64,000 nucleotides of DNA from NCBI GenBank assembly GCA_034189865.1, contig JAXHTV010000001.1, positions 1 to 64,000 on the forward strand. Direction: 5' to 3'. This document shows, in pieces, positions 1-64,000 of the stretch; position 1 is the first letter of the stretch; each line of letters starts with the position of its first letter. Made by a program: the position numbers and the translations under genes. The notes below the pieces were generated by a model that worked only from the letters and a program-made list of their open reading frames with translations, made no database searches and was not told where the DNA came from. Source of the DNA: Pseudomonadota bacterium (GTDB taxonomy: Bacteria > Pseudomonadota > Gammaproteobacteria > UBA5335).

Positions 1-692
1 ACGAAATCGAAACCCTCTTGCGCCTGTGCGCGCAACTGGGCGTGGCGAAACTCCCCAGCCATCGATTCGAGACGCTGGACGACCAGGTTTGGGAACGGGC
101 CTGGATGGATGCCTACCAACCGATTCAATGCGGAAAACGTCTCTGGGTCTGCCCGAGTCATTGCGCGCCCCCGGATGCCAGCGCGATCAACATTCGACTG
201 GATCCGGGCTTGGCGTTTGGCACGGGAACCCACCCGACAACGCGTTTGTGCTTGGAATGGCTGGCGGAGCACGATTTAACGCGGCAACACATTTTGGACT
301 ATGGTTGCGGTAGCGGCATCCTGGCAATCGGCGCCGCCCTGTTGGAGGCAAGTCAGGTATGGGCCGTCGACATCGACCCTCAAGCACTAACGGCAACTGA
401 CCGCAACGCGGCCTTGAATGGTGTCTCGGCACGGTTAGAGGCCATGCACCCGGACTCGCTTCCCATGGTGACTGCCGACGTGGTTGTAGCGAACATCCTG
501 GCAGGCCCACTGCAGCGGCTAGAAGCCCGACTCGCCGAGTACACCAAACCCCACGGTCAGATTGTCCTCTCCGGGATTCTCGAACGACAAGCGTCGGCCG
601 TTATAGACAGTTATCAGATGCACTTCAGCCTCGTCAGCACAAAAATCTCGGAGGGTTGGGCCCGCATCGAATTACAGCGGCGGGCCACCTAA
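1..692 (+). CDS. prmA: Ribosomal protein L11 methyltransferase, 5' end missing
   Basis: PrmA trimethylates ribosomal protein L11 in the cytoplasm, using S-adenosylmethionine. The reading frame is open from the left edge (first full codon at base 3), so the N-terminal substrate-binding part is outside the window. What remains is the methyltransferase domain. It has the family signature LDPGLAFGTGTHPTT, the SAM-binding motif DYGCGSGILAIGA, an acidic VDIDP strand and the VVANILAGPL motif. The next gene starts seven bases after the stop. The prmA-DUF3426-fis-purH-purD order supports the name. Confidence 0.95.
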   Translation, partial: EIETLLRLCAQLGVAKLPSHRFETLDDQVWERAWMDAYQPIQCGKRLWVCPSHCAPPDASAINIRLDPGLAFGTGTHPTTRLCLEWLAEHDLTRQHILDYGCGSGILAIGAALLEASQVWAVDIDPQALTATDRNAALNGVSARLEAMHPDSLPMVTADVVVANILAGPLQRLEARLAEYTKPHGQIVLSGILERQASAVIDSYQMHFSLVSTKISEGWARIELQRRAT

Positions 693-698
693 GGAACC

Positions 699-1571
699 AT
701 GTACACCGAATGCCCGGCCTGCAAAACGCTTTTTCGAATCCAGGCACATCACCTACGGACCGCCCACGGAGTCGTGCGGTGCAGCATCTGTCACACCACC
801 TTCGACGCATTGGATTACCTACAGGACGATCTCGCCGAACAGCCGCCGGAACTGACGACCGCAACCGAACACGAGGAGGATGCGAGTCAGACTGAACCCG
901 AGGCCGAAGCGTCCACCGATGCCACCGCGTCATCGACGGAAGAACTCGAGTGGGTACCGGAACAAGAAAGCGAACCCGTCACTGATACCTGGGAAGAAAT
1001 CGAACCAGAACCCTCAGATAGCGAAGACGATTCGCGCGCGGCCGCCTTCTTGCCCACGAACAAGCCGCGCCGTCCCAAGCGTATCTGGCTATGGGGCATC
1101 TTGTCGTTTCTCGCGGCGACCGCCCTGTTGACCCAGTGGGCTTGGTACACGTTTCCCGCGTGGTCACAGAACCCGAACATGCGGCCCGCAATGGAGCGTG
1201 TTTGCGGCCGACTGAACGAGTTGTTTTCCTACCGGTGCGATCTGCCACCGCTGGCTGACCTGGCCGCCCTGCGACTGATCGATTATGAATTTACCAGCCA
1301 TCCGAACCGCGAAGATGGCTTGTACTTTAGAGCGATTCTGGTCAACGATGCAGAGTTCTCTCAACCCTACCCGTTGGTATTTATCAGTATGGACGACGTA
1401 TGGGGAGAAACCGTCGCGGTCGGACACTTCGGCGCCGCCGACTACCTGGATGAACCCTTAGGTGCCAACGCCGGCATCTCCCCTCACGCGCAAGTCCCCA
1501 TTCGTCTGGAGCTAAAAGATCCCGGCGCACAGGCCACCGGATTTCGTTTTGACCTGCAATCCCTGCCGTAG
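699..1571 (+). CDS. Zinc-ribbon DUF3426 membrane protein
   Basis: The protein has 290 residues and begins with a zinc ribbon made of two CxxC pairs (CPAC near residue 5 and CSIC near residue 28). A long acidic, low-complexity linker rich in Glu and Asp follows. One membrane span lies near residue 130 (GILSFLAATALLTQWAWYTF), and a C-terminal DUF3426 domain follows that would lie outside the cytoplasm. The start has a good AAGGA ribosome-binding site. The family sits between prmA and dusB-fis in pseudomonads, and its function is not established. The cytoplasmic ribbon with an external domain suggests a sensor or assembly role, but that is inference. Confidence 0.85.
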   Translation: MYTECPACKTLFRIQAHHLRTAHGVVRCSICHTTFDALDYLQDDLAEQPPELTTATEHEEDASQTEPEAEASTDATASSTEELEWVPEQESEPVTDTWEEIEPEPSDSEDDSRAAAFLPTNKPRRPKRIWLWGILSFLAATALLTQWAWYTFPAWSQNPNMRPAMERVCGRLNELFSYRCDLPPLADLAALRLIDYEFTSHPNREDGLYFRAILVNDAEFSQPYPLVFISMDDVWGETVAVGHFGAADYLDEPLGANAGISPHAQVPIRLELKDPGAQATGFRFDLQSLP

Positions 1572-1802
1572 CATGGCGTTAATAGCACACGCCACGAGGA
1601 ACGTAGCAGCCCGTCCTTGAGGACCGAGTAGAGCCGTTCTATTATTAGCACACGTTCGCTAAGCGTACCGCGTTGCCAAGCCCGGCATGTTGTCCCGTAG
1701 GCGGGCCTTTTACGAAGAGCCGTCGGCAAAAGTGCGCTTATTCGACGAGTGATGTACTCGAGCGCATCGCCGCTAAATCTGCTTTACCACTAAAACGGCA
1801 AG

Positions 1803-1850
1803 ATCGGTACCAAAAATTATACCGATGACGCGGCAAACCCCGGTCATCGG
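1803..1850 (+). promoter_or_regulatory. Two mutually exclusive hairpins upstream of fis
   Basis: ATCGGTA at 1803-1809 can pair with TACCGAT at 1820-1826. CCGATGAC at 1822-1829 can instead pair perfectly with GTCATCGG at 1843-1850. The segment 1822-1826 belongs to both stems, so only one can form at a time. This is the layout of an attenuator or switch, but no U-run follows either stem. It ends about 120 bases before the chosen fis start. The function is inferred from base pairing only. Confidence 0.4.
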
Positions 1851-1865
1851 CTAGTGAATAGCATC

Positions 1866-1905
1866 ACCCAATAAGATCGCTCCGGAGTCGAAGAAACTCC
1901 TGGGT
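1866..1905 (+). promoter_or_regulatory. Hairpin in the fis leader
   Basis: ACCCA (1866-1870) pairs with TGGGT (1901-1905), and inside it GGAGT (1884-1888) pairs with ACTCC (1896-1900). The two 3' arms are contiguous, so the helices can stack with a bulge on the 5' side. The bases after it (ATTATATCG) do not form a clear terminator tract. The AT-rich stretch could equally serve as a -10 region for fis. Confidence 0.35.
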
Positions 1906-1971
1906 ATTATATCGTATCGATGGTTAGCACGAGAGACCGGGGTCACAAGAATTATGAAGGAATTGGCGCCA

Positions 1972-2262
1972 ATGGAAAACGCGAAGCGGATCGGCACGCC
2001 CTATGCGGTCTCAGTCGAAAATGAATTCGAACCCCTCCATGTCTGTGTGGAACGAGCGATTCAACGCTACTTGGATGATTTGGGGGACTTTCCACCGGGA
2101 GAGATGTACCGAATGGTACTGGAAGAATTTGAGCGCCCCCTTTTGAAAACCGTCATTAAACATACCAACGGCAACCAGACCACCGCCGCCGATATTCTGG
2201 GTATCAACCGCACGACGCTTCGCAAAAAATTGCGGCATTACCAACTGGACAACATCAGTTAA
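1972..2262 (+). CDS. fis: DNA-binding protein Fis
   Basis: Fis is a nucleoid-associated dimer that bends DNA and regulates rRNA and other growth-linked promoters. The C-terminal helix-turn-helix is clear (GNQTTAADILGINRTTLRKK), preceded by the helical dimerisation region. An upstream in-frame ATG at 1954 would add six residues. I prefer the ATG at 1972 (MENAKRIG) because AAGGA at 1957-1961 is well spaced for it, giving 96 residues against 98 in E. coli. purH follows after 72 bases. Unlike in enterics and pseudomonads, dusB is not upstream. Confidence 0.9.
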   Translation: MENAKRIGTPYAVSVENEFEPLHVCVERAIQRYLDDLGDFPPGEMYRMVLEEFERPLLKTVIKHTNGNQTTAADILGINRTTLRKKLRHYQLDNIS

Positions 2263-2334
2263 CCGCCGGCGTAACCTCGGCACGCGAAGTGCCTCCGAAT
2301 AATCCCCCGCCTTTTTAAGGGAGCAGCCAAACCT

Positions 2335-3897
2335 ATGGCTAAGCTACAACGCGCTCTGCTTAGCGTGTCAGACAAAACTGGCATCATCGAACTCGCCCGA
2401 ACACTCGCCGATCTGCACGTAGAAATTCTCTCTACAGGCGGTACCGCCCGCCTTCTGGCGAGGCATGGAATCGCCGTCACCGAAGTATCGGCCTATACCG
2501 GTTTTCCCGAAATCATGGACGGTCGAGTGAAAACCTTGCACCCGCGAATTCACGGTGGGCTGCTGGGCCGGGCGGGGTTGGATGATGCCACCATGGCGGA
2601 CCACAACATCCCGTCCATTGATCTGTTGGTGGTGAATCTTTATCCGTTCGAACAAACCGTTGCCATGCCGGGATGCAGCCTGGAAGAAGCTATCGAAAAC
2701 ATCGATATTGGCGGCCCGGCCATGCTCAGAGCCGCCGCGAAGAACCATCATCGCGTCACCGTCGTCGTTGACCCCAGCGACTACGACGAAATTGCCCAGT
2801 CGTTGAGAAGCGAAGGTGGCGTGGATCAACCCCGCCGACTGGAGCTGGCCAGCAAAGCCTTCGCGCACACCGCCCGCTACGACGGCGCCATCGGCAACTT
2901 CCTGACCGGACTTCAAAGCGACGGGACGGCTGGCGAGTTCCCCAGAACGTTGAGCCGACAGTGGCACAAAATCGAAGACATGCGTTACGGCGAAAATCCA
3001 CACCAAAACGCGGCGTTCTATCGGGACTCAACCACGCCACCCGGCACCATCGCTGGCGCCAAGCAACTTCAGGGGAAACCCCTGTCCTTCAACAACATTG
3101 CTGATGCCGATACCGCGCTGGAATGCGTAAAGCAATTTGAACAAGCGACCTGCGTCATCGTCAAACATGCCAATCCTTGTGGCGTGGCGGTCGCTGAGAA
3201 TTTGATCAGCGCGTACAACCGCGCGTTCGCCACCGACCCGACCTCGTCGTTCGGAGGAATCATTGCGTTTAACCGCACACTGGACACCCAAACCGCGTCC
3301 ACGATAGTCGAGCGACAATTCGTAGAGGTCATCATCGCCCCTGATTTCGAGCCGGCGGCCGTCGAAGCACTGGCTAAAAAACCCAACGTACGGGTACTCG
3401 CCACCGGCGAACTGTCGGCTTCCTCACCGAACCAGTGGGAGTTACGGACGGTGGGCGGCGGCTTGCTCGTGCAGCAGCGGGATGGTTTAGCGCTCAACCC
3501 CGACGCCCTTCGCGTGGTGAGCCAGCGCGCGCCGTCTGACGAAGAACTTCAGAATCTCCTGTTTGCCTGGAAGGTTGCCAAGTTCGTGAAATCCAACGCC
3601 ATCGTCTACGCCGGCGCGGGCTACACCATCGGCATCGGTGCCGGCCAGATGAGCCGGGTTTACAGTGCACGTATCGCCGGCATCAAGGCGGCAGACGAAG
3701 GCCTGGAAGTCAAAGGCTCCGTGATGGCATCGGACGCGTTCTTTCCCTTCCGCGACGGGATCGACGCAGCAGCCGAGGCAGGCGTGACGGCCGTGATACA
3801 GCCCGGCGGGTCGGTTCGCGACGAGGAAGTGATTACGGCAGCAGACGAACACGGTCTCGCTATGGTCTTCACCGGGATACGACACTTTAGACACTAG
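2335..3897 (+). CDS. purH: Bifunctional AICAR transformylase / IMP cyclohydrolase
   Basis: PurH catalyses the last two steps of IMP synthesis: formyl transfer from 10-formyl-THF to AICAR, then ring closure to IMP. The 520 residues cover both domains at the family's usual length. The N-terminal MGS-like cyclohydrolase domain contains LSVSDKTGI and STGGTA, with [12 protein letters not shown] near residue 65. The C-terminal transformylase domain contains [19 protein letters not shown] and the final [10 protein letters not shown]. An AGGGAG site precedes the ATG. The next gene, purD, belongs to the same pathway. Confidence 0.97.
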
Positions 3898-4014
3898 CTC
3901 GGGCGTATAAGTTGTGCATCCCCGTCCGCGAGGGCGGGGCCGCTGACAGCCCGCATCGTCAGGCTTGAACGGCGACCCGAACGCTGGATTAGTGCTATGC
4001 TTAGCCGCCGAAAC

Positions 4015-4035
4015 GGGCACGAAAACATCGTGCCC
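4015..4035 (+). promoter_or_regulatory. Perfect 8-bp hairpin before purD
   Basis: GGGCACGA (4015-4022) and TCGTGCCC (4028-4035) form a perfect stem with the loop AAACA, ending 28 bases before the purD ATG. No U-run follows, so it is not a standard intrinsic terminator. It may protect or attenuate the purH-purD transcript. Confidence 0.4.
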
Positions 4036-4063
4036 CCGGGGTTGAGTGTGGAATGGAGCAGAC

Positions 4064-5350
4064 ATGAAGGTTCTGATTTTAGGTGGTGGTGGACGTGAAC
4101 ATGCGTTGGCATGGAAGTGTGCTCAGTCTGCCCAAGTTCGAACCGTCTTCGTCGCGCCCGGAAATGCGGGCACCGCAGCCGAACCCAAAGTTCAAAACAT
4201 TGCCATTGCGGCGGATGATATCGACGCACTCGTGAAGTTCGCCATTTCAGAGCTGATCGATCTCACGATCGTCGGCCCCGAAGTTCCCCTGGTTGCCGGC
4301 GTAGTCGACCGTTTTCGAGAAAACGGACTGCCATGCTTCGGACCGACGCGCTCGGCAGCGCAGTTGGAAGGCTCGAAGGCATTCTGCAAGGCATTCATGG
4401 AACGCCATGGCATTCCAACGGCCCATTATCAATCCTTTACCGAGCTTGCGCCGGCCCTGGACTACTTAAAGCATCAGTCATTGCCTATTGTCATCAAGGC
4501 CGATGGTCTGGCGGCGGGCAAGGGTGTGGTCATCGCCAACACCGCGCGAGAAGCCACTGCCGCGGTGGAAGACATGCTTTCCGGCAACGTGTTCGGCGAA
4601 GCCGGGCATCGTGTGGTCATTGAAGAGTTTTTACAGGGCGAAGAAGCCAGCTTCATCGTCATGGCGGACGGTCAGCATGCCCTGCCCTTGGCCAGTTCAC
4701 AAGATCACAAGGCACGAGACGATGGCGACACCGGACCCAACACCGGCGGCATGGGCGCCTATTCGCCGGCGCCGGTTGTGACACCCGAAATTCACGATCG
4801 GGTAATGGCCGAAGTCATCGAACCAACCATTCGCGGCATGTCGACGGAAAACATGCCTTATACCGGATTTCTCTATGCCGGACTCATGATCGGCAAAGAC
4901 GGCTCGCCGAAAGTGCTGGAATTCAACTGTCGATTCGGCGATCCTGAAGCCCAACCGGTGCTGATGCGTCTGAACACGGATTTGGTGGAACTATGCCAAC
5001 TGGCGCTGGCCGGACGTCTCGACGAGGCCCATGCCGAATGGAATCCTGACACCGCCTTGGGTGTGGTCATGGCAGCCGGTGGCTATCCAAACCAATACCG
5101 ACGCGGTGATATCATTACCGGACTGGATAGCCAGTGGCCGGAAAACACCAAAGTGTTTCACGCCGGCACATCTCACGGAACAAACAACAATCAAATTGTG
5201 ACCAATGGGGGACGCGTACTGTGTGTGTGCGCGCTCGGATCAGATACGGCCGATGCCCAGGCCCGAGCTTATGATGCGGTCGGCCGCATCGATTGGCCAG
5301 GGGTGTACTTTCGGACCGATATCGGACATCGAGCGATTGGTCGATCTTAA
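4064..5350 (+). CDS. purD: Phosphoribosylamine-glycine ligase (GAR synthetase)
   Basis: PurD joins glycine to 5-phosphoribosylamine with ATP, the second step of purine synthesis. The N-terminal motif MKVLILGGGGREHALAWK and the ATP-grasp core (IKADGLAAGKGVVIA, then FNCRFGDPE near residue 285) identify it. I start at the ATG at 4064, which follows a GGAG site by seven bases and gives 428 residues, the usual size. An in-frame GTG at 4046 would add six unconserved residues. It follows purH by 166 bases and is followed at 32 bases by the protease of the ligase trio, so readthrough into that trio is possible. Confidence 0.96.
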   Translation: MKVLILGGGGREHALAWKCAQSAQVRTVFVAPGNAGTAAEPKVQNIAIAADDIDALVKFAISELIDLTIVGPEVPLVAGVVDRFRENGLPCFGPTRSAAQLEGSKAFCKAFMERHGIPTAHYQSFTELAPALDYLKHQSLPIVIKADGLAAGKGVVIANTAREATAAVEDMLSGNVFGEAGHRVVIEEFLQGEEASFIVMADGQHALPLASSQDHKARDDGDTGPNTGGMGAYSPAPVVTPEIHDRVMAEVIEPTIRGMSTENMPYTGFLYAGLMIGKDGSPKVLEFNCRFGDPEAQPVLMRLNTDLVELCQLALAGRLDEAHAEWNPDTALGVVMAAGGYPNQYRRGDIITGLDSQWPENTKVFHAGTSHGTNNNQIVTNGGRVLCVCALGSDTADAQARAYDAVGRIDWPGVYFRTDIGHRAIGRS

Positions 5351-5382
5351 TATTTAAAGCATCTCTAGCGGAGAGGTTGTTG

Positions 5383-6021
5383 ATGAATATCATGCGTGCT
5401 GCCGCATTGGTCGCGTGCGTGTGTCTTCCCCCTGTGGTTTCTTACGCCGAAACAACTGACGACACGTTCTCAGCGTTGGACGCGACATGCTCCTGCGGCA
5501 ATGGGCTGGAAACCGAGCGGGATCGGGAGATTACTGCAGACGACGATACCGATTCCTCCGTTGATGAACCAGCGCGCGAACTGAAAGAACGTCTCATACT
5601 GGGTTGGGCGGAACCGATTCGTCTGGAGCCTTGGGGCATCACCGTGGAAGCGCGGCTGGATACAGGCGCCAAGACATCTTCTCTCCATGCCACCAACATC
5701 GAGCGGATTCGACACGGCGAAGAAAAATGGGTGCGTTTTCAATTCGACCCCGATGACGAAGAGCCGACGACTATCGAGGCGCCGCTTGTTCGCAACGTCA
5801 TTATCTTACGCCACGACGGCGACCATCAGCGGCGCCCCGTGGTTAAGCTTGGCTTCTGCCTCAATGGAAAACAGTTCGAAGGTCAATTCAGCCTCATCGA
5901 CCGCAATGAACTCACCTATCCAGCTCTACTGGGACGCAGATTCCTCAGGAACGTTGCGCTGGTCGACCCCGGCCACCGTTTTTTGACCAAGCCGACGTGT
6001 GGTGACGAGGCCACGAAATGA
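5383..6021 (+). CDS. Exported retropepsin-like (putative ATP-dependent zinc) protease
   Basis: The 212-residue protein starts at an ATG six bases after GGAGAGG. It has a signal peptide (residues 1-22, ending SYAE), a Cys- and Asp-rich linker and a compact domain of the family annotated as putative ATP-dependent zinc protease (PF05618). The motif RLDTGAKTSSLHA at about residue 91 is a retropepsin-like DTGA active-site loop, so aspartic protease chemistry is more likely than zinc. The signal peptide places it in the periplasm. Its stop overlaps the next start by ATGA, so it is co-translated with the membrane protein and the RimK-like ligase that follow. The substrate is unknown. Confidence 0.8.
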   Translation: MNIMRAAALVACVCLPPVVSYAETTDDTFSALDATCSCGNGLETERDREITADDDTDSSVDEPARELKERLILGWAEPIRLEPWGITVEARLDTGAKTSSLHATNIERIRHGEEKWVRFQFDPDDEEPTTIEAPLVRNVIILRHDGDHQRRPVVKLGFCLNGKQFEGQFSLIDRNELTYPALLGRRFLRNVALVDPGHRFLTKPTCGDEATK

Positions 6022-7559
6022 AAGACCTCCGGGTGTGGCTGATAGCCGCTACGCTGGTCACACTGGGTTGTGCCTTGTTCATCTACAAGTGGCAATACCT
6101 GCAATTCCCGTTACATCCAGAGCAGCGCAGCGCGCTCTGGATGGTGGAAGCTCGGGTGGCTCTGACGCCGAAATCCGGTGTGCCGGTTCAAGTTCAAATG
6201 CAATTACCCGGCCCGTTCAGTTCGTATGCCCTGTTGAGCGAAGACTTCGTATCACGCAAATTCGGCTTGACGACCGAGACGTATGACGATTTTCGTCAAG
6301 CCAATTGGGCCATCCGCCGCGCCAACGACGAGCAAGTTTTATACTACCGTGCGGTGCTCCACGAGCAGCCGACGGCCAAAGGCGCAGACAGCTCAAGCCG
6401 CCCACCGTTTCCCGAAGTACCGGAATACGAAGAACCTTATCGATCCGCCGTGATGACTTTGCTGGACGAAGTCAGAAGCCGTTCCGCTGACATCACCACG
6501 TTTACCAGCGAACTATTGGTTCGCATGAACGAACCCAATGGGGATGAAAACGTCAATATACTCCGTCGCGGCCACGACGATCGCGCCGATTGGGTCAGAC
6601 AATTGGTTCGGGTTCTGGCGGGTGCCCGCATTCCAGCTCGCCCGGTTTCCGGGCTCAAACTGTCGGAAGGTCTCACGACGGCCGAGCTGGAGTGTTACCT
6701 GCAGGTTTTTAATGGCCGGCGATGGGTCATATTCGACCCTTATACCGGCCGTCCCGGCTTGCCTGACAACTTTCTGGTTTGGCATGTGGGCGAAGAGCCC
6801 ATCATCCGAACGCGTGGGATTTCCGACGCAGAAGTGAAATTCTCCGTCGCCAAAACCTACCGCGAAATGATTGCCGTCGCTCAGCAGGAAGCGTTGATCA
6901 CCAACCCCGGCCTGGCGCGATTCTCGCTGTTGAGCCTGCCGGTACAAACACAGAACATCTACCGCATCCTGCTCACGGTGCCCATCGGCGCCCTGCTGGT
7001 TGTTTTCTTGAGAAACCTTATCGGCATCAAAACCTTTGGTACCTTTATGCCGATTTTGATCGCCTTAGCCTTCCGCGAAACCCAACTTTTGTGGGGCTTG
7101 GTGATGTTCGTCCTATTGGTCGGCGTCGGGCTCGCGATTCGATTCTATCTTGAACAACTCAAGCTATTGCTCGTCCCACGGCTTTCCGCGGTATTGATCA
7201 TCGTGGTTCTTCTGATGGCGGCATTCAGCATTCTCAGCCACCGCCTGGGTCTGGAGCGTGGCTTGTCCGTGGCATTGTTCCCCATGGTCATCATGGCCAT
7301 GACCATCGAACGCATGTCGATCGTTTGGGAGGAACATGGACCGAACGAGGCCATCCGGCAAGGTGCCGGTAGCCTCATGGTGGCCGTTGCAGGCTACTTG
7401 GTGATGACCAACGTCTATGTGGCCCATCTGGTGTTCGTCTTTCCCGAGCTGCTGCTACTGATCCTTGGCATCACATTGGTCATGGGGCGATACACCGGAT
7501 ATCGGCTAACCGAGCTACGCCGGTTCCGGGCGCTCGTCAAGGAAGACGGAACGGATTGA
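6018..7559 (+). CDS. Membrane protein with inactive transglutaminase domain and 7-TM tail
   Basis: The 513-residue protein has one N-terminal span (about residues 8-30), a large domain likely outside the cytoplasm, and a C-terminal block of about seven hydrophobic segments from residue 315 on. The middle resembles a transglutaminase fold, including the conserved GARIPARPV and IFDPYTG motifs. The usual catalytic Cys position reads DDRADWV and the His position reads LECYLQV, so the enzyme appears dead. This matches the inactive transglutaminase/7-TM families (PF14400, PF14402). It overlaps both neighbours and probably scaffolds or presents a peptide substrate for them. Confidence 0.8.
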   Translation: MKDLRVWLIAATLVTLGCALFIYKWQYLQFPLHPEQRSALWMVEARVALTPKSGVPVQVQMQLPGPFSSYALLSEDFVSRKFGLTTETYDDFRQANWAIRRANDEQVLYYRAVLHEQPTAKGADSSSRPPFPEVPEYEEPYRSAVMTLLDEVRSRSADITTFTSELLVRMNEPNGDENVNILRRGHDDRADWVRQLVRVLAGARIPARPVSGLKLSEGLTTAELECYLQVFNGRRWVIFDPYTGRPGLPDNFLVWHVGEEPIIRTRGISDAEVKFSVAKTYREMIAVAQQEALITNPGLARFSLLSLPVQTQNIYRILLTVPIGALLVVFLRNLIGIKTFGTFMPILIALAFRETQLLWGLVMFVLLVGVGLAIRFYLEQLKLLLVPRLSAVLIIVVLLMAAFSILSHRLGLERGLSVALFPMVIMAMTIERMSIVWEEHGPNEAIRQGAGSLMVAVAGYLVMTNVYVAHLVFVFPELLLLILGITLVMGRYTGYRLTELRRFRALVKEDGTD

Positions 7560-8494
7560 TGTTCGGCATCCGGTCACTCCAGAAGCAAGGTGTGTTAGGA
7601 ATGAATCGGCGTAACGCCGATTACATCTCCCGATACAACCCCCGTCACCTCTACCCACTCGTGGACGATAAAACGCGAACCAAAACGCTGGCCCTGGAAG
7701 TGGGTATCCAGGTTCCCGAACTCTTCGGCGTCATAGAAGTCGAGCACCAGCTCAGATCTCTCGGCGATATCGTGGCGCGTCACGATGCGTTCGTGGTGAA
7801 ACCTGCCAACGGCAGCGGCGGGAACGGCATCCTGGTGATCGATGGCCGGATGAACGGACAGTTTCGGAAACTCAACGGCCAATTCCTCCATCTCGATGAG
7901 ATCGCTCACCATATATCGAACATACTGAGCGGTATGTACAGCTTGGGTGGCCAACCCGATAAAGCCCTCATCGAATACCGCGTGGAATTCGATCCTTTGT
8001 TCGAGAAGGTGAGCTACCAAGGTGTCCCGGATATTCGAATCATCGCATTTCAAGGCGTGCCGGTCATGGCCATGGCACGACTACCCACCCGACAATCCGG
8101 TGGTCGCGCCAACCTTCATCAGGGTGCCGTAGGGGTCGGTATCGATATCGCCAAAGGCATCACAACGGGCGGCGTATGGCGAAATCGCGCAGTCAGCGTC
8201 CACCCCGACACCGGCGCAGATATCGCCAACATCGCCATCCCCCGGTGGGACCATCTTTTGGAACTCGCCGCTCGCTGTTACGACTTGACCGGCCTGGGAT
8301 ACTTGGGTGTCGACGTCGTCTTGGATCGTCATTTAGGCGCTTTAGTGCTGGAAATGAACGCTCGACCGGGTCTGAGCATACAGATCGCCAACCGCGCCGG
8401 GCTGTTACATCGACTCCGTCAGGTGGAGGCCTGTGCGCCATCGGCGTCCGATCCGTTGGCGCGTGCGCAACTTTGTGTGGCGCTGTTTGCCTGA
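7559..8494 (+). CDS. RimK-like ATP-grasp ligase (alpha-L-glutamate ligase related)
   Basis: The 311-residue protein starts at an ATG overlapping the TGA of the membrane gene. It carries an ATP-grasp fold: the nucleotide-binding strand DAFVVKPANGSGGNGILVI near residue 80 and the metal-binding end VLEMNARPGLSIQIAN near residue 265. Relatives are annotated as alpha-L-glutamate ligase-like proteins. RimK itself adds glutamates to ribosomal protein S6. There is no signal peptide, so it should act in the cytoplasm or at the membrane. The substrate and the amino acid added are not known. With the exported protease and membrane scaffold it suggests a make-and-trim peptide modification system. Confidence 0.8.
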   Translation: MFGIRSLQKQGVLGMNRRNADYISRYNPRHLYPLVDDKTRTKTLALEVGIQVPELFGVIEVEHQLRSLGDIVARHDAFVVKPANGSGGNGILVIDGRMNGQFRKLNGQFLHLDEIAHHISNILSGMYSLGGQPDKALIEYRVEFDPLFEKVSYQGVPDIRIIAFQGVPVMAMARLPTRQSGGRANLHQGAVGVGIDIAKGITTGGVWRNRAVSVHPDTGADIANIAIPRWDHLLELAARCYDLTGLGYLGVDVVLDRHLGALVLEMNARPGLSIQIANRAGLLHRLRQVEACAPSASDPLARAQLCVALFA

Positions 8495-8507
8495 TCCCTA
8501 CGTCCCG

Positions 8508-9170
8508 CTAGCGTTTACGGATCAGCGTTAATCCATCCGCCAGGGGAATCAAGCTGATGTCAACCCGCTCGTCCCCGAGCAGCATTTGATTGAAGGCGCG
8601 AATCGCTTGGGTGTCTTCGTCCTGAACACTCGGATCGGCCACATGACCCGACCACAACGTGTTATCGACGCAGATTAAGCCGCCTCGCCGCAGCAAAGGC
8701 AGGCTGGCCTCATAGTAAGCCAAGTAGTTTTCCTTGTCGGCGTCGATGAAGACAAAGTCAAACGACTCCCCATGGCCGCCCTGCATCAAAGCTTGCAAGG
8801 TTGCTAACGCCGGGGCCAGACGCAAATCGATCTTCTGTTCAACCCCCGCCCGACGCCAGTATTTTCGAGCCAGAGTCGTCCACTCAGTGTTCACGTCACA
8901 GGCCACCAACCGGCCATCTTCCGGCAGCGCGAGGGCCGTCACTAGGGCGCTATAACCCGTAAAAACACCGATCTCGATCGCCCTGTTGACGCCAATGAGT
9001 CGCAGCAACATGGCCATAAACTGCCCCTGCTCGGGGGCAATTTGCATTTGTCTTTCAGGTAATCGGTCCGTCGCTTCACGCAGTTCACGCAAAACGGGTG
9101 GTTCACGCAGGGAGACAGAGAGGAGATAGTCATGCAAACGTGAATCGAGGGTGAGCGTTTTTCGAGTCAT
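8508..9170 (-). CDS. Class I SAM-dependent O-methyltransferase (caffeoyl-CoA type)
   Basis: The 220-residue protein matches the small catechol or caffeoyl-CoA O-methyltransferase family. It shows AIEIGVFTGYSALVTALAL for SAM binding (around residue 65), the FVFIDADKENYLAYYE metal/substrate motif near residue 135, and VDNTLWSGHV near residue 165. Such enzymes methylate catechol-like hydroxyls with a divalent metal. The physiological substrate cannot be told here. It converges with the RimK-like gene (13 bases between stops) and lies just downstream of rho on the same strand. Confidence 0.85.
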   Translation of the reverse strand: MTRKTLTLDSRLHDYLLSVSLREPPVLRELREATDRLPERQMQIAPEQGQFMAMLLRLIGVNRAIEIGVFTGYSALVTALALPEDGRLVACDVNTEWTTLARKYWRRAGVEQKIDLRLAPALATLQALMQGGHGESFDFVFIDADKENYLAYYEASLPLLRRGGLICVDNTLWSGHVADPSVQDEDTQAIRAFNQMLLGDERVDISLIPLADGLTLIRKR

Positions 9171-9252
9171 CCCAATTCCCCACTGAAACTCAGGGCTCGT
9201 GAACGATATTGCGACTCAAATGAGAATGAAGTTAACCCTCAGCACCTATCGA

Positions 9253-10512
9253 TCATCCGCGTTTCATGGAGTCGAAAAACTCCCCATTGGTCTTGGTGTT
9301 TTTCATACGATCCAAAATAAACTCCATCGCGGCCAATTCGTCCATCGGATGCAACAGTTTTCGAAGAATCCAAATCTTCTGCATCTCTTCGGGGTCGGTG
9401 AGCAACTCTTCTCGGCGGGTACCGGAGCGATTGATGTTGATGGCGGGGAAAATGCGTTTCTCGGCAATTCGGCGATCCAAGTGCAGCTCCATGTTGCCGG
9501 TGCCCTTGAATTCCTCGTAAATCACGTCATCCATTCGCGAGCCGGTATCAATCAGGGCCGTGGCGATAATTGTCAGGCTGCCACCTTCCTCCACGTTTCG
9601 CGCAGCACCGAAAAATCGCTTCGGCCGCTGGAGTGCATTGGCGTCGACACCACCGGTCAACACTTTACCCGACGATGGGACGACGGTGTTGTAGGCGCGA
9701 GCCAAACGGGTGATCGAATCCAGCAGAATCACCACATCTCGCTTGTGCTCGACCAGACGCTTGGCCTTGTCGATTACCATTTCCGCAACCTGAACGTGGC
9801 GACTGGCCGGTTCGTCAAAGGTACTGGAGATCACCTCCCCCCGGACAGAGCGCATCATTTCAGTCACTTCCTCCGGACGCTCGTCGATCAACAATACGAT
9901 CAAGTAGCATTCGGGGTGGTTGGCAGCGATGCTCTGGGCGATATTCTGCAGCATCATCGTCTTACCCGCTTTGGGTGGCGAAACGATCAAGCCGCGTTGC
10001 CCTTTTCCGATGGGTGAGACCATGTCGATAGTTCGGGCCGTCAGATCTTCGGTGCTGCCATTGCCCTGCTCAAGCGTTAACCGCTCTTTGGCAAACAAAG
10101 GCGTGAGATTCTCGAAGAGAATTTTGTTGCGTGAGGCTTCGGGCTTTTCAAAATTGATTTCGGTGACTTTTAACAAGGCGAAGTATCGCTCGCCTTCTTT
10201 CGGAGGCCGGATACGTCCCGCCACCGTGTCCCCCGTTCGCAAGTTGAACCGTCGAATTTGGCTCGGCGAGACGTAGATGTCATCTGGACCGGCGAGATAA
10301 GAGCTATCCGCTGATCGCAAAAAACCGTAACCATCCTGGAGTATTTCCAGCACGCCGTCGCCGTATATTTCGTCACCGTTCTTCGCCACCTGTTTCAGGA
10401 TTGCGAAGATGATGTCTTGTTTCCGAGATCGGGCCGTACCCTCAATGTTCATCGACAAAGCCAAATCGATGATTTCACCGGCGGGTTTTTTCTTGAGTTC
10501 AGTCAAGTTCAT
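9253..10512 (-). CDS. rho: Transcription termination factor Rho
   Basis: Rho is the hexameric RNA-dependent ATPase that ends transcription at untranslated RNA. Starting at [19 protein letters not shown] it has 419 residues, the same as E. coli. It contains the N-terminal RNA-binding domain ([17 protein letters not shown]), the Walker A motif SPPKAGKT near residue 180, Walker B in [17 protein letters not shown], and a conserved C-terminus. An in-frame upstream start at 10572 would add 20 unconserved residues. trxA lies upstream on the same strand, as in E. coli. Confidence 0.98.
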
Positions 10513-10681
10513 GATTAATGACTCGGGGGGATATCGGTATGAGCCGCGGATACACGAAACGGGTACCGTCAATTCATACCTTTAATAAGGACTAATGCGA
10601 GGACAATACTCTTGGGGGTTAAAAACTCAATGCTTGCTCATTCGGTGGATACAATCGAACAACAACCGTATGAGCGAGGCA

Positions 10682-10706
10682 CCGCCTGACGCAGCCGATC
10701 AGGCGG
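10682..10706 (-). promoter_or_regulatory. Hairpin between trxA and rho
   Basis: CCGCCTGA (10682-10689) pairs with TCAGGCGG (10699-10706) in the 220-bp trxA-rho spacer. Read on the minus strand it lies 28 bases after the trxA stop and lacks a U-tract. It could be the trxA 3' end or part of the rho leader. Rho leaders are known to be attenuated in E. coli. Which role applies here is not visible. Confidence 0.35.
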
Positions 10707-10733
10707 AAACCACATAATTCGTCTAAAATTTAT

Positions 10734-11060
10734 TCAAATATTGCTGTCGAGGAAGGCATTGAGCTGTGACTTGGACAGCGCACCAACTTTCGTTGCCTCG
10801 ACGTTTCCACCTTTGAAAATCATCAGGGTCGGTATACCCCGAATTCCGTACTTCGGTGGTGTACTAGGATTCTCATCGATATTCAGTTTAGCAACTTTCA
10901 GCCGACCGCTATACTCGGCTGCGACTTCATCCAATAAAGGCGCCACCATTTTGCACGGGCCGCACCATTCAGCCCAGTAGTCCACCAACACCGGCTGCGC
11001 CGATTTGAGGACCTCTTCGTCAAAACTGTCGTCGGTAACGTGGGTGACCACACCGCTCAC
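10734..11060 (-). CDS. trxA: Thioredoxin 1
   Basis: This is a 108-residue cytoplasmic disulfide reductase. The active site is WCGPCK near residue 32, in the usual [20 protein letters not shown] context, and the cis-proline loop is [10 protein letters not shown]. The length equals that of E. coli TrxA. It reduces ribonucleotide reductase, peroxiredoxins and methionine sulfoxide reductases, and would serve Bcp encoded at 20863. It is divergent from rhlB and is followed by rho, the classic gammaproteobacterial arrangement. Confidence 0.97.
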
Positions 11061-11351
11061 GAACTTTACCTCCGGATTCGAATCAAATGCTGTGAGTTAA
11101 ATCGGGGGAGATTCAAGAAAGCCACCTGAGTCGGGGCATTAATGTGACGCAGCCCCCCAGTTAAGGCACAATACTAAAAGGAATGGATGCCATCGACGTG
11201 CCGCTTATGAATGGTAAAGATAACGGCAGGTCCCGCCCGATGCAAGTACTCCCTTAAAGATCGAAATCCGAGTCTCAAGCGGAACCCAGCATGCATCCCG
11301 CACCACAACCTTCACTGGCCAGCGGCCCGGAGCTGTTAGACAACACCCGAT
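11061..11351. promoter_or_regulatory. Divergent trxA / rhlB control region
   Basis: These 291 bases separate two divergent starts and hold no convincing gene. They should contain the promoters for trxA (leftward) and rhlB (rightward). I see no clear repeated operator or riboswitch. Confidence 0.5.
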
Positions 11352-12662
11352 ATGAGTAACAAAACCCATTTAACGCAACTCGCTTTCGAGGAACTCGGCT
11401 TGCCCGAACCCCTGCTCGAAGGCGCGAAATCCGCTGGCTTCGAGTATTGCACCGCAATCCAGGCAGCGACCCTTCCGATAGCCATGAAAGGAGTCGACCT
11501 GGCCGGTCAAGCCCAAACGGGAACTGGCAAAACCGCAGCCTTTTTGCTGGCCGCCATGCATCGGCTCCTGACGCGGCCGCCATCACCGAAACGACGCCCG
11601 AACCAACCCCGCGCCATTATCCTGGCGCCCACTCGTGAACTGGCGATACAAATCCACAACGACGCGCAGGCGCTCGGGCAGCATACGGAGCTTCGCTTGG
11701 CTTTGGTATATGGCGGAACAGGCTACCAGAGCCAGCGCCAACAGCTCGAAGAAGGCGTCGACATTCTCATCGGCACACCCGGCCGGATCATCGACTACTT
11801 CAAACAACGCGTGTTCGATTTGCTCGCCATCGAAGTGGTGATATTGGACGAAGCGGACCGGATGTTCGATCTGGGTTTCATCAGCGACGTACGTTACCTG
11901 CTGCGACGCATGCCAGCGCATGATCGGCGCTTAAACCTGTTGTTCTCGGCCACTTTGTCCTATCGCGTGACGGAGCTGGCATACGAGCACATGAACAACC
12001 CTGAACTGATCCGGATCGACGCTGAGCAAGTGACCGCCACCGGCGTGCGGCAAGCAATGTACCACGTGGCCATGGAGGATAAACTCCCGCTGCTACTCGC
12101 TCTGCTTGCCGAGATGCAACAAGAACGTGTGATCATTTTCGTGAATACGAAGCGCGCTGCGGAACAGGTCACCGCGACCTTAGATAGCAATGGCCACAAA
12201 ACCGCACTGCTCAGTGGCGATGTGCCGCAGAAAAAAAGACAACAACTGCTGCACGCATTCAATCAGGGCGATGTCAGCATTCTAGTCGCGACCGACGTCG
12301 CCGCCCGAGGGCTGCATATTCCGGAAGTCTCGCATGTGGTGAACTTCGACTTGCCGCAAGATGCGGAGGACTATGTCCACCGCATCGGTCGCACGGCACG
12401 GGCAGGAGCCGAAGGTGATGCGGTCTCATTCTGCTGCGAAGAGTATTGTTATTCGCTGCCGGAGATTGAGGAATATGTCGGTGAAAAGATTAACGTCAAG
12501 GCGGTACCCGCAGAACTCCCGACACCAGCACCGGCGGCCAAATCCCCTCGGTCTCGCCGCGGCGGCAAACCGACCCACCCGCGGAATCGGTCGAAACAAG
12601 GATCCAAGCAGCGCAGCGGGCGCCAAAATCGGGCTTCCGACGCATCAGATACCCACAATTAA
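11352..12662 (+). CDS. rhlB: ATP-dependent DEAD-box RNA helicase RhlB
   Basis: The 436-residue protein carries all DEAD-box helicase motifs: an N-terminal Q-motif region ending [15 protein letters not shown] (Walker A), [23 protein letters not shown] and [10 protein letters not shown]. The first residues [15 protein letters not shown] resemble E. coli RhlB. The gene is divergent from trxA as in E. coli, which sets RhlB apart from other DEAD-box proteins. In E. coli RhlB works with RNase E in the degradosome. The C-terminal 50 residues are basic and rich in Arg, Lys and Ser, a likely RNA-binding tail. Confidence 0.92.
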
Positions 12663-12690
12663 ACCAAGCGCATCTCGGAGTGAATAGCGT

Positions 12691-13512
12691 ATGACCATCA
12701 AGCAAGAACTCCTCGAGGCCGTCAATCGCATTGGCCGCGAAGCAGGACAAAAAATTCTGGAAATTTACGCCACCGATTTCGGCGCCGAAGAGAAAAGCGA
12801 CAACTCACCCCTGACCGCAGCCGACATGGCCTCACACGAGGCCATCCTAGCGGGACTCGAACCGCTCTTGGAAAACACCCCAGTCTTATCCGAAGAATCA
12901 GGCCTCGCGGACTACGAGACACGAAAAAAATGGTCGCGCTATTGGTTGGTGGACCCGTTGGATGGAACCAAAGAATTCATCAAACGAAACGGCGAGTTCA
13001 CCGTTAACATCGCCTTGATTCAAGACCACCGCCCTGTTTTGGGGGTCGTTTACGTACCGGCGAAGGCCATGGGCTACTATGCCGCCGAAGGTGTGGGCGC
13101 GTTCCGATTCGAAGAAGGTCAAAAGCCCGTTTCGATTCATGTTCGCCGGCTCGCCCCCGGTCAACCCATCATCGCGGTAGCCAGCCGAAGCCACCAAACG
13201 CCCGAGGTCGCCGGTTTCCTATCGAAACTCGGGGACCACGAAGTCACCTCGATGGGCAGTTCTTTAAAAATTTGCTTGGTTGCCGAAGGCCTCGCCGATA
13301 TCTATCCGAGACTGGGGCCCACTTGCGAGTGGGACACGGCGGCCGCCCAAGCGGTGCTCGAAATCGCGGGCGGCCAGCTCACCGACACCGACATGGCGCC
13401 GCTTCGGTACAACACCAAAGATTCGCTGCTCAATCCCTACTTTCTCGCCTTTGGCGACGCAGCCCACAACTGGTCCGACTGCTTGCCTGATCTCCCATCC
13501 GATGCGAGCTAG
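12691..13512 (+). CDS. cysQ: 3'(2'),5'-bisphosphate nucleotidase
   Basis: CysQ hydrolyses 3'-phosphoadenosine 5'-phosphate, a by-product of sulfate assimilation, and needs magnesium. The inositol-monophosphatase fold is shown by SEESGL near residue 70, the metal site DPLDGTKEF near residue 90 and WDTAAAQAVLEIAGG near residue 215. The 273 residues fit the family. It follows rhlB by 28 bases on the same strand and may share its transcript. An inositol monophosphatase role is less likely because the GTKEF variant is typical of CysQ. Confidence 0.92.
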   Translation: MTIKQELLEAVNRIGREAGQKILEIYATDFGAEEKSDNSPLTAADMASHEAILAGLEPLLENTPVLSEESGLADYETRKKWSRYWLVDPLDGTKEFIKRNGEFTVNIALIQDHRPVLGVVYVPAKAMGYYAAEGVGAFRFEEGQKPVSIHVRRLAPGQPIIAVASRSHQTPEVAGFLSKLGDHEVTSMGSSLKICLVAEGLADIYPRLGPTCEWDTAAAQAVLEIAGGQLTDTDMAPLRYNTKDSLLNPYFLAFGDAAHNWSDCLPDLPSDAS

Positions 13513-13545
13513 TCGGCCCGGGATCGGAGAACTCAGCGTAGCTGC

Positions 13546-13574
13546 TTGCCGTGGTAGAACGACCCACCTAAACT
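13546..13574 (+). promoter_or_regulatory. Sigma-70-type promoter for the small protein at 13626
   Basis: TTGCCG (13546-13551) and TAAACT (13569-13574) are separated by 17 bp. The predicted transcript would begin near 13581. An inverted repeat, ACCCCA (13584-13589) with TGGGGT (13598-13603), would lie at its 5' end, just before the AGGAGG ribosome site. Confidence 0.5.
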
Positions 13575-13625
13575 GAAGGATCAACCCCATGAGAGGGTGG
13601 GGTGTGCTTTAGGAGGAACCCGGTC

Positions 13626-13844
13626 ATGTTGGTTTTCAAAGTGGTTGATAAAAATAAAAACCCAGTCAAAAAAACGAAGGTTACAGTTAAAGTCACAGAT
13701 GGCGGCGATGCCACCGCCTGGACTGACAAACAAGGCTTTGTCGCCCAACCCATCACAGGCGGGCAACATGGAAAAGTATTGATCAACGGCAAAGAGGTCT
13801 ACGAAGGCCCCCTATACGTCGATGAAATCGTTGCGGACATTTAA
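13626..13844 (+). CDS. Small lysine-rich protein, single beta-sandwich-like domain
   Basis: The protein has 72 residues and a strong AGGAGG site nine bases before the ATG. An earlier in-frame GTG at 13602 has no such signal. The sequence alternates short hydrophobic and charged strands (VFKVVDKNKNPVKKTKVTVK, then TDKQGFV and VLINGKEVYEGPLYV). This resembles one carboxypeptidase-regulatory or Ig-like beta domain. No signal peptide is present. The first third uses many AAA codons and is more AT-rich than its neighbours. It has its own likely promoter. I do not recognise a family or function. Confidence 0.65.
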   Translation: MLVFKVVDKNKNPVKKTKVTVKVTDGGDATAWTDKQGFVAQPITGGQHGKVLINGKEVYEGPLYVDEIVADI

Positions 13845-13980
13845 GCGGCCGACAGGTGGCAGCGGGACGTAAAAACCCGTTCGCCACCACCCATAAACAC
13901 GCACGCCGAAAGGCACCCCTGACAGTCCGGAGAAGAACACTTCGACGTTTCACGACGGTAAATAACAAAGGAAAAACCGT

Positions 13981-15051
13981 TTGAGAGTTGCAATCGTCGG
14001 GGGAGGAATTAACGGGATCTGTAGCGCCTGGGCCTTGGCGCGGCGCGGCCATCAAGTCGACCTGTTCGAGTCGGGCCAGTTGGTGCGGGCCACCAGTTCC
14101 GCATCAAGTAAACTACTCCATGGTGGTCTTCGCTATCTTGAGCACGGTGAGTTTCGCTTGGTTCGCGAGGCACTGCGAGAACGACGTTGGTGGATCGATC
14201 GAGCCCCACATCTTGCCCGGCGACTGACCTTGTTGCTTCCGATCTATCGTCACAGTCGCCGCCCCCGCTGGCTTGTCAAAATGGGCCTCGCAACCTACGA
14301 CTTGCTGGCTGGAAGATCCGGCTTGGGACGCCATCGCTGGCTGAGCCTCGCTGAGTTAGAACAGACCTCGCCCGAGCTACGCCAAGAGGGACTGCTTGGC
14401 GCTTATCGCTTTTTCGATGGGCAGATGGATGACTTGCGATTAGGGCTGTGGGCGGCGGAACAGGCCCGAAACGCCGGCGTGACCATCCACGAACACTGCC
14501 GGATTCTTAAGGTCACGACCCGTGGTGGACTTCGCCATCAAAACGGTGAAGTTGAGTACGATCGTATCGTCAATGTTGCAGGCCCTTGGGCCGAATCACT
14601 GTTGAACGAAAGCGGGATCGACCATCGTTTCAAGCTGGATCTTGTGCGCGGAAGTCACCTGCTGATTGAAGGCCGACTCGACAATGGTTTTCTTCTAGAA
14701 ACAGGCGTCGATCAACGCATCTTCTTTGTTCTCCCGTATGGTGAACAAACGCTGATTGGCACCACGGAAGTTCGACAATCACTGGATGATCCGATTGTCT
14801 GCAGCGCAGCCGAGCAAGACTACCTACTGACGGCCTATAACCGCTACTTTTCTCGCCCAATCAAGGCGGACGATATTGTCCGGACGTTTGCCGGCGTGCG
14901 ACCGCTCATTCACTCGGCCGACGATCCAAGTTCTGTCAGCCGGGAATACAGAATCACCCGCAATGGTCGTCTCGTCACAGTCTATGGCGGAAAATGGACA
15001 ACCGCACGCGCACTGGGCGAACAGGTGGCCAACGTTTCCGAGCGCCCGTAG
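13981..15051 (+). CDS. Short GlpD-like FAD-dependent glycerol-3-phosphate dehydrogenase
   Basis: The start is TTG, preceded by AAAGGA at a normal distance, because the FAD-binding strand begins at once (RVAIVGGGINGICSAWALAR). TSSASSKLLHGGLRYLEHGE near residue 40 and GGKWTTARALGEQVA at the end match the GlpD family, which oxidises glycerol-3-phosphate and passes electrons to quinone. It has 356 residues, whereas E. coli GlpD has about 500. The C-terminal cap domain is absent while the dinucleotide core is complete. The name glpD is likely but not certain. No glpK or glpF lies nearby. Confidence 0.75.
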   Translation: MRVAIVGGGINGICSAWALARRGHQVDLFESGQLVRATSSASSKLLHGGLRYLEHGEFRLVREALRERRWWIDRAPHLARRLTLLLPIYRHSRRPRWLVKMGLATYDLLAGRSGLGRHRWLSLAELEQTSPELRQEGLLGAYRFFDGQMDDLRLGLWAAEQARNAGVTIHEHCRILKVTTRGGLRHQNGEVEYDRIVNVAGPWAESLLNESGIDHRFKLDLVRGSHLLIEGRLDNGFLLETGVDQRIFFVLPYGEQTLIGTTEVRQSLDDPIVCSAAEQDYLLTAYNRYFSRPIKADDIVRTFAGVRPLIHSADDPSSVSREYRITRNGRLVTVYGGKWTTARALGEQVANVSERP

Positions 15052-15074
15052 CCGACCGCTGTCCGTGATGGCCA

Positions 15075-15617
15075 TCAAGTTTGACTTTGTCGTGTTCGGC
15101 GTCCGAGCCACTCATTCGTCACGACGCCGCCCCCGCCTAGAACAAGGAACCAGACCAAAGCCCAACCAGGGATCGTCAATCCCAAGAAACGCCAATCCAC
15201 GTTGGCGCAACTCCCTGACCCCCGCAAAACGGTGTTGATGGTCTCTTGCAGGGGGAAATTGCGCAGCATAAATGCCAGGTCGGGTCCGCACGCGGGAACG
15301 CGGTCCGGCGGAAGGCTCTGGAGCCAGAGGTGACGAATGGCCAAGGCGATCCCGGCCACGGCCGTCAATACCAGCAACGCAGTATAGACGTGTCGCCCGA
15401 AACCTTTCGGATTATGCAAAGCGGCGGCCAGAAACACCAAACCCAACGCTAAAAATGCCACCCGTTGAATGATGCAGAGCGGACAGGGATCGAGCCCTTG
15501 TCCGTATTGCAAGTAGTAAGCAAAGGCCAGTAACCCGGCGCAGCCAAGAAATCCCAGTAAATTGGTGTAGCGCGGATTGATTGACAAGCCGTCACCTGAT
15601 TCCATCTGTGCGTTCAT
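15075..15617 (-). CDS. dsbB: Disulfide bond formation protein B
   Basis: DsbB is the inner-membrane enzyme that re-oxidises DsbA and passes electrons to quinone. The 180-residue sequence has four hydrophobic spans and both cysteine pairs: CPLC near residue 45 (followed by IIQR), and the second pair in VPACGPD and GSGSCANVDW. It converges with the GlpD-like gene, with 23 bases between stops. The thioesterase gene lies 33 bases upstream on the same strand. Confidence 0.93.
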   Translation of the reverse strand: MNAQMESGDGLSINPRYTNLLGFLGCAGLLAFAYYLQYGQGLDPCPLCIIQRVAFLALGLVFLAAALHNPKGFGRHVYTALLVLTAVAGIALAIRHLWLQSLPPDRVPACGPDLAFMLRNFPLQETINTVLRGSGSCANVDWRFLGLTIPGWALVWFLVLGGGGVVTNEWLGRRTRQSQT

Positions 15618-15650
15618 TGGTTCTACTCTCTCGGCGTCTCCCCATTCGCC

Positions 15651-16127
15651 TCAATCACCCGTCCGCTCAATCGCCATATAAGCGCCGGTGAATTCCATGG
15701 CGTTTTTTCCATTCTGTTGGATTACGACATCCAAATCCAGACGGGCGCGACCTCTGTTGTCGAGTTCCTCGAAGTATCGGTCCCATGAGAACGCTTCGGC
15801 GACCACACAATAGCTTTCAAGGTCGGCGGTTACCGGCCGCAGAAAACGGCTTTCGGCACGATAGATCACCGATTCGCCCGGGAAATGCCGGGCTCGAAGT
15901 TGCAATTCCAACAGCGCCCAGCCTGTCACCACCGATAGCGCTTCCAGACTTCCACCGAACGCGGCGCCCTTGTGGTTCCGGTTTTTCTCGTAAGGCGCCC
16001 GCAAGCGGATAGAGCGGTGATCGCAGGCGACCAACTCGACCCCCATACACTGACACAAGGGAATCCCTTCGCCCAAGATCTGGCGAACGGTCTCCACCGC
16101 ATTCTGATTGACCGAACTAATCGCCAC
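15651..16127 (-). CDS. YiiD C-terminal-type hotdog thioesterase
   Basis: The 158-residue protein starts at GTG (MAISSVNQNAVE). It matches the hotdog domain found at the C-terminus of YiiD. The helix-strand segment HKGAAFGGSLEALSVVTGWA is the typical thioesterase core, and ESRFLRPVTADLE follows. It probably hydrolyses an acyl thioester, but the substrate is unknown. It is divergent from the olsBA pair, which suggests (inference) a role linked to acyl-ACP or acyl-CoA supply. dsbB follows on the same strand. Confidence 0.8.
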   Translation of the reverse strand: MAISSVNQNAVETVRQILGEGIPLCQCMGVELVACDHRSIRLRAPYEKNRNHKGAAFGGSLEALSVVTGWALLELQLRARHFPGESVIYRAESRFLRPVTADLESYCVVAEAFSWDRYFEELDNRGRARLDLDVVIQQNGKNAMEFTGAYMAIERTGD

Positions 16128-16314
16128 TCCCCCCTCTATTGTCCTTGTTTTTGTGTACTACGCTTCTGTTTCAACTCGGTTTCACGAAAGCAGCCACCAA
16201 CCGCCGACTGCGCGACGAAAAACGCCTGACAATCACGGAAACGTCAACGGACAGTAACACATCGGTCATAGATCGCGCCTAACCTTCCGGGAAATTCACT
16301 ATCCGGAGGCTTGT

Positions 16315-17079
16315 ATGCGAATCGAATCTGCCATTGCACCCCAGCGACCGCGGGTCGGTCCACGTCTGCAGGCGCGATTCGCCATCACTGAAGACGAAAT
16401 TCGTGAAGCGCAGCGATTGCGCCACGCGATTTTCGCCGGCGAAATGAACGCCAAACTTAAATCGCCCACCCCGGGATTGGATTCCGATCTGTTCGACGAC
16501 TACTGCCAACACCTCACCGTCATCGACCGAGCCACTGACACACTGGTGGGTTATACCCGCATCTTGACAGAAGAACGAGCCGCCGAAGCGGGCGGGTTCT
16601 ATTCGCAAACCGAATTCGCGCTTGAGCGAGTGCTCAGTCTACCTGGGCGGTTCATGGAAATCGGCCGTACATGCATCCATCCGAACTATCGCTCCGGAGG
16701 TACCATCGCGGTGCTATGGAGCGCTCTGGCCGATTTCATCAGCACACATGGCTACGACCACCTGATCGGCTGCGCAAGCATCCCGTTACAGAGCGGACAT
16801 GCCGCCGTGCGCACCCTGATCCGGAACCTGCGGACCGATCAAACCATTCACCCCGACTTTGCCGTGGTTGCCAAACACCAGCTGCCGCAACACAGTCCGG
16901 CCATTGCCCACAGCAGCGTTCAGATGCCCGCACTGATACGCGCCTATTTAAGGCTTGGCGCGCAGCTTAGCGTCGATCCCTATTGGGACCGAGATTTCAA
17001 TGTCGCGGACGTTTTGGTTCTTCTCTCCCAGAACCACGTCAATCCGCGCTATGCACGTCATTTTCTAGCCGCAGCGTGA
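16315..17079 (+). CDS. olsB: L-ornithine N-alpha-acyltransferase-like protein
   Basis: The 254-residue protein is preceded by GGAGG six bases before the ATG. It belongs to the GNAT-like N-acyltransferase family (PF13444). It shows EAQRLRHAIFAGEM near residue 30, TLVGYTRIL near residue 80 and MEIGRTCIHPNYRSGGTI near residue 115. OlsB adds a 3-hydroxyacyl chain from acyl-ACP to ornithine, the first step to ornithine lipids. The call leans on the overlap with an acyltransferase of the OlsA type. Other hemolysin-like acyltransferases share the fold, so substrate specificity is inferred. Confidence 0.75.
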   Translation: MRIESAIAPQRPRVGPRLQARFAITEDEIREAQRLRHAIFAGEMNAKLKSPTPGLDSDLFDDYCQHLTVIDRATDTLVGYTRILTEERAAEAGGFYSQTEFALERVLSLPGRFMEIGRTCIHPNYRSGGTIAVLWSALADFISTHGYDHLIGCASIPLQSGHAAVRTLIRNLRTDQTIHPDFAVVAKHQLPQHSPAIAHSSVQMPALIRAYLRLGAQLSVDPYWDRDFNVADVLVLLSQNHVNPRYARHFLAAA

Positions 17080-17903
17080 ACTGGGCTTCCTCGATTCGCT
17101 CGTCGCTGAAACTGGCGACACTCTTGTTGCTTTTGGGTTACGCCCTCTTACTCGGGGTGTTTCTCGTAATCGGATCAAAACTCGTCGCCCCGAACCGGGC
17201 CCGCCAAGCTCGTCAGGCGCTGACGGCTCATTGGTTCGCCGGGCTGGCGCGGGTATTGTCATTACGCATCACGGTTCATGGCGCCCCCAGCGATACACCC
17301 GCCCTGATCGTCGCCAACCATATCTCGTGGCTGGACATCGTGGCATTGAATTCGGTGCTTCCGCTGCGTTTTATCGCCAAAGCAGAAGTGGCGAACTGGC
17401 CCCTGATCGGCTGGCTGGCCCGACAATGCGAGACACTGTTTCTGCGCCGTGGTCAGGGCACCAGCTCCAAGCAGCTGTGTGATGATATCGTTGTGAGCCT
17501 GCAGAACGGCGACCGCGTGGTTTTGTTTCCAGAAGGCACAACAAGCAATGGTGTGCGACCGCGGCGTTTTCACCCCAGACTCTTCCAAGCGGCACTCAAT
17601 ACCGACAGGCCTGTTCAACCGGTCGCGATTCGCTACCCCGACCGTGATGGTGATGGCCGCGGCATGAACCCGCTGGCGCCTTTCGTGGACGAGGACACGC
17701 TACTGCGCCATTTGCTGGCGCTTCTGAAAGCCGAAAGCCTTTGCATTGAGCTGTTTTTCATGGCGCCTATAACAGCGACCGGAACGCGAACCGCACTATG
17801 CCAGGCGACCGCGAACGCGATCCGTGCGGCCATAGACCACGCGGAATCCGGCGTGAAATGCCCTGAGATCACTCCCGAAAACCCGGCCTGCCCATCCACA
17901 TAA
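17076..17903 (+). CDS. olsA: Lyso-ornithine lipid / 1-acylglycerol-3-phosphate acyltransferase
   Basis: The GTG start overlaps the olsB stop (GTGA), which implies translational coupling. The 275 residues contain an N-terminal membrane segment (LATLLLLLGYALLLGVFLVI) and the PlsC motifs NHISWLD (HX4D, His at residue 82), FLRRG and FPEGTTS near residue 148. PlsC-family enzymes acylate lysophosphatidate or lyso-ornithine lipid. The pairing with olsB favours OlsA, the second step of ornithine-lipid synthesis. A general PlsC role cannot be ruled out. Confidence 0.75.
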   Translation: MNWASSIRSSLKLATLLLLLGYALLLGVFLVIGSKLVAPNRARQARQALTAHWFAGLARVLSLRITVHGAPSDTPALIVANHISWLDIVALNSVLPLRFIAKAEVANWPLIGWLARQCETLFLRRGQGTSSKQLCDDIVVSLQNGDRVVLFPEGTTSNGVRPRRFHPRLFQAALNTDRPVQPVAIRYPDRDGDGRGMNPLAPFVDEDTLLRHLLALLKAESLCIELFFMAPITATGTRTALCQATANAIRAAIDHAESGVKCPEITPENPACPST

Positions 17904-17933
17904 AATCTGTCCATACGGTTGATGGCCCAAAAA

Positions 17934-17962
17934 AAAGCGCCCGTTTTGAAACGGACGCTTTA
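17934..17962. terminator. Bidirectional intrinsic terminator after olsA / cytochrome c
   Basis: Arms AAAGCG and CCGTTT pair with AAACGG and CGCTTT around a short TG loop, with one mismatched base. An A-run precedes the stem and a T-rich TTTATTG tract ends it, so it can stop both the rightward olsA transcript and the leftward cytochrome transcript. Confidence 0.75.
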
Positions 17963-18036
17963 TTGTGGCTTCGCCTGACTGCTGCTGGCCCCGGACCGTC
18001 TGACAGCCGCCAAATCGGGAATCCACTGCGTGATAA

Positions 18037-18372
18037 TCAGTAATCCTTGATGACTAATCCTTCCTGGGCCTCGAAGTATGCCGCCAGATCACGCATGTCT
18101 TGCTCACTCAAACTTTTCGCAAATCCGGCCATGATGGCATTACTGCGAGTACCGTCCTGGTAACTTTTTAACGCCTGATAGAGGTAGTCGGCATATTGCC
18201 CCGCCAAGACGGGATAGTTGGGGGCCACGGGGGCCTTACCACCCACGCCATGACAGGAAACACAAACCTGAGCCTTTCCTTTGCCTGCCTCCGGATCGCC
18301 GGCAGCCGCATATCCCGGCGCCACCGATAAACTCGCCAGCAACAGCGCGAACGAAATCAATCTTGTGGTCAT
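18037..18372 (-). CDS. Periplasmic monohaem cytochrome c (c4/c553 type), downstream copy
   Basis: Starting at MTTRLISFALL, after an AAGGGG site, it has 111 residues. A signal peptide ends at YAAA, then comes one haem site CVSCH near residue 36, and a distal Met in NAIMAGFAKSL. It looks like one half of a dihaem cytochrome c4. It would carry electrons in the periplasm, for example to a terminal oxidase. The related gene at 18389 lies 16 bases upstream, so the two should be co-expressed. Confidence 0.88.
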   Translation of the reverse strand: MTTRLISFALLLASLSVAPGYAAAGDPEAGKGKAQVCVSCHGVGGKAPVAPNYPVLAGQYADYLYQALKSYQDGTRSNAIMAGFAKSLSEQDMRDLAAYFEAQEGLVIKDY

Positions 18373-18388
18373 CAACGAGATCCCCTTC

Positions 18389-18715
18389 CTAGTCGTTACC
18401 CGCAGCAAAATATGCTGCCATATCGCGCATCTGCGCTTCGGTCAAAGAAGCCGCCTGGGCCTGCATCGTGGCGTGGGTCCGTTCACCGGACTTGTAGGCC
18501 TTCAAGGCCGCTACGATGTATTCGGCCTGCTGTCCGCCGAGTTTCGGCCGCGGATAGCTGGGATACGTATCCGTCTGGGTCGCGGAACCCGCGCCGTGAC
18601 AACCCATGCAGGTATCCGCGAGTACGCGACCTGCTTCAACATCTCCCTGCGCGAGGGCAGGCCCCGCAATGACCATCGTCGCAATCAGCGACACCGTGGT
18701 AAATAAACGCATCAT
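18389..18715 (-). CDS. Periplasmic monohaem cytochrome c (c4/c553 type), upstream copy
   Basis: The 108-residue protein has a signal peptide ending ALAQ, one haem site CMGCH near residue 36 and a distal Met in HATMQAQAASL. The C-terminus MRDMAAYFA matches MRDLAAYFE of its neighbour, so the two arose by duplication. The minus strand about 100 bases upstream carries TATAAT (18818 to 18813), a likely -10 box, with only a weak -35. Together they replace a single fused c4-type dihaem cytochrome or serve separate partners. Confidence 0.88.
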   Translation of the reverse strand: MMRLFTTVSLIATMVIAGPALAQGDVEAGRVLADTCMGCHGAGSATQTDTYPSYPRPKLGGQQAEYIVAALKAYKSGERTHATMQAQAASLTEAQMRDMAAYFAAGND

Positions 18716-18873
18716 TGTTCTGTTCAGCCTCTTCTTTAGACTCGATAATGGCGTAAATCGGGCAACCGAATTACGCAGGTCAGTCTGCCGGCGGAAAATG
18801 ATCGGAGCGCAGATTATAGGGAAGTCAATGCGCGAGTGATAGCCAAGACGCGACCGACGTCATCAACGCACGA

Positions 18874-19680
18874 CTACGCATCGGTATTTCGGCGGATCAG
18901 CGCCAAAAAAACGGACTCCGGAAGGAGGCGTCGAAGCAGCAACAATGGGCGCGCGTACAAGCCCCCCGCGTAACGAAAACGACGAGAAGGATCGGTGGCG
19001 GCACGATATATCAACTGCGCCAGTTCACGGGGCGGCGTTCCGGAGGTGCCCGCCTTCAGCCGCTCGGTCAGTCGACGAATACGATCCCGATAGAAAGGAA
19101 TGTCCATCTCACCCAGAATCAGCCCCTTGGTCGCGAATTCGGTCTGAGTAAACCCCGGCTCGACCACCTTGACCCGCACACCGCTGTCGTAGAGTTCGTA
19201 CCACAAGGCCTCCGAAGTCGCTTCCAAGGCGTGCTTTGCGGCGTTGTAGTAACCGTAAAACGGGAAGGCGAACCGACCACCAATGCTGGTGACAGTAATG
19301 ACCGTACCCTGGCCGCGATCACGCATCTCGGGAAGAAACGCACGCATCACCCGAACGGTGCCGAAATAATTGGTATCGAATGACGCCCGAATCTGCGCCT
19401 CAGAACAGGTCTCAATGGCACCGGTCAGACCGTAACCGGCGTTATTCACCACCACATCGACACTACCGAATCGAGACAGAGCCTCCTGCTTGGCAGATTC
19501 CACACTCTCGGCATCGTCGAGATCCAAAGCCATGGGGTGGACGTTGGATGGCCAGTTAAATTCTTCGGCCCGATCAGGACGACGCATAGTGGCGATAACA
19601 TCCCAACCGTGGTTCGCGAACAATTCGACACAGGCTTTCCCGATGCCCGATGAAGTACCCGTGATCAAGACTGTGGGCAT
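18874..19680 (-). CDS. SDR family NAD(P)-dependent oxidoreductase
   Basis: The ATG at 19680 follows GGAGGG and gives 268 residues. The Rossmann motif TGTSSGIG begins at residue 7, NNAGYG lies near residue 84, and the catalytic YYNAAKHA (Tyr-x3-Lys) lies near residue 150. The long C-terminus, with RDRIRRLTERLKAG, is typical of classical SDRs acting on retinol, steroid or fatty substrates. The exact substrate is not evident. It is divergent from a MaoC-type hydratase, so both may act in one lipid pathway (inference). Confidence 0.82.
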   Translation of the reverse strand: MPTVLITGTSSGIGKACVELFANHGWDVIATMRRPDRAEEFNWPSNVHPMALDLDDAESVESAKQEALSRFGSVDVVVNNAGYGLTGAIETCSEAQIRASFDTNYFGTVRVMRAFLPEMRDRGQGTVITVTSIGGRFAFPFYGYYNAAKHALEATSEALWYELYDSGVRVKVVEPGFTQTEFATKGLILGEMDIPFYRDRIRRLTERLKAGTSGTPPRELAQLIYRAATDPSRRFRYAGGLYARPLLLLRRLLPESVFLALIRRNTDA

Positions 19681-19778
19681 CACGCCCTCCTTTTATTCCT
19701 TTGCATGGCGGTAACGGCAAGAGGTATGGTATCGCGCTGTTTCAAAACCTTGGACCATAACGAGGAGACGGCGTTTCC

Positions 19779-19808
19779 TTGACGATACCCTCATGGTCTA
19801 CCTACTAT
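19779..19808 (+). promoter_or_regulatory. Promoter for the MaoC-type hydratase
   Basis: TTGACG (19779-19784) and TACTAT (19803-19808) are separated by 18 bp, in the divergent spacer between the SDR and hydratase genes. The start would be near 19815, about 45 bases before the ATG. Confidence 0.5.
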
Positions 19809-19860
19809 CTGTCCGTAACGATCATTCACCTCTGTTGACGGACCAGCAGGACTAGTAACT

Positions 19861-20709
19861 ATGGCAAAAAAAATCTCACCCGATCTCGTCGGCGAAACGT
19901 TCAATCCAATGCCCGCATCCTGGACCAAGAAGGATGTTCAATTGTACGCATTGGGCGTGGGATGTCAGCCCGACAAGGAACTCGAATTCGTCTATGAACA
20001 AAAGGGCCCGAAAGTCCTTCCCACCTATGGCGTGATTGCTGGCATGATGTCCATGGGCGGCATGATGGGCAAAGTCGAGATGAACTTGGCCAATCTGCTC
20101 CATGGCGAACAGGCCATTACGCTTCACCGACCGATTCCGCCGCAAGCCAAAGTGGAATGCATCGGCAAAATCACCGAGGTATGGGACAAAGGCAAGGCCG
20201 CCGTATTGGGCGTAGAAGGTCTCGTCCAGGACAAAGACGGCCCCATCTGCACGACCCACGCGACGATTTTCTTGAAAGGTGCCGGTGGCTTTGGTGGTGA
20301 ACGCGGGCCGAGCTCCGAAGGCATCAATGAGGCGCCGGATCGTGAACCCGATCACGTCATCACCTATCCCACCCGCCCGGAGCAAGCCGCCCTGTATCGG
20401 CTCTCGGGTGACCCGAACCCGATTCACATCGATCCGGCTTTTGCCATGATGGCGGGCTACAAGAAACCGTTCCTGCACGGATTGTGCACCTACGGATTCG
20501 TCGGACGGGCGATCCTGCACACCCTATGCGGTGGCGACCCGGCCCGGTTTGGCTCGTTCGAAGCCCGGTTTGCGGACCAGGTATATCCCGGTGATGACAT
20601 TGTCACCAAGCTCTGGGTGGTGGGCGACGGCGAAGCCATCGTTCGCGCAGAAACGCAAAACGGCAATACCGTGTTGTCCAAATCCAGATGTACTTTCAAG
20701 CCTGAATAA
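19861..20709 (+). CDS. MaoC-family enoyl-CoA hydratase 2
   Basis: The 282-residue protein has two hotdog halves. The N-terminal one carries the substrate-gating segment and GVIAGMMSMGG. The C-terminal one carries the hydratase-2 motif SGDPNPIHIDPAFA near residue 180, with catalytic Asp and His, followed by KPFLHGLCTYGF. This layout matches the hydratase-2 domain of peroxisomal multifunctional enzymes and bacterial ChsH-like or PhaJ-like proteins. It hydrates trans-2-enoyl-CoA to (R)-3-hydroxyacyl-CoA. A strong terminator follows, so it is probably monocistronic. Confidence 0.87.
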   Translation: MAKKISPDLVGETFNPMPASWTKKDVQLYALGVGCQPDKELEFVYEQKGPKVLPTYGVIAGMMSMGGMMGKVEMNLANLLHGEQAITLHRPIPPQAKVECIGKITEVWDKGKAAVLGVEGLVQDKDGPICTTHATIFLKGAGGFGGERGPSSEGINEAPDREPDHVITYPTRPEQAALYRLSGDPNPIHIDPAFAMMAGYKKPFLHGLCTYGFVGRAILHTLCGGDPARFGSFEARFADQVYPGDDIVTKLWVVGDGEAIVRAETQNGNTVLSKSRCTFKPE

Positions 20710-20732
20710 GGCCGGCTGCACAGCACAAGATG

Positions 20733-20759
20733 AAAGGGCCCGCTACGGGCCCTTTTTTA
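20733..20759 (+). terminator. Intrinsic terminator after the hydratase gene
   Basis: AAAGGGCCC and GGGCCCTTT pair around a GCTAC loop, and the stem is followed directly by a run of Ts (TTTTTTA). This is a textbook Rho-independent terminator. Confidence 0.9.
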
Positions 20760-20862
20760 TGACCAGGATAATGCGTCCGTTGATCTGCCCGCGGTTTCAC
20801 TTCATGATCTAGCTGAGCAAAACAAGATGATTTCGTGCGCACCACGGAGAGGAGAAACCAGG

Positions 20863-21330
20863 ATGGCGAAAACCACCATTGAGGTCGGCCAGACGGCCCC
20901 GGATTTCACGCTTCCGACCCAAGACGGGGCCACCGTCACCCTATCGAGCTTCCGGGACAAGTGTCCGGTGGTCGTGTATTTCTACCCGAAAGACGACACG
21001 CCAGGCTGCACGGTTGAGGCCTGTACCTTTCGTGATCAATATGAAGATTTTCGAGAAGCCGGCGCCGAGATCATTGGCATTAGCGCCGACTCGCCGGATT
21101 CCCACCAACGCTTCGCGTCCAAACACAGTTTGCCGTTCATCTTGGCAAGTGACGAGCAGGGCACCGTTCGCAAAGCTTACGGCGTTTCGAAAACACTCGG
21201 GCTTTTACCTGGGCGGGCAACGTTCATCATCGACAAAGGCGGTATCGTCCGCCATACATTCTCCTCACAATTGCGAGCCAAACAACACGTGGCCGAAGCA
21301 CTGGAAACACTGAAGTCACTATCCACTTAA
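20863..21330 (+). CDS. bcp: Thiol peroxidase Bcp (peroxiredoxin Q)
   Basis: The ATG at 20863 follows a GAGGAGA site. An earlier in-frame start at 20827 would add 12 unconserved residues. The 155-residue protein contains YFYPKDDTPGCTVEACTF near residue 38, with the peroxidatic and resolving cysteines five apart as in E. coli Bcp. The C-terminal LPGRATFIIDKGG is also typical. It reduces hydroperoxides at the expense of thioredoxin. tesB follows on the same strand after about 60 bases. Confidence 0.95.
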   Translation: MAKTTIEVGQTAPDFTLPTQDGATVTLSSFRDKCPVVVYFYPKDDTPGCTVEACTFRDQYEDFREAGAEIIGISADSPDSHQRFASKHSLPFILASDEQGTVRKAYGVSKTLGLLPGRATFIIDKGGIVRHTFSSQLRAKQHVAEALETLKSLST

Positions 21331-21391
21331 GGCCCTTGGACGCATTCCACGGAACAACGTGCACAAGCGCACGGACCTTTCCTGTTGCCAC

Positions 21392-22219
21392 ATGAATCTG
21401 GAAGATCTCAAAAAACTGCTTGATCTCGAACCACTGGAAGACCTTCTCTTCCGCGGCGAGAGCTGGGACGTGGGGGGGCGTATGGTTTTCGGTGGCCAAG
21501 TGCTGGCTCAAGCGCTGATGGCCGCCGGCCGAACGGTTCCCGCAGAGCGCCATGCTCATTCCCTACACGCTTATTTTCTTCGACCCGGCGCCATGGATCA
21601 GCCCATCGTTTTTCGGGTCGAAACTCCGCGCGACGGCCGAAGTTTCACCACGCGTCACGTGGCGGCGATCCAACGCGGCCGCCCCATCTTTCAACTGTCT
21701 GCATCATTTCAAATCGACGAAACCGGACTGGATCATCAATCCCCCACGCCGCAGGTTCCCGATCCCGCCACACTCACGCGCACGACCCCACCGCGGCGGT
21801 CTCGACCGTTCGACTTCAGACGCATATCGCCTTCGGAGCAAACCTCACAAGACGCTAGACCGAACGAGCAGCAACTGTGGCTCAAAACCCGGGGCGAACT
21901 GGAGGAAAACCGCCTGCTGCACCAGTGCGTGCTGGCTTATGTATCGGATTTCCATCTGCTGAGCACTGCGCTATTGCCCCACGGACTGACGTTCCAAGCA
22001 CCCGGTGTACGCGGTGCGAGCCTGGACCATGCCATGTGGTTCCACCGACCGTTTCGGGCCGACGACTGGCTCCTATACAGCATGGAAAGCCCCAATGCCA
22101 CCGGCGGGCGTGGCTTGGCGCACGGCCGGTTTTACGACACCAACGGCCAACTGGTCGCCTCTGCCAGTCAGGAAGGCCTTTTGCGATACCAAAACCCGGC
22201 TCCTGAAAGCGACAAATAA
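21392..22219 (+). CDS. tesB: Acyl-CoA thioesterase II
   Basis: TesB cleaves a broad range of acyl-CoAs. The double-hotdog protein has 275 residues from MNLEDLKKLLDLE, which aligns with the start of E. coli TesB. A GTG at 21359 could add 11 residues but fits less well. It has VFGGQVLAQAL near residue 37, HSLHAYFLRPG near residue 60, and in the second half SLDHAMWFHRPF and SASQEGLLR, which contain the Asp and Gln of the catalytic triad. No strong ribosome site precedes the ATG. Confidence 0.92.
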   Translation: MNLEDLKKLLDLEPLEDLLFRGESWDVGGRMVFGGQVLAQALMAAGRTVPAERHAHSLHAYFLRPGAMDQPIVFRVETPRDGRSFTTRHVAAIQRGRPIFQLSASFQIDETGLDHQSPTPQVPDPATLTRTTPPRRSRPFDFRRISPSEQTSQDARPNEQQLWLKTRGELEENRLLHQCVLAYVSDFHLLSTALLPHGLTFQAPGVRGASLDHAMWFHRPFRADDWLLYSMESPNATGGRGLAHGRFYDTNGQLVASASQEGLLRYQNPAPESDK

Positions 22220-22220
22220 A

Positions 22221-22243
22221 AAGGGCGCCGTCAAGGCGCCCTT
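22221..22243 (-). terminator. Intrinsic terminator of the outer-membrane protein gene
   Basis: AAGGGCGCC (22221-22229) pairs with GGCGCCCTT (22235-22243). Read on the minus strand the stem is followed by TTTATTTG, so it ends the leftward barrel gene. It may also slow rightward tesB transcripts. Confidence 0.8.
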
Positions 22244-22268
22244 CCGGAAAACCACTCTCGCGGCGAAC

Positions 22269-22910
22269 TTAGAAGCTAAAACGGGCTCCGACTCGCCATT
22301 CGGACAACTCGAGCGTATCGAGATCGTCATCGTACTCACCGCTAAAGTAGGAAGCCAGAACCCCCAGCTTTTCGGTGAACTGGAACACACCACCGACGGT
22401 ATAGCCCAGGAGCGCCGTATCCAAATCGGTATTTTCGGCGGACAAATCACTGTAGTCGACCGAAACGAACAACTCCAGGAAGTTATCAATGCCCACCCGG
22501 ACACCGGCCTCTGCACCATATCCGTCGAGTTTGCCGACTCCGACCACGTCATCGGATTGGCGATCGTAGGATAAGCCGCCGTAGAGATCCAAAGAGGCCT
22601 TTCGATAAACATCCGCAAAGGTGTAGTGCGCACCGGCACCTATTGACAAGGTATCGTAGGCAAAAATGGTTCCCGACACGTCGAGATCGCGACCGGTAGC
22701 CTCGCCAGCGACGTAGAAGTAATCGCCTAAACCCACAGACGCCTCGATGCCATAGCCATCTCCGTCAATGCCACTGGCCGATTCCAGCTCGGTATTCACG
22801 ACGTAGCTCAGGTCGACATAATCGTAGGCCAGGGGGGCCGCCATCACCGGAAGACTGGCTGCCGTCATCGCGACGGCGCTCGCAAACGCAACTCGCTTAT
22901 TCAATGTCAT
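22269..22910 (-). CDS. Outer-membrane beta-barrel protein
   Basis: The 213-residue protein begins with a signal peptide ending VMAAP. The remainder is a run of alternating amphipathic strands rich in Gly, Tyr and Asp (for example SIGAGAHYTF and LDLYGGLSYD), and it ends in WRVGARFSF. The terminal aromatic is the usual signal for outer-membrane assembly. About eight to ten strands fit a small OmpA- or OmpW-like barrel. No pore or ligand function can be read from the sequence. It has its own terminator, and a 110-bp upstream gap leaves room for its own promoter. Confidence 0.8.
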   Translation of the reverse strand: MTLNKRVAFASAVAMTAASLPVMAAPLAYDYVDLSYVVNTELESASGIDGDGYGIEASVGLGDYFYVAGEATGRDLDVSGTIFAYDTLSIGAGAHYTFADVYRKASLDLYGGLSYDRQSDDVVGVGKLDGYGAEAGVRVGIDNFLELFVSVDYSDLSAENTDLDTALLGYTVGGVFQFTEKLGVLASYFSGEYDDDLDTLELSEWRVGARFSF

Positions 22911-23019
22911 CTACTCCGTTGGTTAACCGATGAGCGGCGCATACAACCGTCCGCCAGGCCGCATGTTAGCTGCTATCTCGCCTGAGAAACAAGGGATTAT
23001 GTCGTGACACGAGAATGTT

Positions 23020-23220
23020 TCAACGATTAAACAACCAGAACAACAAGGTAAGCGCAAGACTCACCAAAATGGAGGTCGTTAACGGGAAATAGAAGCTGAA
23101 ATGCTCTCCGCTAAAGACGAAATCGCCCGGCAATCGGCCAAGTCCCGACCGCCGAATCGCTGGCCAAGCCAGCCCCACGAGCACCAACACCACGCCGATC
23201 AGAATGAGTGTTTTCTGCAT
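23020..23220 (-). CDS. DUF2905 small membrane protein
   Basis: The protein has 66 residues with two membrane spans (LILIGVVLVLVGLAW and LTTSILVSLALTLLFWLF) and the central DUF2905 motif GRLPGDFVFSGEHFSFYFP. The family is widespread in bacteria and uncharacterised. Its start is three bases downstream of the oligopeptidase B stop, so it belongs to the glpQ-ptrB transcript. Confidence 0.88.
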   Translation of the reverse strand: MQKTLILIGVVLVLVGLAWPAIRRSGLGRLPGDFVFSGEHFSFYFPLTTSILVSLALTLLFWLFNR

Positions 23221-23223
23221 GAC

Positions 23224-25329
23224 CTAACCTTGACCCGTCACCTTGATTCGAGTGGTTTCGTCTTCCGCCGCGTGTACGCAACCCAGGGCGTCCAGTAAAA
23301 ATGCATAAACGTCGGCCACTTCCCGCAGCATAGGGTAACGTCCAGCTACCCCGGCGTGGCCCACGTCCATATCGGTCTTCAGAAGCAAAACGCCCTCACC
23401 CGTTTGGCACGCCCTCAGACGAGCCACCCATTTGGCGGCCTGCCAATAGGGCACGCGAATATCCTGAAAGCCGGTGGTCACCAACAAGGAGGGATAAGCT
23501 CCGCGGCGAACATTGTCCAACGGCGCATAGGACAGCATGGTGCGGTAGTCGTTTAAATTCGCCGGATTACCCCATTCCTCGTACTCGATGATCGTCAGTG
23601 CTTGGCCGGGATCCATCATACTGGCCAGCACATCAACAAACGGCACCTCGGCCACGGCCGCACAGAACCGCTCCGGCCAGCGATTGATCGCGGCGCCCAC
23701 CAGCAAGCCGCCCGCACTGCCCCCGGATATCGCCAGGGCATCGGCACGGGTGATGCCCGCTTCGACCAATCCTTTGGCCGCCGCGGCGAAATCGCCAAAT
23801 GTGTTCTCTTTCGCAGCCAAACGCCCGGCATGGTGCCATGCTTCCCCCAGCTCCCCACCACCGCGGACGTGAGCCACCGCGTACACCACCCCGCGCTCCA
23901 ACAGGCTCGGCCGAGTCAAGGAAAACTCGGGATCCAGGCTCGCGCCGTAGCTGCCGTAGCCATAAAGCACCGTGGGCGCCGGACCGGACGCCAGGACGTC
24001 TCGCCGGGCCATCAACGAAACCGGAACCCGAACGGCGTCGGCTGCTTGAACCCATACCCGCCGGCACTCGTAGCGGCTGGAATCGTAACCGCTGCCGACT
24101 CGTTGTTGCTTCAACAAGGTGGCGAGCCGGCGCGTCGGATCGTAATCGTAGACCGAATACGGCGTCAGCCAGGATTCATACTCCAAGCGTAGCTGATTCG
24201 ATTCATAGTCCGGATTGTCCACCGTATCCACGGTGGACAAGGGTTCGGGAAACTCAACGGTATGCCACTGGCGGTCACCGAAATCATAAACGCGAACCTT
24301 AGCCGACCCCGATTCGCGAACGGAAAGTGCCAAGAACCTGCGAAATACGTCCAGCCCTTCCAGCTTGACCGATGCATCACCCGAGACCAAAGCCGGCCAG
24401 TCCGACACACCATCCCAGGCCAGCGGCGGGCGAACCTCCGGCGGGGTGCGAAGCAGTTCAAAATTGTCCACGCGCAAGTTGGTGAGCAGTAGAAAACATC
24501 CCTCGTGGGACTCCACCTGATATTCCACACCGGTGCGTCGGGGCAGAAAAAGCCGAAGCTCGGCGGCCGGATCGCACGCGTCCAATAGATAAGTGCAGGA
24601 GCTGGTGTGGCTGGCCGATTCGATCAGAAGATAGCGGCGATCTTTGGTCTGTCCGAGGGACAAATGGCACGCACCATCCGGCTCTTCAAGGACCAACCGA
24701 TCGGCGACTGTAGACTCACCAATACGGTGCCGAAATACCCGCCATGGCCGGCGGGCCGCATCATCCACCGTATAGAGCACCGTCCGGCTGTCCTCAGCCC
24801 AGATCAGATCGCCGTGAACAGGCGTGATCACCTCCTCCAGAAGCGCACCGGAGTTGAGATCTTTGATTCGGAGCATAAACGTCTCGGAGCCGTCACGATC
24901 TTCGGTCCACGCCAGATACCGGTGATCGGGACTCACGGCCCAGTCGGCGATATCAAAATAGGGGGCGTCGGACGCCCAGGCGTTGACATCGAGAATGACC
25001 TCTTCCGCTCCATCCCGGAAACGACGGCAATGAATGGGGTGATCTCGCCCCCGCTCCACGCGGCTGTAATAGGCGTAGTCGTCCACCACCACCGGAACAG
25101 ACTGATCGTCTTCTTCCAGGCGCGCCACGAACTCCCGATACAATCCCTCGCGGATCGGTCTCAGGCGTGCGAGCTCGTGCTCGGTATAGGCGTTCTCCGC
25201 CTCCAGATACGCCATCACCGCCGGATCGTCCGGATTCTCCAACCAGGCGTAGGGATCGACCCTGGCGTGACCGTGGGCCTCTCGGCGCTCGGGTTGCACG
25301 CGCGCGATGGGAGGACGAGGCCGGTTCAC
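23224..25329 (-). CDS. ptrB: Oligopeptidase B (prolyl oligopeptidase family S9)
   Basis: The GTG start overlaps the stop of the upstream phosphodiesterase (GTGA). The 701 residues form an N-terminal seven-bladed propeller (residues about 70-400), with ENPDDPAVMAYLEAENAYTE at the front. An alpha/beta hydrolase domain follows. The nucleophile lies in SGGSAGGLL near residue 547, the acid near TGFQDIRVPYWQ, and the catalytic His in DVGHAGVAG. Oligopeptidase B cleaves short peptides after basic residues. No signal peptide is present, so it is cytoplasmic. Confidence 0.9.
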   Translation of the reverse strand: MNRPRPPIARVQPERREAHGHARVDPYAWLENPDDPAVMAYLEAENAYTEHELARLRPIREGLYREFVARLEEDDQSVPVVVDDYAYYSRVERGRDHPIHCRRFRDGAEEVILDVNAWASDAPYFDIADWAVSPDHRYLAWTEDRDGSETFMLRIKDLNSGALLEEVITPVHGDLIWAEDSRTVLYTVDDAARRPWRVFRHRIGESTVADRLVLEEPDGACHLSLGQTKDRRYLLIESASHTSSCTYLLDACDPAAELRLFLPRRTGVEYQVESHEGCFLLLTNLRVDNFELLRTPPEVRPPLAWDGVSDWPALVSGDASVKLEGLDVFRRFLALSVRESGSAKVRVYDFGDRQWHTVEFPEPLSTVDTVDNPDYESNQLRLEYESWLTPYSVYDYDPTRRLATLLKQQRVGSGYDSSRYECRRVWVQAADAVRVPVSLMARRDVLASGPAPTVLYGYGSYGASLDPEFSLTRPSLLERGVVYAVAHVRGGGELGEAWHHAGRLAAKENTFGDFAAAAKGLVEAGITRADALAISGGSAGGLLVGAAINRWPERFCAAVAEVPFVDVLASMMDPGQALTIIEYEEWGNPANLNDYRTMLSYAPLDNVRRGAYPSLLVTTGFQDIRVPYWQAAKWVARLRACQTGEGVLLLKTDMDVGHAGVAGRYPMLREVADVYAFLLDALGCVHAAEDETTRIKVTGQG

Positions 25330-26249
25330 GGCTCTACGGCCGTTTCAGCCAGCGTCCGCAAGCAGTGCATGACGCGATCGGTATGGTCCGTGAACAGGCC
25401 GTCCACGCCGTAATCCTTAACGAATCGCTGTATTTCACTGAGCAGCGTGGCATGCGCTGCTGGCAGGTCATCATCGCGGAAAGTCCAGGGATGCACTTGT
25501 AGACCCATGCCTTGGACCTGACGAACCCAGTCGGCTCCGCCGGTGGACTCACCATCGGCCGACTCGATTCGGCCTTTCCACGGGCCCACGGCCTGCGCAT
25601 AGGAGGCAATGAATGCCAGCCCGCCCGGTTCGGTCATGGCGTCCTCTTCGGCGGTGTCACCGATGAGTTGCACCAGTGGAAGCTCAGTGCCCAGGTCGTG
25701 ACGCAATCGCTGCAGATTCTCGGGCTCAAAGGACTGGATAAACACCGGCGCACTCGCCCCCCTGTAACCATAGCGAGTCAACAACGCCAATAACGGCTCT
25801 TCGAGCGCTAATCCGGCCGCCCGGTGCCAAGCGGGGGATTTGGTCTCGGGGTATACCCCGACGCGGCGACCGGTAGCCCGATTGAGTTCAGCCACGAGCT
25901 GCAGGATTTCTTCGAAAGTGGGGATGGAAAACCCGCCGCCATCCTGTCGATAGCGGTCCTCCAGGCGTTCCCGCGCTTCCAACTGTTTGATCTCGGCCAA
26001 GCTGAAATCGGCGGCATACCAGTGCCCATCAGCCCGCGCCCGACCTGGAAATCGTACGGCGACATTGCTGGTTTCATCCAGCGTGATGTCGTGCCGTGCG
26101 ATCAAAACGCCGTCGGCGGTCATCACCAAATCGGGCTCCAAATAATCCGCGCCGTAGGCATAGGCCATCGCATACGCCGCCAGCGTATGCTCCGGCAAGT
26201 AACCGCAGGCGCCGCGGTGGGCAATGACAATCGGTCGTACGGCGCCCAT
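25326..26249 (-). CDS. glpQ: Glycerophosphodiester phosphodiesterase
   Basis: The enzyme hydrolyses glycerophosphodiesters, such as deacylated phospholipids, to glycerol-3-phosphate and an alcohol. The GDPD signature is complete: IAHRGACGYLPEHTLAAY near residue 8, GADYLEPDLVMTADG, IARHDITLDETSNV, and YPETKSP near the middle. I start at MGAVRP (307 residues). A GTG seven codons upstream is also possible. There is no signal peptide, so it resembles cytoplasmic UgpQ-like proteins although its length is nearer GlpQ. The product could feed the GlpD-like enzyme at 13981. Confidence 0.85.
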   Translation of the reverse strand: MGAVRPIVIAHRGACGYLPEHTLAAYAMAYAYGADYLEPDLVMTADGVLIARHDITLDETSNVAVRFPGRARADGHWYAADFSLAEIKQLEARERLEDRYRQDGGGFSIPTFEEILQLVAELNRATGRRVGVYPETKSPAWHRAAGLALEEPLLALLTRYGYRGASAPVFIQSFEPENLQRLRHDLGTELPLVQLIGDTAEEDAMTEPGGLAFIASYAQAVGPWKGRIESADGESTGGADWVRQVQGMGLQVHPWTFRDDDLPAAHATLLSEIQRFVKDYGVDGLFTDHTDRVMHCLRTLAETAVEP

Positions 26250-26322
26250 ACTATCGGAAGCTTCTCTCACGTGGCGATACCGTCTCGAAATGGCGCGCAG
26301 CTTGCGCCCGCCGACCTATACC

Positions 26323-26955
26323 ATGAATCATCTTTGTCATCTTGTACTCTCTGAAAACGAACCCCTGGCCCAAGTGGGAAATCTCATGGGAGACTTCGTC
26401 CGCGGAGCCATCGACCCAAGCTATCCCGAAACCGTTCGCCGCGGAATTCGGCTGCACCGACGAATGGACAGCTTTGCGGATCGCCACCCATTATTTCAGC
26501 GTAGCCGAGCACGTTTGCAAGCGCCCTACCGACGGTTCGGCGGGATATTGATTGACATCTTCTACGATCACTACCTGGCCGTTCACTGGGACCGTTTCAG
26601 CCCCTTGCCTTTGGAAGTCTACAGTCGACAAGTCTATCGTTCACTGGCTCGTCACCATCGGATCATGCCAGCGCGGATGCGCCAGTATGTCGGCTACATG
26701 ACCCAGCGGGATCTGCTCACCAGCTATCGCGGCATCGACGGGATTCGAAGCGCCTTGAGCGGGGTGTCGAGACGCCTGAGCCGACCCAATCCCCTGGCGC
26801 AGGCGGACCAGGAGCTGGAACGCCTGAGAGCAGAGTTGGAAGAAGATTTTCTGGCATTCTTTCCGCAACTGGTTACTTACGTCCGAGGCGAAGTGCCCGC
26901 GAACAGCGCCCTCAGCCTGGATCACGCCCACGTGACCGAGGATAAAGCAACATGA
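26323..26955 (+). CDS. acpH: Acyl-carrier-protein phosphodiesterase
   Basis: AcpH removes the phosphopantetheine arm from holo-ACP. From MNHLCHLVLS the protein has 210 residues, close to E. coli AcpH. It shows GNLMGDFVRG near residue 22, GIRLHRRMDSFADRHP near residue 43 and DIFYDHYLAVHW near residue 78, the HD-like metal residues of the family. Earlier in-frame codons back to 26224 add nothing conserved. It overlaps the following gene by ATGA. Confidence 0.9.
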   Translation: MNHLCHLVLSENEPLAQVGNLMGDFVRGAIDPSYPETVRRGIRLHRRMDSFADRHPLFQRSRARLQAPYRRFGGILIDIFYDHYLAVHWDRFSPLPLEVYSRQVYRSLARHHRIMPARMRQYVGYMTQRDLLTSYRGIDGIRSALSGVSRRLSRPNPLAQADQELERLRAELEEDFLAFFPQLVTYVRGEVPANSALSLDHAHVTEDKAT

Positions 26956-28310
26956 AGCGCATTTGGATCCCGCTGCTCGCACTTCTGGCATCGCCGATCG
27001 CGATCGGCGATGCCCTATCCTCAAACTGCCATACGGAAGACGCCGGTATCGTCTTGCCACCGGGATTTTGCGCCACGATCTTCGCAGACGGACTCGGGAC
27101 CGCACGCCATCTGGCGGTACGCGATAACGGAGATGTGTTGGTGATGAGCCCGGATACGGACGGCGGCACCTGGATGGGTAAGCCCCGGGTTTCGGGACGG
27201 GGCGTTGTGGTTGCGCTGCGCGATGAAGACGAGGATGGTCGAGCCGACCGGGCGCAGCGCTTTGGCCAAGGTCGCGGTACCGGCATCGCCTTATCCGAGA
27301 ACCATCTTTACCTGGGTCTTAACGACGCAGTGGTGCGCTATCGCATCGACCCGGACGCGTTTGTCCCGACCGGATCGCCGGAGGTTATCGTTCGTAGTTT
27401 TCCCTACCAGCTGCAGCATGCCGCAAAATCCTTGGCCCTGGACGGGGATGGCGGACTCTACGTGAACGTGGGCGCCCCCTCCAACGCCTGCCAGCGAATA
27501 CCCCGCACGCCCGGAATCGAAGGCAAGGACCCCTGCCCGCAAAGGGAGCTGCAAGCCGGAATCTGGCGCTTCGCCGCCGATCGAACAAACCAGCGCCACG
27601 GAACCGACGGCCACCGGCTGGCCGCCGGCGTGCGCAACGCCATAGCCTTGAGCTGGCGCGCCCAGGACGGACAGCTCTATGCCGTGCAACACGGACGCGA
27701 CCAACTCCACCAACTGTGGCCCGAATGGTATGACGCCGCCCAAGGCGCCGAGTTGCCGGCGGAAGAATTTCTGCGTCTGGATACCGGCAGTGACTTTGGC
27801 TGGCCCTATTGCTACTACGATCACCAGCGCGCGCAGCGAATGCTGGCGCCGGAGTACGGCGGTGACGGTCGCTTACATGAGCGCTGCGACAACTACCCAC
27901 CACCCATTGCCGCGTTCCCCGGACACTGGGCACCCAATGCCTTGGTGTTTTACGACCGGCAGGCGTTCCCGGAGACCTACCGCGACGGCGCATTTATCGC
28001 TTTCCATGGTTCGTGGAACCGCTCGCCACAACCCCAGCAGGGCTACCGGGTCACCTTTCTGCCGTTCGACGAGAGCGGCCCCAGCGGGCCACCCATCACC
28101 TTTGCGCACGGATTCGCCGGATCAGAAGCCATCAGCTCACCCCGTCAGGCCCGTTTTCGGCCCACGGGTCTGGCGGTGGCGCCGGACGGCGCGCTATTCA
28201 TCGCCGACTCCCAGCAGGGCCGTATCTGGCGCGTCCACTATCAACCGACAGCCGAGAAAACCGCCGCTCGATCAATATCAGGTTACCCAAAGACCTCCCC
28301 GGTGCCATAA
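26952..28310 (+). CDS. PQQ-dependent sugar dehydrogenase-like propeller protein
   Basis: The 452-residue protein begins with a signal peptide (residues 1-20, ending AIGDA), so it is periplasmic. It belongs to the soluble glucose/sorbosone dehydrogenase propeller family. Features include LPPGFCATIFADGLGTARHL, ALDGDGGLYVNVGAPSNAC, RNAIALSW, DTGSDFGWPYCY and FRPTGLAVAPDGALFIADS. Relatives oxidise sugars with PQQ, but many have unknown substrates. Several Cys residues suggest disulfides. It is co-translated with acpH, without an obvious functional link. Confidence 0.82.
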   Translation: MKRIWIPLLALLASPIAIGDALSSNCHTEDAGIVLPPGFCATIFADGLGTARHLAVRDNGDVLVMSPDTDGGTWMGKPRVSGRGVVVALRDEDEDGRADRAQRFGQGRGTGIALSENHLYLGLNDAVVRYRIDPDAFVPTGSPEVIVRSFPYQLQHAAKSLALDGDGGLYVNVGAPSNACQRIPRTPGIEGKDPCPQRELQAGIWRFAADRTNQRHGTDGHRLAAGVRNAIALSWRAQDGQLYAVQHGRDQLHQLWPEWYDAAQGAELPAEEFLRLDTGSDFGWPYCYYDHQRAQRMLAPEYGGDGRLHERCDNYPPPIAAFPGHWAPNALVFYDRQAFPETYRDGAFIAFHGSWNRSPQPQQGYRVTFLPFDESGPSGPPITFAHGFAGSEAISSPRQARFRPTGLAVAPDGALFIADSQQGRIWRVHYQPTAEKTAARSISGYPKTSPVP

Positions 28311-28373
28311 AATGGCTACACATCCATCACCATAATCGGCAAGCTCGCCCAATACGAGGAAGTGCGAAGCATC

Positions 28374-29372
28374 ATGAAAAAACGGGATATCTGCATCCTG
28401 GGGGGTACTGGGTTTGTAGGGCATCATCTGGCACAGGTTCTGTGTAACCGGGGACACCGGGTCAAGATCTTCAGCCGTCATCCACAGCGGCATCGTGACC
28501 TCAACGTCCTACCCAACGCCAAAGTCGTCGCCGCCGAGCTGAACGACGAATCGGCCTTGGCCCAGGCCTTCTCCGGCAGTGACGTCGTTATCAACCTGAT
28601 CGGCATCCTCAACGAGCGCGGCCACGACGGCAGCGGCTTTCGGTTAGCTCACGTCGAGTTGCCGGCACGTCTTTCCCGCGCCGCGGCCAAGGCGGGTGTT
28701 AAACAATTCCTGCACATGAGCGCATTAGGGGCGGACAGCGCCCGGGGTTCCAGTGATTATCTCCGCTCCAAGGGCGAAGGCGAGCAGCAAGTGCGCTTGA
28801 ATGCCGGCGACCGTACGGCCGTGACGATTTTCCGCCCATCGGTCATTTTTGGGCCGGGCGATGCCTTCATTAATCGCTTCGCGGGCATGTTGCGCCTGAT
28901 CCCCTTTGCTTTCCCCCTGCCAACTCCCGATACCCGCATGGCACCGGTTTACGTGGGTGATGTGGTCACGGCCATGGCCGATTGCATTGATCGCCGCGAT
29001 ACCCACGACCAACGTTTCAGCCTCTGCGGACCGAAGATTTATACCCTGAAGCAAATCCTCCAATTCACCGCCGAAACCGCCAGTGTGAAACGCTGGATCA
29101 TCGGTCTACCACCTGCGCTATCACGCCTGCAAGCGACCATCTTGGAGTATGTGCCGGGCAAGCCTTATTCGCTCGACAACTACCGCTCATCGCAGGTCGA
29201 CAGCGTTTGCGAGGACAACCACCTGGTGAGCTTCTTTCAACGGCAACCGGCGGCCATAGAGACCGTGATCCCCAGCTACCTCGGCCAGACCAGCAGCCGC
29301 GGCCGATTCGCGAACCTGGTTCGGCAAACACGTCATGAGTTCGGTCAACACCGAGAAACCGGTCAAAGCTGA
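28374..29372 (+). CDS. Complex I NDUFA9-like NAD(P)-binding protein
   Basis: The ATG at 28374 lies 11 bases after GAGGAAG and gives 332 residues. An N-terminal Rossmann motif ILGGTGFVGHHLAQVL (residues 6-21) begins an atypical SDR fold, followed by VINLIGILNERG, FLHMSALGAD and FRPSVIFGPGD. This matches the NDUFA9-like family, related to the mitochondrial complex I accessory subunit. In bacteria these are standalone quinone- or nucleotide-sugar-type reductases of unclear role. No nuo genes are nearby. cca follows after 31 bases. Confidence 0.85.
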   Translation: MKKRDICILGGTGFVGHHLAQVLCNRGHRVKIFSRHPQRHRDLNVLPNAKVVAAELNDESALAQAFSGSDVVINLIGILNERGHDGSGFRLAHVELPARLSRAAAKAGVKQFLHMSALGADSARGSSDYLRSKGEGEQQVRLNAGDRTAVTIFRPSVIFGPGDAFINRFAGMLRLIPFAFPLPTPDTRMAPVYVGDVVTAMADCIDRRDTHDQRFSLCGPKIYTLKQILQFTAETASVKRWIIGLPPALSRLQATILEYVPGKPYSLDNYRSSQVDSVCEDNHLVSFFQRQPAAIETVIPSYLGQTSSRGRFANLVRQTRHEFGQHRETGQS

Positions 29373-29403
29373 GCCGGACCGAGATTGCGCCTAGGTGGTC
29401 GCG

Positions 29404-30558
29404 TTGGAAACCTACCTGGTAGGCGGTGCGGTCCGCGACGCGCTGCTCGGCTTGCCTGTCCATGAGCGAGACTGGGTGGTCGTCGGGGCCACGCCGGAAG
29501 AGATGAAAGCGCGCGGATTTCTGCCGGTGGGCAAGGACTTCCCGGTCTTTCTCCACCCCAAGACGCGGGAGGAGTACGCCCTGGCCCGGACTGAGCGCAA
29601 ATCGGGGCCCGGCTATCACGGGTTTACCTTCTACGCGGCGCCGGATGTCACCTTGGAGCAGGATCTGCGCCGGCGCGACCTGACCATCAACGCCATGGCC
29701 CGCGCCCCCGACGGAACCCTGATCGATCCCTACGAGGGACAGCGCGATCTCAAAGCCCGGGTGCTACGCCATGTTTCACCGGCCTTCAGTGAAGACCCGC
29801 TGCGGGTCTTACGGGTCGCGCGCTTCGCCAGTCGGTTTTCACCACTGGGCTTTCGCATCGCCAAAGAAACCCAGCGATTGATGGTCGCCTTGGTCGAAGC
29901 CGGCGAGATCCACGCCCTGGTCCCGGAGCGGGTATGGCGGGAAATGGAACGGGCATTGGGAGAAGCGGCGCCGCACGTATTCTTCGAGGTGCTTCTGGAA
30001 TGCGGCGCTTTGGCCGTGCTGATGCCGGCGCTGGCCAACGCCCTAGAATATGACCGCCGGGCGCTTGATGCACTTCGTCTCGCCGCAGAGCGCGGTCACA
30101 AGCCCTCTATCCGCTATGCGGCGCTACTGGAATTCGCGCTGGACGACGAAACCCACGTACGCACGGAGAGCAAACGGGTGAAAGCACCGAATACCTTCGT
30201 GGACCTGGCGACCCTGGCCGCACGCCACCGCGACTCGATACACCAAGTGATGGCGAGCAATCCCGAAAGGCTACTGAGCCTGCTGGAGGCGGTGGATGCA
30301 TTTCGGCGCCCACAGCGCCTGGATGATCTGCTGGCGGTTTTGCGAACCGACGCCACCATTCGCGCCAAGGCCGACGATTATCCCCAGGAAAAACGCCTGC
30401 TGGCGGCCTTGACGGCCGCACGGCAAATCAAAGGTCAGACATTGGCCGAGCAGGGTTTTTCCGGGCCGGGGTTGGGTGAGGCTTTACACCGGGCACGCCG
30501 CGATGCCATCGGCGCGCTGGAAAGCTCAGAAAACGACCAGCAACAGCAAGCCGAGTAG
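29404..30558 (+). CDS. cca: CCA-adding tRNA nucleotidyltransferase, HD domain degenerate
   Basis: Cca adds or repairs the 3' CCA end of tRNA. I choose TTG at 29404, five bases after AGGTGG, because METYLVGGAVRD then aligns with E. coli MKIYLVGGAVRD. GTG at 29395 is the alternative. The class II head is complete: GLPVHERDWVVVG, EEYALARTERKSGPGYHGF, RRDLTINAMARA and FSEDPLRVLRVARFASRF. The C-terminal region of the E. coli enzyme has an HD phosphohydrolase motif. Here the corresponding stretch (about residues 215-285) reads ALLEFALDDETHV with no HD pair, and the protein is about 28 residues shorter. Confidence 0.93.
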   Translation: METYLVGGAVRDALLGLPVHERDWVVVGATPEEMKARGFLPVGKDFPVFLHPKTREEYALARTERKSGPGYHGFTFYAAPDVTLEQDLRRRDLTINAMARAPDGTLIDPYEGQRDLKARVLRHVSPAFSEDPLRVLRVARFASRFSPLGFRIAKETQRLMVALVEAGEIHALVPERVWREMERALGEAAPHVFFEVLLECGALAVLMPALANALEYDRRALDALRLAAERGHKPSIRYAALLEFALDDETHVRTESKRVKAPNTFVDLATLAARHRDSIHQVMASNPERLLSLLEAVDAFRRPQRLDDLLAVLRTDATIRAKADDYPQEKRLLAALTAARQIKGQTLAEQGFSGPGLGEALHRARRDAIGALESSENDQQQQAE

Positions 30559-31320
30559 CAAACGATAAACCACGAACGGCAACATACCGACCCGCTCGAC
30601 CAAACGCAGAAAGAAATCGATGGTCAGATAGGCCGTGACCGCCGAGATCAAGCCACCGACCAATAAAGCCCGCCAGTCGAACAAGCTCGGGTCCGCCCAC
30701 AACTTGGCACCCTCGTAACCGCCGGCCAACACGATGACCGGCACGGCCAGTAGGAAGGAAAAACGAGCCGCCGCCGTTCGACTGAGCCCCATCGCCAAAC
30801 CGGCCGTCATGGTGATACCGGAGCGCGAGGTCCCGGGGATCAAAGCCAAGGCCTGCGCGACACCGATTACCGCGACATCCCTCAGCGTCACACCGTATTC
30901 GCCTCGATCACCGCGGCCTGTCCGGTCGGCCCACCACAGCAACAATCCGAAGACGATGGTTGCCCAAGCGATGACGGTCGGGGAGCGTAAGTAAGTCTCT
31001 ACCCAGTCATCGGCCAACAGCGCCGCCAGACCCACCGGAATGGTCGCCAACACCACCGCCCAAGCCAGACGGGCATCGGCCGTCATGCCGCGGCCGATCA
31101 TGGATCGCAGCCAGTCACGCAGCATTCTTGCCAGCTCGTGCCGAAAATAGACCACCACCGCGAGCAAGGTTCCCAGATGAACCGCCACATCGAACATCAA
31201 GCCTTGGTCCTCCCAGCCGGCAAGCACCGGAACCAAAATCAGGTGCGCGGAACTGGAGATGGGTAAAAACTCGGTAAGTCCCTGAAGCAGGGCCACGATC
31301 CAGAGGGCAAATGATTCCAT
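30526..31320 (-). CDS. uppP: Undecaprenyl-diphosphatase
   Basis: UppP recycles undecaprenyl diphosphate to the monophosphate lipid carrier at the inner membrane. The polytopic 264-residue protein has the two signature motifs LTEFLPISSSAHLIL near residue 14 and PGTSRSGITMTAGL near residue 160. The ATG at 31320 follows GAGGA by four bases. Upstream in-frame codons are unconserved. Its 3' end overlaps the convergent cca gene by 33 bp. It could supply carrier lipid for the two glycosyltransferases at 33376-35852. Confidence 0.95.
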   Translation of the reverse strand: MESFALWIVALLQGLTEFLPISSSAHLILVPVLAGWEDQGLMFDVAVHLGTLLAVVVYFRHELARMLRDWLRSMIGRGMTADARLAWAVVLATIPVGLAALLADDWVETYLRSPTVIAWATIVFGLLLWWADRTGRGDRGEYGVTLRDVAVIGVAQALALIPGTSRSGITMTAGLAMGLSRTAAARFSFLLAVPVIVLAGGYEGAKLWADPSLFDWRALLVGGLISAVTAYLTIDFFLRLVERVGMLPFVVYRLLLGLLLLVVF

Positions 31321-31372
31321 GCGATCCTCAAAGTCCATGTATGACGGGGTGTAGACGGCGACGCCAGATAAT

Positions 31373-32587
31373 CTAGCGGGCAAACGGATAGAGCCGATCG
31401 CGCAAATCTCTATGATGCATCCCCGAGAGGGCAGGCACATCGCCCTTGGATAAGGCCATCACCTTGAATCGCTCGCCCATCTCCCCCGGCAGGAGCAAGC
31501 GCTTCGCGCCCTGAGCCAACTCGTACTGAGCCACGGCATCGTCCGCCGCGGCGGCCAGGTAGCGCTCCATGCCCGAGCCCAGTAAAAAGTGCGCCTGAGT
31601 CGTGTAGCCAGACACGTCTAACCCCTGTGCCAGAGCGGCTTCTGCCAGCGCGGTAAAATCAACCCAGGCCGTGATGTCCTGCAACCCGGGCCAAAAGTAC
31701 GGGTCATCATGTGCGCGATGCCGGTAGTGGCACCTCAATGTGCCACAGCGTCGCTGTGGCTGATAGTACTCATGACGCGCCATCCCGTAGTCAATGAACA
31801 AAAGCACACCCTGAGACAAGCATCCGGCGACCGTCGCGAGCCATGGCGCCAAGTTCACGTTAATCTCGGATTGATAGCCCTCGGGCAAATCATATCCCAG
31901 CGCGGTTTCGAGACCCTGCAAGCGCTCAATCAGCACCTTATCGGCTGGTTTGGGCGCATCCTCGAAACCATCGGGGCCGAGGCTTACGCCGATCTCTTCC
32001 CACCCGGCTTCGGTCCTTTTAAACCGTTTGACCACCAGCGCATCGATAATCTCGTTGCCCACCACCACACCGGCGAAGGGCGCCTCGGGCGGACCATCGA
32101 GCCACCGCACTCGGGAGGCCAAATCCGGCGCTTGCTGCCTGAGCACGTCGTGCTGCCGCTGCCGCAAGTCCGCACTGACTTCGACGATAAGGTAACAATC
32201 GGGAAGGCAATCCAAACGGGCCAGTGTACGGAGCATTTCAACGGCCATTTTTCCTGTACCCGCGCCGAGCTCCATCACCGTGCGCTCGCCGGCAGGCAAC
32301 GCGCGCAACGCCTCGGCGCATTGATCCGCCAGACAACGCGCAAACAAGGGCGACACCTCCGGCGCCGTGATGAAATCCCCTTCGGCACCGAACTTTCTCG
32401 CCCCGGCACTGTAGTAACCCAAACCGGGGGCGTATAGCGCCAGAGACATATACCGATCGAAGCCGATCCAACCGCCGGCCCGACTTATCGCTTCACCAAT
32501 ATGGTGTTTGAGTCGGTCACTGTGCGAGCGCGCGTCAGCACAGGGCTGCGGCAAGCCGGAATCGGTGTGGATCATCGGTGGTACCAT
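31373..32587 (-). CDS. MidA-type SAM-dependent methyltransferase
   Basis: The 404-residue protein matches the DUF185/MidA family (PF02636). It shows the N-terminal YMSLALYAPGLGYYSAGARK, GDFITAPEVSPLFARCLA near residue 70, the SAM motif VMELGAGTGKMAVEML near residue 105 and GNEIIDALVVKRF near residue 180. Its eukaryotic relative methylates a complex I subunit, NDUFS2. The bacterial substrate is not established. An alternative ATG four codons in (32575) is possible. It is divergent from the pteridine-reductase-like gene, with only 33 bp between the starts. Confidence 0.88.
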   Translation of the reverse strand: MVPPMIHTDSGLPQPCADARSHSDRLKHHIGEAISRAGGWIGFDRYMSLALYAPGLGYYSAGARKFGAEGDFITAPEVSPLFARCLADQCAEALRALPAGERTVMELGAGTGKMAVEMLRTLARLDCLPDCYLIVEVSADLRQRQHDVLRQQAPDLASRVRWLDGPPEAPFAGVVVGNEIIDALVVKRFKRTEAGWEEIGVSLGPDGFEDAPKPADKVLIERLQGLETALGYDLPEGYQSEINVNLAPWLATVAGCLSQGVLLFIDYGMARHEYYQPQRRCGTLRCHYRHRAHDDPYFWPGLQDITAWVDFTALAEAALAQGLDVSGYTTQAHFLLGSGMERYLAAAADDAVAQYELAQGAKRLLLPGEMGERFKVMALSKGDVPALSGMHHRDLRDRLYPFAR

Positions 32588-32620
32588 AAGGAGCTTTAAT
32601 CGTGGCTGCTGCGGACGAGT

Positions 32621-33382
32621 ATGCAGAATAAACCAAGCGCTTTAGCGGGCAAAACAGTCTTGGTGACCGGTGCTGCGCGCCGCATCGGTGCCGAGATCGC
32701 CCGTGATCTTCATGCCGCGGGCATGAACGTGATTTTGCACTACGGCCGTTCTGCGGCCGCCGCCGATGCCCTGCGCCAGGAATTGGAGCAGCAACGGTCA
32801 AATTCCGTGGCGACCTGCCAAGCGGATTTGCTGGACTTGCAGGCGATCGACGCACTGTCCCGATCCGCCGCCGAAGCCTTCGGACAGCTCGATGCACTGG
32901 TCAACAACGCATCGACGTTCTATCCCACACCCGTTGGCGACACCCTGGCCCACCATTGGGACGACCTCGTCGGCACCAATCTGAAAGCACCCTATTTTCT
33001 GATTCAAGCCCTGGCGGCGCCCCTACGCGAAACACAAGGCAGCATTGTCAACATTGTGGACATCCACGCCGAGCGCCCCCTCAAAGAGCATCCAGTTTAC
33101 TGCGCCGCCAAAGCCGGGCTTGCCATGCTCACCCGGTCGCTGGCGCGAGAGTTGGCGCCTGAGGTGCGGGTCAACGCCGTCGCGCCGGGCGCCATTCTCT
33201 GGCCCGAATCGGGCAGCACCGAATCGGCCGACGTCCGCACGGAGATATTGAATCGCATCCCCTTACAGCGCACCGGCGCCCCCTCGGACATCGCCCGAAC
33301 GGTTCATTTTCTCATTGCCGAAGCACAATACGTCACCGGCCAGATCATCCCCGTTGACGGTGGCCGCAGCCTGGGTCACTGA
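32621..33382 (+). CDS. Pteridine reductase-like SDR (FolM type)
   Basis: The 253-residue SDR has the variant cofactor motif TGAARRIGAEIA (residues 16-27), where the Arg pair marks the pteridine reductase and FolM group. NNASTF lies near residue 92 and the catalytic YCAAKAG (Tyr-x3-Lys) near residue 161. The end DVPDGGRSLGH-type loop reads IIPVDGGRSLGH. FolM reduces dihydromonapterin or dihydrofolate with NADPH, and the specific pterin here is not determined. Its 3' end overlaps that of the convergent glycosyltransferase by 7 bp. Confidence 0.85.
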   Translation: MQNKPSALAGKTVLVTGAARRIGAEIARDLHAAGMNVILHYGRSAAAADALRQELEQQRSNSVATCQADLLDLQAIDALSRSAAEAFGQLDALVNNASTFYPTPVGDTLAHHWDDLVGTNLKAPYFLIQALAAPLRETQGSIVNIVDIHAERPLKEHPVYCAAKAGLAMLTRSLARELAPEVRVNAVAPGAILWPESGSTESADVRTEILNRIPLQRTGAPSDIARTVHFLIAEAQYVTGQIIPVDGGRSLGH

Positions 33383-35082
33383 CCCGACGGAGTGCCTTGA
33401 TCAGGACAAGGGAGGACTATTTGGGCGTTCACCAGGTACCAGCGCTCACGGTGCGCCAAGCCCACGAACTCGGCCGCCGACGAGTCGAAACACGGAGATA
33501 AGTGTTCATCGGGCAGCAACACCCAGCGCTGATCGCCCTGCCTAAGCCAGTTGATCGCCTCCTGGACCTCCGCGCGCCGATCACGCGCGCGAAAGCCGAA
33601 ATTCACCACGGGCCGATCGGCCTGATAGAGAAACTGCTCCCGCCAATCGACCAGTCCCAGCTCACCCCCATCGCCCATACGTTGGGCCACTTCCTGCATC
33701 AAGGCGCGCCCCGAGCGAACCGAATCGAAGTTGGGATAAACCCAAAGGCCATAGACCAGCCACATGGCCAACAGCCAAGCCAACAACGCCTGCCCCCCGA
33801 GCGACGGCCGGCGAGCCAGCACGGCAAGCAATGCCGCAGCAGCCAAGGCGATCAAAGCCGGCCAGGGTTCAAATTGGTGTTTCGCTACCAGTTCAACGCC
33901 GGCACTCGGGTCGATCCACAAAAAGTAGGCTGCGGCGCCCGCGAAGGTGAGCCCGAACACCAACACCAAGGACCAGCTGAGATAGTGAATCGCCCTTCCC
34001 GCCCACAAGGTTGGCAACATGGGCGCCGCGGCAAGCACCGCCACCGGCAGCGCCGGCAGAACATACAGCCCGCGCTTGCCCGGGCTCAAGCTGAAAAACA
34101 GCACCACCAGTCCGACGTATCCCAGCAACACGACAAAACGGCCATCGCGCACCCGGAGCTGCCGCCACCAGCGGGGAACCAGCCAGAACAACAGCACCGA
34201 CAGCGGGAACCAGAACAGCGGAATGACTTCAGTCAGGTAATACCACGGCGGCTTGATGTGCCCCCAGGAGCGAGCATAGCGCTCCACCGTTTGCCGGAAT
34301 AACAAATCGTCCCGATAGGCCGAATACGCTGGATCGCTGCTAAACGCCACCGCCAGCAGCATCGGGATACCCCAAACGCCCACCGCGCCAAGGAGCACCA
34401 ATGGTGCCCACAGCCAGCGAGACGACACAATAGGAACCGGCGCAAGATGGGAACCGTTCATCGCCCGCGCCAACACGAACGGAATCAACGCGAAAACCGG
34501 CAGAAAACCCACGCCTTTGGTGATAATGCCCAAACCCATGGCGGCAAAGGCTGCGTAGCACCAGCGCCATTGCGGCCCCAACAACACATGGCGAGCCAGT
34601 CCGTAAAAGGCCAGCGTGGCCCAAAAACAGAGAAAAGCGTCGATTTGCGCGGTGCGGCCTTGCACGGCGAATTGCACCGTAAAGGCCAGCAATATCGCCC
34701 CCATCAGACCGGCCCTTGGACCCCACAACCGCCGCCCCAAATCGTAGGTCAGGTAGACCGTACCCAAGGCCGCCAGCAGCGAGGGCAACAGAAAAGCAAT
34801 CGACATATGGCCGGTCAAGAGGTAACTGACGGCGATGGCCCACATAAAAAGAGGCGGTTTATCCGGGTAGAGGTGACCACCAATGCGCGGCAGTAACCAT
34901 TCACCGCTCTCTACCATCTCCTGGGCAATCTGGGCGAATCGAGGCTCATCGGCGGGCCACGGATCCCGGAGGCCAATGCCCGTCCCCACCAGCAATAAAA
35001 CCAGAACCGTCAGCAACAGCCAGTGGCGAACGTAAGACGCCGAACTTTCCGAGTTGGGAGGGGAAACGTCTAATGGAGTCAT
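33376..35082 (-). CDS. GT83-family (ArnT-like) membrane glycosyltransferase
   Basis: The 568-residue protein has about eleven to twelve membrane spans. A large external loop holds the GT83/ArnT signature DEPRFAQIAQEMVESGEWLL, followed by YPDKPPLFMW, near residues 45-75. Such enzymes transfer a sugar from undecaprenyl phosphate to lipid A or another periplasmic acceptor. The gene follows a GT2 enzyme by 32 bases. That enzyme would make the lipid-linked donor, an ArnC/ArnT-like division of labour. No other arn genes are present, so the sugar need not be aminoarabinose. Confidence 0.85.
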   Translation of the reverse strand: MTPLDVSPPNSESSASYVRHWLLLTVLVLLLVGTGIGLRDPWPADEPRFAQIAQEMVESGEWLLPRIGGHLYPDKPPLFMWAIAVSYLLTGHMSIAFLLPSLLAALGTVYLTYDLGRRLWGPRAGLMGAILLAFTVQFAVQGRTAQIDAFLCFWATLAFYGLARHVLLGPQWRWCYAAFAAMGLGIITKGVGFLPVFALIPFVLARAMNGSHLAPVPIVSSRWLWAPLVLLGAVGVWGIPMLLAVAFSSDPAYSAYRDDLLFRQTVERYARSWGHIKPPWYYLTEVIPLFWFPLSVLLFWLVPRWWRQLRVRDGRFVVLLGYVGLVVLFFSLSPGKRGLYVLPALPVAVLAAAPMLPTLWAGRAIHYLSWSLVLVFGLTFAGAAAYFLWIDPSAGVELVAKHQFEPWPALIALAAAALLAVLARRPSLGGQALLAWLLAMWLVYGLWVYPNFDSVRSGRALMQEVAQRMGDGGELGLVDWREQFLYQADRPVVNFGFRARDRRAEVQEAINWLRQGDQRWVLLPDEHLSPCFDSSAAEFVGLAHRERWYLVNAQIVLPCPDQGTPSGQ

Positions 35083-35114
35083 AGAAGCCGCCTAATCGAA
35101 GGGCCTATCGCCTA

Positions 35115-35852
35115 CTATTCCTCACTGACCTGCTGCGGTGAACGGGCACGCCGGTTGAGCCAGATCATCCCCAACAGGTCCACCAGTCCGACCCACAACC
35201 GGTTGTTGAGTCCGTACTTGGAGCGACCCGCCACTCGCGGACGGTGATCGACTGGAACCGATACCACTTGGCCACCCGCGCGGATGACCAGGGCCGGAAT
35301 GAATCGATGCATGTGATCGAAATAGGGTAGACGAAGAAACAACTCACGCGGCAACAGCTTCAAACCGCACCCGGAATCCGGGGTATTGTCGTTGAGCAAA
35401 CCACCGCGAACCGTATTTGCAACCCGCGAAGAAATCCGCCGTAACCAGGTGTCCTGGCGGGATACGCGGTGGCCATTGACCAACACGTTCGAATCAGCGG
35501 TGCCCGGAAGGCCGACTCTGGCCAAGAGTTTGGGGATATCAGCCGGATTGTTTTGCCCATCCCCGTCCAAGGTGGCGATCCAAGGCGCGCGCGCATGGCG
35601 AACACCGGTGGCGACGGCGGCCGATTGGCCGGCGTTTCGGGCATGCCGCAGCAGCCGCAAATGATCGCCGAGCTCGACGCGTGCGGCGAGAATACGCTCC
35701 GCGGTGGCATCGGAACTGCCATCGTCAACAAAGATCATCTCGAAAGGTATGACACCCTTGAGGGCTGCGTGGATTTCAGCCGCTAGATTCGCGACGTTTT
35801 CGGCTTCATCCTTGACGGGGATAACGACGGACAATTCGGGTTGAATCGGCAT
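35115..35852 (-). CDS. GT2 glycosyltransferase (dolichol/undecaprenyl-phosphate sugar synthase type)
   Basis: The 245-residue GT2 enzyme has the nucleotide-sugar region VIPVKDEAENVANLAAEI, the metal-binding DGDGQNNPADIP near residue 95 and the DPM-type segment RRISSRVANTVRGG. It lacks the two C-terminal membrane spans seen in GtrB or ArnC and ends with a moderately hydrophobic helix. The likely reaction is transfer of a hexose or modified sugar to undecaprenyl phosphate at the cytoplasmic face, supplying the ArnT-like protein downstream. Confidence 0.85.
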   Translation of the reverse strand: MPIQPELSVVIPVKDEAENVANLAAEIHAALKGVIPFEMIFVDDGSSDATAERILAARVELGDHLRLLRHARNAGQSAAVATGVRHARAPWIATLDGDGQNNPADIPKLLARVGLPGTADSNVLVNGHRVSRQDTWLRRISSRVANTVRGGLLNDNTPDSGCGLKLLPRELFLRLPYFDHMHRFIPALVIRAGGQVVSVPVDHRPRVAGRSKYGLNNRLWVGLVDLLGMIWLNRRARSPQQVSEE

Positions 35853-36005
35853 AATGATAGCTGGTCAACGAACGGAAAAGGTCAAGCCCAATGGAAGCGG
35901 GCAAAGCATATCAGATTTCTTCGCGAACACATGCCATCGACGAGTAAATCCGGGTCACTGACCAGCAAATAGGCCAAGTATCACGCGGCGCCGCCCTGCT
36001 AAAAA

Positions 36006-36036
36006 AATGGGCGCCTTCCGTGGGAAAGCGCCCATT
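36006..36036 (-). terminator. Terminator of the leftward acyl-CoA dehydrogenase operon
   Basis: AATGGGCGC (36006-36014) pairs with GCGCCCATT (36028-36036). Seven As precede the stem on the plus strand, so leftward transcripts end in a U-run. It lies 24 bases after the stop of the dehydrogenase gene at 36060. Confidence 0.85.
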
Positions 36037-36059
36037 TCAATTGGACGATGGCGCTCCAC

Positions 36060-37295
36060 TCAGCCTAAAACTTCTCCGCTGGTACTGAGTTGCACCCGAT
36101 CAAAGATGTTTTTGGCCACTACCATCTGTTGAATTTGGTGGGCACCTTCAAAGATGTCGAATACCTTGACATCGCGGAACAGCTTTTCCGACAGACTTCC
36201 CTTGGCAGTTCCGGTCGCGCCCATCATCTGAACCGCAGTCGAAGTCACCTCCATACCCACTTCGGGGCCGTACAGTTTCGACATCGAGGCTTCCTTGGTG
36301 TTGCGAATGCCGTTGTCGGCCATCCAGGCGGCCTTCCAGCACAACAAGCGGGCGGCGTCGATCTTGCGCTGAAGATCGGCGAGCTTGTCTTTGATGGCCT
36401 GATAACGGGGAATTGGCCGGGACAACATGTAGTTGTCTTTCGCCCATTGGACCAGCTCTTCGTATGAGGCACGGGCGATGCCCACCGCCATGATGCCCAC
36501 CAGCGGACGGCTGGTATCGAAAAACTCCATAGCCGTTTTGAAACCGGCTTTGGTATCGCCTTGATAGGAATCTTCGCCGCCCAGAAGGTTCTCTACCGGA
36601 ACCCGGCAATCCTCCAGGCGCAACTCAGCAGTCTCGGTCGCCCGAAAGCCGAGCTTGTCTTCGATTTTGCCCACGGAAAAGCCCGGCGTTCCCTTCTCCA
36701 CGATAAACACCCGCTGGCCGGCGTGACCCAACGACGGATCGATAGTCGCGAACACCAATGTCCACTCTGCCCGCGCGCCATTGGAGATGTAGCACTTGGT
36801 GCCATTGATGACATATTCATCGCCGTCCTTATGGCAGCGGGTGCGGATCGCCGCCGCATCCGATCCCGTTCCCGGTTCGGTCAACGCATAGGCGGCCCAC
36901 CGAGGCTCGGAGCCTTGCAGCATGCCGAAATACTTTTCTTTTTGCTCATCGGTGCCCCGGGCGGAAAGTGCCGGTCCGCCCGTGCCGGCGCCGGGCATCA
37001 CCAACGCCATGGAGGGATCCCCCCAGCCAAGCTCTTCCCCGGCGACTACCGCCAGCAAAGCCATGTTTTTCATACTCATGGCGCTGCCGGCGCCCTTCTT
37101 CTTGCCGGAGCCGCTGCCGCCCCCGAGACCGCCGCTCATGCCTCGGGCCAAAGGCGCCAGTTCTTTGTAAAAACTGTCCGGGTAGCCGGCATCCTGGTCG
37201 GCCTGCAGACACAAGGGGCGCACTTTTGTGTCCATGATGCTGTGAAGCATCTCGCGCGCCATCTTCATTTGGGGGGTGATAGTGAAATCGATCAT
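36060..37295 (-). CDS. Acyl-CoA dehydrogenase, subunit with Gly/Lys-rich insertion
   Basis: The 411-residue flavoenzyme has YALTEPGTGSDA (flavin loop, near residue 140), GTKCYISNGARAEW, DKLGFRATETAEL and the C-terminal catalytic segment FDIFEGAHQIQQM with the base Glu. After the first helices, about residues 52-75, it carries an unusual flexible insertion of Gly, Ser and Lys (GGLGGGSGSGKKKG). It overlaps the upstream dehydrogenase gene by ATGA. Together they probably form a heteromer (inference). It oxidises an acyl-CoA to the 2-enoyl-CoA, and the chain or ring type is unknown. Confidence 0.85.
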   Translation of the reverse strand: MIDFTITPQMKMAREMLHSIMDTKVRPLCLQADQDAGYPDSFYKELAPLARGMSGGLGGGSGSGKKKGAGSAMSMKNMALLAVVAGEELGWGDPSMALVMPGAGTGGPALSARGTDEQKEKYFGMLQGSEPRWAAYALTEPGTGSDAAAIRTRCHKDGDEYVINGTKCYISNGARAEWTLVFATIDPSLGHAGQRVFIVEKGTPGFSVGKIEDKLGFRATETAELRLEDCRVPVENLLGGEDSYQGDTKAGFKTAMEFFDTSRPLVGIMAVGIARASYEELVQWAKDNYMLSRPIPRYQAIKDKLADLQRKIDAARLLCWKAAWMADNGIRNTKEASMSKLYGPEVGMEVTSTAVQMMGATGTAKGSLSEKLFRDVKVFDIFEGAHQIQQMVVAKNIFDRVQLSTSGEVLG

Positions 37296-38479
37296 GCGGT
37301 GGCCACCTTCTGCGTGCTTTCCTTGCTGACTGCGTCCGTCGGCGCGTACAGGAACTCTCCAAGAACGGCGATATGATCCTCGGAAGTGCCGAACATGTTG
37401 CCTAGCGTGCGGACATCCCGCATATAGCGTTCAACGGGCATATCTTTCATGAAACCAGCACCGCCGAAGACCTGGACGGCATCCACGGTGACCCGAACAC
37501 CCGACTCACAGGCGTAGATCGCGGCGTTGCAACTCGATACGGTGGCGTCCTCTCCGTTCTCGAGTTCATAAGCGGCTTTGAGCACCAGATTCCGGGCCGC
37601 CTCGGTCGCCACTTCCATGTCGGCGATAAAAAACGCCAACCCTTGGTGACCGCAAATGGGTTTACCGAACGTCTTGCGGTCCTGGGCATAATCGATGGCG
37701 TAGCTCAGGGCGCCGCGGGCGGCACCCACGATACGGGCGGCGGTGACGGTGCGGGCGATATTAAACAATCGGCCAAGCGCCGCGGTCTGATCGTCCGCGC
37801 CGTTCAAATGAGCATTCGCGGACAGGGAAACGTTGTCGAATCGGATTCGGCATGCCCCGCCGGCCCGAAGGCCCATTCGATCTTCCGGCGTAATCTCCAC
37901 CCCTTGGCAGGTGGGATCAACCACAAACGCATCCAGGCCAGACAGCCCTTCCGCATCGGAAGTTTTGGCCAGTACGATCAATTTCTTGGCCCGTGCCGCG
38001 TTGTAGACACCCAGTTTCTCGCCGTTCAGCACAAACCCGCCGTCTTGCCGCTCGGCGCGGGCCGACATATAACCCAGATGGGCGGCCGGGTCGGACTCCG
38101 CGGACGCGAACGCCAATGAGTAGTCCGCTTGATCGGCCAGCGGGGATAACAAGGCTTCGGCTTGCTCGGACGTTGCCAGCGCCACGATAGCCTGAGCGGC
38201 CAGTCCCGCGTCGTCCAAGGCGACGGCTTGCGCCGCGTCGGTTTTCGACAAGGCCTCTTCCGCCAGCACCTTGGCGGTCAGACCGAAGCCCACGCCACCG
38301 TGAGATTCAGGCAGCCCGACCAAGTGCATCGCGGTTTCGCGATACGTATTACGGACCGAATCCGCTACCGTCATGTTCCGGTCGGCTTCGCGAACGGCCG
38401 GTGCGAGACTGTCTTCAGCAAAACGCTGAATGGTCTCGAGCAACGCGCGCTCTTCCTCGGATGGATAGAAAGAAATCAT
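37292..38479 (-). CDS. Acyl-CoA dehydrogenase-like subunit lacking the usual C-terminal Glu
   Basis: The 395-residue protein starts after an AGGAG site. It has the ACAD fold: LPESHGGVGFG near residue 55, LNGEKLGVYNAARA, DRMGLRAGG, DRKTFGKPICGHQG and VQVFGGAGFMKD. The segment that normally carries the catalytic Glu (EGTSEIQ) reads FGTSEDHIAV, and the flavin-loop TEPGTGSD is replaced by SAESDPAAH. It may therefore be catalytically weak and act as the partner of the downstream subunit, as in heterotetrameric alpha2beta2 acyl-CoA dehydrogenases. That pairing is inference. Confidence 0.85.
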   Translation of the reverse strand: MISFYPSEEERALLETIQRFAEDSLAPAVREADRNMTVADSVRNTYRETAMHLVGLPESHGGVGFGLTAKVLAEEALSKTDAAQAVALDDAGLAAQAIVALATSEQAEALLSPLADQADYSLAFASAESDPAAHLGYMSARAERQDGGFVLNGEKLGVYNAARAKKLIVLAKTSDAEGLSGLDAFVVDPTCQGVEITPEDRMGLRAGGACRIRFDNVSLSANAHLNGADDQTAALGRLFNIARTVTAARIVGAARGALSYAIDYAQDRKTFGKPICGHQGLAFFIADMEVATEAARNLVLKAAYELENGEDATVSSCNAAIYACESGVRVTVDAVQVFGGAGFMKDMPVERYMRDVRTLGNMFGTSEDHIAVLGEFLYAPTDAVSKESTQKVATA

Positions 38480-38494
38480 TCTTGAACTCCTGAT

Positions 38495-38513
38495 GTGATC
38501 GCGATCTGATCAC
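38495..38513. promoter_or_regulatory. Inverted repeat near the leftward dehydrogenase start
   Basis: GTGATC (38495-38500) and GATCAC (38508-38513) form a 6-bp inverted repeat with a 7-bp spacer, 16 bases upstream of the ATG at 38479. The inner GATCGCGATC (38498-38507) is itself a palindrome. The size fits a TetR- or GntR-family operator. No regulator gene lies beside it. Confidence 0.4.
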
Positions 38514-38813
38514 GAACGGTGCCCGAGGTGGACACAGCCGATCATTCGCACAATCCATGTCTGCTCAGGGATTCTTATTTTTTTAAGGCCATGATGTGTC
38601 GGCAACGGTAAGACATCGTCGATACTGATGGGGCCTTGTCGTTCGCCTTCCCACCGCGTCCGGCCGACGAGTTTGGTCAGCCCACATGACACGCCGAGCG
38701 GCGCGGAACACACTCCCTGTGCACTCGAAAGCCATCCTAGGCTTTAACGCGGCCAAAAATCCAGTCAAACGAACCATACGTACCCGCACGGCCACTGCAG
38801 CGCTTTGAAATTC

Positions 38814-38843
38814 TTGCGAAATACCCGGCCGAAATGCTAGGAT
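38814..38843 (+). promoter_or_regulatory. Putative rightward promoter for the second dehydrogenase pair
   Basis: TTGCGA (38814-38819) and TAGGAT (38838-38843) are 18 bp apart. An inverted repeat, CGAAAT (38830-38835) with ATTTCG (38842-38847), overlaps the -10 box, so a repressor bound there could block initiation. Confidence 0.35.
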
Positions 38844-38862
38844 TTCGCGCTCTTTCCAATCG

Positions 38863-38895
38863 AATCGACCAACCGTCTTAATCAATCGACCAACC
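38863..38895. repeat. 12-bp direct repeat, 21-bp period
   Basis: AATCGACCAACC occurs at 38863-38874 and again at 38884-38895. The 21-bp period is two helical turns, so both copies face the same side of the DNA, as expected for tandem regulator sites. It lies about 145 bases before the ATG at 39040. Confidence 0.6.
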
Positions 38896-39039
38896 CATGC
38901 CTTCTGTCACTCGCGGCTTTTTTGGACTGGTTCGCCGGCCGTCGCATCGTTGTAAAAAACAAACGGACGGCCTCGCAAGCCGGTTGTGTCGGATCGTCAA
39001 GCTTCTGTTACCGCATGAGACAAAAAAGAGGACGAGCTC

Positions 39040-40167
39040 ATGACTCAATCAAGCGCTAAACAAGCGCCACTGTTCGATCTCACACCCACCGACGAACAGC
39101 GCATGACCCGCGAAGCGATGCAGCGTTTCGCCGAATCGGAAATGCGGCCCATTGCCCGGAATTCCGACGAAAACTACGAACTGCCCGCGGAGTTCCTGCA
39201 ACAGGCGCATGAGCTGGGCATCACCATGCTGGCCGTGCCGGAAGAATTCGGCGGCGCGGGACAGGATCGCTCTCCTATTTCCAATGTGCTCATAGCCGAA
39301 GATTTGGCCAAAGGCGATATGGGACTGGCCTTGGCCGTGCTCTCACCGCTGGGCGTGGTCAACACCTTGCTTGACCAAGGCTCGGAAGGACAGAAAGCTA
39401 AATATCTGCCGGGTTTCGTTGGCGAGTCTTTCAAACCCGCGGCGGTGGCGATCTCCGAACCGCGTGCCACGTTTGACGTGCGCGACATTCAAACTCAGGC
39501 AACCAAAGATGGCGACGGATACGTTCTCAATGGCGTCAAATCACTGGTTCCCTTAGCCACCTCGGCCGAGCTCTTTATCGTCATTGCGAACCTTGAAGGA
39601 CAAGGCCCGCAGGCGTTCATCGTCGAAGCCGGAACGGCCGGTGTCACCACCGAATCGCAACGTTACCTAGGCGTGCATGCGATCCAACCGGGCATCGTGA
39701 AGCTAGAGAGCGTCCGAGTTGGGGCTGACGCCCTCCTGGGCGAACAGGAAAAAACTTTCGATTACAACCGCTTGCTGGACCTGAGCCGCCTCGGCTTGTG
39801 CGCCGCCGCATGCGGCACGGCACAGGGTCTGCTCGAGCATGTCACCGAATACGCCAACGAGCGGGTGGCTTTCGGCGAACCGATTTCCCACCGTCAGGCG
39901 GTCGCCTTCATGGTCGCCAATATCGCAATTGAACTGGAAGCCGTCCGCCTGCTGACTTGGCGCGCCGCCTCCCGTGCGGAACAAGGCCTCGAATTCCACC
40001 GCGAAGCGCATCTGGCCTACATCAACGCATCGGAGCGGATGCTCGAGATCGGTAACAACGGGGTACAAATCCTCGGTGGCGCGGGCTTCATTCGCGAGTA
40101 CCTGGAAGAGTTGTGGTACCGGAATCTTCGCGGCGTAGCCATTGTCGAAGGTTGCTTCGCCATTTAA
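39040..40167 (+). CDS. Acyl-CoA dehydrogenase, short partner subunit
   Basis: The 375-residue protein starts after AGAGGACGAGCTC. ACAD features include LAVPEEFGGAGQDR near residue 65, VAISEPRATFDV in place of the usual TEPGTGSD flavin loop, NGVKSLVPLATSA, ERVAFGEPISHRQA and VQILGGAGFIREY. The end (RNLRGVAIVEGCFAI) stops just after the Glu-containing segment, so the last helix of typical family members is missing. It precedes the insertion-bearing subunit by 40 bases, mirroring the leftward pair. Confidence 0.85.
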   Translation: MTQSSAKQAPLFDLTPTDEQRMTREAMQRFAESEMRPIARNSDENYELPAEFLQQAHELGITMLAVPEEFGGAGQDRSPISNVLIAEDLAKGDMGLALAVLSPLGVVNTLLDQGSEGQKAKYLPGFVGESFKPAAVAISEPRATFDVRDIQTQATKDGDGYVLNGVKSLVPLATSAELFIVIANLEGQGPQAFIVEAGTAGVTTESQRYLGVHAIQPGIVKLESVRVGADALLGEQEKTFDYNRLLDLSRLGLCAAACGTAQGLLEHVTEYANERVAFGEPISHRQAVAFMVANIAIELEAVRLLTWRAASRAEQGLEFHREAHLAYINASERMLEIGNNGVQILGGAGFIREYLEELWYRNLRGVAIVEGCFAI

Positions 40168-40207
40168 AGCGGCGCTACGGAAACGAATTCGAAGAGGACA
40201 AAACGCG

Positions 40208-41413
40208 ATGATTAATCTGGAACTACCGCCAAAAGTCACGAATATTGAGAAAATGGCCCACGGCTTGGCCAAATCCATGTTCCGACCCATTTCACGAAAG
40301 TACGACGCCGCCGAGCACGAGCCGCCGAAAGAGCTCGATGCCATGAAACAAATGCTGGGCAGCATGGGCGGCTTCGGAGACTCCGGCGGGAAGAAAGACA
40401 AGGGCGAGAAGAAAGAGCAGGCCCCTGGAGTCAAGAACGGCCAGAACCTGATGTCGGTGCCAGCCATCACTGCCATGTGTTGGGGTGACGTCGGCCTGAT
40501 GATGGCAATCCCAGGCCAAGGCCTCGGCAACGCGGCCATCATGGCTGCGGCCACGCCGGAACAAAAAGAAAAGTTCGGTAAAGTCTGGGCGGCGATGGCC
40601 ATCACCGAACCCGGTACCGGTTCCGACGCCGGCAACATCCAAACCTCTGCCAAGCGTGACGGCGACGACTGGATCATCAACGGCGAGAAAATTTACGTCA
40701 CCGACGGCGGCCGAGCGACGCATGTCGTTGTATGGGCCAACATCGACAAATCCAAGGGCAAGGCGGGCATTAAGTCCTTCGTCGTGCCGAAGGACTTGCC
40801 GGGTGTCGAGGTGGTCCGGCTGGAGAAGAAGATGGGTATCCGCGCCTCGGATACTGCCGCGATCAACTTCACCGATGTTCGCGTGCCCTCGGAAAACCTG
40901 CTGGGAACGGCCGAAATCAAGGACAAAAAGGAAGGGTTCGGCGGCGTCATGCAGACGTTCGACAATACCCGCCCGGCGGTTGCCTCCATGGCTTTGGGCG
41001 TCTCCCGCGCGGCCTTGGATCTGACTACGGAACTGCTGGCCCGGGAAGGTGTGGAAATCACCTACGAGCACACCCGGTTCCGTGGTAATGCACTCGAAGC
41101 GGAAATGGAATGGATGGAATCGGAGTGGGACGCCGCTCGCCTTCTGACCCTTAAAGCTGCCTGGCTGGCGGACAATGGAATCCCCAATTCCAAAGAAGCA
41201 TCGATGTGTAAGGCAAAAGCCGGTCGCGTCGGCAGTTACATCACGCTTCGCTGCGTGGAGCTGTGCTCCAACCTCGGCTATAGCGAAGTTGAGCTGCTCG
41301 AGAAGTGGGCCCGTGATTCGAAGATCCTGGACATCTTCGAAGGCACTCAACAAATCCAGCAACTCATTGTCGCCCGCCAAGTGCTGGGTAAAAGCTCGAA
41401 AGAACTCAAGTAG
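40208..41413 (+). CDS. Acyl-CoA dehydrogenase, subunit with Gly/Lys-rich insertion (second copy)
   Basis: Starting at MINLELPPKVTN after GAGGAC, it has 401 residues. AITEPGTGSDAGNI lies near residue 132, NGEKIYVTDGGRATH near residue 158, and KKMGIRASDTAAI and the catalytic ILDIFEGTQQIQQL near the end. Residues about 49-80 are a charged flexible insertion (GGKKDKGEKKEQ), placed as in the protein at 36060. The two long subunits are paralogues, as are the two short ones. The enzyme should oxidise an acyl-CoA with electrons going to ETF. The substrate is unknown. Confidence 0.87.
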   Translation: MINLELPPKVTNIEKMAHGLAKSMFRPISRKYDAAEHEPPKELDAMKQMLGSMGGFGDSGGKKDKGEKKEQAPGVKNGQNLMSVPAITAMCWGDVGLMMAIPGQGLGNAAIMAAATPEQKEKFGKVWAAMAITEPGTGSDAGNIQTSAKRDGDDWIINGEKIYVTDGGRATHVVVWANIDKSKGKAGIKSFVVPKDLPGVEVVRLEKKMGIRASDTAAINFTDVRVPSENLLGTAEIKDKKEGFGGVMQTFDNTRPAVASMALGVSRAALDLTTELLAREGVEITYEHTRFRGNALEAEMEWMESEWDAARLLTLKAAWLADNGIPNSKEASMCKAKAGRVGSYITLRCVELCSNLGYSEVELLEKWARDSKILDIFEGTQQIQQLIVARQVLGKSSKELK

Positions 41414-41441
41414 TCGAATTATCGATTCATTGAGTTTATCT

Positions 41442-41480
41442 AAACCCCTGTCAACGTGCTGTTGATGGGGGTTTTTATTT
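41442..41480 (+). terminator. Intrinsic terminator after the rightward dehydrogenase pair
   Basis: AAACCCC and GTCAAC pair with GTTGA and GGGGGTTT around a short loop, with one mismatch, and a T-rich tail (TTTTTATTT) follows. It lies about 30 bases after the stop. Confidence 0.85.
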
Positions 41481-41617
41481 GGGCTCGACGCGGCTCACCA
41501 GAAAGGACATCATATACGTCGACAGTGAATCTGTCCGACGACCAAATGATTAGCTAGATACTTGTAAGAAATTGGGGGCCCACCTTCCATATCATCCGGG
41601 TTTGGAGAGCGAACCAG

Positions 41618-42958
41618 ATGATCGATGCCGCGACAAAGACAAAAATGCGCATCGCCAAACGGGAGATGGTGACCGGACCAGGAAAGAATAACTTGATAGC
41701 CGCAGAGAAACGTTCTGGCTTCCGAAGCTTCGAGCTCAAGGGACCGGGCGCACTGACCCGAAAGCGCCAAACGGCATCCCGAGCCGCACTGATGGGAAGC
41801 TTTTTCTGGTTTTTCCTTGCCGGAATGACAGTTTGGACCCGACAACTGGGACTCACGGACATCCCGATGGCCGATCTATCCCGGTTTATGGTCTTCGCCG
41901 CGTTGATCGTTGCCGCCAACTACACGTACTTCCGGACCGACGTGTGTCTGCGCGTGCCCATTCACTTCCGTCATGTCACGCTGTTCGTCACGATGGGCCA
42001 TGCCCTGTTGATGATGGCCTTTGGCGTGACGGACGGCTTCACTTATCTGACAGTATTCACCTCCGTGATGGGGTTGCTGACCATTCTGGCATTTCTGGGA
42101 CTGACCCACGGTTTCACGGTGAGCTTTATCGCGGGCATTTCCCTGTCATTGGCGTTTCACGGCGCTTATCACTTCACCCCCCATCACGGCTTGACGGTGC
42201 CCCCCAATATCTACGCCGTGGTCACCGCGACAGGAATCACGCTGTCTCTGGTCACGTCAGTGGTCAACGGATTGAACCGGATCACAAAATACCGTTTCGT
42301 CGAGTTGTTGAGAAAACAACATCGCCAGACCGAAATCATCCGGGAACAAAACGAGGAACTCGACAGGAAAGCGCTGGAACTGACCCGTTTCAACGAATCG
42401 CTCCGTCAAATGACCATGGTGGACGGACTGACTCAGGTCGCAAACCGGCGCTGTTTCGACGACACGCTGCGCCGGGAGTGGATTCGGCTCCTGCGCCTGG
42501 GGGACAACCCCCAGCGGCTATCAGACCCGGAACACCCGCCACAGATCTCGCTGATTTTGCTCGATATCGACTATTTCAAGGCCTTCAACGACACCTACGG
42601 CCACTTGGCCGGTGATGACTGTCTGCGGCGGGTGGCCGAAGCCATCCGTGGCGCCACGTTACGGCTAACCGACCTGACCGCCCGCTACGGCGGGGAGGAA
42701 TTCGCCGTACTTCTACCCGACACAAACTTGGATGGCGCCGAGCAGGTCGCACGAAGAATATTCAATAATATTAATGAGTTATCCATACCGCATGCCGACT
42801 CAGGCGTAGCCGACCATATCACCGTCAGCATGGGGGTTGCGCACGTATCGGAATTCAAGAACCTACAAGCGAGGCACTTGGTCCATTTGGCGGATAAAGC
42901 CCTTTACGACGCCAAAAATCAGGGTCGGAACCGCATCATCGTTGTCTCGCGCCCTTAA
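41618..42958 (+). CDS. Membrane diguanylate cyclase (GGDEF)
   Basis: The 446-residue protein has a basic N-terminus, about six membrane spans (residues 50-225), a short coiled linker and a GGDEF domain. The active-site loop is YGGEEFAVLLPDT near residue 350, with DGLTQVANRR at the domain start and DIDYFKAFNDTYGHLAGD for metal and substrate. GGEEF is an active variant, so it should make cyclic di-GMP from two GTP. The sensory membrane part resembles no domain I can name. A GGAGAG site precedes the ATG. Confidence 0.9.
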   Translation: MIDAATKTKMRIAKREMVTGPGKNNLIAAEKRSGFRSFELKGPGALTRKRQTASRAALMGSFFWFFLAGMTVWTRQLGLTDIPMADLSRFMVFAALIVAANYTYFRTDVCLRVPIHFRHVTLFVTMGHALLMMAFGVTDGFTYLTVFTSVMGLLTILAFLGLTHGFTVSFIAGISLSLAFHGAYHFTPHHGLTVPPNIYAVVTATGITLSLVTSVVNGLNRITKYRFVELLRKQHRQTEIIREQNEELDRKALELTRFNESLRQMTMVDGLTQVANRRCFDDTLRREWIRLLRLGDNPQRLSDPEHPPQISLILLDIDYFKAFNDTYGHLAGDDCLRRVAEAIRGATLRLTDLTARYGGEEFAVLLPDTNLDGAEQVARRIFNNINELSIPHADSGVADHITVSMGVAHVSEFKNLQARHLVHLADKALYDAKNQGRNRIIVVSRP

Positions 42959-42993
42959 GACGCAGTGGATCAGCCCTACTTAGGCGGCTCTGT

Positions 42994-43953
42994 TCAGACT
43001 TCGAGGGACGCCAAGCAACGCTCCAACTGGATGGCATCGACGGCGAACCGACGTATCCCATCCGCCAGCTTTTCCGTCGCCATGGCGTCTTCGTTCAACG
43101 ACCAGCGGAACCGCGCCTCGTCCATTTCCATCCGAGGCAAATCGGCGCGTTCCGCCGCATCGGGCGACAACATGGGCGGAACCGCGCCACTTTCACCGCT
43201 CAATTCTTCCAGCAACGAAGGGGCGATGGTTAACAAATCACAACCCGCCAATGCCAAGACTTGATCCTTGCTGCGGAAGCTCGCGCCCATGATTTCGGTC
43301 GAAAAGCCGTACTTCTTGAAATAGTGGTAGACACGGGTCACAGACAATACGCCCGGATCTTTGTCGGGCGGATAGCCATCGACCCCGTCCCGTTGGCGAT
43401 ACCAGTCGTAGATGCGACCGACGAATGGAGAAACCAGTGTGGCACCGGCCTCGGCACAAGCGACCGCCTGGGCCAGACAAAACATCAGGGTCATGTTGCA
43501 GTGGATCCCTTCTCGTTCGAGTTCGCGCGCGGCCTGGACGCCTTCCCAGGTCGTGGCCAACTTGATCAGTATCCGATCGCGCGACACCCCGGCTTTCTCG
43601 TATAGCGATATGAGCCGGTGGGCTTTTTCAATGCTCGCCCTGGCGTCAAACGACAAACGCGCATCCACCTCCGTGGACACGCGCCCGGGAATCATGCGTA
43701 AGATCTCACAGCCGAAGTTGACCGAGAGTTTGTCCATCGCCGCGCCGAGGCGTTGCGACTCAGTCTCGTGCTGCCGACGACCGAAGGCCACGGCTTCCTC
43801 CAGCAGTGATTGATAATCTGCCTGCCGAGACGCGGCGAGAATCAACGTGGGATTGGTCGTGGCGTCTGTGGGCCGATAGTGGCCAATTGCAGCGATATCC
43901 CCAGTGTCCGCCACCACCACACTGTGCTGGCGGAGCCCTTCCAATTTATTCAT
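42994..43953 (-). CDS. tal: Transaldolase
   Basis: The 319-residue enzyme moves a dihydroxyacetone unit between sugar phosphates in the non-oxidative pentose phosphate pathway. DATTNPTLILAA (residues 30-41), the Schiff-base Lys in ILIKLATTWEGVQAA near residue 132, CNMTLMFCLAQA and SPFVGRIYDWYR match the TalB-type subfamily. It heads a leftward run whose upstream genes encode a DUF4124 protein, TatD and DUF3592. It converges with the diguanylate cyclase (35 bases between stops). Confidence 0.95.
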   Translation of the reverse strand: MNKLEGLRQHSVVVADTGDIAAIGHYRPTDATTNPTLILAASRQADYQSLLEEAVAFGRRQHETESQRLGAAMDKLSVNFGCEILRMIPGRVSTEVDARLSFDARASIEKAHRLISLYEKAGVSRDRILIKLATTWEGVQAARELEREGIHCNMTLMFCLAQAVACAEAGATLVSPFVGRIYDWYRQRDGVDGYPPDKDPGVLSVTRVYHYFKKYGFSTEIMGASFRSKDQVLALAGCDLLTIAPSLLEELSGESGAVPPMLSPDAAERADLPRMEMDEARFRWSLNEDAMATEKLADGIRRFAVDAIQLERCLASLEV

Positions 43954-43999
43954 CTTTGATCACTCGGTTAGCCCATCTGCGCGATAGAACAGATCGGTT

Positions 44000-44449
44000 T
44001 TAGTCACAATTTTCTCGGATACTTTCTCGGAGCCCCTGCAACCGCTGCTCACGCTCGCCCTCGTCCAGCCAACGCTGCTGCTCGGGGAGAAAAACCCGCG
44101 GGCGCTGCTCATACCATTGCAATTGCTGACGGGCCTGATCGCATCTTTCGGAGCGCTCGGCGGCGGCCGCCGCCTTTTGCTTTTCCGCCGACTCCTTTTC
44201 CAACCGTTGCTCGCGAGCAGCTTGGGCTGCCTCTTCGGCGGCTTGCGACGGCCGACTGTCGATACCCTGATGCATTGATGGATCGGACCGGATAATTTCG
44301 GCCTCTGCACCTACCGGCGGATGATCACCATAATGCACCCGCCCGTCCTCTACCCAGCGGTAAGTCTCCGCGATTGCCGCAGGCGTCAACCCACTGACGA
44401 ACAGACAGCCTGCTGAAAAAACCAAGAAGATTCTGGCGAACAACCTCAT
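44000..44449 (-). CDS. DUF4124 exported coiled-coil protein
   Basis: From MRLFARIFLVF the protein has 149 residues. A signal peptide ends near AAIAE, and a short DUF4124 domain follows (TYRWVEDGRVHYGDHPP). The rest is a long charged alpha-helical stretch rich in Glu, Ala, Gln and Arg that should form a coiled coil. A Cys sits at the penultimate residue. Upstream in-frame codons to 44548 overlap tatD and look spurious. The family is common in gammaproteobacteria and its function is unknown. Confidence 0.8.
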   Translation of the reverse strand: MRLFARIFLVFSAGCLFVSGLTPAAIAETYRWVEDGRVHYGDHPPVGAEAEIIRSDPSMHQGIDSRPSQAAEEAAQAAREQRLEKESAEKQKAAAAAERSERCDQARQQLQWYEQRPRVFLPEQQRWLDEGEREQRLQGLRESIRENCD

Positions 44450-44535
44450 TTCGAGTTTCTCAATGGTTGTGGGCCCGCTCGGCCGACTATCATATCGGAT
44501 TCGGCCAAACTGAGGCACATGCGAAGACCGGCCAT

Positions 44536-45396
44536 TTAAGCAGCGCACGCGTCGTCGCCGGGCCAGTTGAAGAAACGCTCGGCATTGGCCCGCGTCACCA
44601 CCGCCAGATGATCCATCGGCTGCTGTCGCGCCTTCGCGACAGCAGCCAGAACGCGCGGCAAATACATCGGTTCGTTGCGACGCGATTTTGGCCTCGGACG
44701 CAAATCTCGCGGCAGCAAATAAGGGGCGTCGGTTTCGATCATCAGACGATCATCCGGGATCAGGCCGGCTAAATCCCATAAGTGAGCTCCCCGTCGTTCA
44801 TCGCAAATCCAACCGGTTAACCCCACATATAAGTCCATATCCAGGTAGGCCGCCAGTGACTCGCGATCACCGGTAAAACAATGCACCACTGCAGCGCTGA
44901 TGCGATCGCGATAACGGGCTAGAATCGCGATAAACCGGGTATGGGCATCCCGCTCGTGCAGAAACACCGGCAAACCCGTATCAGCCGCGATCTCCAGCTG
45001 CACTTCAAACGCCCGCTCCTGATCTACGCGGGGCGAAAAATCGCGGTAGAAATCCAGTCCCGTCTCACCCACGGCACGCACCTCCGCCACCGCCGCCAGA
45101 TCCGCGATATGCACGAATTCGGCCGCACCATGGCTCGCCGCATGATGCGGATGAACGCCAGCGGTGCAGGCCAGGCGTGCCGGATAGGCTTGGGCGAGCG
45201 CCAACGCTTGTCGGCTGCATTCAAGCCCGCTGCCCGTCACCACGATCCGCTCAACGCCAGCGTTCTCGGCCCGTTGCAGCACGGCGTCCAAGTCCTCGTG
45301 GAAGCTCTCGTGGGTCAAGTTGGCGCCGATATCAATCAATCGAAATTCCGGATTTGCCGCGGATGGCGCGAGTGGCCCGGGGGACGAGGCGATCAT
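44536..45396 (-). CDS. tatD: TatD-family metal-dependent hydrolase
   Basis: The ATG at 45396 overlaps the stop of the upstream gene (ATGA) and follows GGAGG. The 286-residue TIM-barrel protein has LIDIGANLTHESF at its start, GVHPHHA near residue 80, VGETGLDFYRDFSP near residue 108, HERDAHTRF, VVHCFTGD and IETDAPYLLPRDLRP. TatD is a 3'-to-5' DNase/RNase or general phosphoesterase involved in DNA repair. The first ligand pair is GAN instead of the DxH of TatD paralogues, as in E. coli TatD. Confidence 0.92.
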   Translation of the reverse strand: MIASSPGPLAPSAANPEFRLIDIGANLTHESFHEDLDAVLQRAENAGVERIVVTGSGLECSRQALALAQAYPARLACTAGVHPHHAASHGAAEFVHIADLAAVAEVRAVGETGLDFYRDFSPRVDQERAFEVQLEIAADTGLPVFLHERDAHTRFIAILARYRDRISAAVVHCFTGDRESLAAYLDMDLYVGLTGWICDERRGAHLWDLAGLIPDDRLMIETDAPYLLPRDLRPRPKSRRNEPMYLPRVLAAVAKARQQPMDHLAVVTRANAERFFNWPGDDACAA

Positions 45397-46127
45397 TTCG
45401 CCTCCCCGGATGTCCGGATCTGACGCGATTGCCGCCAGAACTTGGCCGCGAGCCACAAAGGAACCAAGCCCAACAACACATAACAGACCGTAACCACCAC
45501 CGGCGCGACACCATAGGGTGGCGGCTGCAGGCGGAAGTAATGCCCCCAAACCAGCAGGCCACCGAGCTGCCAGATGGCCGTTGAAGCCAACGCACTCATC
45601 GCGCGAATTCTCACCGGCGAGGTCCGGCTGGGCACCCCCGCCCGCCCTTGCCACCGCGACAAACTAAACCCGATAGCGAGCAACGCCACGCCGAGCAAAG
45701 TGAAAAGGTAAGAGTTGAACCTCAGAGCTGGCCGCAGAAAGGACTTCTGTGGATCCTCGGGATCAAAATAGGCGATCACCGTCGCGCCTTCCGGGTAATC
45801 CTGGACGAAACGCTCAGCCGCCGCGCGATCCATTCGCCGCGGATTAGAGAACAACTGATCGGAACGATAAATCCCATCGCCGAGTTGGTATCGGTAGCGC
45901 ACCACGGGAACGAAAGCGCCATCGTCCAACTGCCGAACCTCGGCGCTGTATACTTCAGCAATCGCCTCGCTCTTGTCCACAATGCTGCGATGCTGGACCA
46001 CTACGCCTTGCAGACCGATAAACAAGGACAGCACGCTCAACAGCACCGCCGCCAAGAGCATGCTGCGCCGCGCTGCTGACTCGGGCGCCGTATCCGGTGG
46101 AGGGTCACCCGGAACTTGTGTTGTCAT
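45393..46127 (-). CDS. DUF3592 membrane protein
   Basis: From MTTQVPGDPP (site GGGGAGAAAG) it has 244 residues with an N-terminal span (LLAAVLLSVLSLFIGLQGVV) and three more in the second half. Between the first two lies an extracytoplasmic domain of the DUF3592 type, with VVRYRYQLGDGIYRSDQLF and VIAYFDPEDPQKSFLRP. The function is unknown. It is coupled to tatD by an ATGA overlap. Confidence 0.8.
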   Translation of the reverse strand: MTTQVPGDPPPDTAPESAARRSMLLAAVLLSVLSLFIGLQGVVVQHRSIVDKSEAIAEVYSAEVRQLDDGAFVPVVRYRYQLGDGIYRSDQLFSNPRRMDRAAAERFVQDYPEGATVIAYFDPEDPQKSFLRPALRFNSYLFTLLGVALLAIGFSLSRWQGRAGVPSRTSPVRIRAMSALASTAIWQLGGLLVWGHYFRLQPPPYGVAPVVVTVCYVLLGLVPLWLAAKFWRQSRQIRTSGEAK

Positions 46128-46216
46128 TTCACACTTTCTCCCCAACTAAAATGGCTGCACCGTCGCGTGGAGATTCCGAAACTCGCAGCCGTATAACCCG
46201 TGATTTTTCACTGAAA

Positions 46217-46245
46217 TTGAAATGAATTGAACGACGGTATAGAAT
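46217..46245 (+). promoter_or_regulatory. Promoter for the TetR regulator
   Basis: TTGAAA (46217-46222) and TAGAAT (46240-46245) are separated by exactly 17 bp. The predicted start near 46252 lies downstream of an in-frame TTG at 46227, which argues for the GTG at 46290 as the true start of the regulator. Confidence 0.55.
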
Positions 46246-46289
46246 TGCGGCCTTTCACGATTCCGCCCAATGCAGTCATCCGAAAAGCC

Positions 46290-46949
46290 GTGAGCCGCAC
46301 CCCCATTTCCAAGCCAGACGAACAAGAAACCGGCGAGCGCATTCTTCAAACCGCGTTTGAAATGTTCGGACGCTACGGTTACGACGGCGTATCCATCGAC
46401 CAGATTTCCCGCAAATGCAGCTTGAGCAAAGGCGCATTGTACTGGTACTACCGGAACAAGGAAGCCTTGTTTTTCGAGTGTCTTAAACGACTGCGGAAAC
46501 TGATGGTCGCCCATGTTTACGGTCCGATGGCCGCAACGGACGATCCGCGTGAACAAATGCTGCTGTTCTTCCAGGGCATCGAGAGCGTGCTCAACGACTC
46601 CGAGAATCTCGAAAGCGTATCGGGTCTTCTGATCGGCGTCGGCCGGGTTGACCGCTCGTTGATTCAGGAGTTCCGCTCCCGGGCACGTCTGGATGCCGAA
46701 CAGTTTCTGGCCCGCATCCTCGACAACGGGCGAAAAATGGGGCATTTCCGATTCTACGACGAATCCAGCATCCCCATCGCACGCGCGCTGTTTGTCATTA
46801 TCGAAGGCTGTCTGGTTCAGGCTCGGTCTGAGACCGCGGAGCATACCGCGGATGCGCTGCATCAAATCGCGATCGGCTTTTTCCTGGCCTGTGGTTGCCG
46901 ACCACCGGCGGCACTGGGCCACGAACCGGCCAGATCGCGCCCGTCTTGA
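46290..46949 (+). CDS. TetR/AcrR family transcriptional regulator
   Basis: The 219-residue protein has an N-terminal helix-turn-helix: ERILQTAFEMFGRYGYDGV followed by SIDQISRKCSLSKGALYWYY and KEALFFECL, about residues 17-60. The C-terminal ligand domain is helical. I take GTG at 46290 because the promoter lies just upstream, although its ribosome site is weak. It is followed by a ferredoxin-reductase gene with a strong promoter overlapping this gene's stop codon, so that gene is the likely target (inference). The ligand is unknown. Confidence 0.85.
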   Translation: MSRTPISKPDEQETGERILQTAFEMFGRYGYDGVSIDQISRKCSLSKGALYWYYRNKEALFFECLKRLRKLMVAHVYGPMAATDDPREQMLLFFQGIESVLNDSENLESVSGLLIGVGRVDRSLIQEFRSRARLDAEQFLARILDNGRKMGHFRFYDESSIPIARALFVIIEGCLVQARSETAEHTADALHQIAIGFFLACGCRPPAALGHEPARSRPS

Positions 46950-46975
46950 CACCCCTTCCGGGCCAAACCTATAGT
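46946..46975 (+). promoter_or_regulatory. Strong promoter for the ferredoxin-reductase gene
   Basis: TTGACA (46946-46951) and TATAGT (46970-46975) are 18 bp apart, and the -35 box includes the TGA stop of the tetR gene. GCCAAAC occurs twice, at 46962-46968 and 46976-46982, flanking the -10 box with a 14-bp period. This is a plausible operator. The leader would be about 185 bases long. Confidence 0.6.
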
Positions 46976-47166
46976 GCCAAACGGCAAGATTCCTACCGTT
47001 GCTCCATTCAGTCGGCGCTGTATTAGCCCGTCCCGGAGCGGCTATACCCCCTTGCCACCGCGAAAAATCCGAAGCGACCAAGGCGAGCTGCGGATAATGA
47101 ACGCCCGCACGCCCGATGACTTTTCGTCGCCTGAGGACCAAAACAAGCCTAGGACAGGGATTTCTC

Positions 47167-48255
47167 ATGTTCTCCAGATTCTTCAAGCGCGACCAAGGCC
47201 CGTTCACCCTCACCATTGAGGGTTTGGACAAACCCATCGAATGCGATGGGAAAACATTTTTGCTATCTGCAGCCCTTCGAGAAGGCATCCCGATCCCTTA
47301 CAGCTGCCGGGTGGGCGGCTGTGGTACCTGCAAGGTTCGTTTAATCGAGGGGAAGGTGAAGGAATTCACGGATAAAACTTACTTACTTTCCCAAGAAGAG
47401 CTTCAACAGAACTATATCCTGGCCTGTCAGAGTCAACCGCGGAGCAACGTTCGCATCCACGTCGACGATCTAGACCTGTCGGCGGAGGCCCGGGCTTCGG
47501 TTCACAAGGAAACCGTGCGCGAAGGCACCATCGCCGGCACGCGAGTGCTCACCCACGATATCGTGGAACTGACCGTCGAACTCGACGGTCCCATGGATTA
47601 CACGGCCGGGGAGTACGCCGACATCAGCGTTCCGGGCGTCATCGAAGAGTCACGGTCCTACTCGTTTTCTACCAAACCGGACCCAGAGAACCCGAATGTC
47701 GTGGTATTCCATGTCCGCAAGGTGTCCGGTGGCAAGTTCACCGAATGGCTGCACGGTGAAGACCGCGTGGGTTCCCGGTTGTTGGTCAAAGGCCCCTATG
47801 GCGACTTCTGGCTGCGAACAGCTGATGCACCCATGGTTTGTGTGGCCGGCGGTAGCGGCATGGCGCCGCTCAAAGCGCTGTTGGAGCAAGCAGTGGCCGA
47901 TGGTGCTTCACGAGACTGCACATACTTGTTTGGCGCCAGAACGCAAAAAGATCTCTACTGCCTGGACGAGATGACCCAAATCCAATCGCAATGGAAAGGG
48001 CAATTTAAGTTCGTACCGGTCCTATCTGAAGAACCAGAGGATAGCGACTGGCAGGGACGCCGAGGCCTGGTTACGGATCTTCTGACAGAAATACCGAATT
48101 TATCGGCATCTCACGCCTATATGTGCGGTCCCCCACCAATGCTCGATGCGGCACTCGCGGTGCTCGAGCAATCGGGCGTTTCTGAAGACCACATTCATTT
48201 CGACAAGTTTCTAGACAAAAGCCACTTGGCAAAGATCGATCACACGGAGTCATAG
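47167..48255 (+). CDS. 2Fe-2S ferredoxin - flavin reductase fusion (electron-transfer component)
   Basis: From MFSRFFKRDQ the protein has 362 residues. The N-terminal 2Fe-2S ferredoxin domain has YSCRVGGCGTCKVRL (CX4CX2C) near residue 45 and the fourth Cys in ILACQSQP. An FAD domain follows (RSYSFSTKP near residue 165), then an NAD(P)H domain (CVAGGSGMAPLKALLE near residue 223 and YMCGPPPMLDAAL). This is the class IB/III reductase layout used with oxygenases or hydroxylases. No oxygenase gene is adjacent, so the partner lies elsewhere. The tetR gene upstream may control it. Confidence 0.9.
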   Translation: MFSRFFKRDQGPFTLTIEGLDKPIECDGKTFLLSAALREGIPIPYSCRVGGCGTCKVRLIEGKVKEFTDKTYLLSQEELQQNYILACQSQPRSNVRIHVDDLDLSAEARASVHKETVREGTIAGTRVLTHDIVELTVELDGPMDYTAGEYADISVPGVIEESRSYSFSTKPDPENPNVVVFHVRKVSGGKFTEWLHGEDRVGSRLLVKGPYGDFWLRTADAPMVCVAGGSGMAPLKALLEQAVADGASRDCTYLFGARTQKDLYCLDEMTQIQSQWKGQFKFVPVLSEEPEDSDWQGRRGLVTDLLTEIPNLSASHAYMCGPPPMLDAALAVLEQSGVSEDHIHFDKFLDKSHLAKIDHTES

Positions 48256-48265
48256 CAAGGCCCGA

Positions 48266-50656
48266 CTACGGCAGCGCCGAATACCGGTCATCTCCGTTTC
48301 TTGCGTCATTCAAAAGGCCGGTAAACGCCTCCGCAGGCACGGCCGGACTGAATAAGAAACCTTGATAGGCATGGCAACCGTTGTTTTGCAAGAACTGAAG
48401 TTGCTGTCGGGTTTCAACACCCTCAGCGATCACGCTGAGTTTGAGGTTTCGCGCCATGGCGATGATGGTGGCAACGATTTCCATGTCGCTCGGGTCTTGG
48501 GGGATGTCTCGGACGAAGCTTTGGTCGATCTTCAGCACATCGATTTCAAAGCGCTTGAGGTAGGCGAGCGACGAGTGACCGGTGCCGAAATCATCAATGG
48601 ACAATGCAATCCCAAGGGATTTCAGCTGCGCCAGGGCCTGATGGGTACGCTTGTCGCTCTTCATCATCGTGCTTTCCGTGATCTCCAAGCCCAGGCGTTC
48701 GGGCGCCAAGCCCGTCTGGTCGAGAATTCGTCGTACCGTATCGGCCACACCTCCGCGAACGAACTGGATCGTCGACAGATTCACGGACAGTTTGAACCAC
48801 GACGGTAGCGAACCCTCCCAAGCCTGGGCTTGCCGGCACGCGAGCTCCAACACCCGGGCGCCGATGGGAACAATCAACCCAGTCTCTTCGGCCAAGGGAA
48901 TAAATTCAGCGGGCGAGATCATCCCATCCTGCGGATGTCGCCATCGGACAAGCGCTTCAGCCCCCACGATCTGCCCAGTCTCGAGTGAGACCTGGGGTTG
49001 ATAGAAAACCTCGAATTCATCCCGCTCCACAGCCTTTCGCAGCTTCGTCTCGAGGGCCAAACGGGCGTTGGCGGTCTCGGTCAGCTCATCGGTATAGAAC
49101 TGAAAAGTATTGCGGCCATGCTCTTTGGCGCGATACATGGCGGCATCGGCATGCTGAATCAGTTGCGTGGCATCTGAGCCGTTGGCCGGGTAAATACTGA
49201 TGCCAATACTGACCCCAATGTAGACTTCCTCACGGGCGCCAAGCGTAAACGGTTGCGCCAATGCCTCGATCAATTGCTGGGCGACCGTCGCCGCCTGTGT
49301 TGACCGATCAACATGTTCCAAGACCAAGACAAACTCATCCCCGCCCAGGCGAGCCAATGTGTCATCGTTGCGGATACGGGCCGTCAATCGCTGGGCAATC
49401 CCCTTCAACAAACGATCGCCCATGGGATGGCCCAAGCTATCGTTCACGTTTTTAAAGCGATCCAAATCGAGAAACAACACCGCCAGCTGATGTCCACGTC
49501 GCGCGGCACGATCCAAGGCACGGCTTAGACTGATATCCAACATGTGGCGGTTCGGCAGATCGGTCAGCGGGTCGTAGTGAGCCAGCCGTTGTAATTTTTC
49601 CTCGGACTCCTTGATTCGGCTGATATCCGAGAAAACGGCGACGTAATTGGAAACCCGCCCCGCTTCGTCCTGCACCACGCTGATGGTCGACCAAGCCGGG
49701 AACAGCTCACCGTTCTTACGTCGCTCCCAAATCTCGCCCTGCCAATGGCCAGAGCCGATGATCGAAGCCCAAATCGATTGATAAAATTGATCATCGTGAA
49801 CACCGGAGCGCATCGTGCGACTGGCGGAGCGACCTTCGAGCTCTTCCGACCGATAGCCGGTGATGTCACAAAAAGCGCGGTTGACTGCCAACACGCGCTT
49901 GTCGAGCCCAACAATCATCACCCCGTCTTGTGTACTCTCGAAAACGGCCGCCGCTTGCCGCAACTGCGCTTCCGCCCGATTGCGTTCGACGATCTCCGAT
50001 GCCAAACGTGTGTTGGTGGTTCGCAACTCCGAGAGGGTCTGGCGCAAATTGGTCATCGTGAAATACGTCAGCAGACCCACCGTCGAAACCAGCATGATGA
50101 AGAACAGGGAGGTCGAGAAAAACTCGCGCGCGACCGAATCGATCATGATCGGCGGAACATACAGTCCGGTCAGTTCAAGTACGAGTAATAGAATGGCATA
50201 GCCGGTAACCGCCGCCGTCATGGCCAAAGCATACGCCGGCGCGAGTAACGTCCCGCCAATCATGATGGTCCAGATGAACAACATCCAAGCGCCGGAGTGA
50301 ATGCCGCCGAATACGAACACGCCTGCCCCGATTCCGATCAGGTTGCCAAGACAATGCAACCAAATCATGGCGCGAATTCGCCCGCGCTTGGCCTGCCAGA
50401 TACAAATAATCGAAACGGGACTGAATAGAACCGGGAACGCAAGGCCGGCCGCGGCATGGGCCTTGGGCATGACACCCAAATAGCCGGCGATAATAAAGGT
50501 GATGGCAATTGCGGCGACGACCCCCGTACTAATCACCATCAGGGTGTTAAAGACCTGACCCAGTTGAGCCGTTTCAGGATCTTCGGACTGCACAGAAACC
50601 AACCGCGCCCACCAACTGGCGATCACGTTTCCGACTGTCGATTTGGCGTTGTTCAT
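48266..50656 (-). CDS. Membrane PAS-GGDEF-EAL cyclic di-GMP protein
   Basis: From MNNAKSTVGN it has 796 residues. An ATG at 50707 would add 17. About six membrane spans (residues 35-200) precede a PAS domain (FESTQDGVMIVGLDKRVLAV, about 240-350), a GGDEF domain with RLGGDEFVLVLEH near residue 460, and an EAL domain. The EAL domain keeps GAEALVRWRHP, LEITESTMM, SIDDFGTGHSSL, LKIDQSF and EGVET, so both cyclase and phosphodiesterase sites look intact. The PAS domain probably senses redox or a small ligand. Confidence 0.92.
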   Translation of the reverse strand: MNNAKSTVGNVIASWWARLVSVQSEDPETAQLGQVFNTLMVISTGVVAAIAITFIIAGYLGVMPKAHAAAGLAFPVLFSPVSIICIWQAKRGRIRAMIWLHCLGNLIGIGAGVFVFGGIHSGAWMLFIWTIMIGGTLLAPAYALAMTAAVTGYAILLLVLELTGLYVPPIMIDSVAREFFSTSLFFIMLVSTVGLLTYFTMTNLRQTLSELRTTNTRLASEIVERNRAEAQLRQAAAVFESTQDGVMIVGLDKRVLAVNRAFCDITGYRSEELEGRSASRTMRSGVHDDQFYQSIWASIIGSGHWQGEIWERRKNGELFPAWSTISVVQDEAGRVSNYVAVFSDISRIKESEEKLQRLAHYDPLTDLPNRHMLDISLSRALDRAARRGHQLAVLFLDLDRFKNVNDSLGHPMGDRLLKGIAQRLTARIRNDDTLARLGGDEFVLVLEHVDRSTQAATVAQQLIEALAQPFTLGAREEVYIGVSIGISIYPANGSDATQLIQHADAAMYRAKEHGRNTFQFYTDELTETANARLALETKLRKAVERDEFEVFYQPQVSLETGQIVGAEALVRWRHPQDGMISPAEFIPLAEETGLIVPIGARVLELACRQAQAWEGSLPSWFKLSVNLSTIQFVRGGVADTVRRILDQTGLAPERLGLEITESTMMKSDKRTHQALAQLKSLGIALSIDDFGTGHSSLAYLKRFEIDVLKIDQSFVRDIPQDPSDMEIVATIIAMARNLKLSVIAEGVETRQQLQFLQNNGCHAYQGFLFSPAVPAEAFTGLLNDARNGDDRYSALP

Positions 50657-50768
50657 GCGTCCGGTATCGTCCCCCAGGCGGCGCTCACCCGCATGCCGGC
50701 CGCTCATTTAATCCAGCCCGGTATGGATAAAACGGCTACAGGACAGGTTCTTTTTTTTATTCAGTCAC

Positions 50769-50797
50769 AGCGCGACCGACCGATCATTTGTCGCGCT
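50769..50797. promoter_or_regulatory. Inverted repeat upstream of the GGDEF-EAL gene
   Basis: AGCGCGAC (50769-50776) pairs with GTCGCGCT (50790-50797) across a 13-bp centre. It lies in the roughly 300-bp gap between xthA and the GGDEF-EAL gene, both leftward. It could be an operator or an RNA hairpin. The gap otherwise shows no gene. Confidence 0.35.
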
Positions 50798-50962
50798 AAA
50801 CACCGGATTAGCGCCATGCGCCTTTGGCGTAAGACGGTCTGAAATCGAAATTGTCGTCCGTCAGTTTTTATCGGCGTGAGCGAAGGAGTCTTTACCCATA
50901 TCTCGGGGCAAGGGCAGCGAATGGATGTCAGTCGTTGGTGTCAAGATAGCGGTCGAAACTGA

Positions 50963-51727
50963 CTAACGAAGTTCCGCCACCACGGGTACGTGATCGGACG
51001 GCCGTTCCCATCCCCGAACAGCGGCGTCGATTGCGCTGTCAGTGCAGCTTTGCGCCAACGTTTCGCTGAGAAGAATCAGATCGATGCGCAAGCCCCTATT
51101 GCGACGATAGTTGTTCATTCGGTAGTCCCACCAGCTGAACGCGTTGTCGGCTTGTTCAAACAAGCGAAAACTGTCCACCAACCCCAACTTCAACAACGAT
51201 TCCAGGGCAAGGCGCTCCAAGTCGCTACAGAGCACTTTGCCCCGCCATTCGTCCGGGTCATGTACATCCCGGTCCTCCGGCGCGATATTGAAATCGCCCA
51301 CCACAGCCAGCCGACTGTGAACGCTAAGTTCGCCCGACAAAAAGGACTGAAATTTTTCCAGCCACCGCAATTTGTATTCATATTTATCGGAGCCCACCTC
51401 CTGGCCGTTGGGGACATAAACGTTGATGAACCGCAAATCTCCAACGGTACAGGCCAATAGGCGGCGCTGCGGATCCTCGAACCCAGGCAGATCGGTGATG
51501 ACGTCCGAGACCGGCGCTCGAGTCAAGACAGCGACACCGTTGTAGGTGGGCTGACCCGCGTACACGACCTGATAACCGGCCGCCTCGATCGCCTCGGCGG
51601 GAAACCGTTCATCGGGTAACTTCGTTTCCTGCAAACCCAGTACGTCGACCGGATTGTCCGTCAGCCATTCCAGGACCTGGGGTAGACGGACGTTAAGCGA
51701 ATTGACATTCCAACTGGCGATTTTCAT
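50963..51727 (-). CDS. xthA: Exodeoxyribonuclease III
   Basis: The 254-residue protein is an apurinic/apyrimidinic endonuclease and 3' exonuclease of base-excision repair. It contains IASWNVNSLNVRLPQVLEWL at the start, GLQETKL with the metal-binding Glu near residue 34, VVGDFNIAPEDRDVHDP near residue 150 and SDHVPVVAEL at the end. It overlaps the prlC stop by ATGA, so the two are one operon. Confidence 0.95.
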   Translation of the reverse strand: MKIASWNVNSLNVRLPQVLEWLTDNPVDVLGLQETKLPDERFPAEAIEAAGYQVVYAGQPTYNGVAVLTRAPVSDVITDLPGFEDPQRRLLACTVGDLRFINVYVPNGQEVGSDKYEYKLRWLEKFQSFLSGELSVHSRLAVVGDFNIAPEDRDVHDPDEWRGKVLCSDLERLALESLLKLGLVDSFRLFEQADNAFSWWDYRMNNYRRNRGLRIDLILLSETLAQSCTDSAIDAAVRGWERPSDHVPVVAELR

Positions 51728-53763
51728 GCTGCGATGCCTGAGTGTCGCAACAGCGGCTCAATGTTCGGCTCCCGCCCGCGAAAGGCAATAAACGAGTCTC
51801 GAGCATCCCGCGAGCCACCTTGTTCCAAAATGGCTTCAAGGAAATGACGACCAATCGCGGGGTCGAACAAACCGCGTTCTTCAAATGCGGCAAAAGCATC
51901 CGCCGACAACACTTCGGCCCATTTGTAGCTGTAATACCCAGCCGCATAACCACCCGCAAAAATGTGGGAGAAGCTGTGAGGAAAACGATTCCAGGCGGGC
52001 GGATAAACGACGGCCACGCGCTCACGAATGGCATCGATAACCTCCTGCACCCGTCCGCCCTTCTCCGGGTCATAGTCGCTGTGGAGACGAAGATCGAACA
52101 AGGCAAACTCCAACTGCCGGACCATCTGCATGCCCGACTGGAAATTCTTTGCATCAATCATTCGGGCAAACAGTTCATCCGGCAACCGGTCCCCGGTTTG
52201 CACATGCGCGCTGATCAAATCGAGCACTTCCCGCTGCCAGCACCAGTTCTCCATGAACTGACTCGGCAGTTCCACGGCGTCCCATTCCACACCGTTGATG
52301 CCGGAAATGGGTAGGTAATCGACTTTGGTCAACATATGGTGGAGACCATGCCCGAACTCATGAAACAGCGTGACCACTTCGTCGTGTGTCAGCTGTGCGG
52401 GCTGGTCACCCAAAGGTGGTGTGAAATTGCAGACCAGGAAGGCTACCGGTGTTTGAACATGCGCTCCAACCAACCGTCGGCCGACACAATCAGCCATCCA
52501 GGCTCCGCCTCGCTTATCTGACCGCGCATACAAGTCGGTAAAAAACTGCCCGCGCAAGCGCCCGTCGGGGTCTCGAATTTCGAAAAACTTCACGTCCGGA
52601 TGCCAAAGCTCGCCGTGATGGCCTTCGGCAATCTGCACGCCATACAACCGCTGAACCAGCCCGAACATGCCTTCGATCACGCGGGGCGCGGGAAAATACG
52701 GCCGCAAATCCTCCTGCGACAACGCATGTTTGGCCACTCTGAGTTTCTCGCTGTAGTAAGCAATATCCCAAGCTTCCAGCGGCTTGATCCCGTCGGTCTG
52801 GGCGGCGAAATCGGTCAGCTCATCAAGTTCCGACTGGGCAACTGGCCGCGAGCGTTGGACGAGATCTAGCAAGAACTCGTTTACTGCGTCCACATCAGGC
52901 GCCATCTTGGTTGCCAACGACTGCTCAGCGTAGTCCGCATACCCGAGGATCCGAGCCGCTTCGTGGCGCAAGCGTAAAATGTCTTCCATCACCGACGTAT
53001 TGTCCCACCGGCCACCGTGAGGGCCTTGATCCGAGGCCCGCGTGGTATAGGCTTCATACACTGCTCGCCGCAATTCGCGGTCATCGGCGTAGGTCATCAC
53101 GGCATGGTAGCTGGGGAACTCCAGCGTCACCAGATACCCTTCCTGCCCTTCCCGCTCGGCGTATTGGCGGAGCTGGGCTATTGCCGATTCGGGCAGCCCG
53201 TTCAGCGCTTGGGCATCCCCAAGCGGTTTGTTCCACGCACGGGTGGCATCGAGCAAGTTCTCTTGGAATTTCGCGCCGAGACGCGACAACTCCTGCATGA
53301 TGACTTTGAAACGCGCCTTATCCTCGCCGCCCAGGGTGACGCCCGCCAATTTAAAATCCCGCAGCGCATTGTCGATCACGCGCCGCTGGGCCGGCGAGTA
53401 TCGAGCGTAGTCGGCACTCGCCGCGATCTCGTGAAAAGCCTCGTACAGGGCGTGGTTATGCCCCAGTTCGGTACCGTACTCGCTTAACTTCGGCAAACAC
53501 GCATTGAACGCGTTCCGCCAGCCTTCCGAATCCTTGACCGAGTTAAGATGGCTGATGGGCGCAAAGACCCGATCCAAACGGTCCTGCAACACTTCCAGTG
53601 GCTCCACTAGGTTCTCCCAAGTGGGCGTTCCCTCCTGCTCCAACAGGGCCTGGATACGACGACGATTGTCCTCGATTACGCCGGTTATCGCGGGCTCCGC
53701 ATGTTCCGGCCTGATGGCGGAAAACCGGGGCAAGCCGTTAAATTCCAACAATGGGTTATCCAT
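51724..53763 (-). CDS. prlC: Oligopeptidase A (M3 metallopeptidase)
   Basis: PrlC degrades short cytoplasmic peptides, including cleaved signal peptides. From MDNPLLEFNGLPRF, matching the E. coli N-terminus, it has 679 residues. A GTG six codons upstream is an alternative. The zinc site TLFHEFGHGLHHML lies near residue 465, with GVEWDAVELPSQFMENW about 27 residues on. FAGGYAAGYYSYKWAEVLSA near residue 605 is the usual C-terminal motif. It is coupled to xthA. Confidence 0.95.
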   Translation of the reverse strand: MDNPLLEFNGLPRFSAIRPEHAEPAITGVIEDNRRRIQALLEQEGTPTWENLVEPLEVLQDRLDRVFAPISHLNSVKDSEGWRNAFNACLPKLSEYGTELGHNHALYEAFHEIAASADYARYSPAQRRVIDNALRDFKLAGVTLGGEDKARFKVIMQELSRLGAKFQENLLDATRAWNKPLGDAQALNGLPESAIAQLRQYAEREGQEGYLVTLEFPSYHAVMTYADDRELRRAVYEAYTTRASDQGPHGGRWDNTSVMEDILRLRHEAARILGYADYAEQSLATKMAPDVDAVNEFLLDLVQRSRPVAQSELDELTDFAAQTDGIKPLEAWDIAYYSEKLRVAKHALSQEDLRPYFPAPRVIEGMFGLVQRLYGVQIAEGHHGELWHPDVKFFEIRDPDGRLRGQFFTDLYARSDKRGGAWMADCVGRRLVGAHVQTPVAFLVCNFTPPLGDQPAQLTHDEVVTLFHEFGHGLHHMLTKVDYLPISGINGVEWDAVELPSQFMENWCWQREVLDLISAHVQTGDRLPDELFARMIDAKNFQSGMQMVRQLEFALFDLRLHSDYDPEKGGRVQEVIDAIRERVAVVYPPAWNRFPHSFSHIFAGGYAAGYYSYKWAEVLSADAFAAFEERGLFDPAIGRHFLEAILEQGGSRDARDSFIAFRGREPNIEPLLRHSGIAA

Positions 53764-53972
53764 GGGGCTTTCAGTTTCCACGGTTGGTTTGCCAGTCGAA
53801 CACGAAAATTCATCGGCAAGTTTGAGTACTAGCGGTATCTGAGCGCAGCATCAGGCACCAGACCGATCCGGCGCACCGATGAGCTACCGAGCGAGCTAAT
53901 GTACCATGGCCTTTTTGGGCCCACCAAGATGCCCTTTCCTGGTCCACTTTGTCACCGGAGCTAATACAAATC

Positions 53973-55325
53973 ATGGCATTCGATTTCGACCTATTCGTGC
54001 TGGGCGGGGGCAGCGGCGGACTGGCCGCTGCCAAGCAAGCGGCCGACCACGGCGCCCGAGTCGCGCTGGTTGAACGTGAACGACTGGGTGGAACCTGCGT
54101 CAACGTGGGCTGTGTCCCCAAAAAAGTGATGTGGTATGCGGCCCACATGGCCGATCAACTGGAGGACGCGCCCGCCTATGGATTCGAAGTCAAACGGCCG
54201 GAGTTCGACTGGCCCGGGATCAAGGCCAAGCGGGATCGGTATTTGCAACGGCTTAATGGGATTTATGCCGACCAGCTGGATCGCCGAGACATCACTACGC
54301 TCCGGGGCGAAGGCCGATTCAAAGGACCAAACACCCTCTCCGTCGGCGAGAAAATATACACCGCCGAGCATATTGTTATCGCCACGGGCACCCGCCCCAA
54401 CATTCCCACCACCCCGGGCGCCGAGCTCGGCATCACATCCGATGGGTTCTTCGAACTGGATGATCGCCCGCGCCGAGTCGCGGTGGTGGGAAGCGGCTAC
54501 ATCGCGGTGGAACTGGCTGGCTTGCTGAATGCGTTGGGAACGGAAGTCGAGCTACTGCTACGCCGGGACAGACTGCTACGCCACTTCGACCCCATGCTGG
54601 GAGAGACGTTGGCCGAATATATGGCGGAGGACGGCATCCGGATCCATCACCATACCCACATTCAACAAGCCCGACGGGTGAGCGAACAGGAGATTCGCAT
54701 CGTCACCGACGCGGGTGATTCTTTCGACGGCGTCAATCAACTCATATGGGCGATCGGCCGACGGCCCAACGTGGAAAACCTGAACTTGTCGAGCGCCGGT
54801 ATCGCGCTCAACGCGCATCATTTCATCCCAACCGATCGGTACGAAAACACCAATATCCCCGGCATCTATGCCCTCGGGGACATCACGGGCAAGAGCCAGC
54901 TGACGCCCGTGGCCATCGCAGCGGGCAGACGACTGGCCGATCGCTTGTTCGGCAATCAGCCTGACCGGCACCTCCACTACGAGACGATCCCGACGGTGGT
55001 CTTCAGCCATCCGCCCGTTGCCACGGTGGGATTGACTGAGCCGCAGGCAAAACAACAATACGGTGAGGACAACGTGCGCGTTTACACCAGTCAGTTCGTG
55101 CCACTCTACGGTGCCATGTTGGACACAAAGCGCCGCACCCGTATCAAACTTATCACCACGGGTCTCGATGAGAAGGTCGTCGGCCTTCACATGATCGGCT
55201 CGGATGTGGACGAAATTCTCCAGGGTTTCGCCGTGGCGATCCGCCGCGGTGCCACCAAAGCGGAGTTCGACGACACCCTGGCCATACACCCGACCACGGC
55301 GGAGGAAGTGGTCACGCTCCGCTGA
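53973..55325 (+). CDS. gor: Glutathione-disulfide reductase
   Basis: Gor reduces glutathione disulfide with NADPH. From MAFDFDLFVLGGGSGGL it has 450 residues, equal to E. coli Gor. The redox site GGTCVNVGCVPKKVMW begins near residue 39, the NADPH-binding GSGYIAVELAGLL lies near residue 174, GDITGKSQLTPVAIAAGRRL near residue 302 and the catalytic HPTTAEEVV at the end. A GGAG site lies about 14 bases upstream. The carbonic anhydrase-like gene follows after 11 bases. Confidence 0.94.
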   Translation: MAFDFDLFVLGGGSGGLAAAKQAADHGARVALVERERLGGTCVNVGCVPKKVMWYAAHMADQLEDAPAYGFEVKRPEFDWPGIKAKRDRYLQRLNGIYADQLDRRDITTLRGEGRFKGPNTLSVGEKIYTAEHIVIATGTRPNIPTTPGAELGITSDGFFELDDRPRRVAVVGSGYIAVELAGLLNALGTEVELLLRRDRLLRHFDPMLGETLAEYMAEDGIRIHHHTHIQQARRVSEQEIRIVTDAGDSFDGVNQLIWAIGRRPNVENLNLSSAGIALNAHHFIPTDRYENTNIPGIYALGDITGKSQLTPVAIAAGRRLADRLFGNQPDRHLHYETIPTVVFSHPPVATVGLTEPQAKQQYGEDNVRVYTSQFVPLYGAMLDTKRRTRIKLITTGLDEKVVGLHMIGSDVDEILQGFAVAIRRGATKAEFDDTLAIHPTTAEEVVTLR

Positions 55326-55336
55326 GGATACAGCGC

Positions 55337-55870
55337 ATGACAATTCGAACATACGGAAACACACAACCCAAGCTAGGGCACGGCGTTTACGTCGATAGCG
55401 CCGCGACGGTCATCGGCGATGTTGAACTCGGTGATGATTGCTCGGTCTGGCCCGGTGCGGTGTTACGAGGCGATGTTCATTCGATCCGGATCGGCGCCCG
55501 AAGCAATATCCAAGATGGTTCCATCTGCCACGTCACCCATGATGGGCCATTCAGTCCCGGCGGTCTGGCACTGAGCGTGGGTGAGGATGTTACGGTGGGT
55601 CATCGGGTCATTCTCCACGCCTGCCAGGTGGGCGATCGCTGTTTGATCGGCATGGGTGCGATCGTGATGGACGGTGCGGAGATCGAAGATGAGGTCACGG
55701 TAGGTGCCGCCGCACTGGTCACTGCCGGCAAGCGACTTCGAACAGGGTTCTTATATGTGGGCACACCTGCCAAACCGCTACGGGCGCTCACGGATGAGGA
55801 ACGGGCGTTTCTCCGCTATTCGGCGGAGCACTACGTTCGGCTAAAAAACAAGCATGCCGCCCGGGGATGA
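55337..55870 (+). CDS. Gamma-carbonic anhydrase family protein
   Basis: The 177-residue protein consists of left-handed beta-helix hexapeptide repeats (for example ATVIGDVELGDDCSVWPGAV). The three metal-binding His are in CHVTHDG and in VGHRVILHACQVG. It closely resembles E. coli YrdA and PaaY-type proteins, which form trimers. Many of these have weak or no carbonic anhydrase activity, and PaaY acts as a thioesterase, so the exact role is open. It follows gor closely and probably shares its transcript. Confidence 0.92.
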   Translation: MTIRTYGNTQPKLGHGVYVDSAATVIGDVELGDDCSVWPGAVLRGDVHSIRIGARSNIQDGSICHVTHDGPFSPGGLALSVGEDVTVGHRVILHACQVGDRCLIGMGAIVMDGAEIEDEVTVGAAALVTAGKRLRTGFLYVGTPAKPLRALTDEERAFLRYSAEHYVRLKNKHAARG

Positions 55871-55909
55871 TCAATCGTTGTGATTCGACGGCTCCTATAA
55901 TTTGAAATC

Positions 55910-56992
55910 ATGCTGGGCTCCAAACGAAAAAAAAACCGGCACAGCAAAGCGCCCACGGTAAGCGGCAGGCCGGGAGGTCAGCTTTACCGGATACTGTTGC
56001 GCCTACAAACAGCCGCCATGGTATTGGCCGCCATCGTTTTGCTTGGGACTGCGGGATTCTACGGGCTGGGGCCCAGCGACGTATCCATCACCGACGCCCT
56101 GTATATGACATTGATCACCATCACCACGGTGGGCTACGACGAAGTTATTCCCATAGAAACCCTCACCAGCCGGATCTTCACCGGCCTTATCTCGATCAGC
56201 GGGTTCGGTACGCTGACTTTTCTATTCACCAGCCTGTCCGTTTTGTTTTTGGAACGGGATCTGGACGAAACCCTACGGAGACGCCATGTGGAACACGAGA
56301 TAAAAAAACTCTCGGGGCACTACCTGATCTGCGGCTTCGGCCGCGTTGGTCGCAACGTGGGCAGAGAATTGAAAGCCACTCACCGCCACTTCGTCGCCGT
56401 CGACCCGGATGAAACGATGCTTAAAGCGCAACTGGAACGGTTCCCGGGTCTGCTCTATCTGGCGGGCGATGCCAGCGACGACGACCTACTGTTCGCCGCG
56501 TGTATCGAAAACGCCCGGGGCGTATTCGCCGTCACCGGTGATGACAGTTTAAATCTGATGATCGCCCTCACATCAAAGCAACTGAATCCGAAGGCACGGG
56601 TAGTGGCACGCTGTCAGGAAGTGCGCAATGCGCCCAAACTGCGAAAAGCCGGTGCCGATGCCATCGTTTCTCCCGACTTTACCGGCGGCATGCGGATCGC
56701 TTCTGCCATGGTCCGCCCGCACACGATGTCATTCTTCGACGAAATGCTGCGAACGGAAGAAGGATGGCGAATCGAAGAAATCCCGCTACCCGAGAGCACA
56801 CCCACGTTCGAACTACAACGCTTGCCACCGCGCAGCGAACACTACATGGTGGTGGCTGTCAGCACGGACAAAGACTTATTGTATAACCCCTCGCCCCAGC
56901 AGTCGGTTTCTAGTGGCGACACCCTCATCGTCATTGCCTCGCCCGAAGGGCGAGCGCGGGTCGAACAAGCCATCAACGCTTTCAACCGATAA
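55910..56992 (+). CDS. Two-TM potassium channel with TrkA-N/TrkA-C (RCK) domains
   Basis: The 360-residue protein has two membrane spans (about residues 28-50 and 84-108) with a pore loop between them, then an RCK domain with the Rossmann motif ICGFGRVGRNVGREL near residue 138 and a C-terminal TrkA-C domain from about residue 275. The selectivity filter reads TTVGYDEV, with Asp replacing the second Gly of the usual GYG. It should form a tetrameric potassium channel gated by a ligand or nucleotide. The altered filter may change selectivity. Confidence 0.88.
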   Translation: MLGSKRKKNRHSKAPTVSGRPGGQLYRILLRLQTAAMVLAAIVLLGTAGFYGLGPSDVSITDALYMTLITITTVGYDEVIPIETLTSRIFTGLISISGFGTLTFLFTSLSVLFLERDLDETLRRRHVEHEIKKLSGHYLICGFGRVGRNVGRELKATHRHFVAVDPDETMLKAQLERFPGLLYLAGDASDDDLLFAACIENARGVFAVTGDDSLNLMIALTSKQLNPKARVVARCQEVRNAPKLRKAGADAIVSPDFTGGMRIASAMVRPHTMSFFDEMLRTEEGWRIEEIPLPESTPTFELQRLPPRSEHYMVVAVSTDKDLLYNPSPQQSVSSGDTLIVIASPEGRARVEQAINAFNR

Positions 56993-57009
56993 GTGCGCGT
57001 GAATGAACC

Positions 57010-57621
57010 TTAGTAGGCGTCCAGTCCGAAGAATTCGTAATGTAGAAGCACGCTTAAAGCCACCATCAAACGTTTGTCAGTCACGCCGTTCCTGGACGGA
57101 CCGATACGGATCGTCCCGGCAGCTTGTTCATGGCGTTGCGACCACAATCGTTTCCACCAAGCCGAAGACCAAGGGGAAGTCGTAGCGACGCTATGCTGAA
57201 ACACCGCGACTAACTCATGACTGACGGCGTTTCGTATTTTCAGCATGCGATGATCGCCGCGAACGATGTTGCGGCAGAAACCGGGTAGACCCCCGTCGGT
57301 ATTCCGGATCAGGGTCGTCACCTCTCCGACGCCGTTTTGGAATCGGTAGCCCAAAAGACGACCAAAGCTCGCCATCCCCTCGCAATCGGACAACGCATAG
57401 TCGGTCACACCGACGCCGGGCAAGCGTATCATCACGAATGGACGCCCGATGTTTTGTTCGACCGGGCGGAATCGGAGCTCGTAAATCGTTCCTAAACGAG
57501 TGACGGCATCGACATCATAGGTGGGCTCTTTCGAACTGCCATAGATACGGTAGGTGCGCAGATACCCATTGGGCTTACCTTCAGGCTCCGTGCGCCAAGT
57601 CAGGGAAAGTTCTTGAGACAT
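57010..57621 (-). CDS. Unknown 203-residue protein
   Basis: I do not recognise this protein. There is no signal peptide or clear membrane span. The first 130 residues look beta-rich (YLRTYRIYGSSKEPTYDVDA, then TIYELRFRP), and the end is a hydrophobic helix (KRLMVALSVLLHYEFFGLDAY). The pattern weakly recalls bacterial Tubby-C/LURP-one or scramblase-like folds, but that is only an impression. It converges with the potassium channel gene (17 bases between stops). The region to 58.4 kb is less GC-rich than its flanks. Confidence 0.6.
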   Translation of the reverse strand: MSQELSLTWRTEPEGKPNGYLRTYRIYGSSKEPTYDVDAVTRLGTIYELRFRPVEQNIGRPFVMIRLPGVGVTDYALSDCEGMASFGRLLGYRFQNGVGEVTTLIRNTDGGLPGFCRNIVRGDHRMLKIRNAVSHELVAVFQHSVATTSPWSSAWWKRLWSQRHEQAAGTIRIGPSRNGVTDKRLMVALSVLLHYEFFGLDAY

Positions 57622-57673
57622 CTCGGGTTGGCTCTTTATAGTTAGCGTTATCGGTATCCCTACACGAGATATA

Positions 57674-57710
57674 AGCGTTTCACCACCCTAGGTAAAGTTC
57701 ACGAAACGCT
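57674..57710. repeat. 8-bp inverted repeat upstream of the unknown protein
   Basis: AGCGTTTC (57674-57681) and GAAACGCT (57703-57710) are inverted around 21 bp, about 50 bases upstream of the ATG at 57621. It may be an operator. The rest of the 57622-57820 gap shows nothing else recognisable. Confidence 0.35.
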
Positions 57711-57820
57711 CCACTTTTGTCACCAACCAAAGGCTGGGAACATCAGCGGTTTCAAGACAATTATCGGCTAAGGCCTGAGAAGCTGGAGCCCGACAGAATC
57801 ACTCGATCTGTCGATCTCCG

Positions 57821-58099
57821 CTAAACAACCTCAACCTCTCGCCAAAAAGCCACCCGCCCCCTGATGGCATTTGCGGACGGTTTGGGATCCGGGTAATACC
57901 AAGCGGCGTCCTTATTGACCTCGCCAGCAACGATTACATCGTAATACGAAGCTGTCCCTTTCCACGGGCAAACCGTTTCGGTAGAACTGGTGCGCAAAAA
58001 ATTTTGATCTACCGAATCGAACGGAAAATAGTGATTACCTTCAACCACCACGGTGTCGTTACTCTGCGCAATTACTTGACCATTCCAAATCGCTTTCAC
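57821..58099 (-). CDS. DUF427 domain protein
   Basis: The GTG at 58099 follows GGAGGTGAT at a normal distance, so I prefer it to upstream in-frame codons. The 92-residue protein matches DUF427: KAIWNGQVIAQSNDTVVVEG, NHYFPFDSV and the signature CPWKGTASYYDV with a conserved Cys. The family has a single small beta domain and no established activity. It lies 199 bases upstream of the unknown 203-residue gene on the same strand. Confidence 0.85.
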   Translation of the reverse strand: MKAIWNGQVIAQSNDTVVVEGNHYFPFDSVDQNFLRTSSTETVCPWKGTASYYDVIVAGEVNKDAAWYYPDPKPSANAIRGRVAFWREVEVV

Positions 58100-58355
58100 A
58101 CCGATCACCTCCAACACTGGCCTCACAATCCCTCACCGCCGTCACGGCACCGAGCAGATACATGCCCGATTCAACCATGAGACCGGACAAGCGCTCTTTG
58201 GCTTTCAGCGTGCTTAGTTCAAGGTCAGAAACTGACGGTACGGGTCCAACAATGACAAATTCTTTCAGCCAAGGGGTGACGTAACGCGTCAACCCTCCCA
58301 ATTCATCTGATGCAAAAAAAACAACAAAAACAAATAATTTCATGAGGTTAAACAC
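58059..58355 (-). CDS. Doubtful small reading frame or gene remnant
   Basis: This 98-codon frame starts GTG, with an ATG at 58343 (MKLFVFVVFFA). It has no ribosome site and overlaps the start of DUF427 by 40 bases. The first 14 codons are very AT-rich. The middle (LELSTLKAKERLSGLMVESG) is protein-like and could be the end of a degraded gene. I cannot name a parent. Treat it as possible, not established. Confidence 0.25.
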   Translation of the reverse strand: MFNLMKLFVFVVFFASDELGGLTRYVTPWLKEFVIVGPVPSVSDLELSTLKAKERLSGLMVESGMYLLGAVTAVRDCEASVGGDRCESDLEWSSNCAE

Positions 58356-58484
58356 GACGAATCATTCTTCAAAACGCAATTGGCACGAATACCGCTTGAA
58401 TTACGGCGATCCGGTGGCAAAACACCAAAATGCCCGTTGAGGGCCAACACATAAAGACGACTACAACGATTCGGGAGACACCCC

Positions 58485-58871
58485 ATGCGCAAGCTGACTT
58501 GCACCTTCGCTTTTCTATCTGCCCTGATGGTGTTGCCGTTCGCGGCGAACGCCGAAATTCATGAACTTACCGACGGCGAGTTGTCCGCGATCTATGGCCA
58601 AGGCTATATCCTCATGGCCGGTGATATGACGTTGCTCGAGGTACCCTATCTGAGCGAACTCACCATGATGGTGGGGCCGGTTAATCTGGGTGATATCGGC
58701 GGGATGCTGGAAGACAAATACCCCGCGCTGTTTAGCGAAGGACGCGACCGTGTGGTTGACGTCGCAAGCACACTGCTGCTAGGCCCGATCAATTTCGAAC
58801 TGGGCTTACTGCCTTTCGGTATCGGCGAAGCCTTCATGTTGTCCCTGAGCCACGCGCCTTCCATGCCGTAA
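58485..58871 (+). CDS. Small secreted protein with ELSAxxGQG-type motif
   Basis: The 128-residue protein has a clear signal peptide (MRKLTCTFAFLSALMVLPFA, ending NAE). Just after cleavage it reads IHELTDGELSAIYGQGY. This resembles the motif after the signal in FilA/DUF6160-like surface proteins (DxELSxVxGQ). The rest is hydrophobic and Gly-rich with no Cys. A GGGAGA site precedes the ATG and a strong terminator follows, so it is a single-gene unit. The function is unknown, and a cell-surface or pilus-associated role is a guess. Confidence 0.7.
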   Translation: MRKLTCTFAFLSALMVLPFAANAEIHELTDGELSAIYGQGYILMAGDMTLLEVPYLSELTMMVGPVNLGDIGGMLEDKYPALFSEGRDRVVDVASTLLLGPINFELGLLPFGIGEAFMLSLSHAPSMP

Positions 58872-58890
58872 TCTGGACAACGACAAATAC

Positions 58891-58924
58891 AAAAGAGAGC
58901 GGCCTCGGCCGCTCTCTTTTTTTT
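58891..58924. terminator. Strong bidirectional terminator
   Basis: GAGAGCGGCC (58895-58904) and GGCCGCTCTC (58907-58916) form a long stem with eight Ts after it and four As before it. It ends the rightward secreted-protein gene and can also end the leftward aroE operon, whose stop is at 58943. Confidence 0.92.
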
Positions 58925-58942
58925 CAGCACCTCGACCACCTC

Positions 58943-59767
58943 TCACGGGGGAGCATGCCTTAACGCATTGATCACCGCCGCTGTTTCGGGAAGTATTCCT
59001 CGCCAAATCTCGAACGAGGCAGCCGCTTGCTCAACCAGCATACCGAGCCCGTCGATCGCCTGCGCCGCACCGTGGCCCAATGCCCATCGCATAAACGCCG
59101 TGGGTTCCCGAGCGTAGACCATGTCGTAACAAACCGTTGTGGGCATGATGAGCGTCGCGGGCAAAGACGGCACCTCACCGCGCAAACTGGCGGATGTGGC
59201 ATTGATGATGACATCGAACGGGAGCACGCCCACATCGGTAAAACCACCGGCCGCGACGGAACCGAGATCACGAAACCTCTCCGCCAGTTCATCGGCACGC
59301 TCCGGTGTGCGGTTGGCCACGAACAACTGTAGCGGACCGGCCTCCAATATGGGCGCCATAACGCCACGGGCCGCTCCACCCGCACCCAGCAATAAAACGC
59401 GTCGACCCGCCAACTCGACGCCGTGGTTCCGCTGCAGATCGCGCAATAACCCTTCGCCGTCGGTGTTATCGCCCACAAGCACGCCATCCACGGTCCGCAT
59501 AAGGGTATTGACCGCGCCAGCTTGTTCGGCCCGGGGATGGGTTTGATCGGCAATCAGAAAAGCGTCCTGCTTGAACGGAACAGTGACATTGATACCCTGT
59601 CCGCCGCGTTCGAAGAAGTCTTGAACGGCTTGGCGAAAACCATCGGCGGGAACGAGAATGGCCTCGTAAGACAAATCCTGATGGGTCTGCTCGGCAAACA
59701 TCCGGTGGATCTCTGGCGAGCGGCTGTGGGCAATAGGATTGCCCATGACGGCATAGCGATCGGTCAT
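58943..59767 (-). CDS. aroE: Shikimate dehydrogenase (NADP+)
   Basis: AroE reduces 3-dehydroshikimate to shikimate with NADPH in aromatic amino acid synthesis. From MTDRYAVMGNPIAHSRSP, after AAGGGTG, it has 274 residues. The substrate motif GNPIAHSRSP, the catalytic Lys in NVTVPFKQDAF, GAVNTL, GDNTDGEGLL and the cofactor loop LLGAGGAARGVM (near residue 130) are all present, as is the NRTPERADEL motif that favours NADP. It follows hemB after 26 bases. Confidence 0.95.
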   Translation of the reverse strand: MTDRYAVMGNPIAHSRSPEIHRMFAEQTHQDLSYEAILVPADGFRQAVQDFFERGGQGINVTVPFKQDAFLIADQTHPRAEQAGAVNTLMRTVDGVLVGDNTDGEGLLRDLQRNHGVELAGRRVLLLGAGGAARGVMAPILEAGPLQLFVANRTPERADELAERFRDLGSVAAGGFTDVGVLPFDVIINATSASLRGEVPSLPATLIMPTTVCYDMVYAREPTAFMRWALGHGAAQAIDGLGMLVEQAAASFEIWRGILPETAAVINALRHAPP

Positions 59768-59793
59768 GGTGGCACCCTTTTTGCAGTGATATT

Positions 59794-60807
<1,014 letters not shown>

Positions 60808-61674
60808 CTAGGCGGGTTTGCGGGCCGAGAAAATCCCGTATTGCCACAAACCCTGCTGCAGCGCCAGCCATTGACGATGAACCGCGCGTATGTTGCCGTC
60901 TTGCGTGCGATTGCGAATCCGGAACAACAACAGGATTTTTGCACCCCATCGGGAAAGTGCTGCGTATTGGTACAGCCGTTTTGCCGACGGTTTGACGTGC
61001 TCTGTGGCGTCTTCCATATCGACGTCGACAAAGCCAGTTTCATCGAGGTCGCGGCGAAAATTGCCACTGTATTCCAAATCCTGAACACTCCAGCCGGATA
61101 TCCATTCCTGGAGAATTTCGGTTTCTTCCGGCGCGTATTGAGGACGGGAGAAAAAGAAGTCGGCCACGACAAGACGTCCACCCGGTTTCAAAATACGAAA
61201 CGCCTCTCGAATGAAATCCGCCTTGTTCTCAGCGTGACAAACCGACTCGACACCCCAAACAACGTCGAAACTCGCATCGGGATAGCCGGTGTTGATGAAA
61301 TCACGTCGCTCGAAGGTGACTTTGTCGGCCACGCCATGCTTGTTTGCGTTTGTGGCCGCGTGATCCACTTGTTGTTGGCTCAGAGTAATGCCAGTGACCG
61401 AACAGCCGATTTCTCGGGCCAACCAGATCGAGCTGCCGCCAACCCCACAACCGGCGTCCAATACACGATCTTCCGCTGTGATACCCACGCGTTCGGCTAA
61501 CACCTGGTTCTCGCGCAGCAAGGCATCGGATACGCCCTTGGTGGTCTCGTCCCAATAGCCGAAATGCATCGCCATGCATCGGTCGAGACGCCAAAGCATT
61601 TTGTAGTCGATCTCGCAATTGTCGTAGTAGTCGATAATTGCGTTTTCGTAATCTTTGCTGGTCGCCTGGTTCAC
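60808..61674 (-). CDS. SAM-dependent methyltransferase (tocopherol/sterol-type class I)
   Basis: The GTG start follows AGGAG by seven to eight bases. The 288-residue protein has MAMHFGYWDETTKG near residue 34, the SAM motif VLDAGCGVGGSSIWLA near residue 70, and GVESVCHAENKADFI near residue 140, which is typical of small-molecule methyltransferases related to gamma-tocopherol or sterol C-24 enzymes. The end is basic and partly hydrophobic. The substrate cannot be assigned. It is the first gene of a run with hemB and aroE. Confidence 0.82.
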   Translation of the reverse strand: MNQATSKDYENAIIDYYDNCEIDYKMLWRLDRCMAMHFGYWDETTKGVSDALLRENQVLAERVGITAEDRVLDAGCGVGGSSIWLAREIGCSVTGITLSQQQVDHAATNANKHGVADKVTFERRDFINTGYPDASFDVVWGVESVCHAENKADFIREAFRILKPGGRLVVADFFFSRPQYAPEETEILQEWISGWSVQDLEYSGNFRRDLDETGFVDVDMEDATEHVKPSAKRLYQYAALSRWGAKILLLFRIRNRTQDGNIRAVHRQWLALQQGLWQYGIFSARKPA

Positions 61675-61807
61675 AACCTCGCTCCTCCCAAGAATCGTTC
61701 ATACCGGCGCACAAAAGTGCCCGTAATTCCGGGAAATTGCAAGCAGGGTGGGGCTGGGTATCCGCAAGTAGGACACGCGGACACTCCGTATCGGCAGCAT
61801 AGCTGAA

Positions 61808-62752
61808 TCAAATACCGACGGCTTCCACCTGCCGTTCTATGTAGCTGACGCCCGGAAGCCGACAATCCAAAATCGCGCGGCGCAATATTTCGACGGCCTT
61901 GGGCCGGGGAAAGCTCCGCCGCCAGACCATGACCACGCGGCGACAAGGGACTTTCCCTCGAAACGGTCGAATGGCCAGCAAACTATCCCATTGCGGAGCG
62001 CTCAACGTCGATGTTTTTGGCAGAACCGTCACGCCCAACCCGCTGGCGACCATATGGCGAATGGTCTCCAGGCTACTGCCTTCTACCCCTCGCTGCATCG
62101 ACCCGTTATCCCCGCGACCACACCCCGGACAGGCATCGAGCACCTGCTCTCGGAAGCAATGGCCTTCGCCCAGCAGTAACAAATTCTCACTCGCGAGCTC
62201 TCGCGCCGACACGGCGTCGCGGCGAATCCAGCGATGGCTGGAAGGTATGACCACCACGAAGGGCTCATCATAGAGCGGCGAAATTTCGATCTGGGGTTGG
62301 TCGAACGGCAAAGAAACAAGAATCACGTCCAATTCCCCTTGCTTCAACCGCTCGGCAAGCGTCCGCGTGTAGCTCTCTTCAATAACCAGTGGCATCTCAG
62401 GCGCGAGCCGGCCAAGACGAGGAATTAAATGAGGAAGCAGATACGGTCCGATGGTATAGATGGCGCCCACGCGAAGCGGACCCACCAGTTGATCTTTGCC
62501 CTGCTGCGCGATCTGCCTCACAACCGCGGCTTCTTCCAAAACCCGGCCGGCCTGTTCCACAATCCGCTCGCCGACGGGCGTCAGGCAGACTTCGTTACGT
62601 CCCCGTTCGAACAGGGCGACGCCCAGCTCTTCCTCCAGTTTACGCACGGCAACACTCAATGTCGGCTGGCTGACGAAGCAACTCTCCGCTGCGCGGCCGA
62701 AATGCCTTTCACGCGCGACGGCGACGATATATCTCAGTTCGGTAAGCGTCAT
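61808..62752 (-). CDS. oxyR: Hydrogen peroxide-responsive regulator OxyR
   Basis: This is a LysR-family activator of peroxide defence. From MTLTELRYIVAVARE it has 314 residues. The helix-turn-helix includes RAAESCFVSQPTLSVAVRKLE (residues about 20-40). The redox cysteines are conserved in GEGHCFREQVLDAC with the nine-residue spacing of E. coli Cys199 and Cys208. A further Cys lies three residues later (CPGC). GVEGSSLETIRHMVASGLG is typical of OxyR. Upstream in-frame codons to 62833 lack conservation. Peroxide genes bcp, trxA and gor elsewhere in the window are plausible targets. Confidence 0.9.
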   Translation of the reverse strand: MTLTELRYIVAVARERHFGRAAESCFVSQPTLSVAVRKLEEELGVALFERGRNEVCLTPVGERIVEQAGRVLEEAAVVRQIAQQGKDQLVGPLRVGAIYTIGPYLLPHLIPRLGRLAPEMPLVIEESYTRTLAERLKQGELDVILVSLPFDQPQIEISPLYDEPFVVVIPSSHRWIRRDAVSARELASENLLLLGEGHCFREQVLDACPGCGRGDNGSMQRGVEGSSLETIRHMVASGLGVTVLPKTSTLSAPQWDSLLAIRPFRGKVPCRRVVMVWRRSFPRPKAVEILRRAILDCRLPGVSYIERQVEAVGI

Positions 62753-62825
62753 CGACAACGTCCCTGTTCGGTCGGCACGACTGGCCGACCTCTGGGTCAA
62801 ACGGCGGCGAATGTCTGTGTATGAC

Positions 62826-64000
62826 TCAGGCACTCACCATGAACTTCGATGCCTCATCGCACCAAGCGATGGCATCGAAATAGCACTGCCGCACGTCCGC
62901 TGGAGACAGATCAAAGTAGCCTTCTGGTCTCCATGTGCCACGCTCTTGGTCTAATACGCAGGTCAGCAGCTCTCCGGCGGCACCGCCGCGATTCACTAAA
63001 GCCTCTGCGACTTCTTCGTTGAGTGGGAGCGAGTCCACGACATCCTTCATGGACATGTCCATCAAGGTGTCGAGTGTGGAAAACAACCCCATAGTAAAGA
63101 ATTTTTCGACGGACTGCTCGCCCAGCATGTCCGCAAGGGCCTCGGCCATCTTGGCCCGGATCAACGCAATTCGCATCAACTCCGCAGGCTGGTCTTCCAT
63201 TCGGGACAATATAATCAAGCTGACCCACACCTTGAGCGGCTTGAGTCCCAAGTAAATCACCGCTTCTCGGATCGATTCGAATTTGCGCACCAGGCCGAAA
63301 AACGCGGAATTGATATAACGTAGCAACTTGACGCTCAACACCACATCGTTGCGGATTATGTCTTCAAGACCTTTAACCGAAACGGCGGGATTCTCAACTT
63401 CCGCCAGCAACCGCAAGGTATGAACCCGGTTAACCGCCAGTTGCTTACCCGCGATCAGACTGGGCTTGGCGATAAAATATCCCTGAAAATAATCGAAACC
63501 CAGTTTGCGATAAAACTCGAAATCGGGCTTGCTCTCGATTTTTTGGGCTAACAACTTCACGTCGAAGTTGCGGAGTAAGGCCAATTGGTCGAGCACACCG
63601 GAACGGCCCAGCCTTTGAACATCCAGTTTGACGATATCGGCGTAGCGCAGCAGGGGGCGTAAGTGAGGCTGAAAAATGAAATCGTCCAGAGAAATGGTAA
63701 ATCCTTGCTCGGAGAAACGTCGGACGGAGTCGATCACCTCTTCGTCGACACCCACTTCGTCGAGAATCTCAAGGCCGACACGCTGCTGGTCTAATGGCAA
63801 TGGTATTCGACCGGTGACAAAGCTGCGGGTGAGATTAATAAAAACCGGACGGCTGCTGGCGATTCGGTCGAGACCGATTTCGATCATACTGTTGTTCAGC
63901 AACTGGGAAGTGGCTTCGTCTCCATCTTCGAACTCGGCCCAGTCGACCCGACTGGAACGGTAGAGCAACTCGTAGTACTGAACCTTAAGATCGCGATCAA
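62826..64000 (-). CDS. Degenerate EAL - HDOD signalling protein, N-terminus beyond window
   Basis: The frame is open to the right edge, where it reads DRDLKVQYYELLYR, so the start lies outside. About 390 residues are visible. The first half is an EAL-like domain with YELLYR in place of EAL, FTISLDDFIF retained and KLDVQRLG where LKID is expected, so it is probably not an active phosphodiesterase. From about residue 200 an HDOD domain follows (DIIRNDVVLSVKLLRYINSA, AVIYLGLKPLKVWVSL). This is the YuxH/CdgJ-type arrangement used in motility or adhesion control. Confidence 0.88.
   Translation of the reverse strand, partial: DRDLKVQYYELLYRSSRVDWAEFEDGDEATSQLLNNSMIEIGLDRIASSRPVFINLTRSFVTGRIPLPLDQQRVGLEILDEVGVDEEVIDSVRRFSEQGFTISLDDFIFQPHLRPLLRYADIVKLDVQRLGRSGVLDQLALLRNFDVKLLAQKIESKPDFEFYRKLGFDYFQGYFIAKPSLIAGKQLAVNRVHTLRLLAEVENPAVSVKGLEDIIRNDVVLSVKLLRYINSAFFGLVRKFESIREAVIYLGLKPLKVWVSLIILSRMEDQPAELMRIALIRAKMAEALADMLGEQSVEKFFTMGLFSTLDTLMDMSMKDVVDSLPLNEEVAEALVNRGGAAGELLTCVLDQERGTWRPEGYFDLSPADVRQCYFDAIAWCDEASKFMVSA

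Follow-up and report, generated by a model that had tools for sequence, protein, structure and literature searches.

The rloABC operon of a UBA5335 gammaproteobacterium: an inseparable RloB-RloC pair with a separable secreted protease

Described systems related to the locus

The association of a secreted retropepsin, a membrane protein with an inactive transglutaminase domain and a RimK-like ATP-grasp ligase has been described in Pseudomonas, where Lormand et al. named the genes rloABC in a 2025 mBio paper (PMC12239564). In P. aeruginosa three RloA proteases act redundantly in low-osmolarity growth, beta-lactam resistance, biofilm formation and cell shape; RloA cuts glutamate stretches at least eight residues long, for which it depends on the catalytic Asp and on two Arg residues, and mutation of its polyglutamate-binding basic residues abolishes in vivo rescue, while genome-encoded acidic stretches are not cleaved in this bacterium (PMC12239564). 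When either rloB or rloC is deleted, the osmotic defect caused by protease loss disappears completely and the other defects are partly relieved (PMC12239564). Earlier screens had recovered PA1766-PA1768 as suppressors of the exopolysaccharide phenotype of a flagellar mutant (PMC7314104), and in Shewanella the loss of the inactive-transglutaminase gene raises vesicle production (PMC12096838). The V. cholerae rlo genes are controlled by the envelope regulator VxrAB.

Two further systems share parts of this machinery. The RimB-RimK pair for polyglutamylation of ribosomal protein S6 (PMC11957791) also joins a retropepsin to an ATP-grasp ligase and has the RxNLHxG motif and the catalytic residues in common with the rlo proteins, but RimB is cytoplasmic and has no membrane partner, whereas RloA carries a predicted signal peptide. 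The membrane-anchored TgpA of P. aeruginosa (6g49) has a transglutaminase fold and weak similarity to RloB (E 0.23), and 3isr resembles RloB at the structural level only; unlike both, RloB lacks the Cys and His of the catalytic triad and possesses its own distinct 7-TM domain.

Layout of the operon and features of its products

The DNA analysed here (hereafter the window) comprises 64,000 nucleotides of a gammaproteobacterial assembly assigned to UBA5335 (GCA_034189865.1, contig JAXHTV010000001.1). Its genes at 5383-8494 (Table 1) match Pseudomonas rloABC (PMC12239564) in the three families, the gene order and the inferred locations, as well as in finer traits: a DTGA retropepsin with a signal peptide and two C-terminal cysteines, an inactive transglutaminase with seven transmembrane segments and a RimK-like ATP-grasp enzyme. 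It is therefore nearly certain that they constitute an rloABC operon, and the combination is not new, given its publication for P. aeruginosa in 2025. The locus differs from its Pseudomonas counterpart in that the genome encodes one secreted RloA instead of three, that this RloA stands out by its acidic linker and its shorter flap, that the operon sits behind purD and that its products score under the Pseudomonas-specific NCBIfam cut-offs.

The original prediction, made from the sequence alone, described three genes overlapping by ATGA and TGATG, which we confirmed, and proposed that they work as one system in which a ligase in the cytoplasm builds an amide or isopeptide tail, a membrane scaffold whose transglutaminase domain is dead holds or senses it and an exported protease trims it. 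The unity of the system agrees with the published P. aeruginosa genetics and biochemistry (PMC12239564) and with the obligate pairing of RloB and RloC reported below. On the other hand, the statement that the families have no agreed substrate has been overtaken by the published cleavage of polyglutamate (PMC12239564), and the isopeptide option finds no support, the published assays being of RloA cleaving ordinary alpha-linked glutamate runs. A GGAGAGG ribosome-binding site lies 6 nt ahead of the rloA start; promoters, terminators and RNA elements were also sought and none rose above chance.

Table 1. Coordinates of the rloABC operon in the window, and of the intact-triad loci in other genomes
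Feature	Position	Strand	Description
purD	4046..5350	+	Lineage-specific neighbour, outside the system
rloA	5383..6021	+	Secreted retropepsin-like aspartic protease, 212 aa; ATG 5383, stop 6019-6021
ATGA overlap	6018..6021	+	rloB start within rloA stop, from sequence; putative translational coupling
rloB	6018..7559	+	Inner-membrane protein, 513 aa; PF14400 and PF14402, NF052267, AlphaFold model
TGATG overlap	7557..7561	+	rloC start within rloB stop, from sequence; putative translational coupling
rloC	7559..8494	+	Cytoplasmic RimK-like ATP-grasp ligase, 311 aa; ATG 7559, stop 8492-8494; TIGR02291
Intact-triad RloB-RloC loci	L148:2268-4798, L149:1976-4492, L150, L151, L195, L196

The prediction of an exported DTGA protease-like protein is borne out by RloA, which matches Zn_protease PF05618 with 123 bits in profile searches, carries the DTGA motif at D93 (nt 5659-5670) and begins with a signal-peptide-like segment (MNIMRAAALVACVCLPPVVSYA followed by ETT); signal peptides were judged from the sequence by hydrophobicity rather than by SignalP. 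Its only credible PDB relatives in phmmer searches are three bacterial RloA-type proteins, namely 9g58 (5.5e-19) and 9g59, which sequence and description match with the RloA of P. fluorescens and the RloA2 of P. aeruginosa in the literature, and 2pma from Legionella. Alignment revealed that the catalytic Asp is retained in all 29 relatives and that R91, R137, R151 and R174 correspond to the published substrate-binding set; the residues matching published R92, R114 and R137 are kept in 27-28 of the 29, and the fourth is an Arg (R91) where the published protein has a Lys (K46). The C-terminal cysteine pair is also present (Cys159, Cys206). The cut-offs of the species-level NCBIfam models were missed for RloA1, RloA2 and RloA3 (134 of 210 bits for the last) and for RloB (NF052267, 465 bits of 900 required); these being narrow equivalog or exception models, the result excludes only the naming of Pseudomonas-type orthologues. 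The protease domain is separated from the signal peptide by a linker of 46 residues (window 5449-5586), acidic (ADDDTDSSVDE) and with a CSC motif, that most relatives lack (median linker 12) and that could occupy the basic active-site cleft.

The source genome encodes only two PF05618 proteins, this RloA and a RimB that adjoins RimK on a separate contig, C31. The signal peptide of RloA, the lack of the RimK N-terminal region in RloC and the existence of a true rimB-rimK pair on C31 set the genes at 5383-8494 apart from rimB and rimK.

RloB matches PF14400 (Transglut_i_TM, 154 bits) and PF14402 (7TM_transglut, 357 bits), and consists of a transmembrane helix, a periplasmic transglutaminase fold and a conserved 7-TM domain. 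As predicted, the triad has lost its Cys and His, replaced by R189 and E225, with the Asp retained (D240); the loss, however, is no peculiarity of a single gene, being common to the RloB family as a whole. The AlphaFold model of the protein (mean pLDDT 86) retrieved the transglutaminase-like 3isr as top PDB match in a structure search (3.5e-9). About 40 of the 50 invariant residues in the RloB alignment fall within the 7-TM part, which points to the membrane domain as the conserved business end of the protein, rather than to the dead domain that in the original prediction would hold or sense the tail. Searched by fold, this domain gave no PDB match below E 1.2 and no transporter, the matches to RnfA/NqrD (TM about 0.35-0.4) not being significant. 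Kinship with CapC/PgsC, suspected from motif similarity, was not supported by hhalign (probability 1.5%, E 0.034), with 40 shuffled controls scoring over a range that included this value in a comparison that involved two CapC proteins only. Two genomes from another class of the same phylum (L034 and L035) encode proteins of ~1084 aa in which two CapC-like membrane domains lie in tandem.

RloC matches TIGR02291 with 472 bits against a cut-off of 314, as well as Pfam ATPgrasp_ST, and its ATP-grasp residues K81, E139, D158, R160, N185, D252, E265 and N267 are invariant across 30 relatives. A single-sequence search retrieved no PDB relative; with a profile, the best matches were RimK, cyanophycin synthetase and the polyglutamylase TTLL7. 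As the alignment places no RloC sequence opposite the N-terminal region of RimK, glutamate is named here as a putative substrate of RloC.

Co-occurrence of the three proteins and clades of RloB

Among 187 gammaproteobacterial genomes, strong RloB matches and above-cut-off RloC matches occurred in an identical set of 33, and the rloABC order, with RloA alongside, was found in 32 of these, so that the arrangement is not due to chance. A survey of 80 loci in named genomes found RloB next to RloC without exception; the original prediction that the families recur together thus stands for these two, which form an inseparable, obligate pair rather than being found apart as often as together. It does not extend to RloA, which is separable: it adjoins the pair at 57 of the 80 loci, two of the other 23 being cut by contig ends. 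Loci lacking RloA map to three places on the RloB+RloC tree (3 changes vs 20.4 with shuffled labels), corresponding to a Woeseiaceae/Steroidobacter group, a Xanthomonadales group and an Ectothiorhodospiraceae pair. A genome-wide search for secreted RloA in 22 genomes with such loci found none in 19, the absence not being certain in every case as some are incomplete metagenome bins; nine of the 19 encode RimB only and ten, including the isolate Steroidobacter gossypii, have no PF05618 protein at all. Trimming by RloA is therefore not always needed, and no common replacement peptidase was recognised in the reading frames neighbouring RloBC in these clades. Lineages with neither an active transglutaminase domain nor RloA must either handle the product otherwise or produce something else.

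Its distribution is uneven even between close relatives of the source genome, since the operon's marker RloB is missing where it might be expected: the two genomes of the same family that were surveyed (G108 and G668) carry no RloB. In a metagenome bin titled Klebsiella pneumoniae (L094), rloABC is closest to that of an environmental gammaproteobacterium (L093) and the label is probably wrong.

Four weak RloB matches carry an intact Cys-His-Asp triad, and a search of 370 genomes added two more, the triad being intact in all six members of the clade that they form. These pairs resemble the rloABC products described here in their 7-TM domain and in the adjacent ATP-grasp ligase, and differ from them in the complete triad, in the lack of RloA at the locus and in the TPR proteins that flank them wherever flanks were read. 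RloC is adjacent in the six cases and a linked RloA in none; three of the genomes have no PF05618 protein, two have RimB only and in the sixth (G571) an RloA-like gene adjoins a second, dead RloB copy. In one genome (L149) RloB and RloC are fused in a single reading frame of 838 aa, which implies contact between the two at the cytoplasmic face. We found no paper dealing with this intact-triad pair.

A third clade (T3; L145, L146, L147, L197-L201) combines the 7TM_transglut domain with a dead triad, two of its proteins keeping the catalytic His, and shows no RloC in the sequence that was read; a secreted RloA stands directly alongside in five of the eight loci and ~5 kb off in a sixth. All three RloB clades are well supported in a tree whose root is not fixed, the intact-triad clade with values of 100/99. 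Wherever a secreted RloA is linked to RloB, the triad Cys is missing in every case found. Because the clades are few, one intact vs two dead, this pattern amounts to one or two evolutionary switches and yields no strong statistic. It is nonetheless tempting to speculate, tentatively, that the secreted protease replaced an enzyme once built into RloB, an ancestral RloB-RloC pair having had an active periplasmic transglutaminase-like domain that acted on the RloC product until RloA took over after the loss of the Cys. If this were true, the still-active clade would be a living form of the ancestor and could reveal the shared substrate.

A proposed function and its alternatives

We read RloB and RloC as the core machine and RloA as an accessory trimmer. 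In the simplest account, which on balance we consider probable, an acidic peptide chain is produced or attached by RloC, carried or presented by RloB and cut by RloA, and RloA may have replaced the now dead domain. The mechanism that we propose for RloABC is moderately likely. In the cytoplasm, RloC would spend ATP on joining amino acids, L-glutamate being the likeliest, to an acceptor or to a chain under construction. Its obligate partner in the inner membrane, RloB, would recruit RloC and hand the product or the acceptor over to the periplasm, where RloA, a dimeric retropepsin with a basic cleft, would trim the acidic chain; under hypo-osmotic or cell-wall stress, product left untrimmed would be harmful to the envelope. 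In RloB, the transglutaminase domain, now dead, would most likely be a remnant of the catalytic periplasmic domain that RloA replaced, and may still bind substrate.

It is conceivable, though we hold it unlikely, that RloBC instead serves signalling or surface modification and makes no polyglutamate, adding another amino acid to a lipid, a glycan or peptidoglycan, the in vitro cleavage of polyglutamate by RloA being a legacy of its RimB ancestor. The Pfam name of the RloC family ('sugar-transfer associated'), the missing RimK N-terminal region and the cell-wall nature of the rlo phenotypes in P. aeruginosa are in line with this idea, and we know of no polyglutamylated periplasmic protein. It has to be set against the profile-based relatives of RloC, the closest solved ones being polyglutamate and cyanophycin ligases, and against the conservation in our RloA of the very basic residues whose mutation abolishes in vivo rescue (PMC12239564).

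Alternatively, RloC could modify RloB, with RloB itself or another envelope protein as the RloA substrate, and the operon would be a sensor of envelope tension based on regulated proteolysis instead of a polymer pathway. The many lineages carrying RloBC without RloA and the resistance of genome-encoded acidic stretches to RloA in P. aeruginosa make this improbable, even if the idea is favoured by the sensor-like periplasmic domain of the membrane protein RloB, by the osmotic and morphological nature of the P. aeruginosa phenotypes and by the VxrAB control of the V. cholerae genes. Finally, a purD-based link to purine or growth control, raised in the original prediction and suggested by a purD-rloA gap of only 32 bases without a promoter-like site, is highly improbable, since among the 70 other loci for which 2 kb of flank or more was available only that of the nearest relative (L053) has purD upstream, the neighbours elsewhere including ubiH/visC-like and gyrB-like genes identified by eye.

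Besides this lack of support for a purD link, our analysis adds to the published picture the inseparability of RloB and RloC from each other, with RloA separable, and an intact-triad sister clade without linked RloA. In Pseudomonas, envelope integrity, biofilm formation and beta-lactam sensitivity are all influenced by the rlo operon (PMC12239564), and, with RloB-RloC as the core and RloA as an accessory trimmer, the key question becomes what RloBC makes. The sister system with an active triad, the gene fusion and the natural RloBC lineages without RloA offer material on which this can be tested.
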